From contig JAVZCK010000002.1 in NCBI GenBank assembly GCA_038874435.1, positions 62,001 to 126,000 of the forward strand: DNA of 64,000 nucleotides, in the 5' to 3' direction. Shown in pieces: positions 1 to 64,000 of the stretch. This stretch comes from Thermoplasmata archaeon. GTDB taxonomy: Archaea > Thermoplasmatota > Thermoplasmata > Lutacidiplasmatales > SKW197. How positions within the stretch are numbered: position 1 is the stretch's first letter; every line of letters starts with the position of its first letter. The notes under the pieces were generated by a model, which saw only the letters and a list, made by a program, of their open reading frames with translations, was not told where the DNA came from and did not search any database. The position numbers and the translations under genes are program-made.

Positions 1-574
1 CTCCTCTGAAAGTTCCATACTTGATTATGAGAAGCTCACAAAGATAGCCAGAGAAACCCTGGACTGCTGCCTCCGCTCCATAAATCCCCAGACCTTTGAG
101 GAAGCGCTTGAGCAGTCGCACTTCGTCCTTCTGTTCTTCTTTCAGATGCTCGTTCACATACTTGTTATGGAATGGAGTTCTATCCACCGCACTCAGTTTC
201 TTTGATGGATCCTTCACCTTGTAGCAAGGAACAATGTCCACCTCAAAACCCCTGTAAATCCCATGCACATAGGGATGTTCAGCATACTTCAATTCTCCTC
301 GCAGCACTGCCATCCCTATCTCTATTCCCAATTTTTCAAGTTTCTCCCTCAGAAGGTCTTCAGGGAAAAGGAGGAATATGTCAATGTCCCTGCTTTCCTT
401 CAGATATGTGTCTCTTGCGCAAGAACCCACAACAAGCACTTCTGCATTTGCTTTTTTGTTGGCAATGCACTCTTTCAGTTTTTCAGTCAACTCACTAATT
501 GTGTGTTCAATCAGCAATCTTGTCTTTGTATCTGGACGAATTTTCTCAAGCACTTTTTTTTCAACATCGTACAT
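1..574 (-). CDS. cca: CCA-adding enzyme (archaeal tRNA nucleotidyltransferase), 3' end outside window
   Basis: Adds or repairs the 3' CCA of tRNA. About 191 N-terminal residues are inside the window and the gene runs off the left edge. Translation from ATG at 574 shows the nucleotidyltransferase core: GSCARDTYLKESRDIDIF near residues 48-65, with the D-x-D metal-binding pair, and a third acidic position in EVDIVPCYKV. This is the class I (archaeal) layout. The start codon follows the upstream gene's TAA directly and in the same frame (TAA ATG), so the two genes are separated only by that stop codon and are probably co-transcribed. Assignment from motifs is strong; the C-terminal domains cannot be seen. 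Confidence 0.9.
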   Translation of the reverse strand, partial: MYDVEKKVLEKIRPDTKTRLLIEHTISELTEKLKECIANKKANAEVLVVGSCARDTYLKESRDIDIFLLFPEDLLREKLEKLGIEIGMAVLRGELKYAEHPYVHGIYRGFEVDIVPCYKVKDPSKKLSAVDRTPFHNKYVNEHLKEEQKDEVRLLKRFLKGLGIYGAEAAVQGFSGYLCELLIIKYGTFRG

Positions 575-1471
575 TTACATCTGCACCCTGCGAAGAAGAA
601 ATGGTAGGGCTGCGACAAGCATCGGAATAAGTAGCCCTGTGTTTTCTGGCACAATGTTTGATGGATTGTTAGGTGCTACATTGTTATTGAGGGCAGAGTA
701 GTTCCAGTATCCAATAAGGGTTTGGGGGCTCGCACCACCAGGGTTTTGTGAGGGCGTGGCACCGAAAAGCCAGTTATTGGCACCATTCGTGAGGAAAAGC
801 ACGACTTTAACTGCGGATGGATTTCCGATGTCAGCATAGGGTAAAGCAATTTCTGCAGTTCCGTTGTCCCAGTGCCATGCTGGAAATCCTCCATTTCCAG
901 TATATGGCATGTCAATCTGCCATTCTGTTCCATTCCAGTGCCGCAAATTCCAGTAATAGTCAGTGTCTCCATAAGGTCTGGGTTTGAAAACAAAGCACCA
1001 GTCAGCAGAGAACGGAAGTGTGTGCTGTCCATTCCAGTCAACAGAGGTCGTTGTGCCTCCTGTTTCTGTATCCAGATAGACCCAGAGCACATCGTAGTCG
1101 TCATTGCTTCCATGGAAGGTTTCACCCCTTGAGAGTCCAACAAAGAGAGAGGTTTCATTCCATGTGAAATACCAGTTTGCATTGTCCTTGCCAGTGAGAT
1201 TTTCGTCGTTGTGCCAGTCGCTCAGATTAGCATCAACTGTTATGTTGTGGTATGTGGTAAGGGGCTGGAAATTCTGGTTACTGGAAAATGATTGGCTTGT
1301 TCTCAGTGCAGGAGCAAAAATGCTAAGAAGGAGCATAATTCCGAAGAGACACAAACTCACTGGTATCCATTTTCTCCAGGCACGCCTTGTCCTGGCATTG
1401 CCTTCATTCCCAGCTTGCGAACAGAGCCCGCAAACAAATCCTCTTCTTTTTGTTAAGCTTTTCATCTCCAT
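575..1471 (-). CDS. Secreted, C-terminally anchored protein with a CBM9/DOMON-like domain
   Basis: Probable surface protein of unknown function. A hydrophobic signal or anchor segment lies near residues 36-55 after a basic N terminus. The ectodomain begins with the pattern ITVDANLSDWHND, typical of CBM9/DOMON-like beta-sandwich domains; the protein at 42.3-45.2 kb begins similarly (IKIDGSFEDWQG). The C terminus has VPEN, a hydrophobic stretch (LLIPMLVAALPFLL) and RR, a tail typical of cell-surface anchoring. Several N-x-S/T sequons suggest N-glycosylation. A TATA element lies at 1496-1506, about 30 nt before ATG 1471; a GTG at 1474 is the alternative start. Ligand and function are unknown. 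Confidence 0.75.
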   Translation of the reverse strand: MEMKSLTKRRGFVCGLCSQAGNEGNARTRRAWRKWIPVSLCLFGIMLLLSIFAPALRTSQSFSSNQNFQPLTTYHNITVDANLSDWHNDENLTGKDNANWYFTWNETSLFVGLSRGETFHGSNDDYDVLWVYLDTETGGTTTSVDWNGQHTLPFSADWCFVFKPRPYGDTDYYWNLRHWNGTEWQIDMPYTGNGGFPAWHWDNGTAEIALPYADIGNPSAVKVVLFLTNGANNWLFGATPSQNPGGASPQTLIGYWNYSALNNNVAPNNPSNIVPENTGLLIPMLVAALPFLLRRVQM

Positions 1472-1495
1472 CACTGGTTCTTAGAATAGATTTGG

Positions 1496-1506
1496 GATAT
1501 ATAACC
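1496..1506 (-). promoter_or_regulatory. TATA element of the surface-protein/cca transcription unit
   Basis: The minus strand reads GGTTATATATC, centred about 30 nt before ATG 1471. This spacing fits archaeal TATA boxes and implies little or no 5' leader. Confidence 0.6.
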
Positions 1507-1516
1507 ATTGCTTATC

Positions 1517-2104
1517 TCAACTGATTTCTTTTATCGGCTTAAACAAACTCACATACAATTCCTCAAAGAAAAACCTTCTGGATTTTAGGATTTGCCAGGA
1601 ATACATTGTTTTGAACTGGTTTATTGCTTCTGTGTTGTGAGAGGAGTAGAGCAGATAGATAACTCCCTCTTTCTTAAGAAATTGCCAGGCATCTGCTAAA
1701 AACTTCCTGATCACATCAGAACCATCTGGACCACCATCTAGCGCAAGATTGAAATTCCCAACAACCTTGTCTTGCTCAGCAGTTGGGAGGTAAGGCGGAT
1801 TAAAAATTATCACATCAAATTTTCCATTGATTTTTTCAAAAAGGTCAGAAACAATGAAATTTATTTTCACATTGTTTGCTTCAGCATTTCTCATCGCATT
1901 CCTTATCGCAGTCTCAGAAACATCACAGGCAGTCACATCAGCACCATGCAATGCACAGTGAATGGCTATGTATGCTGAGCCAGTGCCCACTTCCAGAACC
2001 TGCTGCCCCTCCTTCACTTCCAACGCCTCAAGCAACAGAAGCGTATCCTCTGATGGAGGATAGACCTCCTCATCATAGAAAATTTTGAGCTTCTCCGCTC
2101 GCAT
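1517..2104 (-). CDS. HemK/Mtq2-type N5-glutamine methyltransferase
   Basis: SAM-dependent methyltransferase, probably modifying the GGQ glutamine of release factor aRF1. The class I motif VLEVGTGSAYIAI lies near residues 39-51 and the catalytic signature FNPPYLP near residues 101-107, which is diagnostic of N5-glutamine (or exocyclic-amine) methylases. Its length of 195 residues matches the short archaeal/eukaryotic Mtq2 form that lacks the bacterial N-terminal domain. The start overlaps the stop of the upstream HD-domain gene (TAATG), so translation is probably coupled. The aRF1 substrate is inferred from family knowledge. Confidence 0.87.
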   Translation of the reverse strand: MRAEKLKIFYDEEVYPPSEDTLLLLEALEVKEGQQVLEVGTGSAYIAIHCALHGADVTACDVSETAIRNAMRNAEANNVKINFIVSDLFEKINGKFDVIIFNPPYLPTAEQDKVVGNFNLALDGGPDGSDVIRKFLADAWQFLKKEGVIYLLYSSHNTEAINQFKTMYSWQILKSRRFFFEELYVSLFKPIKEIS

Positions 2105-2607
2105 TATTGCCTCTTTTTCTCCAGCATTGCAATTTCATTCTCAATTTCCGCACAATGCTTCAGAATGATTGCCTCCTCCAGTTTATGTCCCTCTTCCTCC
2201 TCATGCATTGAAACAATGTGGATTACTTCTTTCGGTAAGCCATGCTTGGAACAGAGCAAGACGCCACCCACATCATGCTCTATCAAACTCTCGTTTTTCT
2301 TGAGTTCCCCCCCTTCTAGCTTATGTTCAGCAGCGATGCCTACATCGTGCAGTATTCCCCCTGCAATAAGCCAGTCCATGTTCACATCTCTACGAACTAC
2401 CGCAATTGCCATTGCCATCTGGGTGATTCTTCTTGTGTGGTCAACAAGCGAAATTTTTCTCCTTGCATCTGGCATTATTATTTTTTTCACAATCTCCATG
2501 TTCCCACCAGTTGCCTCCCTCCAAACTGCTATAACTTTTTCCTTCAAACCTTCATCCTTTATTTTTTGAATCTCAGGAAAAACCCGAATTACTTCGTCTT
2601 TGTCCAT
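2104..2607 (-). CDS. HD-domain (HDIG) phosphohydrolase, uncharacterised
   Basis: Metal-dependent phosphohydrolase of the HD superfamily, 167 residues. The sequence shows H in SLVDHTRRI, the HD pair in GGILHDVGIA, a further H in LIEHDVGG, and H in IVSMHEEEEG, a spacing expected for the HDIG metal site. The substrate cannot be predicted; archaeal HDIG proteins of this size are often annotated only as conserved hypotheticals. It is the first gene of a two-gene unit with the methylase, overlapping by one base. A TATA element (TTTTAAATAC) lies about 38 nt upstream of ATG 2607. Confidence 0.8.
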   Translation of the reverse strand: MDKDEVIRVFPEIQKIKDEGLKEKVIAVWREATGGNMEIVKKIIMPDARRKISLVDHTRRITQMAMAIAVVRRDVNMDWLIAGGILHDVGIAAEHKLEGGELKKNESLIEHDVGGVLLCSKHGLPKEVIHIVSMHEEEEGHKLEEAIILKHCAEIENEIAMLEKKRQ

Positions 2608-2636
2608 GCCCTTTTCCCTGCACCGAATAAAGCAAA

Positions 2637-2652
2637 ATAGTATTTAAAATTT
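2637..2652 (-). promoter_or_regulatory. TATA element for the HD-domain/methylase unit
   Basis: The minus strand reads AAATTTTAAATACTAT, centred about 38 nt before ATG 2607. This leaves a short leader with a purine-rich stretch before the start codon. Confidence 0.5.
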
Positions 2653-2785
2653 CAGACATGCGCTACCACCATATTATTTTTCTTCAATCAATCTATATGC
2701 TAGCAGAAGAAAATGTATATTTAGAAATCCTTATAGACAGGAAGAGGTATGGGGTCTTGCAGATAATAAGCAAGGGTGAAATCAT

Positions 2786-4705
2786 ATGGCTGGCTCCTCT
2801 GTGGATATGGATAGAAGGATTTCCGCAATAAAGGAAAAATATCCACAAAAATTCATATCAGAGGAGCAGATTTTCAGTAAAATCAACAGAGGAGACAGAA
2901 TATTTATCGGCACAGGATGTGGAGAACCACAGTATCTTGTTTCCCAGCTTGTTAAATATGTGGAAAGCCATCCAAAGGCATTTTTTGATGCTGAAGTATT
3001 TCATCTATGGACGCTGGGGGTTGCGCCTTACGCAGAGGAAAAATTCAAATCAAATTTTCGCCACAATTCATTTTTCATCGGAAACCATACAAGAGAAGCA
3101 GTTAATGAAGGAAATGCTGACTACACGCCCATTTTCATTTCTCAGATTCCTTTCTTGCTGAGGAAAAGATTCATTCCGATTGATGTGGCAATTGTGCAGG
3201 TCTCACCACCGGACAAACATGGTTATGTTAGTTTAGGTATCAGTGTTGACATCACGAAGGCAGCAGTTGAAAGTGCAGACCTGGTTATTGCTCAGATGAA
3301 CAGCCAGATGCCAAGAACCCATGGCGATACATTTCTTCATGTGGAAAAAATTGACTACATTGTTCCATATGACGAGCCATTGCTGGAATATGAAGCAAAA
3401 GTGCCAGATGAAATCAGCATGCAGATTGGAAAATATGTAGCCAAGATTGTTCAGGATGGAGATACAATCCAGGTTGGCTACGGCAGCATCCCCAATGCCA
3501 TCATTGCCCATCTCAAAAACAAGAAGCATCTTGGAGTGCACACTGAATTGCTTACAGATGGAATTGTGGAGTTGATGAGGGAAGGTGTTGTGGATAACAC
3601 CAGAAAAACAGTAGACAGGAACAAAACGGTCGCCAGTTTTTGTATGGGTTCACATGAGACATATCATTACATTCATGACAACCCCTCAGTAGAACTGAAG
3701 CCAGTGGATTATACAAATAACCTTCTTGTGATTGCCCAGCAAAGGAACATGGTTGCGATAAATAGCGCCCTCCAGATAGACCTCACTGGGCAGGCGAGTG
3801 CAGAGAGTATCGGAAAGTTGTTCTACAGTGGTATAGGGGGCAGTGCAGATTTCATGAGAGGTGCCGTGCTCGCACCTGGTGGAAGGTCGATACTGGTAAT
3901 GCAATCAACGGCAAGGGGAGGAGAGGTATCAAGAATTGTGCCGGTTCTGGAAGAGGGGTCAGGTGTCACCCTCACTCGTGGTGACCTCCACTATGTGGTG
4001 ACCGAATACGGAATTGCCTATCTTCATGGTAGAAACATAAGAGAGCGAGCAATGGCTCTGATTTCCATAGCCCATCCGAAGTTTCGTCCATGGCTTTTAG
4101 AGGAAGCGAAGAAACTCAGTTTCATATATAAAGATCAGGCATACATCCCAGGAGAGAAAGGACAATACCCAGAATATCTGGAAGCTTACAGAACCACAAA
4201 GACGGGTCTCCAGGTATTGCTTCGTCCTGTGAAACTCACTGATGAACCCCTCCTCAAGGATTTCTTCTACTCTCTTTCCGATGCCTCTCTCTATAGACGA
4301 TTTATGAGTGTAAGGAAAGATATGCCCCATGAGCGTCTCCAGGAGTTTGTCGTGATCGATTACAAAAAAGAGATGGTAATACTGGCAACAATAAGTAATG
4401 GAGAAAAAGAGGAAATAGTAGGTGTTGGTCAGTATGGCATTGAAGAGGACACAAATACTGCAGAGGTTGCCCTAGTAGTAAGAGACGATTATCAGAACAA
4501 AGGAGTTGGCTGGGAACTCCTTTCCTACCTCACCTACCTTGCAAAGACCCATGGTCTTATTGGTTTCACGGCGGAAGTATTTACAGACAATCGACCAATG
4601 CTCCATCTTTTTGAGAAAGCGGGTTTCCAGATTGAAAAAAGGATGTCCGAAGGGGTTTACCATCTGAAGATGCTTTTCAAGGAGGATCAACATGCAAGAC
4701 AATAA
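2786..4705 (+). CDS. Acetyl-CoA hydrolase/CoA-transferase fused to a GNAT acetyltransferase domain
   Basis: Two-domain enzyme. Residues about 1-460 are a family I CoA-transferase of the acetyl-CoA hydrolase/4-hydroxybutyrate CoA-transferase type. They include QVGYGSIPNAI and HTELLTDG, whose Glu near residue 253 is the expected acyl-enzyme nucleophile, and later the glycine-rich GIGGSADF and VTEYGIAYLHG. Residues about 470-639 are a GNAT domain with the acetyl-CoA pyrophosphate-binding pattern VRDDYQNKGVGWELL. The fusion couples acyl-CoA chemistry with possible lysine acetylation or acyl-CoA sensing. It starts at ATG 2786 behind GGGTGA (2774-2779). It overlaps the following ADP-forming synthetase gene by 14 bp, indicating an operon. 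The acyl substrate is not determinable. Confidence 0.9.
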   Translation: MAGSSVDMDRRISAIKEKYPQKFISEEQIFSKINRGDRIFIGTGCGEPQYLVSQLVKYVESHPKAFFDAEVFHLWTLGVAPYAEEKFKSNFRHNSFFIGNHTREAVNEGNADYTPIFISQIPFLLRKRFIPIDVAIVQVSPPDKHGYVSLGISVDITKAAVESADLVIAQMNSQMPRTHGDTFLHVEKIDYIVPYDEPLLEYEAKVPDEISMQIGKYVAKIVQDGDTIQVGYGSIPNAIIAHLKNKKHLGVHTELLTDGIVELMREGVVDNTRKTVDRNKTVASFCMGSHETYHYIHDNPSVELKPVDYTNNLLVIAQQRNMVAINSALQIDLTGQASAESIGKLFYSGIGGSADFMRGAVLAPGGRSILVMQSTARGGEVSRIVPVLEEGSGVTLTRGDLHYVVTEYGIAYLHGRNIRERAMALISIAHPKFRPWLLEEAKKLSFIYKDQAYIPGEKGQYPEYLEAYRTTKTGLQVLLRPVKLTDEPLLKDFFYSLSDASLYRRFMSVRKDMPHERLQEFVVIDYKKEMVILATISNGEKEEIVGVGQYGIEEDTNTAEVALVVRDDYQNKGVGWELLSYLTYLAKTHGLIGFTAEVFTDNRPMLHLFEKAGFQIEKRMSEGVYHLKMLFKEDQHARQ

Positions 4706-6818
4706 GTCAGATATCACTGCACTCTTTGAGCCAAAAAGTGTTGCCATAGTTGGTGCCTCCCATGAACCCAGCAAGATTGGATATAAAATTCTTGAAAATA
4801 TCGTAAGGGGAGGATACACAGGTAAAGTTTATCCAGTTAACCCGAAAGGTGGTGAAATTCTCGGGTATAAGGTTTTTAAGAATGTGCTAGAAATAGAGGA
4901 TACAGTTGACCTTGCCTGCATCTCGATTCCAGCGCCCTTTGTGTTTGAGGCGGTGCAGCAGTGTGCAGAAAAAAAAGTCAAACACCTGGCAATAATTACA
5001 TCTGGTTTTTCTGAAGTTGGGAACATTGCCGAAGAAAGAAAAATTGTTGAGTTTGCAAGAGGCCATGGGATGAGGGTGCTTGGTCCAAACATTTTTGGTG
5101 TATACACAGCAAAGGCCTCTCTTAATGCCACATTCGGCCCATCCAGCATAAAAAAGGGAAATGTGGGTATAATTACCCAGAGCGGTGCCCTTGGAATTGC
5201 GATGATGGGAAAAACTCAGTCCGAAAACATCGGACTTTCTGCTATTGTTTCAATAGGGAATAAGTCAGACATAGATGAAACTGACCTTCTTGAATATCTT
5301 GGGTTTGATGAAAATACCAGTGTAATTCTGATGTACATAGAAGGAGTTAAAAATGGCGATAGATTCGTGGAGATGCTCAAAAAGATTACCAGAACAAAAA
5401 CTGTAGTGGTAATAAAGTCAGGGAGGTCAAGAAGAGGTGCAATTGCAGCAGCATCCCACACTGGCTCGCTTGCTGGAGAAGACAATGTGTTTTCTGACAT
5501 AATGAAACAGTGTGGTGTGATTAGATGCGAGACAATTTCCGAGGCATTGAACCTCTGCAAGACATTGCCAGAGTTACCTCTACCTTCATCCGAGAACACG
5601 GTTATAATTACAAACGGGGGTGGAGTAGGAGTTCTGGCAGCAGATGCCTCTGAGAAATACGGCGTGAATCTTTACAGTGACTACTCAAAGTTGAAAGCCC
5701 TATTCCAGGATTCTGTGCCCCAATTCGGTTCCACAAAAAATCCTGTGGATTTGACAGGTCAGGCAACAATCCAGAATTACAGGGATGCCCTGAAAAAGGC
5801 CTTTGAAGCAGATGAAATTTCTTCAGTGATTTGTGTTGCCTGCGAGACAGCACTATTTGATGTGGAAGGTTATGCAGATTTGATAAAGGATTCTTTTGAG
5901 GGTTACAAACAGAAAAAGCCAATTGTATTTTCCCTGTTCGGCGGGAAAAAGGCAGATGAGTGCATAGCCATATTGAGAAGAGAAGGCATTCCAGTTTTTC
6001 ATGATGTATACGATGCTGTGTTCTGTCTCGGTGGACTTTACAGGCAGTATCATAACTTGAGAAAAACAGAGGCAGAAAGGAAGGAAGTAAAGGTGGATAT
6101 TGCAAGAATCAAGGAAATCATTGAAGTTGCCAGGAATGACAACAGAAGATTTTTACTCTCTAATGAAGCCCATGCAGTTCTTCAGTCCGCAGGCATTCCC
6201 TCTCCAAAAACCAAAATTGCAAGGAACCTCGAGGAGGCAATTGCATTTGCAGAGGAAATCGGGTATCCAGTTGTCATGAAGGTTGTCTCAAAGCAGATAA
6301 TTCACAAGAGCGATGTGGGTGGTGTTGCTCTTGACCTTCTCAACAAAGAAGAGGTGATTGACGCTTACCAGTCAATAATAAACAGTTGCAGACAGCATGT
6401 GCCTGATGCACACATAGAGGGTGTGGAAATCTGTGAAATGGTGAAGCCAGGCACGGAGGTCATTGTAGGTGCGAGAATCGATCCAAGTTTTGGCCCAGTT
6501 GTGATGTTTGGGCTTGGTGGAATTTATGTGGAAGTTATGAAAGATGTGGCGTTTCGTGCCGCACCAGTAAATGTGAGTGAGGCAATCGAGATGATAAGTG
6601 AGGTAAAAGGTTACCCATTGCTTCTCGGTGTTAGAGGAGAAAAGAAAAAGGATATTAACAGCATTGTTGATTGTGTCCTGAAGATGAGCATGATTATCCA
6701 CGAATGCAAGGACATTTCAGACATAGAGATCAATCCTCTCGTAGTTTATGAGGATGGCATAGGGGTGAAGGCAGTGGATGCCAGAATAATTCTAAGCAAC
6801 AAGGAGGTAAAAAAATGA
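4692..6818 (+). CDS. ADP-forming acyl-CoA (acetyl-CoA) synthetase, fused alpha-beta
   Basis: Converts acyl-CoA, ADP and phosphate to acid, CoA and ATP: energy conservation in archaeal fermentation of sugars, peptides or acids. The alpha part comes first: CoA-binding Rossmann domain (KSVAIVGASHEPSKIG), then the ligase-CoA domain with IITQSGALG and the phospho-histidine loop AAASHTGSLAGED (His near residue 256). The beta part from about residue 470 is ATP-grasp (PVVMKVVSKQIIHKSDVGGV). A length of 708 residues is standard for the fused form. It overlaps the CoA-transferase gene upstream by 14 bp and the next gene by 4 bp (ATGA). Substrate range (acetate, branched or aryl acids) is open. Confidence 0.94.
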   Translation: MQDNKSDITALFEPKSVAIVGASHEPSKIGYKILENIVRGGYTGKVYPVNPKGGEILGYKVFKNVLEIEDTVDLACISIPAPFVFEAVQQCAEKKVKHLAIITSGFSEVGNIAEERKIVEFARGHGMRVLGPNIFGVYTAKASLNATFGPSSIKKGNVGIITQSGALGIAMMGKTQSENIGLSAIVSIGNKSDIDETDLLEYLGFDENTSVILMYIEGVKNGDRFVEMLKKITRTKTVVVIKSGRSRRGAIAAASHTGSLAGEDNVFSDIMKQCGVIRCETISEALNLCKTLPELPLPSSENTVIITNGGGVGVLAADASEKYGVNLYSDYSKLKALFQDSVPQFGSTKNPVDLTGQATIQNYRDALKKAFEADEISSVICVACETALFDVEGYADLIKDSFEGYKQKKPIVFSLFGGKKADECIAILRREGIPVFHDVYDAVFCLGGLYRQYHNLRKTEAERKEVKVDIARIKEIIEVARNDNRRFLLSNEAHAVLQSAGIPSPKTKIARNLEEAIAFAEEIGYPVVMKVVSKQIIHKSDVGGVALDLLNKEEVIDAYQSIINSCRQHVPDAHIEGVEICEMVKPGTEVIVGARIDPSFGPVVMFGLGGIYVEVMKDVAFRAAPVNVSEAIEMISEVKGYPLLLGVRGEKKKDINSIVDCVLKMSMIIHECKDISDIEINPLVVYEDGIGVKAVDARIILSNKEVKK

Positions 6819-7852
6819 GTAGAATAGTTTTTTCTTCAGCGGAAAAAAGCGCGGGAAAGACGACAGTTATAATCGGTTTTGGTGCCAGTATAAATAAAAG
6901 TTTTGGATACATGAAGCCACTTGGAGATCGATTGGTCTATCAGCGGAAGCGGTTGTGGGACTATGATGCGCACCTACTCTGCAAGATATTCAACATTCCA
7001 GATGAACCGGAAACGATGAGTATGGGATTTGAACATGCCAAATTGAGATACATGTATAACGAAGAGACCGCCGCAAAGAAACTGCGGGAGATGGCAGAAA
7101 GAATTGAAAAAGAACAAGGGAATGTATTCATAGAGACGGGTAAAGACCTTGCGTTTGGTAGTTCAGTGCATCTGGATGCAACCTCAGTTGCTAAATGTCT
7201 GGATGGGAAGATGGTGGTTGTGGTTAGAGGTGATTCCGATGCTGTGCTTGATACCATTGTTTTTATTAAAAAATATTTGAAGCTGGAGGAAGTCAAACTT
7301 GCTGGTGTCGTTGTAAATGATGTTAAGAATCCAGAAGATTTCATTGCCACCAACAAGAAGACAATTGATGATGCTGGTATATCCTTACTCGGTGTACTGC
7401 CACATGTAGAAAGTTTGGCTGAAACAACTGTGCGATACATTGCGGATAAGCTTTTTGCAAAAGTGCTTTCTGCTGAAGATTCCCTTGATAAGCCAGTAAA
7501 AAGGTATCTGATTGGGGCAATGTCAGCGAGCTCTGTTTATCAGCATCCTCTTATAAAAGAAAAATGCAACATGCTTATTACAAGTGGCGATAGAACTGAC
7601 ATGATACTTGCAGGGATAGAAAACAATGCTTCCTGCATCCTTCTTACGAATAACATTCTCCCACCATCTAACATAATCTCGCAAGCAAGCATGGCAAAGA
7701 TTCCACTTCTGCTCGTACCCTGGGATACTTATACTGTTGCAGTCAAGATAGACAGCATGGAACCGCTTTTGACAATGAATGACCAAACAAAAATTAACCA
7801 GATAAAGGAGCTTTGCTCAAAATACCTCAAAATCAGTGAAATTCTTTCCTAG
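6815..7852 (+). CDS. BioD-like/DRTGG-domain protein related to the N-terminal part of phosphotransacetylase
   Basis: 345 residues. The N-terminal P-loop-like domain has SSAEKSAGKTTVIIGF, as in BioD/cobyrinate-synthase-type NTPases. The C-terminal part contains ITSGDRTDMILAG, the DRTGG signature. This domain pair forms the regulatory N terminus of long phosphotransacetylases (COG0857), and it occurs alone in archaea that use ADP-forming synthetases. Here it is coupled by ATGA to such a synthetase, supporting a regulatory role in acyl-CoA metabolism (inference). Its stop codon shares the CTAG tetranucleotide with the stop of the opposing gene at 7849. Confidence 0.82.
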   Translation: MSRIVFSSAEKSAGKTTVIIGFGASINKSFGYMKPLGDRLVYQRKRLWDYDAHLLCKIFNIPDEPETMSMGFEHAKLRYMYNEETAAKKLREMAERIEKEQGNVFIETGKDLAFGSSVHLDATSVAKCLDGKMVVVVRGDSDAVLDTIVFIKKYLKLEEVKLAGVVVNDVKNPEDFIATNKKTIDDAGISLLGVLPHVESLAETTVRYIADKLFAKVLSAEDSLDKPVKRYLIGAMSASSVYQHPLIKEKCNMLITSGDRTDMILAGIENNASCILLTNNILPPSNIISQASMAKIPLLLVPWDTYTVAVKIDSMEPLLTMNDQTKINQIKELCSKYLKISEILS

Positions 7853-9942
7853 TCGGTTTTCAGCACTTCCAGTTCTCTTTCCAGAATTTTCGTTTCCTGC
7901 TCCTTTAGGGTGCTCTCTCCAAGCGATATTAAAAACACACCTTCTGTCTCAGCCACCATGTCCACAATTCTCCTTATGAACTTCACCACTGCATCAAAGC
8001 CATTCGCACTGACAAGGAATTCTATGCCATCCAGAGCAATCACGGTGTTTGGATGAGTATCCAGTTTCTCCTCGACAGCGTAAACTATTTTTTCCAGCGA
8101 ATGCCCAATTGTCTCTGCAGTACTTTCTTTTTCAGTCAGCCAGTATATTCCTGCCTTCTGCAGCTTCTCATGTTTCTCAGTAATTCGTTTCGGACTCACC
8201 CTGCTGAATATCAGCACATCATAGCCAGTTTCATGCATCGAAGAAGCAATCTGGAAAACGATGTTTGGCCTTGTTTCCTCAACCAGATAACTGTGTCCTT
8301 TCTGAACATTGTATTTCAATTTTCCTTTTGTGCCGTATTTGTCAGAATACTCTTTCATGGCTTCTTTGACAAGGTTCATGTCAATTCCCATGTTGCTGAT
8401 AGAGGCAAGGGCAAAGAGACGGTTTAAAATTATTGAAAGTTCATTCACTGAAAGGTTTATGCCTGCGATGTAGTTTACCACAGTTGGTTCAAGTGTAATT
8501 CCGTGTTCCTGGGCATATCTCTTAAGAATTTCCTTTTTAGTTTCAAAGTCGGGTTCAGAAATATTAACCATAAGTCCACCAGTAAAGCAGAGCAGAAGTT
8601 CTGTCTCAAGTTTAGGAATTTCTGTGGGTGAGATTCTACACCCAATAACCACTTGCTTTTCCTCTTTCACAAACCTGATGAGCACTCCTGCCAGTAATTT
8701 CTGGAGGTCTTCCTTTCCAGCGATCTCTTCAAAGTTATCTATGAAAATTGCCTCTGCTGTAAGTAATCTGGCGACCAATTTGCTGGGATTTTCTCTGTAT
8801 TTTTCAAAGACACCGAGGAGAATTGGAATGTTTGTGAATATAATTTTTTTTCCTGCGAGAGTCCCCTTTTCCAGATTTCCAGCAATTGCATTCAAAAGAT
8901 GGGTTTTTCCGCTTCCCTCTGGGCCATAAAGAACTACTGGATTGTAAAGAGTGCCAGGATACTTTGAGATGCCGTGGGCAACTGCATATGCAAACCTGTT
9001 TGACGCCCCAACTATGAAATTCACCATGCTGAACTTGTCAACAACTTTCCCAAATGTCTCCTCATCAGCACTGCATTTCACACATTGTCTATCTTTGTCA
9101 AGAGGACTCCCACATCTGGGACAGAAGGGCTCAGAACTTTCCTCTGCCTTGGCCTTGTGCTGGATAATGAGATTGTAAACTGCGGCCTCCTTCTTTTTTC
9201 GCTCTTCCTCCTCTCTCTGCTTGGTTATTATCTCCTCAAGTTCCTTGAGATGCTTGACCTCGAGTTCTATTGCCTCTGGGGTTCTTTCCTTCTCCATCTG
9301 CTGTTTCAAAGAGGAATAGAGCTTTTTGATTTCGTCTATGCCCTTCTTTTTGTCAATGGCATCCTTCAACCGTAAAACCATTTCTGGATACTTCTCATTT
9401 ATCTCTGGATGTTCCTGAGTAAACTTGGTAATTTCCTCGCTCAAACGGAGAAATTCTTCAATTTCAATTAGCTTTTTTTCAGCAGATTGTTTATCTTCGA
9501 CTGCGATTTTTTCTATCTCGCTTGTGTCAAATCCCTTGCTGCTCAGCACACGAATTCTAACATCCAACTCGCTTTCCTTTTTGATCTCACTTTTGCCTTC
9601 TATCAAACTCTGGAGTGCCTGCTTTACCTCTTCTGGCTTCACCTGCCCATGAAGTGTAATCAATGCCTTCGGATTCTTCGAAAGTTGCCAGATTTTTTTG
9701 GATGCCTTCTCACCAGCTTCCTTGGCACCTTGGGAAAAATGAAAAGTATCAGTTATCTGGCCAGATTCCAGGATGACAAAACCCGTTTCATTTTCACCTT
9801 TCCCTGGGAGCATAACTTCAATGTAGCCAGTGAATTTATGCTTTTTCAAGCCCAGTAGTAGATTTTTGAGTGCCTCCTCACTGCCAGCCACTTTTCGAAG
9901 CACAAGTCCCTGTGGAACTGTTGTCTCGTACATTCTACGCAT
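7849..9942 (-). CDS. DnaA-like AAA+ ATPase fused to zinc ribbon and C-terminal DUF835 domain
   Basis: 697-residue multidomain protein. Residues about 1-110 resemble an archaeal DUF2226-type sensor-like domain. Residues 115-265 are charged helices. A zinc ribbon CPRCGSPLDKDRQCVKC sits near 272-288. An AAA+ module follows that aligns with bacterial DnaA domain III: NFIVGASNRFAYAVAHG, LYNPVVLYG, Walker A GPEGSGKTH (near 339), Walker B AIFIDNFEEI (second acidic residue replaced by Asn) and a DnaA-like lid through residue 530. The DNA-binding domain IV of DnaA is absent. Instead, residues 540-690 match DUF835 (GHSYLVEE, VIALDGIEFLVSANGF). It starts at ATG 9942, 25 nt after a TATA box (leaderless). 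A signalling role is more likely than replication initiation (inference). Confidence 0.82.
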   Translation of the reverse strand: MRRMYETTVPQGLVLRKVAGSEEALKNLLLGLKKHKFTGYIEVMLPGKGENETGFVILESGQITDTFHFSQGAKEAGEKASKKIWQLSKNPKALITLHGQVKPEEVKQALQSLIEGKSEIKKESELDVRIRVLSSKGFDTSEIEKIAVEDKQSAEKKLIEIEEFLRLSEEITKFTQEHPEINEKYPEMVLRLKDAIDKKKGIDEIKKLYSSLKQQMEKERTPEAIELEVKHLKELEEIITKQREEEERKKKEAAVYNLIIQHKAKAEESSEPFCPRCGSPLDKDRQCVKCSADEETFGKVVDKFSMVNFIVGASNRFAYAVAHGISKYPGTLYNPVVLYGPEGSGKTHLLNAIAGNLEKGTLAGKKIIFTNIPILLGVFEKYRENPSKLVARLLTAEAIFIDNFEEIAGKEDLQKLLAGVLIRFVKEEKQVVIGCRISPTEIPKLETELLLCFTGGLMVNISEPDFETKKEILKRYAQEHGITLEPTVVNYIAGINLSVNELSIILNRLFALASISNMGIDMNLVKEAMKEYSDKYGTKGKLKYNVQKGHSYLVEETRPNIVFQIASSMHETGYDVLIFSRVSPKRITEKHEKLQKAGIYWLTEKESTAETIGHSLEKIVYAVEEKLDTHPNTVIALDGIEFLVSANGFDAVVKFIRRIVDMVAETEGVFLISLGESTLKEQETKILERELEVLKTD

Positions 9943-9959
9943 TGGCTGTATATGGCTGA

Positions 9960-9973
9960 GGTTATTTATACTC
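9960..9973 (-). promoter_or_regulatory. TATA element of the DnaA-like/DUF835 gene
   Basis: The minus strand reads GAGTATAAATAACC, centred 25 nt upstream of ATG 9942. This fits a leaderless transcript. It lies in the 108-bp divergent spacer shared with the TPR ATPase gene. Confidence 0.65.
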
Positions 9974-10013
9974 TTTTATTCTGCCAATGGAGTGTTGTTG
10001 CAGTGGCAAAAAA

Positions 10014-10025
10014 CCCTTAAATACG
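10014..10025 (+). promoter_or_regulatory. TATA element of the TPR ATPase gene
   Basis: CCCTTAAATACG, centred about 32 nt before ATG 10051, in the same divergent spacer as the promoter of the DnaA-like gene. Confidence 0.6.
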
Positions 10026-10050
10026 CTGAGCAATTCCACAGTCTGAAAAT

Positions 10051-12702
10051 ATGGAGATACGGCAATTTCCACAGGTGATGGTGGATAGAGAAAAAGAACT
10101 TGCGGTTTTAAAAAATGTGATGGAGATTTGCAGTGAGGGGAAAGGAGGTACTGTTTTAATCTGTGGAGATGTAGGTGTGGGAAAAACACGACTTGCAAGC
10201 GAATTTGCTGAGATGTGTCGGAGTGAGGGTTTTATAATTCTCTCTTCAATCTGTATCGGCAACAATGAGCCGGCCTATCTGCCCGTGCTTTCAGCCCTTC
10301 AAAACCATGCAAAAAAAGTGAGGGAGCAAGCAGAAATGTATGTCCCGATTGGACTTGCTGGCTTTCAAAGTATTGAAATTGAAGAACCGAACCCTGATAC
10401 GATGGCGAGGGAACGAACTAGAATGCTAGAACATCTCCTTCATCAGTTTATAGCAATTGCAAAAAAACAGCCAGTCATGTTATTGATTGATGACTTACAT
10501 CTTGCGGATTCTGCCACTCTTTCATTTCTCCATTACCTTGCAAGAAATATCAGAAATGAGAAAATAGTTGTTGTTGCCACCTATGTAGAGGAATTTGCTA
10601 ACGCTGAAACTGCATTTGCGAAAACAATTAGAAACATGAACATCGAACGGCTCTGCACTGTGCTGAAACTCGGGAACTTCAGCGAAAAAGAAGTCAGACA
10701 GATTGTGGCACAACTGGGGCTTGAACAGACAGAAGAGATTGCAAGCTATGTTTATGACAGGACGTCTGGAAACCCATTTTTTGTGGTTGAATTCCTGATA
10801 GCAATCCAGAATGCAGGGTTAAGAGAGATTGACGCAATCAAAAATATGGAACTGCCAGATACTGTCAAAGACCTTGTGAAGTTTCGATTTTCAAAACTCA
10901 CTGAGAAAACGAGAAAGGTTCTGACTTTTTGTGCAGTGCTAGGCAGGGTGTTCGAATATGAAGTGCTAAGAGAGGTTACTGGACTGAATGAGGAAGAATT
11001 ACTTGATGCAATTGATGAGCTAAGAACGCAAAATTTTCTGGTGGAGACGGAAGAGTTTGAGGAAGGGTATAAATTTGCAAGCAACACTGCCCATGAGGTG
11101 ATATACGATGGCATAACTGGTGCACGAAGAAGAATAATGCACCAGAAGACAGCGGAGGTGCTGGAAAAACTCCATGGCGATGACGAGCAGTTCTGGAGTG
11201 CAATGGCGAGGCATTACAGGGAAGGCGGAAACAGAAGTAAGTTCCTGGTGTATGCAGTGAAGGCAGGAAAAAGTGCAGCAAGAAAATTTGCGAATGTGGA
11301 AGCGGTGGAACTATTTGACAGTGTATTAGAAATGCTGGGGGAAACTGAGGTAGAGATCAAACAGAAGGTTGAAATTCTATGGGAACTGGCAGAAGTTCTT
11401 GAAGTAGAGGGAAGATATGATAAGGCATTGGAAATGCTGAGTAAAAGAATTGATTATACACTTCAAAGCAATCCAATTGAGGCAGGAAAATCGCATAGAA
11501 AAATGGCGGAGATTTACATTTTCAGAGGGGAGTATGAAAACGCATTGCGAGAAGTAGAAAGAGCGGAACAGTTGCTTACTGGCATATCCGATGCTGATTT
11601 TGAACTTGCGAGGGTATGGAGCACAAAGGGTTATGTGTATGAGCGAAAAGGAGAATACATAAAAGCAATTGAGTGCCAGAAACGAGCCCTTGAGGTCTTT
11701 GAGAAGAAAAACGCAGAAAAGGAGGCAGGAAATGCAAACCATAGAATTGGGGCATGTTACTGGTATACTGGTGAATATGAAAAAGCGATTGAGTTTTATC
11801 AGAAGGCATTGGAAATTCGGAAAAAAATCAACGATTTGAGAGGAATTGCTAGCACATACACTAACATTGGAGTAGTTCATTACAGCATGGGGAGTTATGA
11901 TGAGGCGATAGAATTCTATCTGAAGGGTGCTGAAATCCAGAGTAAGATGGGTGATGCCTGGGGTATGGCAATGGTGTACAATAATCTAGGATTGGTTTAT
12001 TCAAATAAAGGGGAGTATGAGAAGGCAACTGAATATTACCTCAAGAGTTTGGCTATAGAAGAGAAGATAGGGGATATGTGGGGTGTGGAATGGTCTTATC
12101 AGAATCTTGGTGTTCTATACAGGGATAGAGGAGACCATCAGAAAGCCCTTGAATTTTATTCTAAAAGTTTGGCAATCGGTGAAGAGATAGAGGACATGAG
12201 GGGCGTTGCCTGGTCATATGGAAACATTGGGAGCGAGTATCTCACGCTCGGAGAATTTGATGAAGCCCTCAAATTGCTGAAAAAGGGCATGGAGATTGCT
12301 GAACAAATAGGACAGCGAGATGTTGTCTGCATTGCCATGCTTACGATTGCCCTGGCTTACTGCAGGAAAGGTGAATTCGTACTCTGCGAAGAATATCTGG
12401 AGGAGGGAAAGGATATCGCAGAAGAGCTTGGTGCGAAGGATAAGATAAGCTATTACCACATCGTAAAAGGAGAACTTCATATCAAGAAAGGGGAGATAGA
12501 GGAAGGTGTTGCATCCCTTAGAAATGCGATTGCAATTTCAGAGGAGATGGGCGCATACGACATCAGTTACTACGAAACCCTGTTTGAAATTGGCAAATGG
12601 ACAAAGGACAGACAGATGATAGAAAAGGCACTGGCATTTTTTGAAAAGATAGGAAATGCTTCCCTGATCGAGAAGGCAAGGAAAGAATTGGAAGGTGCAT
12701 AG
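10051..12702 (+). CDS. STAND-type AAA ATPase with C-terminal TPR array
   Basis: 883 residues. The N-terminal NTPase has DREKELAVLKNV, Walker A GDVGVGKT (near residues 32-39) and Walker B MLLIDDLHLAD (near 145-155), followed by a winged-helix-like region (ELPDTVKDLVKFRFSKL), as in MalT- and cyclase-associated ATPases. From about residue 400 there are roughly eleven tetratricopeptide repeats of the form KGEYEKAIEFYQKALEI. Such proteins act as signal-transducing scaffolds that oligomerise on ligand or partner binding; no DNA-binding or catalytic output domain is seen, so the output must come from a partner. It is divergent from the DnaA-like/DUF835 gene, suggesting but not proving shared regulation. 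Confidence 0.85.
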   Translation: MEIRQFPQVMVDREKELAVLKNVMEICSEGKGGTVLICGDVGVGKTRLASEFAEMCRSEGFIILSSICIGNNEPAYLPVLSALQNHAKKVREQAEMYVPIGLAGFQSIEIEEPNPDTMARERTRMLEHLLHQFIAIAKKQPVMLLIDDLHLADSATLSFLHYLARNIRNEKIVVVATYVEEFANAETAFAKTIRNMNIERLCTVLKLGNFSEKEVRQIVAQLGLEQTEEIASYVYDRTSGNPFFVVEFLIAIQNAGLREIDAIKNMELPDTVKDLVKFRFSKLTEKTRKVLTFCAVLGRVFEYEVLREVTGLNEEELLDAIDELRTQNFLVETEEFEEGYKFASNTAHEVIYDGITGARRRIMHQKTAEVLEKLHGDDEQFWSAMARHYREGGNRSKFLVYAVKAGKSAARKFANVEAVELFDSVLEMLGETEVEIKQKVEILWELAEVLEVEGRYDKALEMLSKRIDYTLQSNPIEAGKSHRKMAEIYIFRGEYENALREVERAEQLLTGISDADFELARVWSTKGYVYERKGEYIKAIECQKRALEVFEKKNAEKEAGNANHRIGACYWYTGEYEKAIEFYQKALEIRKKINDLRGIASTYTNIGVVHYSMGSYDEAIEFYLKGAEIQSKMGDAWGMAMVYNNLGLVYSNKGEYEKATEYYLKSLAIEEKIGDMWGVEWSYQNLGVLYRDRGDHQKALEFYSKSLAIGEEIEDMRGVAWSYGNIGSEYLTLGEFDEALKLLKKGMEIAEQIGQRDVVCIAMLTIALAYCRKGEFVLCEEYLEEGKDIAEELGAKDKISYYHIVKGELHIKKGEIEEGVASLRNAIAISEEMGAYDISYYETLFEIGKWTKDRQMIEKALAFFEKIGNASLIEKARKELEGA

Positions 12703-12768
12703 ATTTCAGACACGAGAGAAAACTTCTCGAAATTTTTACAAAACCTCACAGTTCTCTATTTGTTGGAA

Positions 12769-12781
12769 AAGTATATATCAC
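12769..12781 (+). promoter_or_regulatory. TATA element of sepF
   Basis: AAGTATATATCAC centred near 12775. Transcription would begin near 12800, at ATG 12799 or just before the ribosome-binding GAGGTG (12801-12806) of ATG 12814. Confidence 0.65.
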
Positions 12782-12813
12782 ACTATTTTAATAACCTCAT
12801 GAGGTGCGTAGGT

Positions 12814-13203
12814 ATGACAGGACTGTTGAAGAAAAACCCACTCAAAGCGTTGAAAGGCGAAAGTGCAGTAGCAGAGCCAGGAGCTTACATAGATCTTGGA
12901 CAGATGACATTTGAAGATGAAGCAAGTGCACTCCAGCCAGCAAAAGCGGTCGTTCGTCTCGCAGACATAATCAGATACGAAGATGTGAATGCCATCCTAG
13001 GAGAGATATACAAAGGAAACATAATCATTCTAGATGTGACCTCAGTTGCAAATGACCAGCTTACAATGAAGCGCATCACTGTTGAGTTAAAGAATGCAGT
13101 TAAGGAGACCGGTGGAGACATTGCAGGCGTTTCAAAGAATCTTATAATGATAACGCCTGGAGGAATAAAAATAGACCGCCAGAAGATGAAGCTTGGGTTT
13201 TGA
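12814..13203 (+). CDS. sepF: Archaeal SepF, FtsZ membrane anchor
   Basis: Cell-division protein that tethers FtsZ filaments to the membrane. The N terminus MTGLLKKNPLKAL can form the amphipathic targeting helix. After a short linker comes the DUF552 core: AKAVVRLADIIRYEDVNAIL, GNIIILDVTSV, RITVELKNAVKETGGDIAGV and NLIMITPGGIKI. A length of 129 residues fits archaeal SepF. ATG 12814 is chosen because GAGGTG lies 7 nt upstream and the membrane helix then starts at Met1; ATG 12799, 24 nt after the TATA box, would give a leaderless form five residues longer. The cognate ftsZ lies in this window at 46.2-47.2 kb. Confidence 0.9.
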   Translation: MTGLLKKNPLKALKGESAVAEPGAYIDLGQMTFEDEASALQPAKAVVRLADIIRYEDVNAILGEIYKGNIIILDVTSVANDQLTMKRITVELKNAVKETGGDIAGVSKNLIMITPGGIKIDRQKMKLGF

Positions 13204-13208
13204 AAAAT

Positions 13209-14321
13209 TTATTCGCTTCTGAGGATGAGGGTAACTACATCCTCATCTGCCAATTTGTGATTTAGTCCTACTCTCTGACCTGGGTGTTTTGCACTCTTTC
13301 CCCATATACACGCATATCTAAATCTATTTTTGAAATCACGGTGAATAGCGTTGCAGACATCTTCAATGGTTGCCCCTTTTCTTAAGATGAGTGGTTCTTT
13401 GTAATCCACTTCGCCGCCCTGCGGTCTCATGTATATCCTGACAAATTCTAAAGTTGAGTAAATTTTCTCCTTCAGCATTTCAAGGTTGATTTCTTTCTCA
13501 GAAGAAATAGGCACCACATCAAAGCCCTTCGCCTGGATTTCCTTCACTGTATCCGCAACAGCAGCTGGCTCTATCAAATCAATTTTGTTCAGAATGCAGA
13601 TGGCTGGGATATAGACGCGGTTATCTGAGAGTGCATCTATCAAACGCTCAGCAGTTACGTCTTCTCTTATCACCACATCCGCATTTATATAGCCCATCTC
13701 CCTCACTATGTCTTTTACCAAAAGTTCGTCAAGATTTGTAAGATCCACCGTTGAGTGTACTTCTATGCCTCCTCTGTCCTTCTTGGTTATGCTCACATTA
13801 GGAGGTTGCTGGTTGAGTCGTATTCCTCCTTTATAAATTTCACTGACAAGGGCGTCTATGTTGTGCTCGAATACATCACAGACAAGGGCAATAAGGTCTG
13901 CAGACCTTGCCACTGAAAGGACCTCTCTACCTCTCCCTCTTCCTGCAGCAGCACCAGAGACAATGCCGGGCATATCGAGAATCTGGATTTTCGCACCTTT
14001 GTGTACGAGCATCCCAGGAATTATGTTTAAAGTTGTAAAGTCATACGCACCAACACGACTTTCTGCATCTGTGATTTTATTCAGCAGTGTGCTTTTGCCT
14101 ACACTCGGGAAACCCACGAGTGCAACTGTTGCATTCCCAGATTTGCGGACTGCATACGCCTGCTTTCCCCTGCCAATGCCTGCACTTCTTCGCATTTCCA
14201 GTTCGTTCTGGAGTCGTGCAAGCTTTGCCTTTAACCTGCCTATGTGATGCTGGGTTTTCTTGTTGTATTTGGTGTTCTTGATTTCTTCTTCAATCTGCTT
14301 AATCTCGTCTTCGATGCTCAT
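13209..14321 (-). CDS. DRG-family GTPase (Obg-related) with TGS domain
   Basis: Translation-associated GTPase of the archaeal/eukaryotic DRG family. The N terminus is a charged helical hairpin. G1 is GFPSVGKST (near residues 70-78), G3 DMPGIVSGAAAGRGRG, G4 NKID (near 245) and G5 ISSEKEI. The C-terminal TGS domain includes RKGATIEDVCNAIH and ends GLNHKLADEDVVTLILRSE. A length of 370 residues is typical. A TATA-like TTTTTAATAAATT lies about 26 nt before ATG 14321, consistent with a leaderless mRNA. It is convergent with sepF (5 bp apart). Confidence 0.93.
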   Translation of the reverse strand: MSIEDEIKQIEEEIKNTKYNKKTQHHIGRLKAKLARLQNELEMRRSAGIGRGKQAYAVRKSGNATVALVGFPSVGKSTLLNKITDAESRVGAYDFTTLNIIPGMLVHKGAKIQILDMPGIVSGAAAGRGRGREVLSVARSADLIALVCDVFEHNIDALVSEIYKGGIRLNQQPPNVSITKKDRGGIEVHSTVDLTNLDELLVKDIVREMGYINADVVIREDVTAERLIDALSDNRVYIPAICILNKIDLIEPAAVADTVKEIQAKGFDVVPISSEKEINLEMLKEKIYSTLEFVRIYMRPQGGEVDYKEPLILRKGATIEDVCNAIHRDFKNRFRYACIWGKSAKHPGQRVGLNHKLADEDVVTLILRSE

Positions 14322-14406
14322 CTAAACCAGAGAAAAATATGGAATTTATTAAAAATTTTGGGTTGTCTGCAAACTCAAAAAAATAAAAGAAGGCAGGGAA
14401 AGATGT

Positions 14407-15615
14407 TCATCCTGAGTTCTTCCTTGTTCTGAACACGAGATAGGTAAGGGCAACTCCTGCTGCAAGTCCTATGACAAAAGCCACCACTATGTAGGTGATG
14501 TTAATGTCCTGAGAAACAGCGAAAATCTCAAGTTCATGGGCTGAAAAGTGGGGAATGTAGATGTACATCACCAGATTGCCAGCATCGTCCTGACACACAG
14601 CATACTTGCCTTCTCCGTTCATAGAACCAAAGATCTCCTCGACACTCACTTTTTTCATCTCTGTCCCATCCATCTTAGCTTTTATTCTTTCCATGTTCTG
14701 GACACGATTTTCAATTGTGAGTGCCACCACAGTACCATCGCCTTCACCTTCAATCCTCAAGCGAAGTTTTTCCTCTGTCATCTCCCGTATTTCTGCTCTG
14801 ATATCGGCTCTATATCCAGAGATATCATCTATGACTGTCCCATTTCTCCTAGAAACTGAAATCTCTGCACCAATTTTTTCATAGGCATACTGGAGTTCAA
14901 GATTTGGATGTCCGTATTTGTGCATTGCATGCAATCTAAAGGATGCCTGGCCAGAGGCAAGCTGAACCTCTATGGTATTGTTGACTATGCTCATTGTGCC
15001 ATTGCCTACTATCACACTACCGGAAATGTTTGTCTGGTTAGAAAGAATCCACGCAGCTTTTGCAAATGTGTGATTTTTGTAAGTGTTTGTTACATAGAAA
15101 TCCTGGGTTACAGAGTACTGGATTTTCGAGCCATTCCAAACCATATGGTGGATAACACCAGCGGGATTATCATGAACTATTATCATTCCGTGAGTTCCCT
15201 TTGCCATGAATATGCTTCCCATGATTTTCACTTCATAAACTGCGAAATCTGGTTTGATTGAGGCAAAGATTTTCCATGTTTCGAAATTGCCATCCCTTGA
15301 ATACAGCTTCACAGTGTAGTCATATATTTCCCCAGTGCTCTCGTTGAATTTGAACTCAACAAATCTGCCTTTTGCGTTCCCATCGTTGTAGTTGAACCAG
15401 CCAAAATACCTTGTCTCCTTGCATCGCTCCTGCCACATCTTGTTTGCTTCATCAGGCTTTGACCAATTCAACCCATTGTCTCCAGGGGAAGAATGTCCTG
15501 GCGTCTCGGGTATCTGTGGAGGAGTTGCTGTACTCACTGGTAGAAGCAGTAGCATTGCAATTCCGAGCACAATTCCGATTTCCAATACTTTTTTTCCTGT
15601 CATTTTCATCACCAT
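14407..15615 (-). CDS. Secreted protein with C-terminal membrane anchor, unknown function
   Basis: 402 residues. A signal peptide is evident (VLEIGIVLGIAMLLLLPVSTA), followed by a beta-rich ectodomain with several N-x-S/T sequons, then a single C-terminal transmembrane helix (YIVVAFVIGLAAGVALTYLVF) and a basic tail. No recognisable enzymatic motif was found; it is probably an envelope protein. The start at 15615 is 25 nt after the TATA element GTTATATATTTC. A conspicuous 18-bp direct repeat sits immediately upstream of that TATA box (15648-15686), so the gene is probably regulated. Confidence 0.7.
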   Translation of the reverse strand: MVMKMTGKKVLEIGIVLGIAMLLLLPVSTATPPQIPETPGHSSPGDNGLNWSKPDEANKMWQERCKETRYFGWFNYNDGNAKGRFVEFKFNESTGEIYDYTVKLYSRDGNFETWKIFASIKPDFAVYEVKIMGSIFMAKGTHGMIIVHDNPAGVIHHMVWNGSKIQYSVTQDFYVTNTYKNHTFAKAAWILSNQTNISGSVIVGNGTMSIVNNTIEVQLASGQASFRLHAMHKYGHPNLELQYAYEKIGAEISVSRRNGTVIDDISGYRADIRAEIREMTEEKLRLRIEGEGDGTVVALTIENRVQNMERIKAKMDGTEMKKVSVEEIFGSMNGEGKYAVCQDDAGNLVMYIYIPHFSAHELEIFAVSQDINITYIVVAFVIGLAAGVALTYLVFRTRKNSG

Positions 15616-15632
15616 TAAACAGATTCGATGAA

Positions 15633-15646
15633 ATATATAACTAATT
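15633..15646 (-). promoter_or_regulatory. TATA element of the 402-residue surface-protein gene
   Basis: The minus strand reads TTAGTTATATATTT, centred about 25 nt before the start codon at 15615. Confidence 0.6.
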
Positions 15647-15647
15647 T

Positions 15648-15686
15648 TTGGTACAAAAACCGAACTGGTTGGTACAAAATCCGAAC
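15648..15686 (-). repeat. 18-bp direct repeat upstream of a TATA box (candidate regulator-binding site)
   Basis: Plus-strand copies are TTGGTACAAAAACCGAAC at 15648-15665 and TTGGTACAAAATCCGAAC at 15669-15686. They differ at one position and have a 21-bp period, about two helical turns, so both would face the same side of the DNA. They sit directly upstream of the TATA element at 15633-15646 and just beyond the 3' end of the HDAC-family gene. Confidence 0.7.
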
Positions 15687-15691
15687 AAAAA

Positions 15692-16807
15692 TCAGAGGTT
15701 AAAATACTCTTTCAAGGCACTTTTTAGTTCCTTAACTTTCTCCTCTACTACCTTACGGGTTTTAAGGGTACCAGTAACCGCACTTGATAGTGGATCAAAA
15801 TCTTCTGTAACAACGAGAGTTTTGCCTCCAAGTGCATTCACGATGACATTGGCAAGCACAGGATTATTCTGGTTGTAACCACCTTCTTGAAGAATCACCA
15901 ATTTTCCAAGTTTTGCAAGTTTTTCCACCAATGTTCTGTAACCACTAGCAGTTAACTTTAAGCCCACATTTGGTTCTGAAAAATGGGCGTCAAACCCATT
16001 AAGGCCGAGAATCAAATCTGGTTTGTACTGTTTTATGAGTGGAATCACAAGTTCTTCCAGAACCACGAGGTACTCATCATTTCCAGAGCCAGGAGGCATC
16101 TCCATATTTGCGGTATAGCCTCTACCTTCTCCATGCCCTATCTGGTAAAGAAAACCGTCATGGGGATAGAAATCATGAGGGTCTCTATGAATTGAAAATT
16201 TATAGACATCTGGGTCTTCGTAAAAGATACGCATTGTCCCGTTGCCTGCGTGGGCATCCCAGTCACAGATAAAGACCCTTCTTGCTTTCTTCATCTCCCT
16301 CAGATATGCAATTGCAATTGCAGCATTGTTAAAGAGGCAGTAACCTCCAAACTTATCTGAGGTTGCGTGATGACCTGGCGGTCTAGTTAGTGCATAACCA
16401 AAGTCTGCCTTTTCATCTATCACATCGGTGCAGGCAGCGATCGCAGCTCCAGCTGCAAACTCTGCAGCTATTATTGAACCTCTAGAAAGATATGTAGAAT
16501 CGCCAAGGAATGTGTTGCCCCTTTCCACAGCTTTCTTGATGAACTCAAGATAACTCGCCTCGTGAATTCTCAAGAGGTCTGACTCAGTTGCTGGTTTTAC
16601 TTTGTCCACGATTTTGAGGAATGGCATGCTTTCCTGTCTGTTAACCAGATACCTGTAAATTTTCTTTATTCTATCTGGATTTTCAGGGCTTGCGCTACTT
16701 GGGAAATGAAGTTCATGTTCACTGCAGTAATACAAATTTAATTTCACCACAAGAACCCTAATGCAACAAGGATATATCATGTTTTTCATCGGGGTTGCTA
16801 TCGTCAT
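15692..16807 (-). CDS. Histone-deacetylase-family zinc hydrolase
   Basis: Member of the HDAC/acetoin-utilisation/polyamine-deacetylase family. Visible signatures are RPPGHHAT (general-base His pair), ICDWDAHAGNGT (Asp and first His are zinc ligands; the usual second His is Ala, which is not a ligand), GFDAHFSEP (third zinc-ligand Asp) and LQEGGYNQ (catalytic Tyr). Active-site residues are therefore intact. The substrate may be acetyl-lysine, acetylpolyamine or another amide. ATG 16807 gives a 20-residue extension ahead of KLNLYYCSEHELHF, where the family usually starts, so a shorter form beginning near that point is possible. It may share an AT-rich promoter element (16835-16850) with the divergent gene at 16874. 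Confidence 0.88.
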   Translation of the reverse strand: MTIATPMKNMIYPCCIRVLVVKLNLYYCSEHELHFPSSASPENPDRIKKIYRYLVNRQESMPFLKIVDKVKPATESDLLRIHEASYLEFIKKAVERGNTFLGDSTYLSRGSIIAAEFAAGAAIAACTDVIDEKADFGYALTRPPGHHATSDKFGGYCLFNNAAIAIAYLREMKKARRVFICDWDAHAGNGTMRIFYEDPDVYKFSIHRDPHDFYPHDGFLYQIGHGEGRGYTANMEMPPGSGNDEYLVVLEELVIPLIKQYKPDLILGLNGFDAHFSEPNVGLKLTASGYRTLVEKLAKLGKLVILQEGGYNQNNPVLANVIVNALGGKTLVVTEDFDPLSSAVTGTLKTRKVVEEKVKELKSALKEYFNL

Positions 16808-16834
16808 TTTGAGAAGTGAAGTTTAGTGCTAAAG

Positions 16835-16850
16835 AAATATTTATATTTGG
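16835..16850. promoter_or_regulatory. AT-rich TATA region between divergent genes
   Basis: AAATATTTATATTTGG lies about 31 nt before ATG 16874 on the plus strand and about 36 nt before ATG 16807 on the minus strand. It could serve one or both genes. Confidence 0.45.
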
Positions 16851-16873
16851 AATAAACTATACCTGAATGAAAT

Positions 16874-17518
16874 ATGGCTAGAGGAATGAAGTATCTGGAC
16901 GGTTTCGAAAGTTACATTTCTGTGACACAGGACCCGATAAATGATTGTCTTGCCTTTGCCCAATTGGCAGGAGATAGATACAAGCTCTGGTTCTCTGGAT
17001 TATCAAAGGAAGAAGTGTGTCCAAGAGTGCAGAATTTGGATGTTAACATTGTGTATTTCGTAGAAAACACGGAATTCACAACAGAGAAGCTCTGGGAATA
17101 TTTGAGGGAGCAGATTCTCCAGAATGAAAGAGTGTGCATCATGTTTGATGACCCCTCACCTTTGCTCATCACCCATACCTTCGAAAACCTTTCAATGAAT
17201 TTGAAGAACCTAGCAGACCTGGTATCGGAACACGATTCATTGCTTCTCGTATGTATTGATAAGCACAAACTACATAGGAGACAGGTTGCGTTTCTGAAAA
17301 CATTCCTCCAGCAGATAAAGCTGCATCAAACTGCGTTTTTCCCACCAGATAGCAAATGTGTCTGTCCAATCTGTGGAGCCATTATTGACTGCTATGCCAC
17401 TAAATGCGATGGTTGTGGTGTGGAAATAATGGAAGATGCAGATTCAATCACGATGAAAGATAGCGGGGAAAACCTTACCATAATTCGCTCCCAGCTAAAG
17501 TTGTATGAGAGTGAGTGA
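16874..17518 (+). CDS. DUF835-like protein with C-terminal zinc ribbon
   Basis: 214 residues. The order of hydrophobic strands resembles a DUF835 fold: KLWFSGLS, VNIVYFVE, RVCIMFDDPSPLLITHTFEN (the position of the usual D-G-leader-L motif), SLLLVCIDKHKL and a final helix. This similarity is inferred by eye and is weaker than in the DnaA-like fusion at 7.8-9.9 kb. The C terminus carries a zinc ribbon, CPICGAIIDCYATKCDGCG. No enzymatic motif is visible. Archaeal DUF835 proteins are often associated with signalling architectures. It is convergent with the decarboxylase gene (stops 5 bp apart). Confidence 0.6.
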   Translation: MARGMKYLDGFESYISVTQDPINDCLAFAQLAGDRYKLWFSGLSKEEVCPRVQNLDVNIVYFVENTEFTTEKLWEYLREQILQNERVCIMFDDPSPLLITHTFENLSMNLKNLADLVSEHDSLLLVCIDKHKLHRRQVAFLKTFLQQIKLHQTAFFPPDSKCVCPICGAIIDCYATKCDGCGVEIMEDADSITMKDSGENLTIIRSQLKLYESE

Positions 17519-17522
17519 GACC

Positions 17523-18671
17523 TCAATTTTTCTTGACAATGGGAACTATTCCCGTTTTGAACAATTTTTCTATGTCTTTCTGCTTTATATAGGGCATGAG
17601 CACAAGGCGAAGCGAATCCGTGAGTTCTCCATAAGAGACAAAGAATTGCTTGGAATGAAGGGCTTTCACAACCTTTCTCGCGTTTTTCACCTTGAGGGCA
17701 AGTATATTCATCACTGGTTCAATGACTGGCTCAATGCAGTGCTTCTTTGCGAGCTTACACGCATGCTCGGTCAGTTCCATGCAACGCTTCACCGTATTCA
17801 AATAGCCAGAAAAACCAAGATACCTTATCGCTGCGTATGTGCCTGCGACCGCACCGCTTGCTCTCGTGCCCAGCAATGTGCTCTGAACCTCGGAGGTGAG
17901 ATATGGTGCTGAAAACTCTATGTGCTTCCAGTAATTCTCCTTTGTAAGCAAGATGCCGCTGGGCATTACACTCTGCCCCATTTTGTGCGGGTCAACTGTG
18001 ATTGATGTGACGCCTTCAACACTGAAATCAAAATCTGGAAGTTCATGTCCCATTGCCTTCAAGAACGGAATTACAAAACCACCAAATGCCGCATCCACAT
18101 GCAAAGGTAGATTTCTTGTTGCACAGATTTCACCTATTTCCTGTATTTTGTCTACCACTCCTAGCTCTGTGGAACCAGCAACTGCAACTGCACAGAGTGA
18201 TTTCTCAGAGATTTTCTTTTTCAAGTCAGCTACATCTAAAGTATAATCTGCACAGAGTTTCACAAATACAGGTTTAAGTCCTAGAAGATTACACGCTTTC
18301 TTAAAAGAAAAGTGGGCATGGAGGGGCAAGAGCACTTCTTTTTTGCCAAGCATGTTTCTGTACATCCAAAGTGCAGTTATGTTTGCTTCCGTGCCCCCAC
18401 TCAAAACCCTCCCATGAATTTTTTTTCCATGCAATAGGTCTCCAACCATTTCTATGACTTTTCTTTCCATCGCAGCTGTTGCAGGATATAGCCCAGGATT
18501 ACCAAGGTTGGACTCGATGAAAAGGTTGTAAGCTATAGTGGAGACATCTAAGGGCATAGCACACATTGAGCCAAAGATTCTACCGGAGCTAAAACTCCAG
18601 TTTTTCTTCTGGAGTTTTTCCAATTCCTCGAGAATTTTTTCCTTCTCTAACCCTTTATCTGGAAATCGCAT
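17523..18671 (-). CDS. mfnA: PLP-dependent tyrosine/aspartate decarboxylase, MfnA type
   Basis: Group II PLP decarboxylase. It shows VLSGGTEANITALW (phosphate-binding region), HVDAAFGGFV (Asp for the PLP ring nitrogen) and SITVDPHKMGQ with the Schiff-base Lys. Its size of 382 residues matches archaeal MfnA. In methanogens the enzyme makes tyramine for methanofuran; in other archaea homologues decarboxylate aspartate to beta-alanine for CoA. Given the acyl-CoA genes here, the latter is attractive but inferred. ATG 18671 is chosen over an upstream TTG (18695) because the TATA sequence CTATATATTG (18693-18702) overlaps that TTG and lies 26 nt before the ATG, implying a leaderless transcript. Confidence 0.88.
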   Translation of the reverse strand: MRFPDKGLEKEKILEELEKLQKKNWSFSSGRIFGSMCAMPLDVSTIAYNLFIESNLGNPGLYPATAAMERKVIEMVGDLLHGKKIHGRVLSGGTEANITALWMYRNMLGKKEVLLPLHAHFSFKKACNLLGLKPVFVKLCADYTLDVADLKKKISEKSLCAVAVAGSTELGVVDKIQEIGEICATRNLPLHVDAAFGGFVIPFLKAMGHELPDFDFSVEGVTSITVDPHKMGQSVMPSGILLTKENYWKHIEFSAPYLTSEVQSTLLGTRASGAVAGTYAAIRYLGFSGYLNTVKRCMELTEHACKLAKKHCIEPVIEPVMNILALKVKNARKVVKALHSKQFFVSYGELTDSLRLVLMPYIKQKDIEKLFKTGIVPIVKKN

Positions 18672-18692
18672 CAGCAGAGCATAGAGAATGAG

Positions 18693-18702
18693 CAATATAT
18701 AG
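18693..18702 (-). promoter_or_regulatory. TATA element of the mfnA-type gene
   Basis: The minus strand reads CTATATATTG, centred 26 nt before ATG 18671. It lies in the 38-bp gap after cysE, so the decarboxylase can be transcribed independently of the cys genes. Confidence 0.6.
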
Positions 18703-18709
18703 TTTGTTT

Positions 18710-19351
18710 TTATCTCCTTTCCAATTTCTCCCGTAATTGCTTCACTTCTGCCTCGATTTCATCAATTCTGGAGAGCAAGCACTTCATCACCTGTGCCATT
18801 GGGTCTGGTAGCTTGGTCAGGTCAATCTGTTCTACCTTCTTTCCGTAAATTTTTATCACCCTGCCTGGCACACCGACAACAATTCCACCATCTGGTACAT
18901 CTTCAGTAACTACGCTACCTGCACCAATCACAGCATTATTGCCAACCTTTATTGGGCCAAGAAGTGTGCTGTTTGCACCTATCACCACATTGCTTCCTAC
19001 TGTCGGGTGTCGCTTTCCTTTCACCAACCTTGTGCCTCCGAGTGTGACACCCTGATAAATCAGCACATGATTCCCGATTTCCGCTGTCTCACCTATTACT
19101 ACACCAGAACCATGGTCAATGAAGACGCATTTTCCTATCTTCGCACCCGGATGGATGTCTATGCCAGTTAAAAATCTTGAGATTGATGCAATTGTTCTTG
19201 CTCCGAGATAGCATCTTTTTCTGTACAACTTATGTGCAATTCTGTGGAAGAGAATGGCGTGGAATCCAGGGGAACAAAGGAATGCCTCTAACTCTGATTT
19301 CACGGAAGGGTCCTTCTCCATAATGAACTTAAGTTCTTCTTTCAGGCTCAT
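18710..19351 (-). CDS. cysE: Serine O-acetyltransferase
   Basis: Makes O-acetylserine from serine and acetyl-CoA for cysteine synthesis. The N-terminal helical segment is short (EpsC-like form). The left-handed beta-helix hexapeptide region contains DIHPGAKIG, FIDHGSGVVIGETAEIG and YQGVTLGGT, including the catalytic His residues of CysE proteins. It ends in a charged helix. Its start overlaps the cysK stop by 4 bp (ATGA), giving a coupled cysK-cysE pair. The bacterial-type O-acetylserine pathway is patchy in archaea, so earlier horizontal acquisition is plausible. Confidence 0.94.
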   Translation of the reverse strand: MSLKEELKFIMEKDPSVKSELEAFLCSPGFHAILFHRIAHKLYRKRCYLGARTIASISRFLTGIDIHPGAKIGKCVFIDHGSGVVIGETAEIGNHVLIYQGVTLGGTRLVKGKRHPTVGSNVVIGANSTLLGPIKVGNNAVIGAGSVVTEDVPDGGIVVGVPGRVIKIYGKKVEQIDLTKLPDPMAQVMKCLLSRIDEIEAEVKQLREKLERR

Positions 19352-20268
19352 TTTTCCATCTCCATGCTAAGGTATCGTTCGCCGGTGTCCGGAAAAATTG
19401 TGACAATAGTTTTCCCTGCATTTTCCCTTCTCTTTCCTACTTCTACAGCAGCTACGCATGCAGCTCCAGATGAAATTCCGCAAAAAATTCCTTCTTCTCT
19501 TGCAATTCTCAATGCCATCTTGATTGCGTCCTCACTTTTCACTCTGATGACCTCGTCTATCACGGTTCTATCTAGAATTGGCGGTACAAAGCCAGGGCCT
19601 ATACCTTGAATCAGATGTTTGCCGGGTTTTCCTCCCGAGAGCACAGGCGATTCATCTGGCTCAACTGCTACAATGCGAATGTTTTGTTTCAAACTTTTCA
19701 GCGCCTTGCCAACCCCTGTGATTGTGCCTCCTGTGCCGGCACCTGCGACAAATATGTCCAACTTTCCACCAGTATCCTCAATTATTTCCCTTGCGGTGGT
19801 TCTCTCATGCACCTCCACATTTGCAGGGTCTTGGAACTGGTCGATTAGGACTGAGCCCACAATGCCTCTATGAATCTCCTCTGCCTTTTTAACAGCTCCG
19901 CTCATTAATTCAGCCCCGGGAGTGAGTATAACCACTGCTCCCATCCTTCTGAGAATTCTTATTCTCTCAATACTCACTGTTTCTGGCATCGTAATAACTA
20001 ATTTGTATCCCTTAGCAGCACACACCATTGCAAGCCCAATTCCTGTGTTCCCGCTTGTGGCGGCAATTACAGTCATACCGGGCTTCAGTTCACCAGTGCT
20101 TTCTTTTGCCTCAATCATACTCACTGCAATTCTATCCTTCACGCTTCCCATCGGGTTTCTACTTTCCAGCTTTGCGAGGATGGTTGCATCTATATTTTCG
20201 CACACTTTGTTCAGTCGTACAAGAGGGGTTTTTCCAACCGTTTGGAGAATGTTTCCATACAGAGGCAT
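19348..20268 (-). CDS. cysK: Cysteine synthase (O-acetylserine sulfhydrylase)
   Basis: PLP enzyme converting O-acetylserine and sulfide to cysteine. Residues near 38-50 read RNPMGSVKDRIAV, where Lys binds PLP. TSGNTGIGLAM is the substrate loop, GAGTGGTITGVG the phosphate-binding loop, and GISSGA lies near the C terminus. A length of 306 residues is typical for CysK/CysM. It is the first gene of the cysK-cysE operon and works directly with the adjacent acetyltransferase, which in many organisms also forms a physical complex with it. Confidence 0.95.
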   Translation of the reverse strand: MPLYGNILQTVGKTPLVRLNKVCENIDATILAKLESRNPMGSVKDRIAVSMIEAKESTGELKPGMTVIAATSGNTGIGLAMVCAAKGYKLVITMPETVSIERIRILRRMGAVVILTPGAELMSGAVKKAEEIHRGIVGSVLIDQFQDPANVEVHERTTAREIIEDTGGKLDIFVAGAGTGGTITGVGKALKSLKQNIRIVAVEPDESPVLSGGKPGKHLIQGIGPGFVPPILDRTVIDEVIRVKSEDAIKMALRIAREEGIFCGISSGAACVAAVEVGKRRENAGKTIVTIFPDTGERYLSMEMEK

Positions 20269-20337
20269 GGTTACCAGATTTCAGAAGCAATACTTATTCC
20301 TTATGTTAATCCTAGCCACTCTTGGCAATTTTTGTGT

Positions 20338-20352
20338 AAACTAATATATACT
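20338..20352 (+). promoter_or_regulatory. TATA element of the giant surface-protein gene
   Basis: AAACTAATATATACT, centred about 27 nt before ATG 20373; a leaderless transcript is likely. Confidence 0.65.
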
Positions 20353-20372
20353 TCCATCCAATAATACCCATC

Positions 20373-23300
20373 ATGTCCAAGTGGTTGGTATTCCTAATTG
20401 TAGTTTTATTGCTTCCCCTAACGCCAGTCAATCATCAACAGTCACATACTTATTCAGAGAAGGAAAATGTATTATCAACCTTCACCAACAATGGGCCTAA
20501 CGTTATCAACCAGTCGATTTCAAGTGTCTATAAAAATCTACTAGATCCAGAATTTCTTGGCATAGATGCTTCAAAAAATGTTAAAGTTTTTATCGCTACA
20601 GAAAATCTGAAGGGGCTTGCACAGGACCTAAAGAGCATTGGACTTAATGTTTCCTTTGGAAGAACCACAACCTACAGTAAGTTGATTCTTCCTGTAATTG
20701 AAATTGAACCATGGAGGGTACCGCAACTAAGTACGCTCAGCAATGCCTTGTTTGTTGGAAGATACCCAGAGATGAAAATCGTCGAGCCAGAGAAAGGGAA
20801 GCCATCTGCTTTGCCACCTATTTCCACGAACTACACAGGGAACAACACCACTACGCTCATTCTCACTGATGGAATCGAATTTGGCATTCCTGCACTTTGG
20901 CATACCTACTCGGTCTGGGGCAATGATACAGAGTATGCAGGGTATCCAGAAGTGTTCGATTTTGCATCGCTTTATGACTACCTGGAAGATGGCGTAATTT
21001 CTGAAACCTCCTGGTTTGTTGACACTTCATTCAATATCTCTGCTTATGTGAAAAACGGAAGTTTATACATTGATTTTCAAAACGAAACCTATAATGTATC
21101 TGGTATTCCTTCGCTATCCTCAACCTTCCATGTGGGCTTAACACCGCAGATACCTGGAAGAAATAGAAGTGCAGTAATTGTAACAGATGCAAACGAACTC
21201 TGGAATTATGATACAGTTTATGTTGACCTGAACAACGATCTATCGTTTGCAGACGAACAACCCCTTGATAAAACGCATCCAATTCGGGTAAAAGACCTGA
21301 ATTATGATGGCAATCCAGATATTTCTACAGGGCTTTTATATTGGATCAGCGATGGCATTTGTACACTTCCATATTCAAGATTTGTTGCAGAGCGATTCGG
21401 GTTTGAAAACTTAGTGCCAGAAAGAGGTGCCCTATTGTGTTTCTTCGGTGACTATTGCAATGGTACTGGAACGCAGGTTGCCCATACCCTCATCAAGACC
21501 GCAAAAAATACAAAGATTCTCCCTGTGGTTGTGAGAAATGAAACGAACATTTTTGAGGCATGGTTGTTCTGTGCATTTGGTGGTGACTATTTACCCAAGT
21601 CGGGAGATGAGAAAGACATCTGCCTGTCCAACTTTCTATTAAAGGTCAATACAAACTATTGGAATTACATTGACAGATTTTATACTTCTCTTTTATCTAA
21701 TTCAAGGGTCCTCTCCGTGCTTCCAGCTCTAGAGAATCCTGATGTGTACTCTCCTTCCTCAATTTACGCAATTTACGCGGGCAGTTATAATTCAAGAGGA
21801 GATAATCGTTTCATTAGTACAAATGCTTGGCAACAAGCAACATTGATTGTGGGCAGTCAGACAAAGCTATCTTCCTCATTCAGTCAAACAATGTATTCAT
21901 GGGGTAATGTTCTAGAGGATTATTCGGGTGAAGCGCTGAGTGCAGCGATAACCGCGGGAGTTCTAACAAAACTCGTGGAAATTGTGAAATCACAGGGACT
22001 GCAGGTGAACCCTGAGAGAACAAGGGAAGTTGTTGCCTTTGCGACTGAAAACACCCTTCTAGATGTAATGAGCCAGGGACATGGGATTTTGAGTGAGAAG
22101 GAGGCAGTAGAACTAATGAACCTTACATCTCAATCAGTAAAGGTCTCGCCCACTAATCTTGAATTTGGGAACTATCAGGGCACAGAATATCCAAGTTTTT
22201 GCAGTATTGGGTATCCAAACAACACATACAGAAAAAACATAACCTTGTTAAGCATGAATACAGATAGAGATGTAAATCTTCAACCAACAATTCTTAAGAG
22301 GGAATCAAATACTAATTTTCATTTCATTCTCAGCGGGAATGCAACTGGTTTCCTCTCTCTAAACTCAGTGCTCGACCAAAATGCAACAGTGCTCAGAATT
22401 TCCGCTACTGCAAACGACGGAAATGCAAGTGCTGGAAACTTTGATGTAGAGTTTTATGTCTGGGTGGATGAAAATGGCAATTCAGTTGAAGAGCCAGGAG
22501 AAATTCAACTCGTTTATAATTCTATGATGAGAAACGGATTCTCTGCATTTTCCTCAGCGATTTTGAATTGGTCAAAAATAGAAGGTGCATTTTTAAAGTT
22601 TGTTCCGCTCTCAGGAAACCCAGAACTTGAAGTGAATGTAGAAGTGGAATGGTTTAACTATGTCAATTTTAACTGGCTTCCGCCTACATCTATCTTCCTC
22701 CCATCTAATTTTGCATTACCGGTAAGCTTAGACATTTCTATACCTGAAAATACGACACCTGGAACCTACGAGGGTAAACTTCTTTTGATTTCTGAAGGGA
22801 TAAACAAAACCCTTCCCTTTAGAATCAATGTGGCAGTTATGATGAATAAGGAGTACGAAATGGGAGAGCATGTATATTATGCGACTAACAACTTAGGACG
22901 CGGGAAGGGCGATGTGGTAGCTAGCTGGTATTACATTGATGTTACGCCAGAGACACAAGAGAGCGGGCGTTATCTCGTGGTTGAAGTAAATCTGACAGGA
23001 GTGGTAAGGCAAGAACCCTACTTTTTGTATTCTGATACATTCTCAATTCTTTACAGAAAAACTTTTGGGCCTGGCACCCTCATCAGTTTTGCGTCTGTAG
23101 GAGAACATTGTTCTAGAGATTCAGAAGGAACGGATACATTGATAATTCCGGTGATGCCCGGCCTTAATGGAATAAGGTTCGTATCTTCTGCACTTAGTCC
23201 TAACTCTTCTATTCTCTCAATTAGAGTTTACGGGCTAAGCATTATGGGGGAGCAATATAGAGAGGGAACTGTGTGGTTAGATAAGTATGAGTTCGTTGGC

Positions 23301-25268
23301 ATGAGTTCATCGGCCCTTAATCTCTCAGTTAGTGGTATCGGTCTTCAGAAAGCAGAAGAGCTGTGTTTAAATATGGATGAAAATCAGACGAGCGAAGTCC
23401 TCCTTTCTATCAATGAAAGTGGTGCGTTTATAGCATATTCAAACCAGAATACCTGGTTTTTGCTTTCTAGTATCTCTAATGGAAAAAGTGGATTAGTGAG
23501 TTGTTCAATTGATGGGAAAATTTACATTCCAAAGTTACAGCCGGGGACTTACTTGATGAAGGTATTTTCCGAAATGGTCACTGTAAATCTTTCCTGGGTT
23601 CTAGTTCATGGGCCAGAGCTCACTGCAGAAATTTATCCTGAAGGGGAAATCCCTCCAGGAATGGAGTTCTACTTTGGAGCTTATCTACCCGCACCTTCGA
23701 AGCCTGGGAATTACACAGGTGTCATTTCCCTAATACTAAACAAGAATGCCACTCCATTTTACATTCCCATCTCTCAGAAGATTCTTGACCTTCCACCCTA
23801 CTTCACAAAACTCTGGCCTGGGAACGGTTCTGTGCTGAAGGAGGCAAAAATTTATGGGCAATATCAAGATAGTGAAGGCACATTGAAGAGTAATGTTTCT
23901 CAGATAATGGTTCTCATCAACGGTGCAAATATCACACCATTCTGCATCTGGAATGCTACTGACTTTGCAGTCCCTATCTTGCTAGCGGAAGGCACTTACG
24001 ATGTGGTGGTGGGGATTGCAGATGATAATGGCATGTGGAATAGGACTCAACTCCATTTCACGGTGGACAGAACAGCACCTTCCTTGCGTGTGCACTCACC
24101 AGAAAACTACATGATTACTCGTGAGCCGATTCTATTTGTGGTGTGTGAAAGCGAGCCTGATGCGATGGTCTATGTAAATCAGATACCTGCTGAAACTGAG
24201 GACCCAGGAATCTTTTTCTGTGGCATTAATTTAATAGAGGGATGGAATGAGATTGAAGTGAAAGCTGTGGATATAGCTGGCAATGTTGCAATAGACAAAA
24301 GAGAAGTGTGCCTAGACAGTTCACCTCCACCTTTGACAATAACATTTCCAGAAACTGGCTACATCACCCGCAGCCCCTACGTTACTGTCGCAGGAATTAC
24401 AGAATACGGCGCAGTGATTACGGTGAATGGAGTTAGTGCATCGCCTGATTTAACAGGGAAGTTTGCTGTAGGTATTACGCTTTCAGCAGAAGGGGAAAAT
24501 GTGGTGGAAGTGGTAGCGAGAGACAGGGCAGGAAATGAAAACCACTTTTCCTTCGTTGCGGTCCTTGATAGAACTTCACCAGAAATCACTTTAGACCCTG
24601 TAGAATCACTCGTCTCATCCTATGTTGTTACAATCTCAGGAATGGTAAGAGATGCATATCTTGACCCCTATGTATTTGTGAACTCAATGAAGGTGCAAGT
24701 AATAGGCCAAAGATTCTCAGCTTCAGTTTTTCTCTCTGAAGGCACAAACACGATAAAGGTCACTGCGATGGATTTGGCAGGTAACATGAACACTCGATTT
24801 TTGAGTATAATCTTAGACACCACACCCCCAGTACTAAATCTTACACTTCCAAACAAAGTCACGCTGCCGCAAATCACAATCAATGGAACTACAGAGCCAG
24901 GTGCAAAACTTTACATAAACAATGTTTCCGTCTATGTTAACCCCCAGGGTAATTTTTCGTATGTGCTTAACCTCACAAAGGGTGTGAATTTCGTTACAGT
25001 AAATGTGTCAGACCCAGCAGGTAATAAAAAAATTCTAACTTTTGCAGTGCTTTATGTGGATCCAAATGAACTGAATGTTGATGACATAAAAAGATACAAT
25101 ACACTGGATAAAAAACTGACAGAATTGATGGATAGCTTGATTTATGCAGTTATTGCGCTTTGTGTAATGTTTGCGGTGGGACTAATAGCACTATACAAAT
25201 ACATGCTCTGGCGTCTCAGAAAAGAGGAGAAGGAGGAGAATCTGAAGAAGGTTTTTGAAGAAAAATAA
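20373..25268 (+). CDS. Giant anchored surface protein: catalytically dead subtilase-like region plus Ig-like repeats
   Basis: 1631 residues. Signal peptide WLVFLIVVLLLPLTPV, then a region laid out like a pyrolysin/TPPII-type S8 subtilase. Each catalytic position is changed. The Asp loop reads LILTDGIEF (near 161). The His motif HGTHVAGT becomes TGTQVAHT (near 366). The Asn motif AGN becomes AGS (near 469). GTSMAAP becomes GEALSAAI (near 519), where the hydrophobic helix TAGVLTKLVEI still follows. The middle is beta-rich with many N-glycosylation sequons. The C-terminal third holds about five glucodextranase-B/Big-like repeats with the recurring unit EGxNxIxVxAxDxAGN. It ends in a transmembrane helix (LIYAVIALCVMFAVGLIALY) and a charged tail. 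A binding or adhesive role is inferred. Confidence 0.8.
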   Translation: MSKWLVFLIVVLLLPLTPVNHQQSHTYSEKENVLSTFTNNGPNVINQSISSVYKNLLDPEFLGIDASKNVKVFIATENLKGLAQDLKSIGLNVSFGRTTTYSKLILPVIEIEPWRVPQLSTLSNALFVGRYPEMKIVEPEKGKPSALPPISTNYTGNNTTTLILTDGIEFGIPALWHTYSVWGNDTEYAGYPEVFDFASLYDYLEDGVISETSWFVDTSFNISAYVKNGSLYIDFQNETYNVSGIPSLSSTFHVGLTPQIPGRNRSAVIVTDANELWNYDTVYVDLNNDLSFADEQPLDKTHPIRVKDLNYDGNPDISTGLLYWISDGICTLPYSRFVAERFGFENLVPERGALLCFFGDYCNGTGTQVAHTLIKTAKNTKILPVVVRNETNIFEAWLFCAFGGDYLPKSGDEKDICLSNFLLKVNTNYWNYIDRFYTSLLSNSRVLSVLPALENPDVYSPSSIYAIYAGSYNSRGDNRFISTNAWQQATLIVGSQTKLSSSFSQTMYSWGNVLEDYSGEALSAAITAGVLTKLVEIVKSQGLQVNPERTREVVAFATENTLLDVMSQGHGILSEKEAVELMNLTSQSVKVSPTNLEFGNYQGTEYPSFCSIGYPNNTYRKNITLLSMNTDRDVNLQPTILKRESNTNFHFILSGNATGFLSLNSVLDQNATVLRISATANDGNASAGNFDVEFYVWVDENGNSVEEPGEIQLVYNSMMRNGFSAFSSAILNWSKIEGAFLKFVPLSGNPELEVNVEVEWFNYVNFNWLPPTSIFLPSNFALPVSLDISIPENTTPGTYEGKLLLISEGINKTLPFRINVAVMMNKEYEMGEHVYYATNNLGRGKGDVVASWYYIDVTPETQESGRYLVVEVNLTGVVRQEPYFLYSDTFSILYRKTFGPGTLISFASVGEHCSRDSEGTDTLIIPVMPGLNGIRFVSSALSPNSSILSIRVYGLSIMGEQYREGTVWLDKYEFVGMSSSALNLSVSGIGLQKAEELCLNMDENQTSEVLLSINESGAFIAYSNQNTWFLLSSISNGKSGLVSCSIDGKIYIPKLQPGTYLMKVFSEMVTVNLSWVLVHGPELTAEIYPEGEIPPGMEFYFGAYLPAPSKPGNYTGVISLILNKNATPFYIPISQKILDLPPYFTKLWPGNGSVLKEAKIYGQYQDSEGTLKSNVSQIMVLINGANITPFCIWNATDFAVPILLAEGTYDVVVGIADDNGMWNRTQLHFTVDRTAPSLRVHSPENYMITREPILFVVCESEPDAMVYVNQIPAETEDPGIFFCGINLIEGWNEIEVKAVDIAGNVAIDKREVCLDSSPPPLTITFPETGYITRSPYVTVAGITEYGAVITVNGVSASPDLTGKFAVGITLSAEGENVVEVVARDRAGNENHFSFVAVLDRTSPEITLDPVESLVSSYVVTISGMVRDAYLDPYVFVNSMKVQVIGQRFSASVFLSEGTNTIKVTAMDLAGNMNTRFLSIILDTTPPVLNLTLPNKVTLPQITINGTTEPGAKLYINNVSVYVNPQGNFSYVLNLTKGVNFVTVNVSDPAGNKKILTFAVLYVDPNELNVDDIKRYNTLDKKLTELMDSLIYAVIALCVMFAVGLIALYKYMLWRLRKEEKEENLKKVFEEK

Positions 25269-25269
25269 T

Positions 25270-25944
25270 TTAGCCAATTTCGCTCCATCTTCCCTCTGCT
25301 GCCTTTCCGGTGATTGCATCTCTCAGATGTTCTAGGTTTTCTCCGTTTACAATTATCAGTTTGATTCTTGCTCGTCTCAAGATCTTAGCCCCGAGGAGGT
25401 CAAATACATGATTTTGTCCAGCAGATGCCTCTGCTTCTGTAAGCATCTTTATCAATTCGTCATGACTACAATGCTCTATCTTCTTTGCATCTGGATGTTT
25501 TCTAGGGTCTTTATCGTAAAGCCCATCTACATTCGTGACATTTATAAGCTTTCCAGCCCTCAATTTCTCAGCAAGCATTGCAGCAACTGCATCAGTGGTA
25601 TGTCCTGGGGTCGTTCCACCCATCACCACGATCCAGCCAGCACGGTAGAAACGATATGCATCTTCAAGTTTTTCAGGGATTACTGGATAGGCATTTGGGA
25701 TAGCAAGAGTAAGGAGACGTGCATTCAATCTCGTGACTTCAATCCCGAAATCATCGAGGGTGGTTTCATCAGCGCCAAGCTCCCTACCAAGCGAGATATA
25801 TTCCCTTGCAATCTTTCCCCCGCCAACTGTGATTGCAATTCTTTGATTTTTCGCTGCTTCATTGATTACCTCAGCAAGAGATTTTATGTAATCAGCACCC
25901 TTCAAAATGACTGAACCGCCTACGGAAATGACCACTGTTTCCAT
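25270..25944 (-). CDS. pyrH: UMP kinase (archaeal type)
   Basis: Phosphorylates UMP to UDP. It is an amino-acid-kinase fold protein of 224 residues, the archaeal length. VVISVGGSVI is the N-terminal nucleotide-binding motif, TVGGGKIAREY the next loop, VMGGTTPGHTTDAVAAMLAE the UMP/allosteric region, and NVTNVDGLYDKDPRKHPDA the ATP loop. A TATA-like CATAAATATGAT is centred about 26 nt before ATG 25944. It is convergent with the giant surface-protein gene. Confidence 0.94.
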   Translation of the reverse strand: METVVISVGGSVILKGADYIKSLAEVINEAAKNQRIAITVGGGKIAREYISLGRELGADETTLDDFGIEVTRLNARLLTLAIPNAYPVIPEKLEDAYRFYRAGWIVVMGGTTPGHTTDAVAAMLAEKLRAGKLINVTNVDGLYDKDPRKHPDAKKIEHCSHDELIKMLTEAEASAGQNHVFDLLGAKILRRARIKLIIVNGENLEHLRDAITGKAAEGRWSEIG

Positions 25945-26010
25945 GATTTAGAGCAAAGCATTATCATATTTATGTCTGATGGAACTACCGAAGCGAGAAC
26001 TACTCACAGC

Positions 26011-26023
26011 AAAATATAAATCC
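26011..26023 (+). promoter_or_regulatory. TATA element of the RecA-like ATPase/mptE unit
   Basis: AAAATATAAATCC. With initiation about 25 nt downstream, this leaves a short leader carrying GGTGAT (26052-26057) before ATG 26064. Confidence 0.55.
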
Positions 26024-26063
26024 AAGAAACCAATTATGGAAACTAGAACAAGGTGATTTGATG

Positions 26064-26765
26064 ATGAATGGCTATGTTCATACCTATGTCAAAGGTCTAG
26101 ATGAGCGAATTGAAGGAGGGATTCCTAAAGGACACATTGTGCTCATCTGTGGACCTGCTGGAAGCATGAAATCTTCTTTTACATTCAACATAATGTACAA
26201 CTATGTTAGAGAGAGAAAAGGAAAAGCCCTCTACCTCACGCTAGAACAGAGCAGGGAGAGTTTGATAAAGCAGATGAAAAAACTCAACATGGACCCTGAC
26301 AAATTCAAGGAGGATATTGCAATTCTAGACATTGCATGGCTTAGAAAGGAACTTGAGGAATCAGGTGAGAAATCAATTAATTGGTTTGATTCTGTCCAGA
26401 AACAACTTGTGAGTTATAGAGAGTTTATTGACTATGACCTGCTTGGTTTTGACTCATTGGATGCACTCTACACACTTTCATCAATAGACAATCCCAGAAG
26501 TGCACTTTTCTTCTTCTTTGAAAAACTTCGCAACATGAAGGTTACAGCGTTGATAATCTCAGAGATGAGCCCAGAGCGGTTGCACTTTGGAAAGTATGGT
26601 GTGGAACCCTTCCTTGCAGACGGAATAATTCATCTGGACCTTGAAAGAATTGGAAAAACTGTGGGAAGGTTCATAAGCATCGTAAAGATGCGAGAGGTCA
26701 AGCATCCTACTGACTACTTCCCTCTCCTCGTAGACAGCGAGGGCTTCAAGATTGTGACAAGGTAA
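26064..26765 (+). CDS. RecA/KaiC-superfamily ATPase (RAD55-like)
   Basis: Single-domain RecA-like ATPase of 233 residues. VKGLDERIEGGIPKGHIVLI leads into Walker A GPAGSMKSS (near residues 28-36), a GPAGxMKS-type P-loop seen in archaeal KaiC-like proteins. LTLEQSRESLIKQM follows, then the Walker B region YDLLGFDSLDALY. No zinc ribbon or second domain is seen. ATG 26064 is preferred because GGTGAT lies 6 nt before it; ATG 26061 is possible. Such single-domain paralogues have regulatory or recombination-accessory roles; the specific role is unknown. It is 4 bp upstream of mptE in an apparent operon. Confidence 0.83.
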   Translation: MNGYVHTYVKGLDERIEGGIPKGHIVLICGPAGSMKSSFTFNIMYNYVRERKGKALYLTLEQSRESLIKQMKKLNMDPDKFKEDIAILDIAWLRKELEESGEKSINWFDSVQKQLVSYREFIDYDLLGFDSLDALYTLSSIDNPRSALFFFFEKLRNMKVTALIISEMSPERLHFGKYGVEPFLADGIIHLDLERIGKTVGRFISIVKMREVKHPTDYFPLLVDSEGFKIVTR

Positions 26766-26769
26766 TCCA

Positions 26770-27426
26770 ATGAACTTTGAAGAATGGGAGCCGATATATC
26801 TCAAAATCCTGAAAGATTTTGGTTTTTCAAGAGTAGATGATGAAATTGCAGGTGCAACTCTTTTCAATTTGTTGGCTGGAAAAAACCTTGTGAAACTTTC
26901 AGAACTGGAAAAGCTTCTTCATAATAGAACTGTCTGTGTGGTTGGGAACGCACCTGGGCAGATAGAACCGTTGCCTGATGCCGATGCCTACATCACTGCA
27001 GATGGTGCAACTAAAAAAGTGCTGGATAGCAAAAAGGTACCCGCAATAATCACCACAGACCTCGATGGTGATGTAAATGCCCAGATAAAGGCAAATTCAA
27101 GAGGGAGCATCGTCATAATTCATGCTCATGGAGATAATCTACCTGCACTCAAAAGATATGTACCAAAGTTTAGGGGGAAGGTAATCGGTTCTACTCAATC
27201 AACGCCGTACACGCGGCTGATTAATTTTGGAGGATTTACAGATGGAGATAGAGCAGTTTGTCTCGCATCGCACTTCCAGGCAAAAGAAATTCTGCTCAAA
27301 AATTTTGATTTTGAGGATGTGTCTGCTGAAAAACCAGAGATAAAGGAATTAAAGCTGAAGAAACTAAAATGGGCAAAGAAAATAATTGAGGAATGTGGGA
27401 GAAAATCTGTGATTAAGTTTGTTTGA
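26770..27426 (+). CDS. mptE: 6-hydroxymethyl-7,8-dihydropterin pyrophosphokinase, MptE family
   Basis: Archaeal DUF115 enzyme that pyrophosphorylates 6-hydroxymethyldihydropterin in pterin (folate or tetrahydromethanopterin) synthesis. Diagnostic stretches are VVGNAPGQIEPLPDADAYI, ADGATKK, IITTDLDGDV, IIHAHGDN, GSTQSTPY and NFGGFTDGDRAVCLA. A length of 218 residues is usual for the family. It follows the RecA-like ATPase by 4 bp and converges on the FKBP gene (1 bp between stops). Confidence 0.92.
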   Translation: MNFEEWEPIYLKILKDFGFSRVDDEIAGATLFNLLAGKNLVKLSELEKLLHNRTVCVVGNAPGQIEPLPDADAYITADGATKKVLDSKKVPAIITTDLDGDVNAQIKANSRGSIVIIHAHGDNLPALKRYVPKFRGKVIGSTQSTPYTRLINFGGFTDGDRAVCLASHFQAKEILLKNFDFEDVSAEKPEIKELKLKKLKWAKKIIEECGRKSVIKFV

Positions 27427-27427
27427 C

Positions 27428-28285
27428 TTATGGCTCTTTCTTTACCTCTTCCTCTTTCTTGGCTTCTGCTTCTGGCTGTTTCTCCTCCTTCTTGTCTTCT
27501 TCCTTTCTAAGATGATACTCCTCAATGAAGATAACCTTCTTTGTCTTGAACCTTTGCTTGATTTCCAAAATTAGCCTTGCCTTTGCAGTGACCCACTTCA
27601 AATCGAGAATTGCACGCTCTGGCACTTTTATCTTTGCATCTACACCGTGGACTTCAACCTCAAACCCTTCTGAGGTGCCATACACCATATCAATCAGACC
27701 AATGATTTTCTCTGTTTCAGTGTGAAGGACTTTTTCAACTTTCATTGTAAACTTAACCTTCTTTCCAGCATAAGGATGATTGAAATCAATTCTTACTCTA
27801 CCTGCTGTGATTGTGACAACCTTTCCCTCTCTCTGGACACCATTCTCGTCTCTGATAGTGATGGTTTTTCCAACTTCAAGGGTTTCTCTGCCTTCCCTAA
27901 ACTCTGGGAGGTTGAGAATCTGGTTGAGTGGAAATGTTCTTATCAACTCTGCTTTGCGATCTCCGTAGGCATCAGCTGGTTCAAGCACAAGTTCGTAGGT
28001 TTTGCCTGGCTCCGCATCTCTGAGAATCTCCTCAACTTTCGGCAAGAGCTTGGTTCTTCCGAAGCACACAATCTCTGGTTTGTAACTTATGTCTGGAGAG
28101 AAAATTTTCTCCTTCTCTGCTAACTCTCTGGACGTCGTCATTACAAGGGTTTCTTTGTTTTCTGCGGTATACACATACGTATCCGAATGCAAGAGTATGA
28201 AATCGCCATCCTTGTATCTGTGTTCTTTTTCTGCAGCTGGCGCTTCGGTTTTTGGTTCAGATGAAACTTCTTCTGACATGGACAT
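27428..28285 (-). CDS. FKBP-type peptidyl-prolyl isomerase/chaperone, FKBP26-like
   Basis: Archaeal SlyD-like FKBP with an extra C-terminal domain. The FKBP/IF-domain core is seen in YKDGDFILLHSDTYVY, LLPKVEEILRDAEPGKTYEL, PADAYGDRKAEL and RVRIDFNHPYAGKKVKFT. The remaining ~90 residues correspond to the long-type (about 26 kDa) C-terminal domain, ending in an acidic/lysine-rich tail. It is probably a cytosolic folding helper. ATG 28285 is chosen: the TATA element AAATTATATT lies about 29 nt upstream, whereas upstream in-frame ATGs would fall inside or near the promoter. Confidence 0.9.
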   Translation of the reverse strand: MSMSEEVSSEPKTEAPAAEKEHRYKDGDFILLHSDTYVYTAENKETLVMTTSRELAEKEKIFSPDISYKPEIVCFGRTKLLPKVEEILRDAEPGKTYELVLEPADAYGDRKAELIRTFPLNQILNLPEFREGRETLEVGKTITIRDENGVQREGKVVTITAGRVRIDFNHPYAGKKVKFTMKVEKVLHTETEKIIGLIDMVYGTSEGFEVEVHGVDAKIKVPERAILDLKWVTAKARLILEIKQRFKTKKVIFIEEYHLRKEEDKKEEKQPEAEAKKEEEVKKEP

Positions 28286-28305
28286 CACAAGGGCTTGCAT
28301 ACACT

Positions 28306-28320
28306 TTTCCAATATAATTT
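28306..28320 (-). promoter_or_regulatory. TATA element of the FKBP gene
   Basis: The minus strand reads AAAATTATATTGGAA. It lies about 29 nt before ATG 28285 and was used to select that start. Confidence 0.5.
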
Positions 28321-28362
28321 TATCGCTTCAGGTGTCTAAATTCGCTTTCTTTAAAATTCTAC

Positions 28363-29226
28363 CTATACTTCCGTTGCCTCTAACACAATTTTTCCCTGCT
28401 CTACACCTAATTCCGCAGCCACAAGTTTGCACTTGGTGATGAGGAGGTAAAAGCATCTGAGCTTTTCCTGAGCAAGCGTTTCATAGTTGCCCTGCCCCTT
28501 TGCAATCACAACATCAAAGTTTCTTAGTTTCGCAAGGAATTTTTGTGAGCGAAGACCCAGTTTCCAATTTGATATTGGCACAGTATCCAGAATTGCATAA
28601 TCTTTAATCCCTGCAATCTCAGCATCTTTTAGCATCGCATCATTAATCCAGGGCTTTTCTTTAACAAAGTAGGTTACTTCGTGTTTTCTGGAAAGATGGG
28701 CTATTAGTGCTTTGTCGAAAAAAATTTCGCCAGCGTTGTCTCCAAGAAAACCAATTCTCAGCTTTTTCCCCAAAAGGATTTTTTCCAGTTTCCAGAAGTT
28801 GTCCATGTAACCAGATGCAATAACATTGTTATTTTTGATAAGTTCGTTCACTCTCTCCAGATTCTTTTCTACAGGGGGCCCATAATCGAGCCAGTTTCCG
28901 ATTGCACTCGCACGGAGCAAAAACTCAAAATGTTTTGATGACTGGCCAGTTTCAGGCAGATGGAGTTTATCCACAATATTTCGTGCCTTTCTGTTCATCT
29001 CTTCCTTAGCCACCGCATAAGGGTCATCCACACCAAGCATTTTTGCAACCACACCATGGGGAACTCCAGTGTTTTCAAATGGGGACTTGCTGAAGTCCAT
29101 CCTTTTCATCTTACTTGCAGCCCTAAAAATAACCTCTCGCTTTTTTGCCTCATCTACCCTGTTCAAATCAAGTGCCTCTAAGACCTGGCGAAGATAACAC
29201 ACGATACAATCAGGATATGTCTTCAC
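28363..29226 (-). CDS. DUF89-family metal-dependent phosphatase (ARMT1-like)
   Basis: 287-residue archaeal DUF89 (COG1578) protein. The family includes metal-dependent damage-control phosphatases acting on phosphorylated metabolites. It shows the N-terminal DCIVCYLRQ cysteine motif found in short archaeal members, GFLGDNAGEIFFD (metal-binding Asp/Asn loop), VIAKGQGNYE and VEQGKIVLEATEV. The exact substrate is unknown. It is probably in a minus-strand unit with the zinc-ribbon gene 24 bp upstream. Confidence 0.88.
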   Translation of the reverse strand: MKTYPDCIVCYLRQVLEALDLNRVDEAKKREVIFRAASKMKRMDFSKSPFENTGVPHGVVAKMLGVDDPYAVAKEEMNRKARNIVDKLHLPETGQSSKHFEFLLRASAIGNWLDYGPPVEKNLERVNELIKNNNVIASGYMDNFWKLEKILLGKKLRIGFLGDNAGEIFFDKALIAHLSRKHEVTYFVKEKPWINDAMLKDAEIAGIKDYAILDTVPISNWKLGLRSQKFLAKLRNFDVVIAKGQGNYETLAQEKLRCFYLLITKCKLVAAELGVEQGKIVLEATEV

Positions 29227-29250
29227 AAAATTCCATACTCCTCTGTTTTA

Positions 29251-29709
29251 TTAAGTTTTGGTCAGCGTAAATATATAGCGAACTGGCACTCTTTTCTTTC
29301 TGTGCGTCCAGTATCCGCATGTTGGACACTTGTATCCGATTACCACTTCTGTCCCATTTAGGGTCTGATTCACTATCTTCGCAAGTCGAGAATCACAAAC
29401 AGGGCAGAGAAAATAGGGTCTTTTTCCTTCAGATTCCCTAGCCACAATCTGCACCTTTGCGATTCCTGCCTTTATCAAAATTTTCCTTAATCTTTTGCCT
29501 GAAAGCTTGTAAAGTGGATCATCCTTTTGAAGTTTGCCAAGGATTAGTTTCCTGAGTTTCTCCTGGGAGTCCACTACCCTCCCAGAAATGTAGAGGTTCA
29601 TTGTCGCATCCAAAATCGTGTCGCTAGATGGCAAGGAATATTTCTTTTCTCGTCTTGACTTTTTCCCGCTCTCTTTTGTGTCGTCTTCTTTGCTGTCCGT
29701 TTCGGTCAT
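29251..29709 (-). CDS. Zinc-ribbon protein of unknown function
   Basis: 152 residues, basic and lysine-rich at the N terminus. A helical domain (DATMNLYISGRVVDSQEKLR, then KRLRKILIKAGIAKVQIVAR) resembles a small nucleic-acid-binding fold. A C-terminal zinc ribbon CPVC...CPTCGYW is followed by HRKKRVPVRYIF. No family name can be given with confidence. Basic charge and the ribbon suggest RNA or rRNA contact (inference). ATG 29709 lies 28 nt from the palindromic TATA element at 29732-29743, consistent with a leaderless mRNA; longer in-frame extensions would cross the promoter. Confidence 0.7.
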   Translation of the reverse strand: MTETDSKEDDTKESGKKSRREKKYSLPSSDTILDATMNLYISGRVVDSQEKLRKLILGKLQKDDPLYKLSGKRLRKILIKAGIAKVQIVARESEGKRPYFLCPVCDSRLAKIVNQTLNGTEVVIGYKCPTCGYWTHRKKRVPVRYIFTLTKT

Positions 29710-29731
29710 CCATAAAGGTAAAGCATTCAGA

Positions 29732-29743
29732 ATATTTAAATAT
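29732..29743. promoter_or_regulatory. Perfectly palindromic TATA element between divergent genes
   Basis: ATATTTAAATAT is its own reverse complement. It is centred about 28 nt from ATG 29709 on the minus strand and about 36 nt from TTG 29774 on the plus strand, so one TBP site could drive both the zinc-ribbon/DUF89 unit and the RimK cassette. Confidence 0.6.
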
Positions 29744-29773
29744 CTCCTGTTTAATGGCAATTTTGAGGAAAAC

Positions 29774-30391
29774 TTGATAGCTAAAGAGGAAAGTTCTGAG
29801 GCAGATGAGCCTCCAGATAAACACAGTTTCCCAGATGTGCGATTTCTGAAATCGGGCTATTTCTCAATGGTTGCAGAAGAGATAATTGGTAAAGGGACTG
29901 GCTCTGGCGTCAAAAAAGCAGAATATTCATTAACAACAAACGCTCTGGATTTATTCTGTGTGCCTGTGCTTCTTGAACGGGTTAAAAAGCAAGGAATTCC
30001 ATGCGCACAATTTCACATCACGACTCAGTTTGATTTCAAGATTCCTGCCCTCATCTATCCAATTAATCCGTTCATGTACACGCCCAGGGTGGTAAAGAAT
30101 AGAAAACGCGTAAGCCAGACAATGCTTTCACTCACAAGAAATCACACATATCCTGTTTGTGTAGAACCAGTCCATGGCAAATTGAGAAAGGAAATTGTTG
30201 TGCTCGGAAAAACTAGAAATGAGGAATTTGAGGAGATTGCGAACAAACTCTGGAGAACTTTCAAAATTCCATTGTTTGTGGCTTACTTCTTTGAAACAAG
30301 AAAGGAAATACTGCTCAGCGGTGCAGTTCCTTTTGCTGGCATTCCAAATAAAAGGAATGGCAATTCGGAGAGGAAAAAATGGCAAGGATAG
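29774..30391 (+). CDS. RimK-associated protein (RLAN-like), first gene of an amidoligase cassette
   Basis: 205 residues if started at TTG 29774, which has GAGG at 29765-29768; no upstream in-frame ATG fits downstream of the TATA box. Recognisable blocks are LKSGYFSMVAEEIIG, AQFHITTQFDFKIPALIYPI and FVAYFFETRKEILLSGAVPF. The protein is joined (13-bp overlap) to a RimK-type ATP-grasp ligase. In bacteria RimK-like ligases often carry an N-terminal RLAN domain, and this gene may be its stand-alone counterpart; that homology is inferred from context and a weak GYFSMVAEE resemblance. No catalytic motif of its own was identified. Confidence 0.6.
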   Translation: MIAKEESSEADEPPDKHSFPDVRFLKSGYFSMVAEEIIGKGTGSGVKKAEYSLTTNALDLFCVPVLLERVKKQGIPCAQFHITTQFDFKIPALIYPINPFMYTPRVVKNRKRVSQTMLSLTRNHTYPVCVEPVHGKLRKEIVVLGKTRNEEFEEIANKLWRTFKIPLFVAYFFETRKEILLSGAVPFAGIPNKRNGNSERKKWQG

Positions 30392-31254
30392 GGTGTTTTA
30401 TAGAGCTGGAGAATCTGACGCATGCCCCACAGTTGTACGCGCTTGTGAAATTTCATCATGCTGCAATGGAGCAAGGACACACTTTTGAATTTCTTTTCAA
30501 AGATGACATAGATTATGTGCCAGAATATGATGCAATCTTTATCAGAGCCACAACCGATCCAAGAAATCCCACCTATGTGGTCTCCCGTCTTGCAGAACTC
30601 CATGGTTTAAGGGTTATTGATGATTCAAGGAGTATCACAGTATGCTGCAATAAGGCACATCTTTACATGCTGATGAAAAAACACAAAATTCCGTTTCCAG
30701 AGACCTATTTTCTTTTGAAGGACGAAATCACTGAAAAAATGGCTGGAGAGTTATTTGCCAAACTTGGAAAGCCCGTCGTGCTTAAAGCCCCCACCACAAA
30801 CTTCTCAAAACATGTGGAGAAGGTAAACGATGTGAATAAATTCCTGAAAGTTGCCAGGCGATATTTCAGAAGAAGCGATATTATTGTAGCTCAAGAATAT
30901 GTTGAATCAAATTATGACTGGAGAGTTGGAATTCTAAATGGACATGTGATTTTTGGCGCAAAGTATCACATGGTAAATGGATACTGGAAAATAAGAAAAA
31001 CTGTCGGCGGGAAAATTTTCTGGGGAAACATTGAGGCAGTGGATGTGCACCAGATACCCGAGAAAATCAAGAGAGTTGCAATTAAAGCAGCAAATGTGGT
31101 AGGAAAGGGGCTTTATGGTGTGGATTTGAAGGTAAAGAACGGAAACATCTTTGTGATTGAGGTTAACGATAATCCTTCAATTGATGCGGGCTATGAAGAT
31201 GTTGCAAACCCAGAGATTTATTCCAAAATTATCAACTATCTCACAGCACGGTGA
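30379..31254 (+). CDS. RimK-like ATP-grasp amino-acid ligase
   Basis: 291-residue ATP-grasp ligase that would join an amino acid to a carboxylate (peptide-like amide formation). It shows DAIFIRATTDPRNPTYVVS in the N-terminal domain, GKPVVLKAP for the ATP-binding Lys, IVAQEYVESNYDWRVGILNG, and the metal-binding stretch DLKVKNGNIFVIEVNDNPSID. The acceptor may be a protein C terminus, a cofactor or a peptide. It is the middle gene of a three-gene cassette with the RLAN-like gene and a GNAT acetyltransferase. Confidence 0.88.
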   Translation: MARIGCFIELENLTHAPQLYALVKFHHAAMEQGHTFEFLFKDDIDYVPEYDAIFIRATTDPRNPTYVVSRLAELHGLRVIDDSRSITVCCNKAHLYMLMKKHKIPFPETYFLLKDEITEKMAGELFAKLGKPVVLKAPTTNFSKHVEKVNDVNKFLKVARRYFRRSDIIVAQEYVESNYDWRVGILNGHVIFGAKYHMVNGYWKIRKTVGGKIFWGNIEAVDVHQIPEKIKRVAIKAANVVGKGLYGVDLKVKNGNIFVIEVNDNPSIDAGYEDVANPEIYSKIINYLTAR

Positions 31255-31258
31255 TCTA

Positions 31259-31705
31259 ATGTTAACGATTAGAATGGCAAAAAAGGAGGACATTGGTGAA
31301 ATTTTGGCTGTTGAGAGAGAATGTTTTGAGGAGTTTCTTCGCTACTCGCCAGCAGAAATGCGCTACCTTCTTTTTGAGGCGAATTCTGAGGGGTGGGTTG
31401 CTCACATTAATGGGCGGATTGTTGGCTACTACATTCTGCTTTTCAGAAGAAATGCAAGAGTGGCAAGATTGTATTCAATTGCAGTGGCTGAGAGTTGGAG
31501 AGGAAAAGGAATAGGAAAGGCATTGCTCCAACATGCAGAAGAGAGGGCACTCAAACGCGGCTGTAATATAATGCATTTAGAGGTAAAAACAACAAACAAG
31601 ACAGCAATCTCACTTTATAAAAGAAATGGATATAGCCAGATTGAATTTTTGCAAGATTATTACAAGAAAGGCATGCATGGAATCAGAATGGAAAAGAGAT
31701 TATAG
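31259..31705 (+). CDS. RimI-like GNAT N-acetyltransferase
   Basis: 148 residues. Motif A is SIAVAESWRGKGIGKALLQHA, with the R-G-K-G-I-G acetyl-CoA loop. Later come LEVKTTNKTAISLYKRNGY and a basic C-terminal tail. The overall pattern matches RimI/Naa10-type N-terminal acetyltransferases. ATG 31259 follows GGTGAT by 4 nt and leaves 4 bp after the ligase stop; it is preferred over an in-frame start that would overlap the ligase. Cassette context suggests that it may acetylate the product of the ligase, but independent protein N-terminal acetylation is equally possible. Confidence 0.87.
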   Translation: MLTIRMAKKEDIGEILAVERECFEEFLRYSPAEMRYLLFEANSEGWVAHINGRIVGYYILLFRRNARVARLYSIAVAESWRGKGIGKALLQHAEERALKRGCNIMHLEVKTTNKTAISLYKRNGYSQIEFLQDYYKKGMHGIRMEKRL

Positions 31706-31741
31706 ATACTTTTTTATGGAGGCGTTCCATCCTCTTTTTGC

Positions 31742-32632
31742 ATGTCCGCATCAAACACAACCAATAATCCACAACCACCGCAGGTTGCACCCCCACAATA
31801 CCCCCAAATCGTCTACGGGTACAACTACTATTATCCTTATGCCTATCAATACTATCCATACTCCTACTATTATCCTCAATATACTTCCCCCAAATACTAT
31901 TACGAAATTACGAGATACTCCACCCCATTTGCACCACCTAGACGACAGCAGAACCCAAAGTGGCTTCTTGTTGTGTCTATTCTTCTTTTGGTGATTGCAG
32001 CGGTGAACTTTATCGCTGGTGGGATATTACTATATGCAGCTTATGATGAGCACTACGAACACAGTGCAATCCTGAAAGGCAGTATCTCAGATACGAATAC
32101 TACATCACCGATTGAAAATGTGAAAATCACGGTTTCTGGCTCAGGTCTCACACTATTCTCAGACCAAAACGGGACATTTGAAATTCCACTTCCAACTGGT
32201 GTTCATTCCTTGATTTTTGAGAAGGAGGGTTATCAGACGATAAATGGCACTGTGGTTGTAGGAAAGTATTTGGACAATACACTCAATCTTGAGATGGAAC
32301 AGGGGAATGGAACCTTAAATCAGACGCTCACTTCATTTCAAACAGTTGATGACTACATAGCAAATCTGATGGTATCCAGCACTCTTTCTGTTTTTGTCGG
32401 AGGTTTTGCACTTATAAGTGCAATATACATAAGAAAGGCAAGATATCGGAGTTTAGGGATTGTCTCAGGCGTTTTGAGCATTTTTTCATTGCTCATTCTT
32501 TCTGGGATTTCATTAATTTTTATGCTTCCCGCTCTGATCAGCGCAATTATCGGCTTTATAGTGCTCATAATTATGTATTTCTCATCAGAGATTTTTCTCT
32601 CCCAGCCTATAACCACAGCTGGCACAAATTGA
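31742..32632 (+). CDS. Membrane protein with Tyr/Pro-rich N terminus and carboxypeptidase-regulatory-like domain
   Basis: 296 residues. The first ~65 residues are extremely rich in Tyr and Pro (repeated YYYP-type segments). A transmembrane helix follows (WLLVVSILLLVIAAVNFIAG), then a CarboxypepD_reg-like beta-sandwich (ILKGSISDT, IENVKITVSGSG, SLIFEKEGYQTINGTVVVG), then three more hydrophobic helices. The Tyr/Pro segment is probably cytoplasmic and low-complexity. Function is unknown. Its last 48 bases overlap the 3' end of the opposing gene. Confidence 0.7.
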   Translation: MSASNTTNNPQPPQVAPPQYPQIVYGYNYYYPYAYQYYPYSYYYPQYTSPKYYYEITRYSTPFAPPRRQQNPKWLLVVSILLLVIAAVNFIAGGILLYAAYDEHYEHSAILKGSISDTNTTSPIENVKITVSGSGLTLFSDQNGTFEIPLPTGVHSLIFEKEGYQTINGTVVVGKYLDNTLNLEMEQGNGTLNQTLTSFQTVDDYIANLMVSSTLSVFVGGFALISAIYIRKARYRSLGIVSGVLSIFSLLILSGISLIFMLPALISAIIGFIVLIIMYFSSEIFLSQPITTAGTN

Positions 32633-34000
32633 ACCTTGCACATCAAAACCGCAACTCGGGCAGATGGTAGGTATTGCACAAACCTCTTTATCGGCCCTTT
32701 CTTCGATTTTTGGATCCTTTTCGTCCGCTCCGTTTGTCTCTGTCCCTTCCTCTGTTTTCAATGTCCTCTCCTCTGCCTTACTTTCATCTTTTTTTGCTTC
32801 TTCAACCAGAACTATCTCCTTGCCTGTTGATATTGTCTCATTATTATCTGTCTCTTTTATATTTGAAAAGATCTCGGCCGCAATTTCAGCAGCCTCCTCA
32901 TTCTGCTCTGCAATTATTTCCGATGCTCTAGCGCATCTTTCACAGACAATCTCCTCTGGGCTCTTCTTTCCATGGCAAACGGGACAAATTGTGTCTTCTG
33001 CAGAGATTTCTGCGACTGGTTCTGGTGGTATTTTTTCATCCTGCTTCGCTTCAGGTATAGGTCTTGGAGGAGTATATTCCATTACTCCACCAAAACTTTC
33101 GAATTTGGGTACATAGGTCACTGAAGGAGGTTTGCCAACTTTTTCCAGAAATCCGTGTTTCACACATACCTCGAGTGAACCTTCCGCCATTTTTTCAGAA
33201 AGCCCGTAGGCATTGGCGATGTCGAAGACAGAAACGCCCTTAGTTTCAAAGACAGTCTCCAGCACACGCTTTGGATGTTCGCCTATGTCTGCTGTGGCAA
33301 GTACCCTATCTAAATAGTAATACTGCTTTGGATGTCTAAAAATCCTTGCGGATACTGGAAATTTACCAGCCCTAAAATTGGCAATGAAGGCATCGTTTAC
33401 TATGTCAATATCGTAGGTGAATCTGAAGTGCTTAGTGTACACACATACCCTAAGAATTAAGGGCAAAACTCCGAATTTTTTTGCGAATTTCAGCAAATCT
33501 TCAAACAGAAACAAGTCAAATGTAAATGGATACTTCCTTTCCATGTCTCCCCGCAATGACTGGGAACGAATGGATTCTGGGTAGAAGAAATCGAAGAAAT
33601 AGAATCTGAACATTGCCTCTTCCTCTACTGCCTTCAGATTTTCCATATCCCATCTTTTAAATGAAAACGGATCAAAGGCAGAGGCAAGGGTCAGATTTCC
33701 ATAACCTCCTTTCCTGATGTTCATCTCTACAGTGGGCACATCATATTCCCAGTTTTCGTTGATCCTAGGTTTCACAAAATAAATCTGGAAATTTTCAAAA
33801 TTTGAAGTTTCAAAGAGGAGGTCCATGAAGGATTCGTACTTTTTCCCGTCTACAATATACCTTGCTTTAGCTAGAAAAATTCTCTCCTTACCCGCGTAAG
33901 AAAAAAGTTTTGCCTGAAGCATCTTCTTAGCATGCATGTCCACTTCCTCAGGTGGGGAGAACGTTTCAATAAACGCAAGCATTAGATTTTCATTACCCAT
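32585..34000 (-). CDS. Zinc-ribbon/winged-helix protein of unknown function
   Basis: 471 residues. The N-terminal ~230 residues form an unrecognised, aromatic-rich domain (KARYIVDGKKYESFMDLLFE, RFYFFDFFYPESIRS). Residues about 240-300 resemble a winged helix (ETKGVSVFDIANAYGLSEK). The C-terminal part is an acidic, low-complexity linker between two zinc ribbons, CPVCHGKKSPEEIVCERC and, at the very C terminus, CPSCGFDVQGSICASCGY. The final ribbon is encoded in and beside the region overlapping the convergent membrane-protein gene (48 bp), so the overlap appears real. ATG 34000 follows GAGAGTGAGAG; an upstream GTG at 34009 is less likely. Confidence 0.68.
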   Translation of the reverse strand: MGNENLMLAFIETFSPPEEVDMHAKKMLQAKLFSYAGKERIFLAKARYIVDGKKYESFMDLLFETSNFENFQIYFVKPRINENWEYDVPTVEMNIRKGGYGNLTLASAFDPFSFKRWDMENLKAVEEEAMFRFYFFDFFYPESIRSQSLRGDMERKYPFTFDLFLFEDLLKFAKKFGVLPLILRVCVYTKHFRFTYDIDIVNDAFIANFRAGKFPVSARIFRHPKQYYYLDRVLATADIGEHPKRVLETVFETKGVSVFDIANAYGLSEKMAEGSLEVCVKHGFLEKVGKPPSVTYVPKFESFGGVMEYTPPRPIPEAKQDEKIPPEPVAEISAEDTICPVCHGKKSPEEIVCERCARASEIIAEQNEEAAEIAAEIFSNIKETDNNETISTGKEIVLVEEAKKDESKAEERTLKTEEGTETNGADEKDPKIEERADKEVCAIPTICPSCGFDVQGSICASCGYRLGEKNL

Positions 34001-34128
34001 TTCTCTCACTCTCGCCTAATGTCTTCTTGGTTTTAAACCTTTCCCGTAACACTACAATCAGAATTTCGCTAAAGATGGCACAGTAAGTTTCAAATACTTT
34101 ACAAGCATCAACCTACTCGGTGATACAA

Positions 34129-34596
34129 ATGGGAACACCATCTCAACCTGGTTATATAGCGCCACCACCACCGCAACCAATGCAACCAATTCCTCCAGCT
34201 AGACCGCCAACGCAGTATCAACAGCCAACTCAACCACAGCCGCCGAGAGAGGAAATACCCTCTTTTGTAAGTGGCAAACTTCTGGTAATTTTCGTATTCT
34301 TTGGCATGGTGATGCTAGCAGTGGGAGCAATGATGCTTCATGCGTCGCCTGAGATAACGAATAAGGATTATACCATATACAATGCTACGGAGCAGGCAAA
34401 AATCAGGGCAGCAGACCAGCGTTTGCAGCAGACAATTACAGATGTGGGCCATATCTTGGCAGATGTGGGTGCGTTGCTGCTAGTAACCTTCCTGTTGCTC
34501 GCTGCGTTGCTTCGCACTGACTGGAGCGACACTGTCAGATTCGGGCTCTTCCTTGCTGTGGGTCTATTCCTGCTCGGATTTGCATTTTCAATCTGA
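34129..34596 (+). CDS. Small membrane protein with Pro/Gln-rich N terminus
   Basis: 155 residues. The N-terminal ~45 residues are Pro/Gln-rich (PPPPQPMQPIPPARPP). Three hydrophobic segments follow (LLVIFVFFGMVMLAVGAMML, ALLLVTFLLLAALL, FGLFLAVGLFLLGFAFSI). There is no recognised family. ATG 34129 follows GGTGAT (34119-34124); an apparent GTG start at 34120 is part of that ribosome-binding site. It shares the low-complexity-plus-membrane layout of the 31.7-kb gene and precedes a second small membrane-anchored gene by 13 bp. Confidence 0.65.
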   Translation: MGTPSQPGYIAPPPPQPMQPIPPARPPTQYQQPTQPQPPREEIPSFVSGKLLVIFVFFGMVMLAVGAMMLHASPEITNKDYTIYNATEQAKIRAADQRLQQTITDVGHILADVGALLLVTFLLLAALLRTDWSDTVRFGLFLAVGLFLLGFAFSI

Positions 34597-34609
34597 GACA
34601 GGAGTAAAC

Positions 34610-35026
34610 ATGGCACTGGAAAACCAAAAACTGCTCTTTTTTTCTGCTATTTTTGTGGTTTTTGTAGCGGTTGCCGTAACTGTCGGAAAAGCTGCATTTA
34701 CTCCCTCCACCACATCTGGGACGATGAGCCCAGCGCAACTTTGGAAGGCGATTGAGCAAGGGAAAATCCAGAACCAGAGCTATCATGTCGTTGAAGGCGT
34801 TATAGAATCTGTGGACACTATTTACGCTGGCACTGTGCCAATCTACAACCTCACCTATTTCAGGGGGTGCGATGCCCCATTTCTCTGGGGAATTTATGAT
34901 GAATCTCCAAAAGACTACATAAACAAGAAGGTGACTGTGGTTGTGGGTGTAATGTATCTTGGAGACATGGCCCAGGGATACGGGAAAGATGGATGGGTTG
35001 CAGTGATTGGTGATATTCTAGCTTAA
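34610..35026 (+). CDS. Membrane-anchored small protein with possible OB-like fold
   Basis: 138 residues. A single N-terminal hydrophobic helix (LLFFSAIFVVFVAVAVTV) is followed by an extracytoplasmic beta-rich domain (SYHVVEGVIESVDTI, NKKVTVVVGVMYLGD, GWVAVIGDIL) whose strand pattern recalls OB folds; this is a visual impression only. GGAG lies 6 nt before ATG 34610. It is probably co-transcribed with the preceding membrane protein and converges with truD. Function is unknown. Confidence 0.6.
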   Translation: MALENQKLLFFSAIFVVFVAVAVTVGKAAFTPSTTSGTMSPAQLWKAIEQGKIQNQSYHVVEGVIESVDTIYAGTVPIYNLTYFRGCDAPFLWGIYDESPKDYINKKVTVVVGVMYLGDMAQGYGKDGWVAVIGDILA

Positions 35027-35027
35027 A

Positions 35028-36311
35028 CTATCCGTAGTTTTCTGGTTTTGTTTTCATGAACTCTCGCATGAGAGATGTGGCATATGTACCCTTTGGCAAC
35101 GAAAAACGAAAACGCACACCTACATTTTCTAGCTCCCATTCAAAATTTTTCGGAACTGCAAACAAGCCCCTTCTTGTGCCCTTTGACGAAATCTCTGGGA
35201 TTTCAGGAATAATAAAATCCACAGGGACAAGTTTTTCTTCCTCAATCACCTTTTGCTCAATTTCACCTGGCTCAGCTTCTGCAAACACTGGCTCAGAACC
35301 AAAAACAATGCCAGAAACTATACATTTCCCCTGCCTCCATTTCTCCAAAACAGTGGAATAGTTTGAGGATTTAACAGGAATGTGTTGCTCTTCTTGTGGC
35401 ACGCCATCTTTCACTGGCAGAACAATGTCCCCTATCTCCAGCGTATTTCCACCAAACCTCTTGATTCTCCTGCTCAGAATCCGATTGAAAAGAAAGGACT
35501 GGTAGGCATGGACAAACATCATTAAGAGATTTTTCGGAAGCACGCATAAAGCACCAGCATAATCCTCAGGGTTTTCTGCAAGTTTCTGGCAGATTGCACG
35601 TTCAAACAGCATTGAATCTGGCATTTCTTTTGCTGCATTACCAAAGTCAAGATTTTGTGCAAGTCGCTCTCGAATCTGCCGTGTTTCCTCTGCCTCCTCT
35701 TCAAGTGGATTTGCAATGTAGGTGAGCACTGCCTCCTTTATTTTCCCTTTCACTATTTCTCTGCCCACAATGTGGGTTACTGGCCTGTAAACGCCAAATC
35801 GCTGGATGCCAAAGAAGTTTGGAAAACCTAGATTCGCCTTGATTTTCTCATAAATGCTTGAAATTCTTTTTTCAGTTTCGGCTGGTTCCACCTGCCTCAC
35901 AAGAATGTCAAACGCATTCTCTATCACATCACCTATCTCAATCTGCTTTTTTGCTCTAAACATTTGGAGAATTGTCACATCCTTCAGGTTGATTTGCTTA
36001 ACAAGTTCTGGTGGAGCATCAAAACAGAAATACCGTTCCACGACAGCACGTTTGTCCTTTGTGCCTGCAAATCCAATCCGCTTTCTGCTGATGTGCATTG
36101 CTTTTGAGAATTCTCTCACGAGTTTGTTTGTCTCCCAATTCCTCGTGCGAATTCTAGCGATGGTGTATCTTCCATCTTCAACAACTTCTGGTAGTTTTGC
36201 GGTCTCAACAACAATAAAATCCTCTGGCTCAGCCTTGAGAACACCACCAATTCCAGTTAAACCTTCTGTGAGAAAGCACTCTATCCCAATCTCTTTCTCG
36301 TCTTTCAACAT
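35028..36311 (-). CDS. truD: tRNA pseudouridine-13 synthase TruD
   Basis: Isomerises U13 in tRNA. The TruD catalytic signature GFAGTKDKRAVV, containing the nucleophilic Asp, lies near residues 78-89. FPNFFGIQRFG is the next family block and ALCVLPKNLLMMFVHAYQSFLFN follows. Its 427 residues include the archaeal-type insert domain. The start follows the stop of the zinc-ribbon/coiled-coil/RecA-like gene by 2 bp, so the two form one transcription unit, though their functions are not obviously linked. Confidence 0.95.
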   Translation of the reverse strand: MLKDEKEIGIECFLTEGLTGIGGVLKAEPEDFIVVETAKLPEVVEDGRYTIARIRTRNWETNKLVREFSKAMHISRKRIGFAGTKDKRAVVERYFCFDAPPELVKQINLKDVTILQMFRAKKQIEIGDVIENAFDILVRQVEPAETEKRISSIYEKIKANLGFPNFFGIQRFGVYRPVTHIVGREIVKGKIKEAVLTYIANPLEEEAEETRQIRERLAQNLDFGNAAKEMPDSMLFERAICQKLAENPEDYAGALCVLPKNLLMMFVHAYQSFLFNRILSRRIKRFGGNTLEIGDIVLPVKDGVPQEEQHIPVKSSNYSTVLEKWRQGKCIVSGIVFGSEPVFAEAEPGEIEQKVIEEEKLVPVDFIIPEIPEISSKGTRRGLFAVPKNFEWELENVGVRFRFSLPKGTYATSLMREFMKTKPENYG

Positions 36312-36313
36312 CT

Positions 36314-38887
36314 TTATCTTATGTGGTCCAGTGAGAAGGAACCAATGCTTATCTTGTTCTTTGAGAAGTTATACTGAATCCATGCCCTTGATTGCACATC
36401 ACAAACTCCCTTGACACTGAGATATGTCTTCAATTGTTCAAGCTTGAACTCGATTGACCCATCCATCATGTGTCCTAGCATTTGAATATCAGATTCGCTG
36501 TGCATTCCCGTTTCTATGGTGTAGAGCGCGACTGCTCTATCCCTCTTTCGCTTACCACAGAAGGGTTGCAGGAATTTGAACACGGATGCAGTATCTAGAT
36601 AGGCAATTATTGTGGAAATTGACTCAAATGTGAGACGGTAATACTTGTGTTTTTTCTTGAATTCCTTGGCTATGCTATCCACTGCCTCCGCGATTCCCTT
36701 CGTATCCGTTGGTTCATCAATGTATATGGCATTTGGGTTGTTTGTCTCCTCACCCATGCTTTTCGAGTACGCGTCTACATATTTCACAAGGCCGATTTTC
36801 TCATACTCTTCAAAACTTGGGACAATGTATCTCAATTCCTCCACGAGAGTTGGAATTGATTTATCTGTAATCACGAAGATACATGGCACACCCTTCTTTA
36901 ACCCTTCCGCCATGAATAGGTTCATAAGCACTTCCTTGCCAACATGTGGAGGTCCATTTATGAGGATATTTGAGCCAAACGGGAAGCCGCCGTAAAGCAA
37001 ATCATCCAATCTTGTCACTCCTGTCTTCACCTTTTCCTGCTTTATCTCCTGCTCTCTCTCCGCTTCTTTCATCTCAATTTCTTCAGCCACTAGGCCTCTC
37101 TCTTTAAGCCGCAGTTCCTCTGACTTCGCCTGTAGATACCTTTCCCTTGCCCTGAGTTCCTCTTCTTTCTTTGCAATCTCTGCTTCCAAGTCCTCAAGTC
37201 GACGCTTTGCTTCCAATGATTTAGTGTCCTGTATCTCTGCCCGCATTGACGCAAGTTTCTTTAGTTCTTCTTGGAGCTTTTCTTCTCTGTATCTTATGTC
37301 TTCCTCTCTTCTATTATACTCCTCTTCCTTGAAAGCCAGTGTATCTTTTAATTTCCGCATCTCCTCTTCCTTGAACCTAATTTCCTCACGTAGCCGCCCT
37401 ATCTCAGCCTCTTTCAGAGCCAGTTCTTTTTCCTTTGCAGTTAATTCCTGAATTTTCTTGTTGAGAGTTTCCTCGATTTCTGGCACCGACTTCATTCTGA
37501 GTTCAAGTGCTTCCTGCTCCAGTTTTCTTTCAATCCGCAGGTTCTGATTCTCCTGTTCAAGCTCAATAATTCTTCTCTGCAGTGCACTTTCCTTTTCTAC
37601 AAATTCCTTTTCTTTGGCTATGAGTTCCTCTTCCATTCTAGCACGAATTTCTGCAGAAGCACCGTTAGACATGGTAGTGGCTGAGGCCTCTCTTAGCTCA
37701 GCAATCGTCTTGTTAAGGGTCTCTATCTCCTTATCTTTAGCGGCAATCATGCTTTCCAGTTCCGCCACTCTCATTTCCATCTTTTTATAGGCCTGAGCAT
37801 CTTTCGGGAGTGATTGAATTCCCTTTTCTAGGGATTCCTTCAGTTTGGCAATCTCCTCCTCTCTGGTCTTAAGCACAGAAGCAATTGCTTCCTTTTCTCT
37901 CAACTCATTTTCAAGTCGTTTTTTAAGGGCATTCAGTTCTGCATCCTTTGCCTTCGCCTGCTGCGCCTTCACATACTTTATTATCGCGACCGTACCTTTT
38001 TTCACATGCTCCAGTTCTTCCTCCATTTGTTTTCGTTTCTTTACCTCTTCCTGGAGTTGTTTGCTCATCACTGCTGTTTCCTCAATGAGTTTCATTGGGT
38101 CAAATGCACCACTTCTCACTCTATCCATGTATTTCGCCATGATTTCCTTCATTGAGTCCAGCTCTGCTTTAATTTTTGCAATTTCTTCTTCCTTCTGCGT
38201 CAGCAGTTTCTCCTTTTCAGCAAGTTGCACTCCTACAGCATCAAGACCATGTGCGGAAATTTTTTCCGCGACTGCAACAGATGCCTTCTCTTCCTCTAGC
38301 CAATCACCCAGTGCGGTCTCATCGCCCTCAAGCCATTTTTTCAAACTTTCTACTTTTTTCACATTCTCCTTGTCTGAAACTTGTGTGATTAGAGGTTTAG
38401 CATCTTTTTTTGCCTCTCCAAAAACTTTTGTTTCACTTTCACCTGTGAGCCATTTCTCGAGGGCATCATCACTTTTTGTGGGTGCAGTAACTCCTCCAGT
38501 ATCTGGAATTTTTTGTTCTACAGGTGGCTTGGGTTCTAGCTCTTTTATTTTTTCAGATAATCTGGTCTTTATGGTTTTAGCTTCCTCTTTTGACAGTCCA
38601 GTAGCTACAAGCTCGTCTTCAAGGGCATCCCTCAGTTCGTCAACGGTATCAAAGCCATTCTCTACAAGCAACTCTGCTTTCATTCTGGGAAGCCCGAACA
38701 TCTCAACAAAAGTGTTTATTGCATTCTCCCTCTGCGTCTTGGGTCCAGAGGGTTTACCTGCCATACCCTTGAGGGCGGTGCCACAATTCGGGCAGGTGCT
38801 AGCGCTATCGCTAACACTTCTCCCACAAACTGGACATACTATTTTTGTGGTTTCAATTGTTCCGATGATTTTCGGTTTCTTAGTCAT
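36314..38887 (-). CDS. Zinc ribbon-long coiled coil-RecA/KaiC-like ATPase
   Basis: 857 residues. An N-terminal zinc ribbon (CPVCGRSVSDSASTCPNCG) is followed by a helix-hairpin-helix-like segment (GLPRMKAELLVENGFDTVDE). A heptad-rich coiled coil runs from about residue 190 to 610, and a C-terminal RecA/KaiC-type domain begins at GVTRLDDLLYGGFPFGSN. Its P-loop reads GPPHVGKEVLM, with Glu replacing the usual Ser/Thr after Lys, so ATP hydrolysis may be altered. Downstream, YIDEPTDTKG and FESISTIIAYLD occupy late RecA-fold strands. The architecture resembles a rod with an ATPase head, suggesting scaffolding, chromosome or signalling functions; none is established. Confidence 0.8.
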   Translation of the reverse strand: MTKKPKIIGTIETTKIVCPVCGRSVSDSASTCPNCGTALKGMAGKPSGPKTQRENAINTFVEMFGLPRMKAELLVENGFDTVDELRDALEDELVATGLSKEEAKTIKTRLSEKIKELEPKPPVEQKIPDTGGVTAPTKSDDALEKWLTGESETKVFGEAKKDAKPLITQVSDKENVKKVESLKKWLEGDETALGDWLEEEKASVAVAEKISAHGLDAVGVQLAEKEKLLTQKEEEIAKIKAELDSMKEIMAKYMDRVRSGAFDPMKLIEETAVMSKQLQEEVKKRKQMEEELEHVKKGTVAIIKYVKAQQAKAKDAELNALKKRLENELREKEAIASVLKTREEEIAKLKESLEKGIQSLPKDAQAYKKMEMRVAELESMIAAKDKEIETLNKTIAELREASATTMSNGASAEIRARMEEELIAKEKEFVEKESALQRRIIELEQENQNLRIERKLEQEALELRMKSVPEIEETLNKKIQELTAKEKELALKEAEIGRLREEIRFKEEEMRKLKDTLAFKEEEYNRREEDIRYREEKLQEELKKLASMRAEIQDTKSLEAKRRLEDLEAEIAKKEEELRARERYLQAKSEELRLKERGLVAEEIEMKEAEREQEIKQEKVKTGVTRLDDLLYGGFPFGSNILINGPPHVGKEVLMNLFMAEGLKKGVPCIFVITDKSIPTLVEELRYIVPSFEEYEKIGLVKYVDAYSKSMGEETNNPNAIYIDEPTDTKGIAEAVDSIAKEFKKKHKYYRLTFESISTIIAYLDTASVFKFLQPFCGKRKRDRAVALYTIETGMHSESDIQMLGHMMDGSIEFKLEQLKTYLSVKGVCDVQSRAWIQYNFSKNKISIGSFSLDHIR

Positions 38888-38908
38888 GCTTTCTTACCGT
38901 GAGACCTT

Positions 38909-40195
38909 CTACAGTATAAATTTTTCTGGTTCAACATTTCTGTGCTTCAGTCCGAGGGTCGCCACCTCAAACTTTCTGTTGCCATACAGCTCCGCTTCTT
39001 TCCTGCCAGCATACAGAGCCGCAGTTATCCGTCCTGCGGCATCTGCCTTCATTATTCCTGAACCGCTTGAACCGACTGCAATTATAACATTATGCGTTTC
39101 AAATATGTAAGGGTTTGCATCGAGGGTGTTCATGTCGTAAAGCCCAGCCCACTTATTCGCTGCCTTCAATCCATCAAACATTGGCATGTATTTGCGAAGC
39201 ACCTGGTAAATGTTATAGTCGTAATATTCATCTGTGGCTTTCGGGTCTTCCTCAAAGAGATAAGGTGCACCGAAATGCTCATGTCCAGATGCCCACACAC
39301 TACCTTCTATCCTATCAACTCTTATGTATATTGCCGCCTTCGGAAAGATTGTAAAGGGCAAGGCGTTGAATTTGTTGAACCCTTCCACCTTCATCAGTGG
39401 ACTCAGTTTAGGGCTCCTCAGCACAAACATCTGGCGTTTGACAGACTTAATCATGCAATCAATTCCCACAGGGTCCAGAATCTGGGGTGCCCAGGAATTC
39501 GCAGCGATTACTACTTTGTCCGCATTTACAGTTTTTCCATTTTTCAATTTCACACCTGTAATCTCAACATCCTGCCAAATTAATGGTTCACATTCCAATC
39601 CAAGCTTCTCTTTCGGTTCAAGCAAAGGCATTGCTACCTCTGTGTTATAAATCACCTGTCCACCCATTTTTTTGAACTCTGTTTCATAGAACCTTGTGAG
39701 TTTATCTGCATCCACGAAGCCACATTTCACGCCAAAAACCCCTTTTTCAATAGATTCAAGTCCCATCATCTGGGCTTCTTCATCAGAGGGTTCTATGTCT
39801 GTGTTCAAGTATGGCATTATCTTTTTCAACTCCTCTTTCTCAAAGAACTTCAGCTCTACTCCGTTTTGCTGCATCGTGTTGAGCACATTCTTGTTCCTCT
39901 CAAGCTGAGAATGGCTCATGAGCCAGAGATAACCCGCCTGCTCCAGCCCAATGTCATAGCCCTGCTGGTGAAGGTGCAAATAAAAATCAACACTTGTGTC
40001 AGCAAGAAGGAAATTGGTTTTTGAGGAAAACACATTTCTGAAGGCACCAGCACTCTTTGCTGTGTTGCCCTGCCCACAAGTGGGAAACTTCTCGAAGATA
40101 GTTACTTTCTTACCCGGATTTTCTCGCAAGATGTGATACCCAATGGCCACCCCAAAGACCCCTGCCCCGACAATAATAACATCTTGTTTTTCCAT
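38909..40195 (-). CDS. FAD-dependent oxidoreductase of the DAO family
   Basis: 428 residues. It starts with the dinucleotide-binding motif VIIVGAGVFGVAIGYHIL and an FAD ribose-binding acidic position (TIFEKFP). It has GNTAKSAGAFRN, GGQVIYNTEV, ADKVVIAANSWAPQIL and the C-terminal AVGSSGSGIMKADAAGRI typical of D-amino-acid/sarcosine/glycine oxidase relatives. The substrate cannot be deduced. ATG 40195 is 20-25 nt after the TATA sequence AATATACCCA, indicating a leaderless message; a longer upstream frame exists but would cross the promoter. Confidence 0.87.
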   Translation of the reverse strand: MEKQDVIIVGAGVFGVAIGYHILRENPGKKVTIFEKFPTCGQGNTAKSAGAFRNVFSSKTNFLLADTSVDFYLHLHQQGYDIGLEQAGYLWLMSHSQLERNKNVLNTMQQNGVELKFFEKEELKKIMPYLNTDIEPSDEEAQMMGLESIEKGVFGVKCGFVDADKLTRFYETEFKKMGGQVIYNTEVAMPLLEPKEKLGLECEPLIWQDVEITGVKLKNGKTVNADKVVIAANSWAPQILDPVGIDCMIKSVKRQMFVLRSPKLSPLMKVEGFNKFNALPFTIFPKAAIYIRVDRIEGSVWASGHEHFGAPYLFEEDPKATDEYYDYNIYQVLRKYMPMFDGLKAANKWAGLYDMNTLDANPYIFETHNVIIAVGSSGSGIMKADAAGRITAALYAGRKEAELYGNRKFEVATLGLKHRNVEPEKFIL

Positions 40196-40210
40196 GAACC
40201 GCTGAATATG

Positions 40211-40224
40211 TGGGTATATTTTAA
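40211..40224 (-). promoter_or_regulatory. TATA element of the FAD oxidoreductase gene
   Basis: The minus strand reads AATTAAAATATACC, about 22 nt before ATG 40195; it sets the start codon. Confidence 0.55.
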
Positions 40225-40312
40225 TTTTTTTGGAGGGGGGCAAGGAGTAGGGGTATTCTTGTGACACAGAAACGGTTATAACTGCCAATTGTATTCAGGA
40301 AACGGTGAGGCC

Positions 40313-41128
40313 ATGTTCTACTTTGGACCTGCAGGGATTCCAGCAAGGTGCAAAAGTTATGAGGAGGCATTTGAGTATCTAAATCAACTTGGGTTGAACG
40401 CAATGGAACTGGAATTTGTGAGGGGGGCTAGAATGAACCTGGAAAGAGCTGTGGAAGTGGGAGAACTTGCAGAAAAAAACGGAGTAAAACTTTCTGCTCA
40501 CGCACCATATTTCATCAATCTAAATTCCAAGGAGAAAGAGAAGGTGGAGAAAAGCATTGTCCACATTGTAAAAACTGCCCAGGTTGCTTCCGCAGCCAAC
40601 GCCTCGCCGGTTGTCGTGCATGCTGGTTATTACTCGGGTAAAAAGCCAGCAGAGGCAACGGAAATCATCACTGCAAACCTCGAGAGATGCATTGAAGAGA
40701 TTGAGAATAATGGAGACGGAGATGTTGTGATTGGGCTGGAAACAATGGGGAGAGTTAGTGCCTGGGGAACGCTGGACGAAATTCTAGAGGTGTGCAGCAG
40801 ATTTAAAAATGTCATCCCAGTAGTTGATTTTGCCCACATGTATGCAAGAAGCAACGGGAAAATAAGGGCTGAGGAAGAATATGAGGAAATTGTGAGAAAA
40901 TTTGAGACAGGGGATTTCCCTTTCATGCATGTGCACATGAGCAGCATTGCCTACACATCTAAAGGGGAGCGAATGCACTTGACAATGGAGCAATCAGCAG
41001 AACCAGATTTTAAAGTGATTGCAAAGGTACTGAAAAAAAGAACTTATCCAATTACCATAATTTCAGAAAGTCCAGTGCTAGAGATTGATGCCCTCAAGAT
41101 GAAAAAAATTGTTGAGGAGGCGCCATGA
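40313..41128 (+). CDS. Endonuclease IV-family (AP endonuclease 2-type) TIM-barrel protein
   Basis: 271 residues of the xylose-isomerase-like TIM-barrel superfamily. LSAHAPYFINLNS, VVVHAGYYSG, VIGLETMGR, VVDFAHMYAR and FMHVHMSS place His and Glu/Asp zinc ligands as in endonuclease IV, which cleaves at abasic sites. ATG 40313 is preceded by GGTGAGG (40304-40310). Its stop overlaps the glycosyltransferase start by 4 bp. A DNA-repair role is the family default; a sugar isomerase-like role is an alternative. Confidence 0.88.
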   Translation: MFYFGPAGIPARCKSYEEAFEYLNQLGLNAMELEFVRGARMNLERAVEVGELAEKNGVKLSAHAPYFINLNSKEKEKVEKSIVHIVKTAQVASAANASPVVVHAGYYSGKKPAEATEIITANLERCIEEIENNGDGDVVIGLETMGRVSAWGTLDEILEVCSRFKNVIPVVDFAHMYARSNGKIRAEEEYEEIVRKFETGDFPFMHVHMSSIAYTSKGERMHLTMEQSAEPDFKVIAKVLKKRTYPITIISESPVLEIDALKMKKIVEEAP

Positions 41129-42288
41129 AGATTTTGCAGGTGTCGCCTTATTTCCATCCGCATGTTGGTGGCGTAGAATCCCATGTCTTTGCATTGTCCA
41201 GAGGCCTAGTGGAACTTGGACATGAGGTCAAGGTGCTTACTGCAAACCACACCAACAATTTGCCAGAGCAAGAAAAATTTGAAGGGCTTGAAATTATAAG
41301 GGTGCCAACGCTTGCAAACCTATTTAACACGCCAATAAATCCCTCGATTTTTTTTAGAATAAAGAAAATTGATTTTGATGTAGCCCATCTCCACTTCCCA
41401 CCGCCGCTTGCCTCTTTCTTTGCATCGCTATCGTTAGTAAAAATGAAGAAACCCTATGTCCTCACCTATCACTGTGATGTGGAATTGCCAGTGCCACTGG
41501 GTAATTTAATCGTTGAGCTCTATCGGGACACAATGGGTAGATACACAGTTGAGCATGCATCAAAAATCATTGTGCACACAAAAACCTACCAGGCGACATC
41601 TAGAACCATCTGGCATCTCGAGCCTGTTATAATTCCTTCTGCTGTGGACACACATCGCTTTTCCCCAGATAGATTTTCTCAGGAACTTAAGAAACGGTAT
41701 GAGAACTTCAAAATTGTGCTTTTTGTGGGTCGCTTGGTTTACCAGAAGGGAGTAAGTTTTTTGATTGACGCATGCCAGTATCTACCTAAGGATGTGATGT
41801 TGCTCATCGTGGGTGATGGACCTGAAATAGAGAATCTCAAGAAACTTGCAAAAATAAGAAATCTGGAACATAGGGTTTTGTTTCTCGGAAGAATCTCGCA
41901 CCTTGAACTTCCAAGCTACTTTGCAACCTGCGATGTGTTTGTGCTTCCTTCAGTTTCTCGTCTTGAGGCATTTGGACTCGTGATTGTGGAAGCAATGGCG
42001 TCTGGAAAACCAGTTGTGGTTTCGGATATTCCAGGTGTTAATGAGGTAATTGAGGATGGAAAGGAGGGGCTGCTCTGCAAACCGATGAACCCAGAAGACC
42101 TTGCTGAGAAAATAAAAACACTGCTTGAGAACCCTGAACTCGCCAAGACACTCGGAGAAAACGGGAGAAAGAAGGCATTGGAAAAATACCACTGGAAAAA
42201 AGTCGCAAAAGATGTGGAAAGCGTTTATCTGGATGTGCTGAGCACAGAGAAGTCGCACAGAGGGTCCATGAAAGAAGGTAAAAAATAA
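41125..42288 (+). CDS. GT4-family glycosyltransferase
   Basis: Retaining GT-B glycosyltransferase, 387 residues. The acceptor domain opens with SPYFHPHVGGVESHVFALS. The donor domain contains VLFVGRLVYQKGVSFLIDA, LLIVGDGPEIENL and PSVSRLEAFGLVIVEAMASG, the E-x7-E GT4 motif. No signal or membrane segment is present, so it acts on the cytoplasmic face. It may build surface glycans, relevant to the sequon-rich surface proteins in this window (inference). It is translationally coupled to the endonuclease IV-like gene. Confidence 0.93.
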   Translation: MKILQVSPYFHPHVGGVESHVFALSRGLVELGHEVKVLTANHTNNLPEQEKFEGLEIIRVPTLANLFNTPINPSIFFRIKKIDFDVAHLHFPPPLASFFASLSLVKMKKPYVLTYHCDVELPVPLGNLIVELYRDTMGRYTVEHASKIIVHTKTYQATSRTIWHLEPVIIPSAVDTHRFSPDRFSQELKKRYENFKIVLFVGRLVYQKGVSFLIDACQYLPKDVMLLIVGDGPEIENLKKLAKIRNLEHRVLFLGRISHLELPSYFATCDVFVLPSVSRLEAFGLVIVEAMASGKPVVVSDIPGVNEVIEDGKEGLLCKPMNPEDLAEKIKTLLENPELAKTLGENGRKKALEKYHWKKVAKDVESVYLDVLSTEKSHRGSMKEGKK

Positions 42289-45201
42289 TTAAGAGCGTTT
42301 TGTTCTGGCTCTTAAAAAGAAACCGAGACAGGTAATGGCAAGCATGAAAATGGGCAGGACAGAGAGTTCGCTCACAGGTCTTTCAAGTGGATACCAGTCG
42401 CTTGCCCCAACACTGCCAGCAATGGGATAGGCATCTGCACTGCCCCAGCCATTACCATCCCAGTTACTCCAGTAGTTGCCTTCCTGAGATGTGTTGTCAT
42501 ACCAAAAGTTGCCGCTAAAATGAGCGCATGCCTGGCAATTGCCAGAAACGCCTTTGCCCGCACAATTGTTGCGAATGAAATTGTTGTGGTGGATTGTGTT
42601 GCCTGTAGAACCCCATGATATATAGAGACCATACTTTGTGTTGTAGCAAATCCAGTTATAGGTGATGTTGTTGTCGCTTGAGTGATCCAAGTAGATGCCG
42701 TAGCCGTTGCCCGAGGCGTTGTTGTTTGTGATGGTGTTGTTGCTTGATAACTCCAAGAAGATGCCGTATTGGGAGTTGCCCGAGGCATTGTTGTTTGTGA
42801 TGATGTTGTTGCTTGAGGAAGACAAGTAGATGCCGTAGCCGTTGCCCGAGGCGTTGTTGTTTGTGATGATGTTGTTGCTTGATAACTCCAAGAAGATGCC
42901 GTATTGGGAGTTGCCCGAGACATTGTTGTTTGTGATGGTGTTATACTTTGAGAACCCTAGTTGGATTGCGACACTTGCATTAGAAATAGTCAACCCTGAT
43001 ACTGTCATAGTTAAACAATTTGCAAGAATTACCTGCCCGGCATCAGATGGAACAGTTTCGCCATTGCGGTTCTTGTAGTAGTACACAGGTTTACCGTTCA
43101 CTAAATTTGTTGTGTCTATGTTATGCGTATTCCAGTGCTCTAACATATGTCCCCAAATTCCTATCCCGTTCTCCCAGAGAATGTTGTTTGTAATGATGTT
43201 GTTGCTTGAGTCCAACAAGTAGATGCCGTAGTTGGAGTTGCCCGAGGCGTTGTTGTTTGTGATGCTGTTGTTGCTTGATAACTCCAAGAAGATGCCGTAT
43301 TGGGAGTTGCCAGAGGCATTGTTGTTTGTGATGATGTTGTTGCTTGAGGAAGACAAGTAGATGCCGTAGCCGTTGCCCGAGGCATTGTTGTTTGTTATGT
43401 TGTTGTTGTCGCTTGAGGAATTCAAGTAGATGCCGTAGTTGGAATTGCCCGAGGCGTTGTTGTTTGTGATGCTGTTGTTGCTTGAGTAATACAAGCAGAT
43501 GCCGTATCTGGAGTTGCCCGAGGCGTTGTTGTTTGTGATGCTGTTGTTGCTTGAGAACCACAAGGAGATGCCTAAGGAGTTGCTCGAGGCGTTGTTGTTT
43601 GTTATGTTGTTGTTGTTGCTTGAGTAATCCAAGAAGATGCCGTCGTAGGAGTTGCCCGAGGCGTTGTTGTTTGTTATGTTGTTGTTGCTTGAGAACTCCA
43701 AGAAGATGCCTAAGGAGTTGCCCGAGGCGGTGTTGTTTGTGATGCTGTTGTTGCTTGAGTCCCAACCCAAGTAGATGCCGTACTCGGAGTTGCCCGAGGC
43801 GGTGTTGTTTGTGATGCTGTTGTTGCTTGAGTAATACAAGTAGATGCCGTATCTGGAGTTACCCGAGGCGGTGTTGTTTGTGATGCTGTTGTTGCTTGAG
43901 GAAGACAAGAGGATGCCGTAGGTGTTGCTAGAGGCGTTGTTGTTTGTCATGGTGTTGTACTGGCTACCTTTATACAAATAAATTCCCAAGTTTGAGTTGT
44001 TGCACTTGTTGGAATCCAATGTGCCATGTCTCACATTGATTAACGCAATTCCAGCACCGTAGGGAACACTGCCTGAATCTGTTGCTCCACGCACGCTGCA
44101 GTTTCTTATCACAAAATAGGCATCCGTGTTCTCAATCCAGAAGCCATACCTGCCTCCATTTGCATCAATGTCATAGCCGTCAATTATGTATGGATTTCCT
44201 TCGCTTCCATCTCCAGGCCAGCCCTCACTAGCTGCCTGGTGTGCAAAAACATAATTGCCGTTTATGTGGATTGGTGGGTGAGGTGTGCCTTTTACCTCCA
44301 TCTCCGTGCTCTTTGCTCTTGCAGTTGCGTGGCTATTCAGATAAAGTCCAGACATAGAAACTTTCGCATTTTCGCTTCGGAACGCATTATCAACCATGCC
44401 CTTGTTGCCGTTCCAGTCAATCATGTAGAAGTAAACTGCGTAACTTTCTCCAATGCCAAGCACACTTTTGGTTGCCATCGTCTCCATTTCCTTCCCGTTT
44501 GTTGCTGCAGGCACGCTATCACCAATGTTCCATGTCCATTCCTGCTGCACCACACCTGCAAAACTCAAAACACGGCTTGCCTCTATCTTTCCATTCTTGC
44601 CAACCATCTCTATTGCCCTGTCTGCACCCACTGCAAAATTAACAGATGGCTTGAATCCAGTTGTTGGGTTGTTGTCAGTGTCCACGAACACATAAGCTAC
44701 ATCTCTACCGTTTACATTCGGAATTGCAGTTTCTCGCTGAGTTGCAAAAGAAACATTGTGCTCTGATAAGGTCTCACCAGCAGGACTGCAATTGCCAGCA
44801 AGGAACCTGCCATGAACCTTCGCATAGAATGCCACATTCTTGCCTAAATCAGCAGTTGCATACTCTTCAATGTCTATGTTCTCTGGCACGCTCACATCTC
44901 TTCCCTTCGTGGTCTTTTCAACACCTTGCCAGTCCTCAAAACTACCATCTATTTTTATTGAGCTAGCATTGCCACTCTGCCATGTGAGAAACGCAACAAC
45001 GCTCAGCACCAGCATTGCAAGCACAAAAACAGCCAGAATTTTGTCATGGTTTCTGCTCTCCTTCAATTTTCTTCCAGTTCTGTGGCTATTCCCATTGGTG
45101 AAGCCATTTGTCAGCCCATTTGTAAAACCACGGGTGTTGTCTCTGCCATTTCTGAGCCCTAAACTCTTCGGAGTTTTGCTCTCCAATTTCATGAGAACCA
45201 C
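42289..45201 (-). CDS. Anchored parallel beta-helix (NosD-like) surface protein
   Basis: 970 residues. The N terminus contains the Asn-Gly repeat GFTNGLTNGFTNGN ahead of a membrane helix (ILAVFVLAMLVLSVVAFLTW). A CBM9/DOMON-like domain (IKIDGSFEDWQG onward) follows. Then come about 16 parallel-beta-helix turns of the form NNNASGNSQYGIFLELSSNN, interrupted once by an insertion (ILWENGIGIWGH to ASVAIQLGFSKYN). The C terminus is a transmembrane anchor (VLPIFMLAITCLGFFL) and basic tail. Nearly every turn carries NAS, NTAS or NNT sequons. A GTG start at 45201 fits the TATA spacing (leaderless); ATG 45192 is the alternative. Likely an S-layer or adhesive/glycan-binding protein. Confidence 0.85.
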   Translation of the reverse strand: MVLMKLESKTPKSLGLRNGRDNTRGFTNGLTNGFTNGNSHRTGRKLKESRNHDKILAVFVLAMLVLSVVAFLTWQSGNASSIKIDGSFEDWQGVEKTTKGRDVSVPENIDIEEYATADLGKNVAFYAKVHGRFLAGNCSPAGETLSEHNVSFATQRETAIPNVNGRDVAYVFVDTDNNPTTGFKPSVNFAVGADRAIEMVGKNGKIEASRVLSFAGVVQQEWTWNIGDSVPAATNGKEMETMATKSVLGIGESYAVYFYMIDWNGNKGMVDNAFRSENAKVSMSGLYLNSHATARAKSTEMEVKGTPHPPIHINGNYVFAHQAASEGWPGDGSEGNPYIIDGYDIDANGGRYGFWIENTDAYFVIRNCSVRGATDSGSVPYGAGIALINVRHGTLDSNKCNNSNLGIYLYKGSQYNTMTNNNASSNTYGILLSSSSNNSITNNTASGNSRYGIYLYYSSNNSITNNTASGNSEYGIYLGWDSSNNSITNNTASGNSLGIFLEFSSNNNITNNNASGNSYDGIFLDYSSNNNNITNNNASSNSLGISLWFSSNNSITNNNASGNSRYGICLYYSSNNSITNNNASGNSNYGIYLNSSSDNNNITNNNASGNGYGIYLSSSSNNIITNNNASGNSQYGIFLELSSNNSITNNNASGNSNYGIYLLDSSNNIITNNILWENGIGIWGHMLEHWNTHNIDTTNLVNGKPVYYYKNRNGETVPSDAGQVILANCLTMTVSGLTISNASVAIQLGFSKYNTITNNNVSGNSQYGIFLELSSNNIITNNNASGNGYGIYLSSSSNNIITNNNASGNSQYGIFLELSSNNTITNNNASGNGYGIYLDHSSDNNITYNWICYNTKYGLYISWGSTGNTIHHNNFIRNNCAGKGVSGNCQACAHFSGNFWYDNTSQEGNYWSNWDGNGWGSADAYPIAGSVGASDWYPLERPVSELSVLPIFMLAITCLGFFLRARTKRS
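42650..43960 (-). repeat. Tandem ~69-bp coding repeats of the beta-helix gene
   Basis: About fifteen units of roughly 66-72 bp share the plus-strand core GTTGTTTGTGATGNTGTTGT. Some non-adjacent units are nearly identical; for example AACTCCAAGAAGATGCCGTA recurs near 42750, 42885 and 43285. This indicates recent internal duplication or gene conversion. The array is entirely in frame with the protein repeat. Confidence 0.85.
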
Positions 45202-45222
45202 AGAGAGAGAATAGGAAAGTGA

Positions 45223-45234
45223 GTATATAAAATC
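45223..45234 (-). promoter_or_regulatory. TATA element of the beta-helix surface-protein gene
   Basis: The minus strand reads GATTTTATATAC, 26 nt before GTG 45201 and 35 nt before ATG 45192. Confidence 0.6.
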
Positions 45235-45295
45235 TCTCTAGCAATATCTAGCACATTGTTTGTTGTCTCCTTTGTATTATTGACAAGCTGAGTCC

Positions 45296-46144
45296 TCAGT
45301 GTATCTCCTTCACCGCCAGAATTTCCGTGCGGAAGCCAGAGAAGGAGGAAAGCAACACCTTCTCCTTTGCGAATGCACCTGTCTCCTCAATGTATTTTGC
45401 AAAATGTTCAATCCTGAAGGCGTCTTTCTCAGGCACCTTCACTGAAACGAAGGCAGCTCTTGCAGGGGTTGCTTCAATGTCGTTCAGTGCCTGGAGCAAA
45501 CTTGTGCCCATCCCGAGGTCTGCTCTTCCCCGGACTGGGTGTTTCTTCAACACCTCTATGCTCTTTCTGGTGAAGCCATTTACCACATGCTCAACTAGTG
45601 CATCAGCCATCTGGTTGGCTATCTTCACAACTTTCATCAACTTTTTTTCGTGAGAAAGATCGGCAATTAATTGATTATCAATGAGCCAGATGTTGCCGTC
45701 TCCCAGATACTCAATTGCTTTTTTCAAGTCGAAGTTACCTTCAAAGCAAAATGGTGCATAACCAATTACCAGCACAAGTTTATGCTCGTAAATTTCCTTC
45801 AATGCCTTTGCAATTCCCATCCCAGTTTTACCTCGAAGAGCGGTGATTACCACTATTATGTCTGGCTCGCCCACTGCCTCAGTAATCTTTTTGTAGTTGG
45901 CAATGCAAAGATGGTAAACATCCTGGCTTGTGTATTCCTCCAGGTTTCTCTCTGAAAGGTAGATTCGGTGCTGGGCTGCAGCACTAAGCAGACTTCCGCC
46001 GAGACAGAGGTTGATTGCCACTTTCTTGATTCTTGGCGTTTCTATTTTTATTTCCCTGAGCGTGTTGATGCCGGCGCCGCCGCAACCCACCACACAGATG
46101 TCAATCGGGGCAGAGCAATCATCAAACATCTTTATTACATTCAT
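45296..46144 (-). CDS. Divergent FtsZ-like protein lacking the T7 loop
   Basis: 282 residues, directly downstream of ftsZ. The first nucleotide-binding loop is kept (ICVVGCGGAGINTLRE, near residues 13-28). The tubulin signature is degraded from GGGTGTG to RGKTGMG (near residue 102), within a segment that still aligns to FtsZ (IIVVITALRGKTGMGIA versus IAFVIAGMGGGTGTGAA). The catalytic T7 loop (NxDxxD; NIDYAD in the neighbour) is absent. It may bind nucleotide but should not support canonical filament-coupled GTP hydrolysis; a regulator or partner of FtsZ is inferred. ATG 46144 is chosen because GGGGGTGGGAC precedes it, mirroring the ftsZ leader GGGGTGGGACC; ATG 46162 is possible. Confidence 0.75.
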   Translation of the reverse strand: MNVIKMFDDCSAPIDICVVGCGGAGINTLREIKIETPRIKKVAINLCLGGSLLSAAAQHRIYLSERNLEEYTSQDVYHLCIANYKKITEAVGEPDIIVVITALRGKTGMGIAKALKEIYEHKLVLVIGYAPFCFEGNFDLKKAIEYLGDGNIWLIDNQLIADLSHEKKLMKVVKIANQMADALVEHVVNGFTRKSIEVLKKHPVRGRADLGMGTSLLQALNDIEATPARAAFVSVKVPEKDAFRIEHFAKYIEETGAFAKEKVLLSSFSGFRTEILAVKEIH

Positions 46145-46170
46145 AGTCCCACCCCCGTTCATTTGACCAC

Positions 46171-47220
46171 CTACCTTGTAAGCTCTATTGTTCCAGGCAC
46201 AATCTCGTATATCCCTTCAGGTTCCAGTGGCACCAGTGATTTGACTCCAACTGCAATTGCCATCACTCTTATGCTACCTTCGAACTCTGGAAGAATCCTT
46301 GCACCGAAAATTATGTTTGCATCTTCACTAAATTGGGAAGCAATTCCTTCAATCACTGCATTGGCATTTCTCAGCGTAAGCTTGGTTCCACCAGTAATGT
46401 GAATTATTGCTGCTCTTGCACCTGTGTAATCCACATCCAGAAATGGATTGTTGAGGGCATCCTCTACAATTTTCTCTGGCTCCTCCTCAGAACCCTCGCC
46501 GTAAAGCAGGGTACTCATGTTTCCATCTGCATACGAAAAAATGGTCCGCATGTCTGCGTAATCAATGTTGATCAACGAGGGTAGCGTGAGTGTGTCAGTA
46601 ACGCCTGAAATCATTTCTGCAATCACCTGGTCCATCACACCGAAGGCATGCTCAAGCGGGAGCGTGGGTGCAATGTCCAGAAGCTTGTTGTTGTCCAGCA
46701 CGATCAGACAGTCCGAAAACCTCCGCAGGGCAGCGATTCCCTGTCTGGCTGTATGAATCCGCCCTTTTTCATACCTGAATGGAGATGTCGCTACAGAAAT
46801 CACAATCGCTCCTGCCTCCTTTGCAATCTCTGCCACAACAGGGGCTGCACCTGTGCCTGTTCCACCACCCATACCTGCAATTACGAATGCAATCTGCGTG
46901 CCTCTGAATACGGTCTCAAGTTCTCTCCTGGAAAGCTCGGCGGCATGTGCACCTATCTCAGGTAAGCCCCCAGCACCATTTCCCCTTGTGAGGTGGCCTC
47001 CCAGTAAAATCTTTTTCTTTGCATGGATTGATTTGAGATGGACATAGTCCGTGTTGATTGCGATGGAATCAATGTTCTTTACTCCGAGCTTCTGGAGGTG
47101 GTGTAAACTGTTGCATCCAGCACCGCCAACCCCAACAACTTTTATGTTCAGCTCTTGCTTTGGCAGGGGATACTCTTTTTCGAATTCTTCCGCATCTTTT
47201 ATTATGGAATTTATTGTCAT
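46171..47220 (-). CDS. ftsZ: Cell division GTPase FtsZ
   Basis: Polymerising tubulin-family GTPase of the division ring. The T1 loop VVGVGGAGCNSL lies near residue 29, the tubulin signature AGMGGGTGTGAAP near 112-124, and the T7 loop NIDYADMRTIF near 215. The C-terminal domain is complete (IIHITGGTKLTL, ANIIFGARI), but no long C-terminal tail is present: the protein ends soon after the globular domain (VPGTIELTR). All catalytic residues are intact. The preceding gene is an RHH regulator; the following one is the degenerate FtsZ paralogue, 26 bp downstream. A possible operator lies at 47240-47251, just upstream of the start. Confidence 0.96.
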   Translation of the reverse strand: MTINSIIKDAEEFEKEYPLPKQELNIKVVGVGGAGCNSLHHLQKLGVKNIDSIAINTDYVHLKSIHAKKKILLGGHLTRGNGAGGLPEIGAHAAELSRRELETVFRGTQIAFVIAGMGGGTGTGAAPVVAEIAKEAGAIVISVATSPFRYEKGRIHTARQGIAALRRFSDCLIVLDNNKLLDIAPTLPLEHAFGVMDQVIAEMISGVTDTLTLPSLINIDYADMRTIFSYADGNMSTLLYGEGSEEEPEKIVEDALNNPFLDVDYTGARAAIIHITGGTKLTLRNANAVIEGIASQFSEDANIIFGARILPEFEGSIRVMAIAVGVKSLVPLEPEGIYEIVPGTIELTR

Positions 47221-47239
47221 GGTCCCACCCCTTCTGGTT

Positions 47240-47251
47240 TTGTTCGGACAA
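47240..47251. promoter_or_regulatory. Candidate operator between the RHH gene and ftsZ
   Basis: TTGTTCGGACAA on the plus strand is an inverted repeat with one mismatched pair (TTGT/ACAA ends around TCGG). It lies in the short gap between the RHH stop (47257) and ftsZ ATG (47220). It shares TTGT-x-CGGACAA/TCCGACAA features with the palindrome at 47606-47618 upstream of the RHH gene. Confidence 0.5.
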
Positions 47252-47256
47252 TCTGG

Positions 47257-47595
47257 CTATTGGCTTTTTGTGATGGCGATTTCTTTTAGCTTTTTCTCCA
47301 GGTAATCTCTGATTGCATTCCTTATCGCCTCCTCGATGCTCACGGCGTCCATCCCCTCGCTTATCATCGCCTCGAGTTTCATTGCGAGGCTTTTGGGAAG
47401 TGCGAGAGTAACCACCATGATGTTTTCAGGAGGCAACTGCTTCTGGATGTAGTCATCGAGAGCACGGCGGATTACCTCTGAGAGATTTTTTTCGTTGTTC
47501 TTTTGCTGGATTTGCTCCAGTTTCTGGAGATACTCCAGAGGCAAGCGCACCGTTATTCTTGCGGTCTCTTCCGCCATCATACCACCGTCAGCCAT
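47257..47595 (-). CDS. Tandem ribbon-helix-helix transcription regulator in the ftsZ operon (CdrS-like context)
   Basis: 112 residues containing two RHH units. The first is ARITVRLPLEYLQKLEQI followed by NLSEVIRRALDDYIQK. The second is VVTLALPKSLAMKLEAM followed by SIEEAIRNAIRDYLEK. RHH proteins usually dimerise; here one chain could supply both halves. In haloarchaea a short RHH regulator (CdrS) is encoded in an operon with ftsZ2 and controls division genes, so a comparable role is inferred. ATG 47595 or ATGs at 47580/47577 (after GGTGGT) are possible starts. Palindromes flank the gene on both sides, as expected for autoregulation. Confidence 0.82.
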   Translation of the reverse strand: MADGGMMAEETARITVRLPLEYLQKLEQIQQKNNEKNLSEVIRRALDDYIQKQLPPENIMVVTLALPKSLAMKLEAMISEGMDAVSIEEAIRNAIRDYLEKKLKEIAITKSQ

Positions 47596-47605
47596 TTGCC
47601 ATTAT

Positions 47606-47618
47606 TTTGTCCGACAAA
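47606..47618. promoter_or_regulatory. Perfect palindrome at the RHH promoter (candidate autoregulatory operator)
   Basis: TTTGTCCGACAAA: TTTGTC and GACAAA are exact reverse complements around one central base. It sits about 25-30 nt downstream of the TATA centre, at the expected transcription start of the RHH-ftsZ operon. Confidence 0.55.
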
Positions 47619-47634
47619 TAGACATACACTTAGA

Positions 47635-47646
47635 AGTATATAAACC
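47635..47646 (-). promoter_or_regulatory. TATA element of the RHH-ftsZ-FtsZ-like operon
   Basis: The minus strand reads GGTTTATATACT, centred near 47640. Initiation would fall inside the palindrome at 47606-47618. Confidence 0.65.
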
Positions 47647-47670
47647 TTTGCAGGATGCAAGTTTTATTAA

Positions 47671-47940
47671 TCATCTAATATATTTTGATATATATAATTC
47701 TGTTCTTTTATTTATCGAAATCCCTGCTTCTTTTAATTCAGCCAGGCATTTTTTCATTGTAGTTTTTTCAGGAAAAATCACATAGTATGAATCAGTTCCC
47801 ACAACTCTCAAAATAAGAATTTTCAGTCCTTTTTCCAGTATCAGATTGTCCACTCTAGCTTTGAATGTCACGAAAGGCATTATGTTTTCTGGCACGTTTG
47901 GATAAGTGAGCACGCTCACAACTTCTGCAAAATGTTCCAT
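47671..47940 (-). CDS. Small protein of unknown function upstream of the division operon
   Basis: 89 residues (MEHFAEVVSVLTYPNVPE onward), alternating beta and helix with a basic, aromatic C terminus (NKRTELYISKYIR). No family recognised. Coding status rests on a clean frame, sensible residue composition and position upstream of the RHH-ftsZ promoter in the same orientation. It is separated from the RHH gene by that promoter, so co-transcription is optional. The upstream TATA is weak (AAAAATCTAAATC). Confidence 0.5.
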   Translation of the reverse strand: MEHFAEVVSVLTYPNVPENIMPFVTFKARVDNLILEKGLKILILRVVGTDSYYVIFPEKTTMKKCLAELKEAGISINKRTELYISKYIR

Positions 47941-48003
47941 GTAATTGTATACATTGCCCGAGATTTAGATTTTTCTAAAGGTGCACGGCAGAATGGTGAG
48001 AAA

Positions 48004-48015
48004 GGTTATTAAAGC
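48004..48015 (+). promoter_or_regulatory. TATA-like element of the first V4R-like paralogue
   Basis: GGTTATTAAAGC, about 51 nt before ATG 48059. The same arrangement (ATTATTAAAG, about 50 nt) precedes the second paralogue, so the promoter was apparently duplicated with the gene. Confidence 0.45.
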
Positions 48016-48058
48016 AGGAAGGCGTAGAGGTTTCTATGGCTTGGACTGTGGTGAAAAA

Positions 48059-48601
48059 ATGAGTGAAATCATGGATGGCTTGTGTAGAGCTGGGATAATT
48101 CAAACTGACATGGAATATATCAAAAAGAAAAAGGGAAACGAAGGGCTGAATACATTAGATAAGGTTTTAAAGGAAATGGGAATTAATCTTACACAAATCA
48201 AGAGTATGCGTTCCCGAGACCAGGTACCACTCAGTATGCGATGTAAATTTCTGGATGCCTGTCTGAAGGTGTTTGATGGCAAGATCGAGAAAATAAGAGA
48301 GATGGGCAGAGAAGCACCTAAGGCCTCCATGCTGATAAAGATGCTGTATCCGTTTCATCTCAGTCCAAATTACGCTTTGACACATGCATCTCGCGTGTGG
48401 CGAGACCATTACTCTGTGGGAGAAATTGTAATTTTGGAAAGTGGACCAGGACATGCTCTGTTTGCCCTGAAAAATTTCAGGACAACAAAGCTAATGTGCG
48501 TTTTTCTTGCTGGTGCATTCGCAGGTGTGGGTGACCTTACTAGAGCAAAGAATCTGGTATGCACAGAGGTAAAATGTGTGCATGCGGGGCATCCTTGGTG
48601 A
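48059..48601 (+). CDS. V4R/HNOB-like sensor paralogue 1, ending at a TGA in place of a conserved Cys
   Basis: 180 residues to the TGA at 48599-48601. It is closely related to the next gene: CRAGIIQTDMEYIKKKKG, WRDHYSVGEIVILE, LKNFRTTKLMCVF, VCTEVKCVHAGHPW. After the TGA the frame continues EYSFKWDT then TGA (48626-48628), matching EFAFKWDV of paralogue 2. The first TGA therefore replaces the conserved Cys codon (TGC/TGT in the sisters) and removes nine C-terminal positions. ATG 48059 follows GTGGTGA and sits at the same promoter distance as paralogue 2. V4R-like assignment rests on the Cys-x-G-x3-C C-terminal pattern of the family. A truncated or decaying sensor is likeliest; Sec insertion is a remote alternative. 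Confidence 0.65.
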   Translation: MSEIMDGLCRAGIIQTDMEYIKKKKGNEGLNTLDKVLKEMGINLTQIKSMRSRDQVPLSMRCKFLDACLKVFDGKIEKIREMGREAPKASMLIKMLYPFHLSPNYALTHASRVWRDHYSVGEIVILESGPGHALFALKNFRTTKLMCVFLAGAFAGVGDLTRAKNLVCTEVKCVHAGHPW

Positions 48602-48628
48602 GAATACTCTTTTAAGTGGGATACATGA

Positions 48629-48635
48629 TTTTTTT
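48629..48635 (+). terminator. T-rich tract after V4R-like paralogue 1
   Basis: Seven consecutive T residues directly follow the second in-frame TGA (48626-48628), a plausible archaeal oligo-T terminator. Its position after the second TGA suggests the gene's ancestral end was there. Confidence 0.4.
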
Positions 48636-48666
48636 CCAAGCCAGGGGAGGAAGGAAAAAATAAGAA

Positions 48667-48679
48667 AAATTATTAAAGG
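48667..48679 (+). promoter_or_regulatory. TATA-like element of V4R-like paralogue 2
   Basis: AAATTATTAAAGG, about 50 nt before ATG 48723; it resembles the element of paralogue 1. Confidence 0.45.
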
Positions 48680-48722
48680 AGTGGAGATATAGGAATACTA
48701 GATACCAAAAGTTGGTGTGGAA

Positions 48723-49292
48723 ATGGTGGAAATATCAGAGGGTTGGTGTAAGGCAGGGTTATTTCATGCAAATCTGGACTATATCAAGAAGAAGAGAGGC
48801 GATGAAGGACTGCGTCAGTTAGACAAGAAGTTAGGGGAAATGGGCATCTCGCTCAGCCAGATTCGGACAATGCGAACTCATGACCATGTTCCTCTCACCG
48901 TTAGAGCAAGATTCCTAGACGCCTGTCTGGATGTTTTTGAAGGCAACATTGAAAAAATAAAGGAAATGGGAAGGGAGGCACCTCGTGTCTCTTCCCTGAT
49001 AAAAATGATTCTTCCCTACTTTCTCACAATAAACTATACCCTGAAACATGCTCCAGCACTATGGAAAGAGCACTATTCAGTTGGAGAACTCGTGGTTCTG
49101 GAGAATGAGACAGACCATGCCCGTCTTGCCTTGAAAAATTTCAGGTCAACAAAGTTGATGTGCGTTTACTTCACTGGCTACTTTGTTGGTGTGGGCGACC
49201 TTTGCAAGGCAAAGAATATGGTGTGCACTGAAGTAAAATGTGTCCATGATGGGCAGGAATGGTGCGAATTTGCTTTTAAGTGGGATGTGTAG
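48723..49292 (+). CDS. V4R/HNOB-like small sensor paralogue 2
   Basis: 189 residues, the intact middle copy of the triplet. A helical N-terminal half (CKAGLFHANLDYIKKKRG, IKEMGREAPRVSSLIKMI) is followed by a mixed alpha/beta C-terminal half ending VCTEVKCVHDGQEWCEFAFKW. The C-terminal C-x5-G-x3-C-x-F pattern recalls the 4-vinyl-reductase (V4R) domain of the HNOB superfamily, which binds small hydrophobic or heme-like ligands; this is inferred. There is no DNA-binding or output domain. ATG 48723 is preferred over 48717 for agreement with the sister genes. Confidence 0.65.
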   Translation: MVEISEGWCKAGLFHANLDYIKKKRGDEGLRQLDKKLGEMGISLSQIRTMRTHDHVPLTVRARFLDACLDVFEGNIEKIKEMGREAPRVSSLIKMILPYFLTINYTLKHAPALWKEHYSVGELVVLENETDHARLALKNFRSTKLMCVYFTGYFVGVGDLCKAKNMVCTEVKCVHDGQEWCEFAFKWDV

Positions 49293-49324
49293 GAAAACAA
49301 ACACGGAAGAACTAGTCGCACTAA

Positions 49325-49330
49325 TTTTTT
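49325..49330 (+). terminator. T-rich tract after V4R-like paralogue 2
   Basis: Six T residues 33 nt after the stop codon, in the 144-bp spacer before paralogue 3. Confidence 0.3.
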
Positions 49331-49377
49331 CCATCAGTTGAATTTACCTGAAAGAACGAAATGTCGCTAGAGAGAGT

Positions 49378-49388
49378 GTTATATACAG
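49378..49388 (+). promoter_or_regulatory. TATA element of V4R-like paralogue 3
   Basis: GTTATATACAG, about 55 nt before ATG 49437. Unlike the TTATTAAAG elements of copies 1 and 2, it is a canonical TATA box. Confidence 0.5.
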
Positions 49389-49436
49389 GGAAGAACATAA
49401 TTCCAATTGAAAATACAGCTCAGAGAGGCGGTGGCT

Positions 49437-50000
49437 ATGGAACAAGGGTATTGCAAAGCAGGTTTATTTCATGCAGATGTTGAGTACATAAAAAAGAAGA
49501 AAGGAATAGAGGGAATTGAGGCACTGGACAAAATATTGAAAACAATGGAATGCAAGGCAAGTATAAATCAGATTATGAGTATGAAACCCGCAGAAAATGT
49601 GTCCCTGGAAATTCGCAAAATGTTTCTAGATGCCTGTTTTCAAGTCCTGGATAAGGACTCAGAGAAGATAAAAGACATGGGAAGGAACTCTCCTTCCATT
49701 TCACCCATACAGAAACTCGTACTAGGTCATTTTATGTCTCCTGAAAAGGCGATTAGTTACGGTCCAAAATTCTGGCGAGAAAATTACACCAAGGGAGAGT
49801 TTGTAATTCTAGAAACAGGAAAAGATTTTTTTCGCTTTGCAGTGAAGAACTTTCAACTGAGCAAGGTCTTCTGCGATCATTTATCTGGCTACATTGAAGG
49901 GATAGGGCGCCTCTGCAAAATAAATGCTGTTACTTGTAAAGAGATAAAATGTATTTACGATGGTGCTGAGCATTGTGAGTTTGAAGTAAGAGCGGGTTAA
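49437..50000 (+). CDS. V4R/HNOB-like small sensor paralogue 3
   Basis: 187 residues. It shares YCKAGLFHADVEYIKKKKG, IKDMGRNSPSISPIQKLV, FWRENYTKGEFVILE and the Cys-rich end TCKEIKCIYDGAEHCEFEV with the other two copies, but is the most divergent. The alignment fixes its start at ATG 49437, which follows GGCGGTGG. It has an independent promoter and converges with the CitG-like gene. Function is unknown; ligand sensing is inferred from the V4R-like C terminus. Confidence 0.65.
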   Translation: MEQGYCKAGLFHADVEYIKKKKGIEGIEALDKILKTMECKASINQIMSMKPAENVSLEIRKMFLDACFQVLDKDSEKIKDMGRNSPSISPIQKLVLGHFMSPEKAISYGPKFWRENYTKGEFVILETGKDFFRFAVKNFQLSKVFCDHLSGYIEGIGRLCKINAVTCKEIKCIYDGAEHCEFEVRAG

Positions 50001-50882
50001 TCAGATCCTTACCTCATCAAGAAAAACCAGAAATAGGGCAGATACAATGATGTCTGCAGTGGTTCCGGGGTTAACCTCATCTCTCTCGAGTTTTTTAAAC
50101 AGTTGCCTAAACTTCATCTGGCTTTTGCATCCTACTGGGGCAAACGCGGCCCTCTTATTATAGAGCTCAGCAGCCAGTTTTTGCAATTGTAGTGCATACC
50201 TTTTCCCTTTTTTGCCTATGACAAGATTGTCTACATAACTACTGAGTGCAAACAGAAAACCATGCTGGACCGCCTTCTCTATTCCCTTATCCAGATTTTC
50301 TATGATCTCTTTTGCTGTGCCTTGCGTAAGTTTATAACACTCCACATATTCGTAACAGATACCATTTACCTCAATACCTGCACTCATCCAATCATAGAGA
50401 GCCACTTTTTTTCTTCGCACAAAATTTGCGATATCATCAGATTTCACATTCAGTTTTCCTTCAATGTCTGGTAACTTATCGAAGTCAGTCATCCGAATTG
50501 CTTTAATATACTTCAAGGTATCCTCCCAATCTGCTCTTTTAATGCGCGTCTGGACATCTGCAAAATTTACTACTCCATTATTTGCACACGCTGACGCAAG
50601 GAGCGGCGTCAGCAAAAAAATGGAGCCAAGGTGTGTATTGCCACCCTTCTGTACTGAAAGCATGGTTCTGGTAGCTTTCATCACAGTATCACCAAGCGAA
50701 AATTTTGCAGCTAACTCTGGTAATCTCATACCAAGTTCTATCCCCGACACTAGAAAATGCTCAAATTTCTGTTCTGGAAAATCATGATAACGTGAGACAT
50801 TACCTGGCTTGGGGACTGTGCACTCTATCACGAGAGCTTTGGTAGTAGCCAGTTGAAGCTTTTTAAGAACCTGTTCTCTCAT
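50001..50882 (-). CDS. CitG/MdcB-family triphosphoribosyl-dephospho-CoA synthase-like protein
   Basis: 293 residues. Family signatures include LIECTVPKPGNVSRYHDF near the N terminus, QKGGNTHLGSIFLLTPL in the middle and RDEVNPGTTADIIVSALFLVFL at the C terminus. Bacterial CitG makes the prosthetic-group precursor of citrate lyase from ATP and dephospho-CoA; archaeal homologues (COG1767) lack citrate lyase partners and probably make a related phosphoribosyl nucleotide. No citrate lyase gene is visible here. ATG 50882 overlaps the upstream gene's stop (ATGA), so the pair is translationally coupled and probably functions together. Confidence 0.85.
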   Translation of the reverse strand: MREQVLKKLQLATTKALVIECTVPKPGNVSRYHDFPEQKFEHFLVSGIELGMRLPELAAKFSLGDTVMKATRTMLSVQKGGNTHLGSIFLLTPLLASACANNGVVNFADVQTRIKRADWEDTLKYIKAIRMTDFDKLPDIEGKLNVKSDDIANFVRRKKVALYDWMSAGIEVNGICYEYVECYKLTQGTAKEIIENLDKGIEKAVQHGFLFALSSYVDNLVIGKKGKRYALQLQKLAAELYNKRAAFAPVGCKSQMKFRQLFKKLERDEVNPGTTADIIVSALFLVFLDEVRI

Positions 50883-51307
50883 GCCACTTCTATACCTGAA
50901 CCAGGTTTTGGTTGTGGTGGCTTTTTCCCGAATTGCACGGTAGGAAGAGGAATGGGAGATGGTAGCTTCAAGTCCCTTGCGAGCAGCACTGCCTCTGGAA
51001 TACAATTCATCATCACGACAGTATGAATCTCTGATGCCATGTCATTTGGAAGATTTCCCGTCTTTGACCACATTTCCGTGATTTCTCTTGAGTTGCATTC
51101 ATACAGAATCTTTCCCTCAATTTTTATAACGCCAATTCCCACAAAATTTGCAGTAAATCTGAAATCAAAACTTGCTTCTTTATCAGAAATAGGTGTAATC
51201 ATGGTAACGGTGCTGTTATGGTCCACTCTGATGTTAGGAAATTTCTCGCCAAGATTTGCAAATCTCTTTGCTTCTATTGAAATCAACTCAAAGTTCTTTA
51301 TGCCCAT
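50879..51307 (-). CDS. Conserved-looking unknown protein coupled to the CitG-like gene
   Basis: 142 residues. Beta-rich pattern (STVTMITPIS, FDFRFTANFVGIGVIKIEGKI) followed by helices (MASEIHTVVMMNCIPEAVLLARDL) and a Pro-rich tail (LPSPIPLPTVQ). The strand-helix plan is reminiscent of a SecB-like or related small domain, but this is only an impression and no family is claimed. ATGA coupling to the CitG-like gene implies a joint role. GGCGGAAG precedes ATG 51307; the first 20 bases overlap the end of the phosphoesterase gene. Confidence 0.65.
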   Translation of the reverse strand: MGIKNFELISIEAKRFANLGEKFPNIRVDHNSTVTMITPISDKEASFDFRFTANFVGIGVIKIEGKILYECNSREITEMWSKTGNLPNDMASEIHTVVMMNCIPEAVLLARDLKLPSPIPLPTVQFGKKPPQPKPGSGIEVA

Positions 51308-54047
51308 GCTTCCGCCTATATCTTTCTATGCTATAGAACTTTCGGAATGTAAACAGGAGCACCACAGCAGCTAAAACTGGGAATGCTAGATACTCAGAAA
51401 GCGTATGGATGCAGTGTACCTCATCCGTCACTGTAGAATAGAGCCATGGTAGGTCCTTCACGCTTACATTGAGAAGAATTCCACAAACTTCGCCATCTAC
51501 AGCATTACCTGGCACCACAACTCTTACATAAATCATTACAGTAGATTGAGCTGGGATGTATATTTCAGAAATCGGGTTTCCATATTGGTCTAAGGTACTC
51601 ACATTCCATTCTGTCAGATTGCCCGTAACTCCAATCTTCGCAATTTCCCCAATGTAGCCAGTATTTGTGAGATTATGGGAAATAAGAACAGTTGAATTTG
51701 GGAGTACCACTATAGTTCTAGGCATGTCTATCTGAATCCCCTTTAGTGGAGTAACCACAATGCTCTCTGTGCTTCCACCTATGCTTTCCACATTTACATA
51801 TACAACAGTGTAATCTCCGTAGTTGTGGGCAAACACTGGTAGCTGAGTATTTTTGGTGAGTGAGTAGGCCATGTATTGCTCATAACTGCCAGAGACCACG
51901 AATTTCAGCCTCACCCATGGGATGGTCATACCTGTATTCACTACATCTGCGCGGATTTCTGATGCTGTGCCATCATTTGTTGTGTTATAGCTAATTGAAA
52001 GTCCAAATTGGTCCTCTCTTATGAATCTGTGTTCTGTAATTTGTGACCCATTTACATGTGCCATCACAAATCCATAATATGGAAAATACTGCTTGTCAAG
52101 GTCTCCACCTGCATTACCAGCCATTATACATGGGAGGCCTGGAGCACTTGTAGAAATAACATCACTACCTGTTGAGGTAAGGTTATAAACAACATAGTCA
52201 TGGATGTGTCCACAGTACACTTGTGAAATGTTGCCAGAGAGCAAGTGGAAAATTTCAAGGGCATTGCTCCTATTCAAAAAGGTCTCGTTCACTGTCCAGT
52301 CAGAGTTTGGATTCGGGGGTAGGGCAAGGGAGTGATGCATCACCGCTACTTTTATCGGTTCCGAATTAGACGCAATATCTGAGTAAAGCCAGTTTTTCTG
52401 ATTGCCATAGATATAGCCCCCATACATTCCAGTATTTCCTACAAACCACCATGAATCTTGGTCCTCGTAGGTATCCAACACAACAACATGTAGGTTTCCA
52501 TAATCAAATGAATAGTAAAGCGGTGCAATCCATTCCTTGTAATGCGCCTCTCCGAGGCCTTGTGTGTGACCTCTAGATACATCATGGTTTCCTACGGATG
52601 CTGCAAGAAAATTTCGTAAGTAGCCCAATGCTTCCATCGCCTCCCCATACTCATAGTCGTTAACTGGAGAGGTATAGCCAGTGCCAAACATGTAATCCTC
52701 ATCCATTGTTCCAAGCCCATCTACAAAATCACCAGCATGGAGAATGAGCGGAGGATTTACAAGATTTGTCTGGTTAATGATGTTCAGAAAATGAACTGAC
52801 TGCTCCACATGTCCACCAGGTGGAATGGCGAACGGTGGCTGACTATCACTCATGAATACATACCAGTAATCATCGGGCATATACCATGGCAAAATTTCAA
52901 CCACTTTTGTTTGGCCAGCAGAAAGTGGTAATGCAAGCAGAACTATGTTTTGCCCCACAGCAACAATGGTTGCATTTCTAAATTCAAACATATCTGGCTC
53001 AAGATTTCGCAGACCCAGGAATACGGTGCCATCAGATGTGCCGAGATTTGTGATTGTGATTTTTCCGTTCAACCCGAACATCCTAAACATAGCAAAATTG
53101 TTTCCCTTTGCTATCAACTCAACATTTCCCGCAGTTAGTATGGAAAACTGGCTGGTGGGGATCGCAGCGTAAACTCCTGTATCAAAGCCCGTTTCAATTA
53201 CACCAGAGCCACTTGTACATGTTATTTTTACTCCATAATTCCCAGGCGCTGCATAAAAACTGGTCTGCCAGAACCCTGTGAAGGTATTGGAAACAATTGT
53301 CTGTGTACCACTGTAAATCACCACATTTACAGTGAGACCCGCTGAAGTCATGAAGTTAAATGTTAGTGTCATTCCAACACTCACTGAAAACTGGTAGTCC
53401 TTCACACGATTCTTGAAAGTGCTTTTCCACACCCCATCAATGTACACATTTTCGGTATTAAGATAGGAGAAGGAAACTTTTCCATATCCCAATGGTGAGC
53501 TTGGCTCAGAATCAATGTAGAATGCAAGTTTTCCCCAGTATTCCGGTGCATCCCCAATCGCCAGTGTTGTATTCGTGTCACCACTCCATGTCTTGGTAAG
53601 CAGATTATACCAGAGGTCCAGAGCAGTCCCTGCATTTGGATCTATGTCTATCTCGTCATCACCGAGAGTTAAGCCAGTATCATCATCCCATGCTTCAATT
53701 CGCACAAGAATAACAGGGTTTTTTGGGTAGACTGTGAATGTCAAGTTGAGGTTCAAGTAAACCTCGTCAGTTCCATCATAAACGCCAGTGGTCTGTGACT
53801 GCTCCTCTACATGAACCACAAAAAACGGGTCAGGGTCTCCTGCAATCCATGGATCAAGGTCAGGGTCACAGATAAAATAGTCCAGATGAACCAGAACTGT
53901 ATAAGCACCAGAAATTTGAGGATATTGGCTTAAATCTACATTTTTCTGGTCACCATCCCAGTTTTCGGCAGTTGTTCCGTGGTAAAGGCCACCTGTGGGA
54001 ACTGCAGCGAGAATGAGGCAAGCAATTATCAAGCTTCTTACTAACAT
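51288..54047 (-). CDS. Anchored surface metallophosphoesterase with N-terminal C2-like domain
   Basis: 919 residues. Signal peptide SLIIACLILAAVPTGG. Next is a C2-like beta domain with Asp-rich loops (CDPDLDPW, GDPDPFFVV, EAWDDDTGLTLGDDEIDID) suggesting calcium binding. A PPC-like domain follows. The calcineurin-type phosphoesterase then runs from about residue 400: MSDSQ, LHAGDFVDG, VGNHDVSRGH, VMHHSLALP and CGHIHDY supply the metal ligands. CARDB/NEW3-like beta domains precede a C-terminal anchor (FPVLAAVVLLFTF) and basic tail. ATG 54047 lies 25 nt after the TATA element CTTAAATAAT (leaderless). Probably an extracellular phosphatase or nucleotidase; the substrate is unknown. Confidence 0.87.
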   Translation of the reverse strand: MLVRSLIIACLILAAVPTGGLYHGTTAENWDGDQKNVDLSQYPQISGAYTVLVHLDYFICDPDLDPWIAGDPDPFFVVHVEEQSQTTGVYDGTDEVYLNLNLTFTVYPKNPVILVRIEAWDDDTGLTLGDDEIDIDPNAGTALDLWYNLLTKTWSGDTNTTLAIGDAPEYWGKLAFYIDSEPSSPLGYGKVSFSYLNTENVYIDGVWKSTFKNRVKDYQFSVSVGMTLTFNFMTSAGLTVNVVIYSGTQTIVSNTFTGFWQTSFYAAPGNYGVKITCTSGSGVIETGFDTGVYAAIPTSQFSILTAGNVELIAKGNNFAMFRMFGLNGKITITNLGTSDGTVFLGLRNLEPDMFEFRNATIVAVGQNIVLLALPLSAGQTKVVEILPWYMPDDYWYVFMSDSQPPFAIPPGGHVEQSVHFLNIINQTNLVNPPLILHAGDFVDGLGTMDEDYMFGTGYTSPVNDYEYGEAMEALGYLRNFLAASVGNHDVSRGHTQGLGEAHYKEWIAPLYYSFDYGNLHVVVLDTYEDQDSWWFVGNTGMYGGYIYGNQKNWLYSDIASNSEPIKVAVMHHSLALPPNPNSDWTVNETFLNRSNALEIFHLLSGNISQVYCGHIHDYVVYNLTSTGSDVISTSAPGLPCIMAGNAGGDLDKQYFPYYGFVMAHVNGSQITEHRFIREDQFGLSISYNTTNDGTASEIRADVVNTGMTIPWVRLKFVVSGSYEQYMAYSLTKNTQLPVFAHNYGDYTVVYVNVESIGGSTESIVVTPLKGIQIDMPRTIVVLPNSTVLISHNLTNTGYIGEIAKIGVTGNLTEWNVSTLDQYGNPISEIYIPAQSTVMIYVRVVVPGNAVDGEVCGILLNVSVKDLPWLYSTVTDEVHCIHTLSEYLAFPVLAAVVLLFTFRKFYSIERYRRKHGHKEL

Positions 54048-54066
54048 AGTTAAAGTTATGAACATA

Positions 54067-54077
54067 GATTATTTAAG
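54067..54077 (-). promoter_or_regulatory. TATA element of the surface phosphoesterase gene
   Basis: The minus strand reads CTTAAATAATC, 25 nt before ATG 54047; it selects this start over longer frames. Confidence 0.65.
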
Positions 54078-54146
54078 AGTTTCTTTGGTTCCCGAGGATA
54101 TTGCTGTTGAGAATGATTATCTAGTTATGGATTAACCTAAAGCAAT

Positions 54147-54157
54147 CATTATATACC
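54147..54157 (+). promoter_or_regulatory. TATA element of the ABC exporter operon
   Basis: TCATTATATAC, centred about 25 nt before ATG 54177; a leaderless transcript is likely. Confidence 0.65.
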
Positions 54158-54176
54158 ACACATCGTTTGGATGCCA

Positions 54177-54896
54177 ATGATGTCAGGGGCGGATTATATC
54201 GTAGAAGCAGAAAATGTACATAAAATTTATAATTCAGGGAGCACAAAGGTGCATGCACTTCGTGGTGTCTCTTTAAAAATAAAGAGAGGTGAAATTCTCT
54301 CTGTGATGGGGCCATCTGGTTGTGGGAAAACCACATTGCTAAATTGTCTCTCAGGGTTGGATACCATTAACAAAGGAATTGTGAAAATTGACGATAAAAG
54401 AATTGACAATCTCACTGATGTGGAACTTACCGAATATAGAGCAAAAAAAATGGGATTTGTTTTCCAGGCCTATAACCTTATTCCCGTGCTCACAGCAGTT
54501 GAGAATGTTGAGCTTCCGATGCTAGTCGCGGGTAAAAAACCGGATGTGGCAAGAAAGATGGCTTTGAAAGCTTTGAGAGAGGTAGGAATCGAGCAATGGG
54601 CTGAGCATCTTCCCAACCAACTCAGTGGAGGACAGCAGCAGCGGGTTGCAATTGCGAGAGCATTGGGGAACAACCCTGCTATTGTCTGGGCTGATGAGCC
54701 CACAGGAAATCTGGATAGCCAAAGCACAAAGGAAATTGTGAACCTTATAGTAAAGCTGAACAGAGAAAAAGGGCATACTTTTGTTATCGTTACACATGAC
54801 CTTTTCGTGGGTGAGCATGCTCACAGGGTTGTGCAGATGCAGGATGGTAAAATCACGAGAGAGTATGTGCCTGAAAGACATGGTGAGACCCAATGA
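54177..54896 (+). CDS. ABC transporter ATPase, LolD/MacB type
   Basis: 239-residue nucleotide-binding subunit. Walker A GPSGCGKTT (near 40), Q-loop AYNLIPVLTAVENVELPM, signature LSGGQQQRVAIARAL, Walker B IVWADEPTGNLD and H-loop VTHD are all intact and in LolD/MacB style. It powers the adjacent permease (ATGA overlap), forming a two-gene export or lipid/protein-extrusion system. ATG 54177 is 25 nt after the TATA box; ATGs at 54171 and 54180 are also possible. Confidence 0.94.
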   Translation: MMSGADYIVEAENVHKIYNSGSTKVHALRGVSLKIKRGEILSVMGPSGCGKTTLLNCLSGLDTINKGIVKIDDKRIDNLTDVELTEYRAKKMGFVFQAYNLIPVLTAVENVELPMLVAGKKPDVARKMALKALREVGIEQWAEHLPNQLSGGQQQRVAIARALGNNPAIVWADEPTGNLDSQSTKEIVNLIVKLNREKGHTFVIVTHDLFVGEHAHRVVQMQDGKITREYVPERHGETQ

Positions 54897-57800
54897 GTTT
54901 TGAGTTCCAGATGATTATTTTTTTGGCAGTAGTTATTGCAATCCTTTTTGCAGCTGGTTTCAAAAACAGAATCCTACTTAAACTTGGATTAAAAAATGCA
55001 CTTAGGAGAAAGCTGCAGATTACGCTTGTTGTTGCTGGCTTGATGATAGGTACTGCAATGATTTCTGGCTCTCTGACGATGAGCGATACACTTAACTACT
55101 ATTTTGAGAAAAGTGTCTATGATGACCTCTACCTTATTGACGAACAAATTTCAATTTCTTCAATTGACCCAGAAGCCACATACTATCCTTACACATGGTT
55201 CGCGGAACTCTATAAAAGTGTGCAAAACGACAGCTTGATTGATGGAATCGCACCACGAATTAGAGAAACGCTTCCTGTAAGAGACGCAAGAACCTTGTAT
55301 GGAGAGGCCTCTCTCTCTGTTGTTGGAATTGTACCTGAGTATGACAAAACATTTGGGAATTACAAGAGTATTGAAGGAAAAATACTAGATGGCTCAGACC
55401 TTGGTCCATGGGAGTGCTATCTCACTCGTAAATCTGCAGAGAAAATGGAGGCAGTAAAGGGCGACACTCTTATTGTATTTTACAAAGGAGAATCCTGGAA
55501 TTTGACACTAAAGGAGATTATTGAAAATGAAGGTAAGGTGTATTCAAATGCCTTAATATTGCGCCTTGAAACTCTCCAGACCATCATAGGGAAGGAAGGG
55601 AAAATTAATAGAATAATTGTTTCAAACAAGGGAGGAGTAGAAGATGGGTTGGAAAACTCTGAAACTGTGAAGCAGAAATTACTCGAACAGCTTAATGCTA
55701 CAATTACTGCAGAGGATGCAGGGATTTATATTGAGGACCAAGTGAATGGACTATGGAGAAGTGTAGAAGCAAACAACACCACAGCTCTTCTCCTCAGCCT
55801 GCCTCTAAAATTTGCTTCCAAGCTTGCTGAGGCGAATTTCTCCTTCTCATCAGGCATATGCACGAATTTCATGGATTTCTCTTTACCGGAGCCACTTAGA
55901 AATGTCTATGTGAATCTAAGTGCCCTTGGGTTCAACATGAGTGTCCCAGTAAATACGACAGCATTGGATGAAAATGACGCAATTTTTGGAAATTTTACTG
56001 GTTTATTCGGAACAAGTTTCAGCGAGGTAAATGAAGGAGAGGTTGTTGTTGTCAACAACTTCAACATAAATGTCACAAGGAATGCAAAACAATTTCCAAT
56101 TTCCATTTCTGTGGAATACCTGGCATATCCTGACTATAAGCACGCAGTGAAAAATTTCACAGTAAAGGATATTGTAGTAGCAGAAGGAAGAGGAGATTTC
56201 TTAAATGCGACCCTAATCTTCAACTATACTGATGCAAGAGCAATGTTTGGAAATCTGACAAACGCCTATCGCATAAATGCAACATATAGCCAGATTAAAG
56301 AATTGCTCTCTCAAACTGTCTGCCAGATGCCTGTTAGTGTTAAATCGGTGCGAAATTTCTTCACTGAGGAATTTGTTCAACACCTCACATTGAGCATGGA
56401 AGACTACACCTCAACAAGAATTTCAATTGCAAAAGGAATTTACACGGATTTCATGAGCCCACAGCCATACAATCTGAAAATTGCATTTACTAATTTCACG
56501 CTTCCAAATGGAACTGCAATCCCAATGCCACTTAACATAATGGCCATTGAAAATGGAACAGTGAGAGTTCTTGATAACTCCTGGCAGGATCAAAATCTTA
56601 CTAATTTCTCGCTTACTGATAAACAGTGTATTCTTGTAGGAATGCTTTCTGCATCTGGTAAAGAGAACATTGAAATTTCTACCCTGAAACTTACAGGTGA
56701 ACTGGAAGTCATGGAGTTTAAACCAATTGGTAAGCTTCCGGGAACACAGGTAAACCAAATTTCCAACACCACACTCATAGTCAATTACTCCACCGCACTC
56801 AAACTCTATTCTCTCGAAAATGGCTCTGTGAATTTTGTTCGGATGGAGGTGAGTTTCAGCAACATTGAGGAGCGCAGAGCCTTTGTCCAGTTTTTGAAGC
56901 AAAAGCTAAATGAGCTAACAACAAATGAAACTATCGGACTGGAAGTGCACACATCCAAGGCAGATAACTTAAAGGAGATGAAAGAAGCAGGGAGTATGAT
57001 CTCCTCGCTTTTCCTGATGTTGGATGGCTTTACGATTTCTGCAGGGGTTGTACTGATAATTCTTATATTTTATTTATTGGCTGAAGAGCGAAAATCAGAA
57101 CTTGGGATTGCTAGAGCTGTGGGAATGCAAAGAAGACAACTCATCCAGATGTTTCTATACGAGGGAATGGTTTATGCTGTGATTTCCGCACTTGTGGGAA
57201 GTGTGGTCGGAATTGCTCTTGGCTATTCCATGATTTATCTATTCACATTAACTTTCGCCAATTCTCTTGCGATTGTTGGTTTTAGTATTGTCCCCCATTT
57301 TGAACCAAGTTCTCTCTTGATAGCATTCAGTGTGGGTTTTTTGATAACAATTTTCACTATTTTCATAGCAGCTACAGTAATCAGTAAGTTGAACATAGTG
57401 ACGGCTATAAGAAACATCCCAGAAACAAAAGAGAGAAAAGAGCAGAATTATAGAATTCTCGGCAGCATTTCCTTAATTGTGGGCATCCTTTTCGCTCTTA
57501 ATGCAATTGTTGGAACAGCATTTCGAGGACTTTCAATTATCAGTGCACCATTCTTCCTGAGCTATGGGATTGCGGCACTTGCGACCCAGAAATATGGACA
57601 TGAACGCCTTTTCCTTTCTAGCGCAAGTTTAGTCAGTATTGTGTTCCTCCTTATTCCCATGGATGTCTCATCAGAGGAAAGTTTTGGGTTCGACTTATTC
57701 ATAGGTGTAGGCATATATATTGTATTTGCTGGTGTTGTGCTCCTCATTTACAACTCTCGCGTAATTTTAAATGGCCTCCTCAAATTTACAAGGAAGACCA

Positions 57801-59044
57801 AGTCGAAACGGATGAACGCAGTGATGAAAATAGCAATTCTCTACCCGATGCAGAAGAAATTACGCACGGCAACTACAATTTTCATGTTTGCAATTGTGAT
57901 TTTTTCAGTGACGATGCTGGCAATGATTACGGGAATGCAGATGGGCAGTGTAAACAAGTTGTTAGAGGACAACTCTGGTGGATTTGACATTTTTGGTTTT
58001 ACTGACCAGGACAACCCAATTAATAACATTACAGAGATGATTGCTGGGAACCGGAACCTTTCTGCTTCCGACTTCAAACACATAGCAAGTTTCTCCACCA
58101 CCTATGGGTTTGTGTATACCAAGAATATGAGTAAGGAAAATGCAACACCATACACACTTTACGGTGTGGATGAAGCATTTTTAACTAGAAACACATACAC
58201 ATTTTATGCTATGGCTCCAGGTTATAACTCACCTGCAGAGGTGTGGGAGGCAATAAGGAGAAACCCTTCTCTAGCAGTGGTGGACAAAAATCTGGCTTAC
58301 AAGTCCGAAGACATGACCCGGCAGAGAATGATGTATGGTCTCTCGGTGCTATCTGTAAATGTGAGTGAGAAAATAATTGTGCGAAACATGTATGGACAGG
58401 AGGCAAATTTAACAGTCATTGGAATAATGAACACAAATCTGATTGCTGGAATTTTCACGAACCAGAATTTTCTCACAAATGCATTTAACATCACCAACAA
58501 AACCGTTTTTGCAATTGCTCTCAACAAGCCAGAGAGAGCAAGTGAAATTGCGAAAAATCTGGAGAAGGAATTTTTGCCCTATGGATTCCGCACGATTGTG
58601 CTCAAAGACCTACTGGAAATGATTATTAAGATTGCTGCTAACATCATGAATCTGATGCAGGTGTTCTTGGGTTTAGGGCTGATTGTGGGTATCGCTGGCA
58701 TTTCCATTGTTACTCTACGAGAGGTTACGGAAAGAAGGAGAGAAATCGGAATGCTCCGTGCCCTCGGTTTCCAGAAGAAAATGGTGACGCTGAGTTTCCT
58801 TGTGGAAATCTCCTTTGTGGCTTTGTTTGGAATTCTGCTTGGCGTAGGGCTTGGAATCGGCGTATCTTATGGTGTGTACCTCAACTCTTTTGGAGAGGAA
58901 GGAAGTGCGCCCTTCACTATCCCCTGGCTGAACATCATCATCATCGTTACCATTGCATACATTCTCACACTAGTTCTAACATCCTATGCTGCAGTGAAGG
59001 CCTCAAAGATTCATCCTGCGGAGGCGCTGCGGTATATCGAGTAG
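54893..59044 (+). CDS. Large FtsX/MacB-type ABC permease with extended ectodomain
   Basis: 1383 residues, far larger than the usual MacB permease (about 650). An N-terminal helix (QMIIFLAVVIAILFAAGF) and the MacB-like pattern LRRKLQITLVVAGLMIGTAMISG are followed by an ectodomain of about 600 residues rich in N-x-S/T sequons. A first FtsX core of helices lies near 700-840 (LIILIFYLLAEERKSELGIARAVG), then a helix-rich middle, a second ectodomain, and a second FtsX core at the C terminus (TLREVTERRREIGMLRALG). The repeated E-x4-GxxRAxG motif is the ATPase contact site. With the LolD-like ATPase it forms a mechanotransmission-type exporter; the cargo is unknown. Confidence 0.9.
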   Translation: MSFEFQMIIFLAVVIAILFAAGFKNRILLKLGLKNALRRKLQITLVVAGLMIGTAMISGSLTMSDTLNYYFEKSVYDDLYLIDEQISISSIDPEATYYPYTWFAELYKSVQNDSLIDGIAPRIRETLPVRDARTLYGEASLSVVGIVPEYDKTFGNYKSIEGKILDGSDLGPWECYLTRKSAEKMEAVKGDTLIVFYKGESWNLTLKEIIENEGKVYSNALILRLETLQTIIGKEGKINRIIVSNKGGVEDGLENSETVKQKLLEQLNATITAEDAGIYIEDQVNGLWRSVEANNTTALLLSLPLKFASKLAEANFSFSSGICTNFMDFSLPEPLRNVYVNLSALGFNMSVPVNTTALDENDAIFGNFTGLFGTSFSEVNEGEVVVVNNFNINVTRNAKQFPISISVEYLAYPDYKHAVKNFTVKDIVVAEGRGDFLNATLIFNYTDARAMFGNLTNAYRINATYSQIKELLSQTVCQMPVSVKSVRNFFTEEFVQHLTLSMEDYTSTRISIAKGIYTDFMSPQPYNLKIAFTNFTLPNGTAIPMPLNIMAIENGTVRVLDNSWQDQNLTNFSLTDKQCILVGMLSASGKENIEISTLKLTGELEVMEFKPIGKLPGTQVNQISNTTLIVNYSTALKLYSLENGSVNFVRMEVSFSNIEERRAFVQFLKQKLNELTTNETIGLEVHTSKADNLKEMKEAGSMISSLFLMLDGFTISAGVVLIILIFYLLAEERKSELGIARAVGMQRRQLIQMFLYEGMVYAVISALVGSVVGIALGYSMIYLFTLTFANSLAIVGFSIVPHFEPSSLLIAFSVGFLITIFTIFIAATVISKLNIVTAIRNIPETKERKEQNYRILGSISLIVGILFALNAIVGTAFRGLSIISAPFFLSYGIAALATQKYGHERLFLSSASLVSIVFLLIPMDVSSEESFGFDLFIGVGIYIVFAGVVLLIYNSRVILNGLLKFTRKTKSKRMNAVMKIAILYPMQKKLRTATTIFMFAIVIFSVTMLAMITGMQMGSVNKLLEDNSGGFDIFGFTDQDNPINNITEMIAGNRNLSASDFKHIASFSTTYGFVYTKNMSKENATPYTLYGVDEAFLTRNTYTFYAMAPGYNSPAEVWEAIRRNPSLAVVDKNLAYKSEDMTRQRMMYGLSVLSVNVSEKIIVRNMYGQEANLTVIGIMNTNLIAGIFTNQNFLTNAFNITNKTVFAIALNKPERASEIAKNLEKEFLPYGFRTIVLKDLLEMIIKIAANIMNLMQVFLGLGLIVGIAGISIVTLREVTERRREIGMLRALGFQKKMVTLSFLVEISFVALFGILLGVGLGIGVSYGVYLNSFGEEGSAPFTIPWLNIIIIVTIAYILTLVLTSYAAVKASKIHPAEALRYIE

Positions 59045-59057
59045 TGAACTTTTGAAC

Positions 59058-59972
59058 TTACCACCAAGACCGCACCGTAAACTTTCCATCTCGGTATTCC
59101 ACTCTCAGATTCATCCTTGGGTGCATCTCTGCCACATACCAGACAATTTCCCAGACCCCATTGCTGCAGTTCAACTTGTAGTATGGAAATCTAAAAACGC
59201 TTAGATGGCTCTGGACTTCAGGTAAATGGTATGTGTAAACCATGTCCTCACAAGACCTTATTTCAATTTTTTCTCCTCTAAATTTAGGAATTCTGTATTC
59301 CTTCAGCCCCTCGCTGTTTCTGATGCCCACAACAATTTCTTTCTCGTTCTCCAAACGCCTTGCCATTCGCCAGTGCCAGGGTTTTTCTGTAGGGAGCAAC
59401 GCAAATTCCTTTCCGAACTTTTTCCTGAAGTAAAGCTTAGTTGCACTGCGAAAGCCAAAGTAGGTGAGGTAAAGAGCACCAAGAATCCCAGAAGCCATTT
59501 CCATGTTCAGAAATGTGATGTAGCGAAAGCGCACTAGGGCAAGAAACAGCACGGCAACAAAAAATCCGAGCATGAGATAGACATTGACAGCCACATCCAC
59601 ACTCAGATTGTAATATTTTTTTGAAAGCGGATAGAACACTGGTGTTCCCCAGTTCGTGAGGGCATCGCAACCCAGATGCAGCAAACCACAGAGCAGCATG
59701 ATGGCTGTTGCAAGCACCAGGTTTAACTCTCCCCAGAACAGGAATTTTGCAAGTAAAGCAACTACTGGGGAACCAACAATCACAAAAATCGCAGTGTGCG
59801 TGATTCCATGGTGTGATGTAAACGGAAACCTTCGCCAGAGCGGAAAAAGAAAAATGTCAAAGTCAGGGAGGACTGCAAGTAAAGAACCAAGAATTACATA
59901 TGGATTGTAAAAATTTCCAGAAACCCAGGAGGAAACAAGGAAGCCAAACAGCAAATGCGTAAAAAAGTCCAT
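59058..59972 (-). CDS. YdjM/DUF457-family membrane hydrolase-like protein
   Basis: 304 residues. The N terminus carries the family signature: TH in MDFFTHLLFGF, DFD in LAVLPDFDIFLF, and HHGITHTA (the H-x-G-x-T-H pattern of DUF457 'metal-dependent hydrolase' proteins), embedded in five or six hydrophobic helices. A C-terminal soluble domain of about 110 residues follows (WHWRMARRLENEKEIVV). Catalysis in this family is not established. ATG 59972 follows GGGAG and is 1 bp after the RidA-like stop, so it is the last gene of the acs operon. Confidence 0.83.
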   Translation of the reverse strand: MDFFTHLLFGFLVSSWVSGNFYNPYVILGSLLAVLPDFDIFLFPLWRRFPFTSHHGITHTAIFVIVGSPVVALLAKFLFWGELNLVLATAIMLLCGLLHLGCDALTNWGTPVFYPLSKKYYNLSVDVAVNVYLMLGFFVAVLFLALVRFRYITFLNMEMASGILGALYLTYFGFRSATKLYFRKKFGKEFALLPTEKPWHWRMARRLENEKEIVVGIRNSEGLKEYRIPKFRGEKIEIRSCEDMVYTYHLPEVQSHLSVFRFPYYKLNCSNGVWEIVWYVAEMHPRMNLRVEYRDGKFTVRSWW

Positions 59973-59973
59973 T

Positions 59974-60426
59974 TTACTCCCTGAGTTCCAGCACCATGTT
60001 GATTTCAACTGCAGCATCTAAGGGCAAGGACGCCACACCTACTGCAGTTCTGGCATGCTTTCCCATTTCTCCAAAGACCTCAACTAGAAAATCAGATGCC
60101 CCATTTGCCACAAAAGGAATCTCTGTAAATTCTGGCAAAGAGTTCACGAACACTGTAATGCTAAGTACTCTGCTCACCGAAGCCAGCGTTCCAAGTTCTT
60201 TTCGCACCGCATGCAACCCATAAATTACTGCATTTCTCGCAGCCACATAGCCATCTTCCTTTGATAGCACACCAAGTTTCCCTTTGTGACTGAGCCCCTC
60301 TTTGGTGCGAGGCAGCATCCCACTCACAAACAGCAACTTACCACTTCTAACGCATGGAATATAATTGCCAGCTGGTGCTACATCAAGTTCCCCACAAAGC
60401 TGTTTGAACTTCTCGTCTGGTTTCAA
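59974..60426 (-). CDS. RidA/YjgF-family protein
   Basis: 150 residues. It shows PAGNYIPCVRSGKLLFVSGMLPR at the N terminus and HARTAVGVASLPLDAAVEIN, with the conserved Arg and C-terminal VEI pattern of RidA trimers. RidA deaminates reactive enamines/imines arising from PLP enzymes; this member belongs to a divergent subgroup, so activity is inferred. It is one of five closely packed minus-strand genes downstream of acs (11 bp after the flavin reductase-like gene). Confidence 0.88.
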   Translation of the reverse strand: MKPDEKFKQLCGELDVAPAGNYIPCVRSGKLLFVSGMLPRTKEGLSHKGKLGVLSKEDGYVAARNAVIYGLHAVRKELGTLASVSRVLSITVFVNSLPEFTEIPFVANGASDFLVEVFGEMGKHARTAVGVASLPLDAAVEINMVLELRE

Positions 60427-60437
60427 GTTCTCGCCCT

Positions 60438-60950
60438 TTATGCTCGTTTCATCACCACATTCCCAGGCACCCTAAATTCGCCACCCCAGTACAGCAGCAA
60501 GTCCTCCTTGTTGTAATTCTCTGCCTCACAATGCACAATCTCTCCAACGAACCAAATGTGGTCTCCTGTTTCACATTCCTGCTTCGTTATGCACTCAAAT
60601 CGCAGCGGGCATTCTTTGATTGATGCTGTGCTCACTTTTTTGCTTGGAATTTTTGTAAGTCCAGCGTGGCTAAATTTCTCAACATTTCTCCCGCTTGTGC
60701 TTCCGCATTTCATCACTGCCTCTGCCAGATTTTTTGTCGGAAGATTAACCACAAATTCCTTATGTTCCTTCAATAGTTTAAATGAGTGTCTTTTAGGAGC
60801 AACACCAATTCCAATTAAAGGAGGGGAAAAAGAAAAGATGTGGCACATTCCAATCGTGATAATGTTTGTATTCTCGTATTGCCCGCAGGTCACGAGAGCC
60901 AGTGGAAACGCTGGGAACAATCTGTATGCTTCGTTCAGATTTATCTCCAT
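60438..60950 (-). CDS. Flavin reductase-like FMN-binding split-barrel protein
   Basis: 170 residues of the DIM6/NTAB flavin reductase-like family: FPLALVTCGQYENTNIITIG, FSFSPPLIGIGVAPKRHSF, KEFVVNLPTKNLAEAV, GDHIWFVGEIVHCEAEN. It probably binds FMN; redox partner unknown. The gene is 5 bp after the end of the acyl-CoA synthetase gene. Co-expression with acyl-CoA and RidA-like genes may reflect amino acid or organic acid metabolism (inference). Confidence 0.88.
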   Translation of the reverse strand: MEINLNEAYRLFPAFPLALVTCGQYENTNIITIGMCHIFSFSPPLIGIGVAPKRHSFKLLKEHKEFVVNLPTKNLAEAVMKCGSTSGRNVEKFSHAGLTKIPSKKVSTASIKECPLRFECITKQECETGDHIWFVGEIVHCEAENYNKEDLLLYWGGEFRVPGNVVMKRA

Positions 60951-60955
60951 CTACC

Positions 60956-62584
60956 TCAACCCTGTTTTTTCACTTTTGCAAACTCTTTTTCCCGCAGTTC
61001 TTTTCGCTTAATCTTTCCGCTCTGGGTCTTTGGTAATTCCTTCACGAATTCAATGAGACGTGGGTATTTGTAAGGTGCGGAATGCTCCTTCGCAAACTCC
61101 TGAATTTCCTTTGCAAGTTGTTCGCTTGGCGTGTAGCCCGGCTTAAGCACGATAAATGCCTTCACAACATTACCACGCATTTCATCAGGGCTTGCAACTG
61201 CTGCCGCCTCAAGCACTGCAGGATGCTCTATCAGGGTGCTCTCAACTTCAAATGGCGAGATTCTGTAGCCAGATGCTTTGATAAGGTCGTCACCCCTTCC
61301 TCTGAACCAGAAATAGCCATCTTCGTCATAACTGAGCGTGTCACCGCTGAGGAACCAGCCATTCTTGAAGCACTCTGCAGTTTTATCAGGTTTATTCCAG
61401 TATTCCTTAAACAAGCCAGGGTCATCAGCACTCACTGCAAGTGTGCCTTCCTCCCCAGGCGGCAGAACCCTTCCCTCAGAGTCAACAATTGCACATTTGT
61501 GTCCGGGCTGGGGCTTCCCACATGAACCTGGGCGAATCTCAAGTCCAGGCATGTTTGAAAGGTAAACCATCACCTCAGTCATTCCAATCCCGTCGTAAAT
61601 TTCAAGCCCGAACCTGCGTTTCCATTCCTGAATCACTTCTGGGTTCAATGGTTCTCCAGCACTTATGCAGTGCCTTAGAGCTGAAAGGTCATACCTCTTC
61701 TCAGCATCCTTAACAGTGAGAAACATTCTGTATGCAGTAGGTACTGAGTCCAGAGTTGTGATTTGATACTTTTCAAGCAATTGGAACCAGCGCTCTGGAT
61801 CGAAGCGGCCTTCATAGATAAAAGTGCTTACGCCGTGTCTCCATGCATAGAGGAAGCCATTACCCAGGGGATAAATCCAGTTTAGCTGTCCAGTATGGGC
61901 CACAATGTCATCTTCTTTGTATGCTTGCCAGTATTTGGAGCCGGGGTCGTTTCCAATCACCCACCTGTGGAGATGGACAGCACCCTTTGGCATTCCTGTA
62001 GTGCCTGATGTATAGCAGAAGAACGCCATGTCTGTGCTTCGTGTGTCCTCAAGCACAAGGTGGCGACTTGCAGATTTCATCAATGCATCAAACGAAAGTT
62101 GTTTCTCATTTTGGGGTTCACCAACAACAATCACATGCTTTAGTGTGGGGCATTTGTCCCTTATTTCCTCAACCTCTTTCACGAATTCTGGTGTTGTGAC
62201 CACAGCCACTGCAGCACTGTCGTTGATTCTATACTCCACCTCGTGACCCTTGAACATTGTGCTGGATGGTATTGGCACGGCACCTATTTTCACACCACCA
62301 ATAAAAACAACCTGGAACTGAGGAATGTTCGGGAGCCGCATCAGGAATCTATCTCCTTTCTTCAAGCCCAGATTTCGCAGCACATTTCCAAATTTGTTGG
62401 AAAGATTTTTCATTTCAAGGAATGTGTACCTCTCGGCTTTTCCCTGTTCGTTTTCCCAGAACAATGCAACCTTGTTTCTGTTTTTTCCTTCTGCATGTTT
62501 GTCAACGCAATCGTAGCCCATGTTGTATTTCTCTGGAATGTCCCACTTCCAATTCTTGACTTCCTCATCGTAGTTGAATCCCAT
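60956..62584 (-). CDS. AMP-forming acyl-CoA synthetase (medium-chain/AcsM-like)
   Basis: 542 residues, ANL superfamily. A3 P-loop FFCYTSGTTGMPKGAVH, A5 YDGIGMTEVMVYL, A7 WFLSGDTLSYDEDGYFWFRG, A8 hinge and A10 LPKTQSGKIKRKELR with catalytic Lys. It resembles archaeal medium-chain or aryl acyl-CoA synthetases rather than Acs. Located 13 bp downstream of acs in the same operon, so two ligases of different acid specificity are co-expressed. Specificity is not determinable by eye. Confidence 0.92.
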   Translation of the reverse strand: MGFNYDEEVKNWKWDIPEKYNMGYDCVDKHAEGKNRNKVALFWENEQGKAERYTFLEMKNLSNKFGNVLRNLGLKKGDRFLMRLPNIPQFQVVFIGGVKIGAVPIPSSTMFKGHEVEYRINDSAAVAVVTTPEFVKEVEEIRDKCPTLKHVIVVGEPQNEKQLSFDALMKSASRHLVLEDTRSTDMAFFCYTSGTTGMPKGAVHLHRWVIGNDPGSKYWQAYKEDDIVAHTGQLNWIYPLGNGFLYAWRHGVSTFIYEGRFDPERWFQLLEKYQITTLDSVPTAYRMFLTVKDAEKRYDLSALRHCISAGEPLNPEVIQEWKRRFGLEIYDGIGMTEVMVYLSNMPGLEIRPGSCGKPQPGHKCAIVDSEGRVLPPGEEGTLAVSADDPGLFKEYWNKPDKTAECFKNGWFLSGDTLSYDEDGYFWFRGRGDDLIKASGYRISPFEVESTLIEHPAVLEAAAVASPDEMRGNVVKAFIVLKPGYTPSEQLAKEIQEFAKEHSAPYKYPRLIEFVKELPKTQSGKIKRKELREKEFAKVKKQG

Positions 62585-62597
62585 TCTAATTTCCCCC

Positions 62598-64000
62598 TTA
62601 ATCTTCCAGGGTAGTAATGTCTCCTATTGGTTTGCCAGTTGCCTCTGCCTTCAGCACTCTTCTCATAATCTTTCCGCTTCTTGTCTTTGGTAGCTTGTCC
62701 CTGAACTCAATGTCCTTGATTACAGCAACTGGGCCGAGTTCTTTTCTGACATGCTTCTTTATGTCTTCAGCGAGCTCAGTTGAAGGTTTCTGCCCTGCTT
62801 TCAGAATCACATATGCCTTTATTACTTCACCCTTCACTTCATCAGGCACACCAACTACCGCAGCTTCAGCCACTGCAGGATGACTTACAAATGCGCTCTC
62901 TACTTCCATCGTACCAATCCTGTGGCCAGAGATTTTGAGCACATCGTCAGCTCTGCCCTGCACCCAGAAATAACCATCTTCGTCTTTTCTTGCCACATCT
63001 CCAGCCACATAGAAATCGCCAGGCAGTTTCTTCCAGTATGTCTGTACATACCTATCTGGGTCTTTGTAAATTGTTGCCATCATGGCTGGCCAAGGTGTTT
63101 TAATTACTAGGAAGCCACCCTGATTTGGTGGTAGGGATTTCCCGCTGCTATCAACAATGTCTGCAATGATGCCCGGGAATGGCTTCGTTGCAGAGCCAGG
63201 TTTAAGGGGTGAGACAGGCAATGGCGTGATCAATATCATCCCAGTTTCGGTTTGCCACCATGTGTCCATAATTGGGCATTTCTCTTTTCCTATGACTCTA
63301 TAATACCAGTGCCATGCCTCAGGGTTTATAGGTTCTCCTACAGAACCCAACAATCGCAAGCTGCTCAAGTCATGTTTGTTGGGCCATTCCTCGCCATTCT
63401 TCATCATTGCACGGATTGCTGTTGGCGCCGTGTAGAAAACTGAGACTTTGTGTTTCTCTACCATGGACCACCATCTATCTGGCTGTGGGTAATCGGGTAC
63501 TGCTTCCGACATTATCGTAGTAGTGCCCACCATCAATGGGCCATAAACAATGTAACTATGACCTGTAATCCAGCCGGGGTCTGCAGTGCACCAGTAAATA
63601 TCCTCTTCCTTGATGTCAAAAATCCATTTCATAGTGCGGTGGACACCAACCATGTAACCGCCATGCACATGGACAACGCCTTTCGGCTTTCCTGTGGTGC
63701 CTGAAGTGTAGAGAACAAAGAGAGGATCAGTTGCCTCCATAACTTCCGCCTTACACTCAGCACTCTCATTAGCAACTAATTCGTGGAACCAGTAATCCTT
63801 TCCTGGCTGCATCTTTACATCTGCATTAGCCCGTTTCACTACAATAACCTTCTCAACACTTGGGCATGCAGCTACTGCCTCATCTACGGTGGGCTTGAGC
63901 TGGATCGTCTTTCCTCTTCTGAATGTACCATCTGCTGTGACCACAACCTTTGCCTCTGCATCTATAATTCTATCTCGCAGCGCCTCCTTGCTGAAACCCG
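62598..64000 (-). CDS. acs: Acetyl-CoA synthetase (AMP-forming), 5' part beyond window
   Basis: Activates acetate to acetyl-CoA. About 467 C-terminal residues are present and the frame stays open to the right edge ([19 protein letters not shown]), so the start lies outside. Signatures include [25 protein letters not shown] (the Acs-specific WWQTE), [20 protein letters not shown] and [14 protein letters not shown], whose Lys is the known acetylation control site in Acs enzymes. The fused GNAT gene at 2.8 kb is a possible acetyltransferase and the HDAC-like gene at 15.7 kb a possible deacetylase (speculative). First visible gene of a five-gene operon. Confidence 0.95.

Follow-up and report, generated by a model that had tools for sequence, protein, structure and literature searches.

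The window, by which we mean the whole 64,000-nucleotide stretch of a Thermoplasmata genome analysed here, carries the gene for a multi-domain protein in which the AAA+ domain of bacterial DnaA (domain III) is joined to DUF835 and lacks domain IV. DnaA is customarily regarded as the mark of replication in bacteria, as Orc1/Cdc6 is in archaea. The protein belongs to a large Thermoplasmatota family that is apparently undescribed, no description of an archaeal DnaA-AAA+ family having been found in the open-licence literature. The bacterial-type domain III without domain IV, proposed in a first-pass annotation of this DNA, is confirmed by profile scores and by fold. In the window lineage the ATPase looks catalytically dead, judging from its motifs, yet it is still maintained by selection.

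Domain organization of the window protein

From the N to the C terminus, the protein consists of an N-terminal domain, a helical region, a zinc ribbon, the DnaA AAA+ domain and DUF835 (Table 1). The open reading frame occupies the span first annotated, on the minus strand, but positions 7849-7851 of the span are the stop codon and the start is at Met4, whose codon (9931-9933) is the start common to the gene and its copy in the sister genome. A TATA-like sequence, TATAAATAA, is found about 25 bases ahead of the start codon (window 9901-10080, minus strand) and no obvious Shine-Dalgarno sequence is seen there, which suggests that the transcript may be leaderless, of the archaeal kind.

The N-terminal domain is conserved across the fusion family; it matches no Pfam family, and a fold search of the PDB (Foldseek) gave no significant match (best E 0.029). 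A likeness by eye to PATAN/DUF2226-type domains was abandoned on these grounds and the domain is left without a name. The helical region is the least conserved part of the protein (77% identity to the sister copy), and the two CxxC pairs of the zinc ribbon are present in 30 of 54 fusion-family members. At the C terminus, DUF835 (PF05763) is matched with 91.1 bits over residues 561-691 (Pfam, cut-off 33.1), and no P-loop of the form GxxxxGK[ST] was found in residues 541-697; the KaiC profile matches two fusion-family members weakly. DUF835 is an inactivated-KaiC domain that serves as the output domain of archaeal response regulators (PMC5847659). The window protein has this C-terminal domain in common with the archaeal DUF835 proteins but, unlike the response regulators, joins it to a DnaA AAA+ domain and not to REC or PAS.

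Table 1. Features of the DnaA-fusion gene and its product, with their positions in the window.
Feature	Window position	Strand	Remark
Whole gene, 697 aa	7849..9942	-	Full-length relatives exist
N-terminal alpha/beta domain, residues 1-124	9571..9942	-	AF2 pLDDT 91, pTM 0.84
Helical coiled-coil-rich region, residues 125-266	9145..9570	-	AF2 secondary structure
Zinc-ribbon-like CPRC...CVKC, residues 270-295	9058..9135	-	CxxC at 274 and 287
DnaA-type AAA+ domain (DnaA domain III), residues 303-535	8338..9036	-	Pfam 99.7 bits; TM 0.93 to 8bv3
Walker A GPEGSGKTH, residues 340-348, intact	8899..8925	-	
Walker B AIFIDNFEEI, residues 398-407; second Asp replaced by Asn403	8722..8751	-	
Sensor 1 zone GCRIS; E. 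coli D269 position is Arg436	8629..8643	-	
Box VII zone LLLCFTGGL; arginine finger (E. coli R285) is Cys452	8572..8598	-	
Sensor 2 zone LSVNELS; E. coli R334 is Asn500	8434..8454	-	
DUF835 (inactivated-KaiC type), residues 545-697	7852..8310	-	Pfam 91 bits

Identity of the AAA+ domain

In the Pfam search, the Bac_DnaA profile (PF00308) matches residues 303-459 with 99.7 bits, and the full-length DnaA profile TIGR00362 matches residues 206-534 with 161 bits, under its equivalog cut-off of 344 bits. The score for IstB (PF01695) is 17.5 bits against a gathering cut-off of 24.1, that for Hda (TIGR03420) is 65.8 bits against an equivalog cut-off of 194.8, and no Orc1/Cdc6 profile of Pfam or NCBIfam, TIGR02928 included, matches the protein. 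Neither of the outcomes that the first-pass annotation named as refuting, a better score for Orc1/Cdc6 or DnaC/IstB than for DnaA and the lack of a DUF835 match at the C terminus, was therefore observed. By sequence, B. subtilis DnaA ranks first in the PDB (110 bits), and the AlphaFold model superposes on domain III of the same protein (8bv3) with a TM score of 0.93 over the target and 1.7 Å rmsd. The model of the whole protein has a mean pLDDT of 87 and a pTM of 0.44, a low value that makes the relative placement of the domains unreliable. The DnaA N-terminal domain I (PF11638) has no match in the window protein, and domain IV (PF08299) is absent from it and from all 54 family members scanned, the same library having detected PF08299 in the positive controls, E. 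coli DnaA and one bacterial contaminant.

With bacterial DnaA the domain thus named shares the AAA+ fold, the N-linker region (NFIVGASNRF), Walker A and the DnaA-specific boxes, and most archaeal relatives have the catalytic residues complete. The archaeal forms differ from DnaA in the missing PF08299 (and, in the window protein, PF11638), in the other domains fused to them and in that their carriers own Orc1/Cdc6, and the window copy differs further in the loss of its catalytic residues. A precedent for DnaA domain III functioning without domain IV is Hda, the regulatory inactivator of DnaA. Hda, however, is bacterial, short and clamp-binding, the domains fused in the window protein are unrelated to it, and the window protein scores 66 bits with TIGR03420 versus 161 with DnaA. 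The IstB/DnaC helicase loaders form a neighbouring AAA+ clade to which the window protein scores far lower. The "DnaA-like" AAA+ ATPases of SSV archaeal viruses (arCOG07960; PMC4158269) share the label and an archaeal setting but are viral proteins; a search of a phage collection with a family member (E 1e-10) gave no archaeal virus among the 30 of 38 matches listed.

ATPase motifs and selection

The asparagine noted at first in place of the second acidic residue of Walker B is seen in the motif alignment and is part of a wider motif loss: of the DnaA ATPase motif set the window protein retains Walker A and, within Walker B, the first Asp only, Arg448 being likewise lost. The sister copy, at 84% identity and with a full-length frame, has nearly the same substitutions. 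In both proteins Walker A is kept, Walker B reads Asp-Asn, the sensor 1 Asp is replaced by Arg or Lys, R281 by Glu, the arginine finger by Cys and the sensor 2 residue by Asn. Because the residues for hydrolysis and for contact between subunits have been lost, and Walker A with the leading Asp of Walker B is what remains, the window domain is probably a pseudo-ATPase. Between the two copies dN is 0.086 for the whole protein and 0.081 for its AAA part; dS is saturated over the whole (1.88) and allows no estimate for the AAA part. A low dN with saturated synonymous sites indicates that the altered protein is still under strong constraint.

Among relatives, 77 distinct fusion sequences were compared: 71 keep the Walker A Lys, the Walker B Asp-Asp, the arginine finger and the sensor 2 Arg together, and two of the remaining six rows are incomplete. 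The same residues are present in all 18 bacterial rows. In three short forms (L075-L077) sensor 1, the finger and sensor 2 have been altered independently. At the positions that contact single-stranded DNA in DnaA structures, the residues drift in the fusions and are mostly retained in the forms from other classes.

Distribution and architectures

A search of the phylum with PF00308 at E 1e-12 found a DnaA-type AAA+ domain in 59 of 390 Thermoplasmatota genomes from 22 family-level groups, one of these genomes (G632) being counted for a contaminating bacterial gene that includes domains I and IV. The same search gave no match in 295 genomes of the phylum of a Methanophagales genome and two in 29 genomes of Altiarchaeota, the phylum of an Altiarchaeales genome; domain IV is also absent from both Altiarchaeota genes. 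In the window genome the fusion gene is the sole PF00308 match, and within the order only this genome and its sister (MAG SKW197, L079) have a strong one, the others being weak. At the level of the class, matches to some stretch of the protein occur in 202 of 400 genomes, a count that takes in genomes having DUF835 alone, and many of the matches are full-length at 25-34% identity. The named relatives are Thermoplasmata and Methanomassiliicoccales MAGs. Orc1/Cdc6 scores over the cut-off in all 14 carrier genomes checked, so that the DnaA-type protein is no replacement for the initiator; the window genome has two such genes, on contigs C1 and C7, away from the fusion gene.

All 54 aligned Thermoplasmatota fusions contain both Bac_DnaA and DUF835; since they were gathered with a DUF835 query, this count describes co-occurrence and not the share of fusions among archaeal DnaA-type genes. 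In other classes the AAA+ domain is found in long proteins (L070, L072) that combine coiled coils with zinc ribbons at the C terminus, again with DUF835 (L068, L189), in a form of about 420 amino acids (L073), and after a signal-like segment, an FN3-like region and a hydrophobic helix (L074, L078, L201); a KaiC-like gene adjoins the DnaA AAA+ gene in L074 and L201. Genomes of two further families (f49 and f57), which we guess from the form of the protein to be marine-type, encode a degenerate DnaA-type AAA+ domain in proteins of 620-840 amino acids and of different design (L219, L220, L221). The chromosome of MAG bin396 encodes a 459-amino-acid variant (L104:5080-6456) with the N-terminal domain, coil, zinc ribbon and DUF835, next to the same convergent zinc-ribbon gene as the fusions. 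In this variant the DnaA block was lost or never gained; the block therefore behaves as a cassette.

Gene neighbourhood

In relatives, with gene names assigned by eye and not all genes present in every locus, the order is gyrB (minus), thiC (plus), in some a zinc-ribbon gene (minus), the DnaA fusion (plus) and a zinc-ribbon/coiled-coil gene (minus), followed farther on by DUF355, an OGG-type glycosylase and an Lhr-like helicase (L094, L102, L108, L112, L115, L117, L121, L126, L139 and L142, also L212 and L215). By the same naming, gyrB lies upstream of the fusion in 18 of the 38 loci that extend over three or more upstream genes, and gyrA adjoins gyrB in several loci where it is visible. Of 53 loci, 38 have the convergent zinc-ribbon/coiled-coil gene next after the fusion, a figure that may mix related families because its family is a single-linkage cluster. 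In two genomes of another class (L205, L208) a RadB-like gene, named by eye, directly follows the DnaA-type gene.

The gyrase-thiC context is absent around the window gene, whose neighbours are a DRTGG/AAA_26 protein, a CoA ligase, an AAA_16-TPR protein and SepF (12760-13203). Elsewhere in the window are two adjoining FtsZ/tubulin-like genes, recognized by eye (45299-47220), and a KaiC-like ATPase gene (26058-26762) related to the KaiC-like genes near the DnaA fusions of other genomes.

Origin of the family

One of the domains from another class (L072) has 63% identity with the DnaA of Priestia and 67% with that of C. difficile. The tree is unrooted and holds 15-19 bacterial rows, mostly from Bacillota, Actinomycetota and Pseudomonadota. 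With all rows included, the archaeal group is not cleanly recovered, as long branches (window 2.72, L075/L077) blur it, and a tree constrained to hold the bacteria together is not rejected (p-AU 0.395); for the window row, with a branch of 2.7, the AAA domain alone is insufficient for placement. When the long rows are removed, the archaeal domains fall on one side of a branch (support 95/88) and the class fusions form a branch of their own (94/98), a clean split that hangs on the choice of rows removed. A grouping of the other-class forms with the DnaA of Bacillota and Actinomycetota, as a later second transfer would give, was not favoured and not rejected (p-AU 0.09).

To our knowledge DnaA is universal in bacteria, and together with the single, patchy archaeal distribution this favours transfer from bacteria; a single transfer into Thermoplasmatota is the most likely history. 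An ancient common origin with loss in other archaea is the less likely alternative. Of the capture of a bacterial initiator ATPase put forward at first, transfer from bacteria thus remains the likeliest account, but the event is not particular to one protein, as the family is phylum-wide.

Possible function of the family and alternative readings

Two readings of the family have next to no probability. By one of them, the AAA+ domain belongs with archaeal Orc1/Cdc6, DnaC or IstB and matches DnaA profiles fortuitously; PF00308 does match other ATPases of the same order weakly (23-43 bits), but the scores given above (DnaA 99.7 and IstB 17.5 bits, no Orc1), the first place of DnaA in the PDB by both sequence and fold, and relatives that reach 235 bits and 63% identity with Bacillota DnaA rule out such an identity. 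By the other, the sequences come from bacteria that contaminate archaeal metagenome bins, as is the case for one complete bacterial DnaA (L168, G632:C23), which has both domain I and domain IV. For the fusion family contamination is ruled out: DUF835 and other archaeal-type domains stand in a single frame with the AAA+ domain, the gene order is common to many independent assemblies, including the chromosome-level L108 and L117, and the window gene lies on a 180 kb contig with synteny to the sister.

As to function, we rather favour the reading, drawn from sequence, that the family members are ATP-controlled assembly modules in signalling or scaffold proteins and that the window copy is a pseudo-ATPase among them. 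A bacterial-type DnaA domain III, without domain IV, would have entered the Thermoplasmatota lineage and turned into a reusable cassette of archaeal multi-domain proteins, most commonly placed between a coiled coil with zinc ribbon and the inactivated KaiC of DUF835. In most members, ATP binding would let the subunits stack through the arginine finger, as in DnaA domain III, hydrolysis would reverse the stacking, and the state of assembly may be relayed to the N-terminal and DUF835 domains. In the window lineage the domain would be a nucleotide-binding or purely structural pseudo-ATPase that still supplies an assembly or interaction surface. The nucleotide switch of the first-pass annotation accordingly suits most relatives, with their intact motifs (71/77), but suits the window copy least, because its hydrolytic and inter-subunit machinery is almost wholly lost. 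The signalling role that went with it is an inference by analogy with DUF835 as an output domain, and the gyrA/gyrB or RadB-like neighbours of relatives point as much to work on DNA.

Such work on DNA, in which the archaeal proteins would regulate gyrase, recombination or replication while Orc1/Cdc6 stays the initiator, and might use the initiator-specific motif of DnaA to bind DNA in single-stranded or supercoiled form, is unlikely but is the chief alternative. Besides the gyrase genes upstream and the RadB-like genes, it draws on the other-class forms, in which the positions of E. coli V211 and K243 are occupied by residues like those of DnaA; the DUF835 fusions, on the other hand, drift there, V211 being polar in many, and in the window protein V211 is replaced by Glu and R245 by Asp, although K243 keeps its Lys. 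The lack of gyrase context at the window locus, the archaeal forms scanned, in none of which domain IV was found, and one form that appears to be membrane-anchored also speak against it. It is a good deal less probable that, in a real family, the window copy is a decaying gene whose DnaA domain has ceased to function and is being discarded. In keeping with decay are the motif losses (Asp2 of Walker B, both sensors, the arginine finger), the long branch, the degenerate short forms (L075-L077) and marine-type genomes, and L104 wholly without the DnaA domain. Against it stand the full-length sister copy with nearly the same changes at 84% identity, and a dN that stays low, in the AAA part as well, at saturation of the synonymous sites. 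Apart from the assembly-module reading preferred here, we entertain as a long shot that a Thermoplasmatota ancestor took up a bacterial origin region (dnaA with gyrB-gyrA) in one event, that gyrase kept its job, and that the DnaA AAA+ domain, released from recognizing origins, founded a family which would still govern the topology of the chromosome or the state of the cell cycle by assembling, driven by ATP, with partners of the KaiC type.

Significance

A phylum-wide archaeal family built on the DnaA ATPase without its origin-binding domain shows this engine to be separable from initiation and reusable. The family also offers natural intact and dead versions of the domain, and with them a means to test the role of ATP in DnaA-type assembly. 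For annotation, a caution follows that archaeal PF00308 hits are not to be equated with initiators. The transfer of bacterial gyrase into Thermoplasmatota archaea is already known (PMC9348778; PMC4153887), and the gyrase neighbourhood of the fusion genes provides a testable link between that event and the history of the family.

Follow-up and report, generated by a model that had tools for sequence, protein, structure and literature searches.

The operon encoding a tandem ribbon-helix-helix (RHH) protein and FtsZ in the class Thermoplasmata is headed by a short palindromic box, (Y)GTCNGAC(R). Of 97 orthologous promoters, 95 contain its core, and these span 18 of the 20 families in the class; the same box precedes smc. 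We put at about 70% the probability that the RHH protein, by binding to GTCNGAC at the start site, represses the ftsZ operon to which its gene belongs, and that it also regulates smc. That this arrangement amounts to a class-wide regulon, in which a tandem-RHH repressor acts through a helically phased two-box GTCNGAC operator on both the ftsZ operon and smc, we consider slightly better than an even bet. The window, that is, the whole stretch of 64,000 nucleotides that was analysed, covers positions 62001-126000 of contig 2 (G000:C2) in a 2.16-Mb assembly, the closest relative of which is the sister genome SKW197.

In the window, the first box (TTTGTCCGACAAA, positions 47606-47618, no strand assigned; core TGTCNGACA) is a perfect 6-1-6 palindrome that overlaps the expected transcription start of the RHH-ftsZ operon, exactly where the original prediction had placed a perfect inverted repeat. 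The TATA box (TTTATATAC, 47636-47644, minus strand), which is preceded by an A/G-rich, BRE-like stretch, is centred 28 bp from the centre of the palindrome, and both elements are identical in the sister genome. A bare palindrome of this kind is not significant, with 20 perfect 6-1-6 palindromes in the window against 15.6 expected, so the evidence for TTTGTCCGACAAA lies in its conservation. The exact 13-mer has no other copy in the assembly; its core, TGTCNGACA, occurs 17 times in the genome, and two of these copies are no more than 20 bp away from where the genome's two tandem-RHH/ftsZ-family operons are called to start. To judge by the sequence, the upstream palindrome is a genuine and apparently functional element, probably one half of a two-box operator in which two copies of (Y)GTCNGAC(R) are spaced by about 22 bp, or two helical turns. 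The other half, overlooked in the original prediction, would be a degenerate second site at 47587-47593 (GGCTGAC on the minus strand, GTCAGCC on the plus strand), one letter off GTCNGAC and with its centre exactly 22 bp downstream of that of the palindrome. This site is unchanged in the sister genome, and the corresponding position holds an exact GTCNGAC in nearly all relatives of family f2; given the degenerate second site of the window, family f1 may rely mainly on one site.

The 97 promoters comprise 57 relatives from the same order, aligned by anchoring at the first RHH strand, and 40 loci in 17 additional families of the class; the counts include related, non-independent sequences, and the genomes are largely metagenome assemblies. 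In mononucleotide shuffles of these promoters, GTCNGAC appeared in 2.5 on average and in 8 at most. The original prediction was to stand or fall with the conservation of the palindrome at orthologous RHH-ftsZ operons, and in this respect it came through strongly, the upstream site behaving as a conserved operator. Within the order, GTCNGAC is located between the TATA box and the start codon in all families except f3, and it is also present in the 40 further loci with the exception of a single f8 locus; boxes were undetectable at the RHH gene in f3 and in part of f8. In family f2, the box occurs twice, at a spacing of 22 bp in most genera and of 11 bp in genus g8, and, over all 97 promoters, the distances within box pairs were 22 bp (85 pairs), 21 bp (7), 11 bp (6) and 33 bp (6). 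These distances are multiples of the helical turn, which points to a protein bound to one face of the DNA, and most of the 97 promoters thus show the palindromic sequence in phased copies at the regulator's own promoter, a trait of the RHH superfamily. The pattern GTCNGACN15GTCNGAC was detected in 52 of the 61 relatives, mostly directly before the RHH start and with extra matches scattered elsewhere, versus 1 of 61 for the reversed control. In most promoters, the centre of the first box is 26-31 bp from that of the TATA box, so that this box covers the expected start site.

The two boxes could also act at the RNA level, as the arms of a leader hairpin that forms before the start codon and controls translation or decay. 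Pairing is always possible between two copies of a self-palindrome, and the two-site stretch folds with a median of -11.5 kcal/mol. Nevertheless, we regard this explanation as quite improbable because the box centres are non-complementary in 38 of the 91 pairs (with a wobble in 6) and the GTC and GAC letters never covary, each arm being the same palindrome. Furthermore, the 11-bp spacing leaves a loop of 4 bases, the phasing follows the turns of the DNA helix, smc promoters in the order mostly contain one exact heptad, and the leader in the window folds weakly (-6.3 kcal/mol).

The tandem-RHH gene occupies 47257-47580 on the minus strand. The ORF finder starts it at an ATG at 47595, which overlaps the second operator site. 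In relatives, the protein starts at the ATG that follows; 47580 or 47577 is therefore the probable start here, and the 'MADGG' N-terminus read from 47595 is probably operator DNA. The protein matches Pfam RHH_1 (PF01402) in two stretches, at 48.6 bits against the curated cut-off of 20.5, which places it in the RHH (CopG/Arc/MetJ) superfamily and confirms the earlier description of a tandem RHH, with two units in one chain; a single-sequence AlphaFold2 model, of low confidence (pLDDT 66), likewise contains two beta-alpha-alpha units. The chain has 106-107 amino acids, and the protein has orthologues in 57 of the 61 relatives and matches in 261 of 300 genomes of the class. The R-x-T-x-R of the first strand is invariant in all 97 orthologues and likely provides the DNA-contact residues; the second strand is mostly K-x-[VT]-x-[ED]. 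A PDB search yielded no significant match, the two F-plasmid relaxosome chains of TraY-like length being matched only at E 2.9-3.7.

The second gene of the operon, ftsZ (349 aa, 46171-47220, minus strand), scores 348 bits with TIGR00065 (cut-off 295) and follows the RHH gene after 36 bp; an FtsZ-like gene is found in this place in 96 of the 97 loci. Another 8 bp on, there is a diverged ftsZ-like gene (288 aa, 45296-46162, minus strand) with weak Tubulin and TIGR00065 matches and no FtsZ_C match, which is probably the third gene of the operon. Just downstream, positions 42289-45201 encode a 970-aa protein with many NNSITNN-type repeats, resembling a right-handed beta-helix. On the plus strand, at 47981-50000, there are three similar consecutive ORFs, the first of which matches V4R weakly (24.1 bits, cut-off 31).

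A different protein could bind the boxes, either a single-RHH paralogue encoded beside a PAC2-family gene or the second tandem RHH, with the RHH protein of the ftsZ operon being a mere target. The single-RHH gene of two genomes (G201 and G195) has TTTGTCNGACAAA-like sites at its own start, and the window genome encodes a second tandem RHH with a site, but the presence of boxes at nearly all tandem-RHH loci, together with the invariant contact residues, is the usual signature of autoregulation, and we consider this alternative rather unlikely. It would be partly true if the site is shared with paralogues that have R-x-T-x-R strands, as it may be.

Under the reading that we favor, the tandem-RHH protein would occupy a two-box operator laid over the transcription start and the 5' leader of its own operon, with one two-stranded beta ribbon per GTCNGAC heptad and cooperation between neighboring copies bound to one face of the helix. 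The bound protein would block the loading or escape of RNA polymerase by occluding the start site, and the resulting autorepression, which might depend on growth or the cell cycle, would keep the levels of FtsZ and of the regulator within a narrow range. The sign of regulation is deduced solely from the position of the boxes, downstream of the TATA box and over the start and leader, which is the usual position for archaeal repressors. The same position makes activation unlikely, notwithstanding the precedent of haloarchaeal CdrS, which activates ftsZ2 in Halobacterium (PMC7439475) and most sites of which in Haloferax are located 41-110 nt upstream of the start (PMC8406309).

Boxes of the same kind before smc and, in the genus of the window, before a second tandem-RHH/ftsZ-like operon would subject both cell division and chromosome segregation to one regulator and suggest that a single small protein tunes the two, with smc as its second main target. 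Comparison of the 17 TGTCNGACA sites of the window genome with the 13 of the sister left four conserved sites outside clear genes, namely, at the RHH-ftsZ operon, an operon on contig 13, smc, and an ORF between argF and rfcL; beyond the genes listed here, the regulon was sampled. The smc site of the window genome, 68 bp before the gene, consists of GACGGAC, GTCGGAC 11 bp on and ATCTGAC a further 22 bp on, and a block of about 60 bp around it is nearly unchanged in the genus, whereas the flanks have diverged. GTCNGAC precedes smc in 30 of 30 cases in the order and in 31 of 40 across the class, with boxes often paired 11 or 12 bp apart; the single exact heptad noted above is the prevalent form in the own order. 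Among the smc promoters across the class, four f13 genes have the box pair farther upstream, and no boxes were detectable in f4, f11, f17 and f23. In two genomes, G003 and G103, the box is missing before the RHH gene and likewise before smc.

The second operon, in which a tandem-RHH gene is followed by an ftsZ-like gene (G000:C13, approximately 38147-38581; L113, 2648-3082; also L139), carries TGTCNGACA 19 bp before the start. The centre base of this site differs between the two species with the palindrome kept, and its promoter contains GTCCTAY copies 10 and 21-22 bp further out, which are a possible variant operator. No TGTCNGACA precedes any of the three remaining clear ftsZ genes in the window genome. 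The original prediction had singled out sepF as a further gene that might carry such palindromes; no box was found there where the gene call is clear, including the sepF of this genome, with the calls being uncertain in several GC-rich relatives.

The original prediction also included a second, related palindrome in the gap between the RHH gene and ftsZ, which was taken to control ftsZ separately. There is indeed a palindrome-like 12-mer in the gap, built from the same half sequences (TTGTTCGGACAA, 47240-47251, no strand assigned), but it is imperfect, and its spacer differs (TTGT-N4-ACAA as opposed to TTGT-N3-ACAA upstream). In the sister gap, the palindrome is lost, with CCGTCCGATTAA in place of the TTGTCCGAACAA of the window on the coding strand, whereas the upstream site is unchanged. 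The 36-bp gap of the window contains no TATA box, GTCNGAC is found in only 4 of 96 RHH-ftsZ gaps (mostly in f13 and f24, where the gaps are long), and matches to TTGTCNGACAA with up to 2 mismatches occur at chance frequency, 31 in the window, the 12-mer included, versus 42 in shuffles. A separate ftsZ switch is, accordingly, highly improbable, and the internal palindrome is probably no site but a chance occurrence.

MetJ, Arc, CopG, omega and TraY are RHH repressors that recognize short palindromic boxes in phased arrays and regulate themselves, and TraY also contains two RHH units per chain. Unlike the archaeal operon described here, these are bacterial or plasmid systems, and no significant structural or sequence match was found between them and the tandem RHH. 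The analogy drawn in the original prediction, with haloarchaeal CdrS, an RHH activator encoded in the cdrS-ftsZ2 operon (PMC7439475, PMC8406309), is fair in outline: in both cases, the RHH gene directly precedes ftsZ in one operon and division genes are known or probable targets, the CdrS model matches RHH1 with an E value of 1.2e-8 in two stretches, and a symmetric DNA motif has been reported in Haloferax (PMC8406309). In other respects, the two differ: CdrS is a short single-RHH protein whereas the protein of the window has two RHH units in one chain and scores 34.8 bits with the CdrS model NF058555 (NCBIfam; cut-off 100). Furthermore, CdrS activates from sites mostly upstream of promoters, in contrast to the sites over the start observed here, and smc is a putative target here, unlike for CdrS. 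The one haloarchaeal RHH-ftsZ pair inspected, on a Salinibaculum plasmid (L312), has no GTCNGAC in the 160 nt upstream.

As cited in two papers (PMC12284271, PMC7617429), aCcr1 of Sulfolobales is an RHH cell-cycle regulator that represses cdvA and segAB, and this control of division and segregation follows the same logic as ftsZ plus smc; aCcr1 has a single RHH, the division is of the ESCRT type and the targets are not homologous. The score with the aCcr1 model NF053762 (NCBIfam) was 30.5 bits against a cut-off of 60. SegB of Saccharolobus, an RHH protein with a function in segregation, also binds to a pair of imperfect palindromes that precede its own operon (PMC12284271) but is partnered with a ParA ATPase rather than FtsZ. 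The RHH-ftsZ system works like CdrS and aCcr1 and belongs to neither family by model tests. In the open literature, with most subscription papers outside the scope of the search, we found no description of RHH control of ftsZ or smc in Thermoplasmata.

Transcriptional control of division is already known in two archaeal lineages, haloarchaea (CdrS) and Sulfolobales (aCcr1). With the boxes described here, a third large lineage gains an explicit operator code, kept across 18 families and linking ftsZ with smc through a common site. The boxes also suggest that coupling division to segregation by means of RHH proteins is a recurrent strategy in archaea, perhaps an ancestral one. If our reading holds, the amounts in which Thermoplasmata supply the division ring and the chromosome-condensing complex are both set by a single negative-feedback loop. 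The prediction is sharp in that it specifies the letters of the site, the spacing, the position in the promoter and two main targets.

Several minor sites merit mention. The fourth conserved site, TGTCAGACA, is located after a TATA box and before an acidic ORF of about 41 aa between argF and rfcL (L068/L141, G000:C21:19916). A coincidence of start codons, with ATGTCNGAC encoding Met-Ser-Asp, may account for L122/L136 and similar matches; it fails at the RHH, smc and contig-13 sites, for each of which one or both of the two species have only a closed or short reading frame. A GGATGGGATG(CA) element recurs after the operator in smc leaders of the class (L243-L271; in the own smc, L128, near 1510) and is also found in some RHH-ftsZ gaps. 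At L301 (G195:C1:521572), two GTCNGAC boxes 11 bp apart follow a TATA-like box and are themselves followed by an smc-like leader with no smc gene, with a tRNA-like sequence about 400 bp on. Finally, L302 and L305 (G201 and G195) each contain a 79-aa single-RHH gene near a PAC2-like gene, with a TTGTCNGACAAA site at the predicted start.
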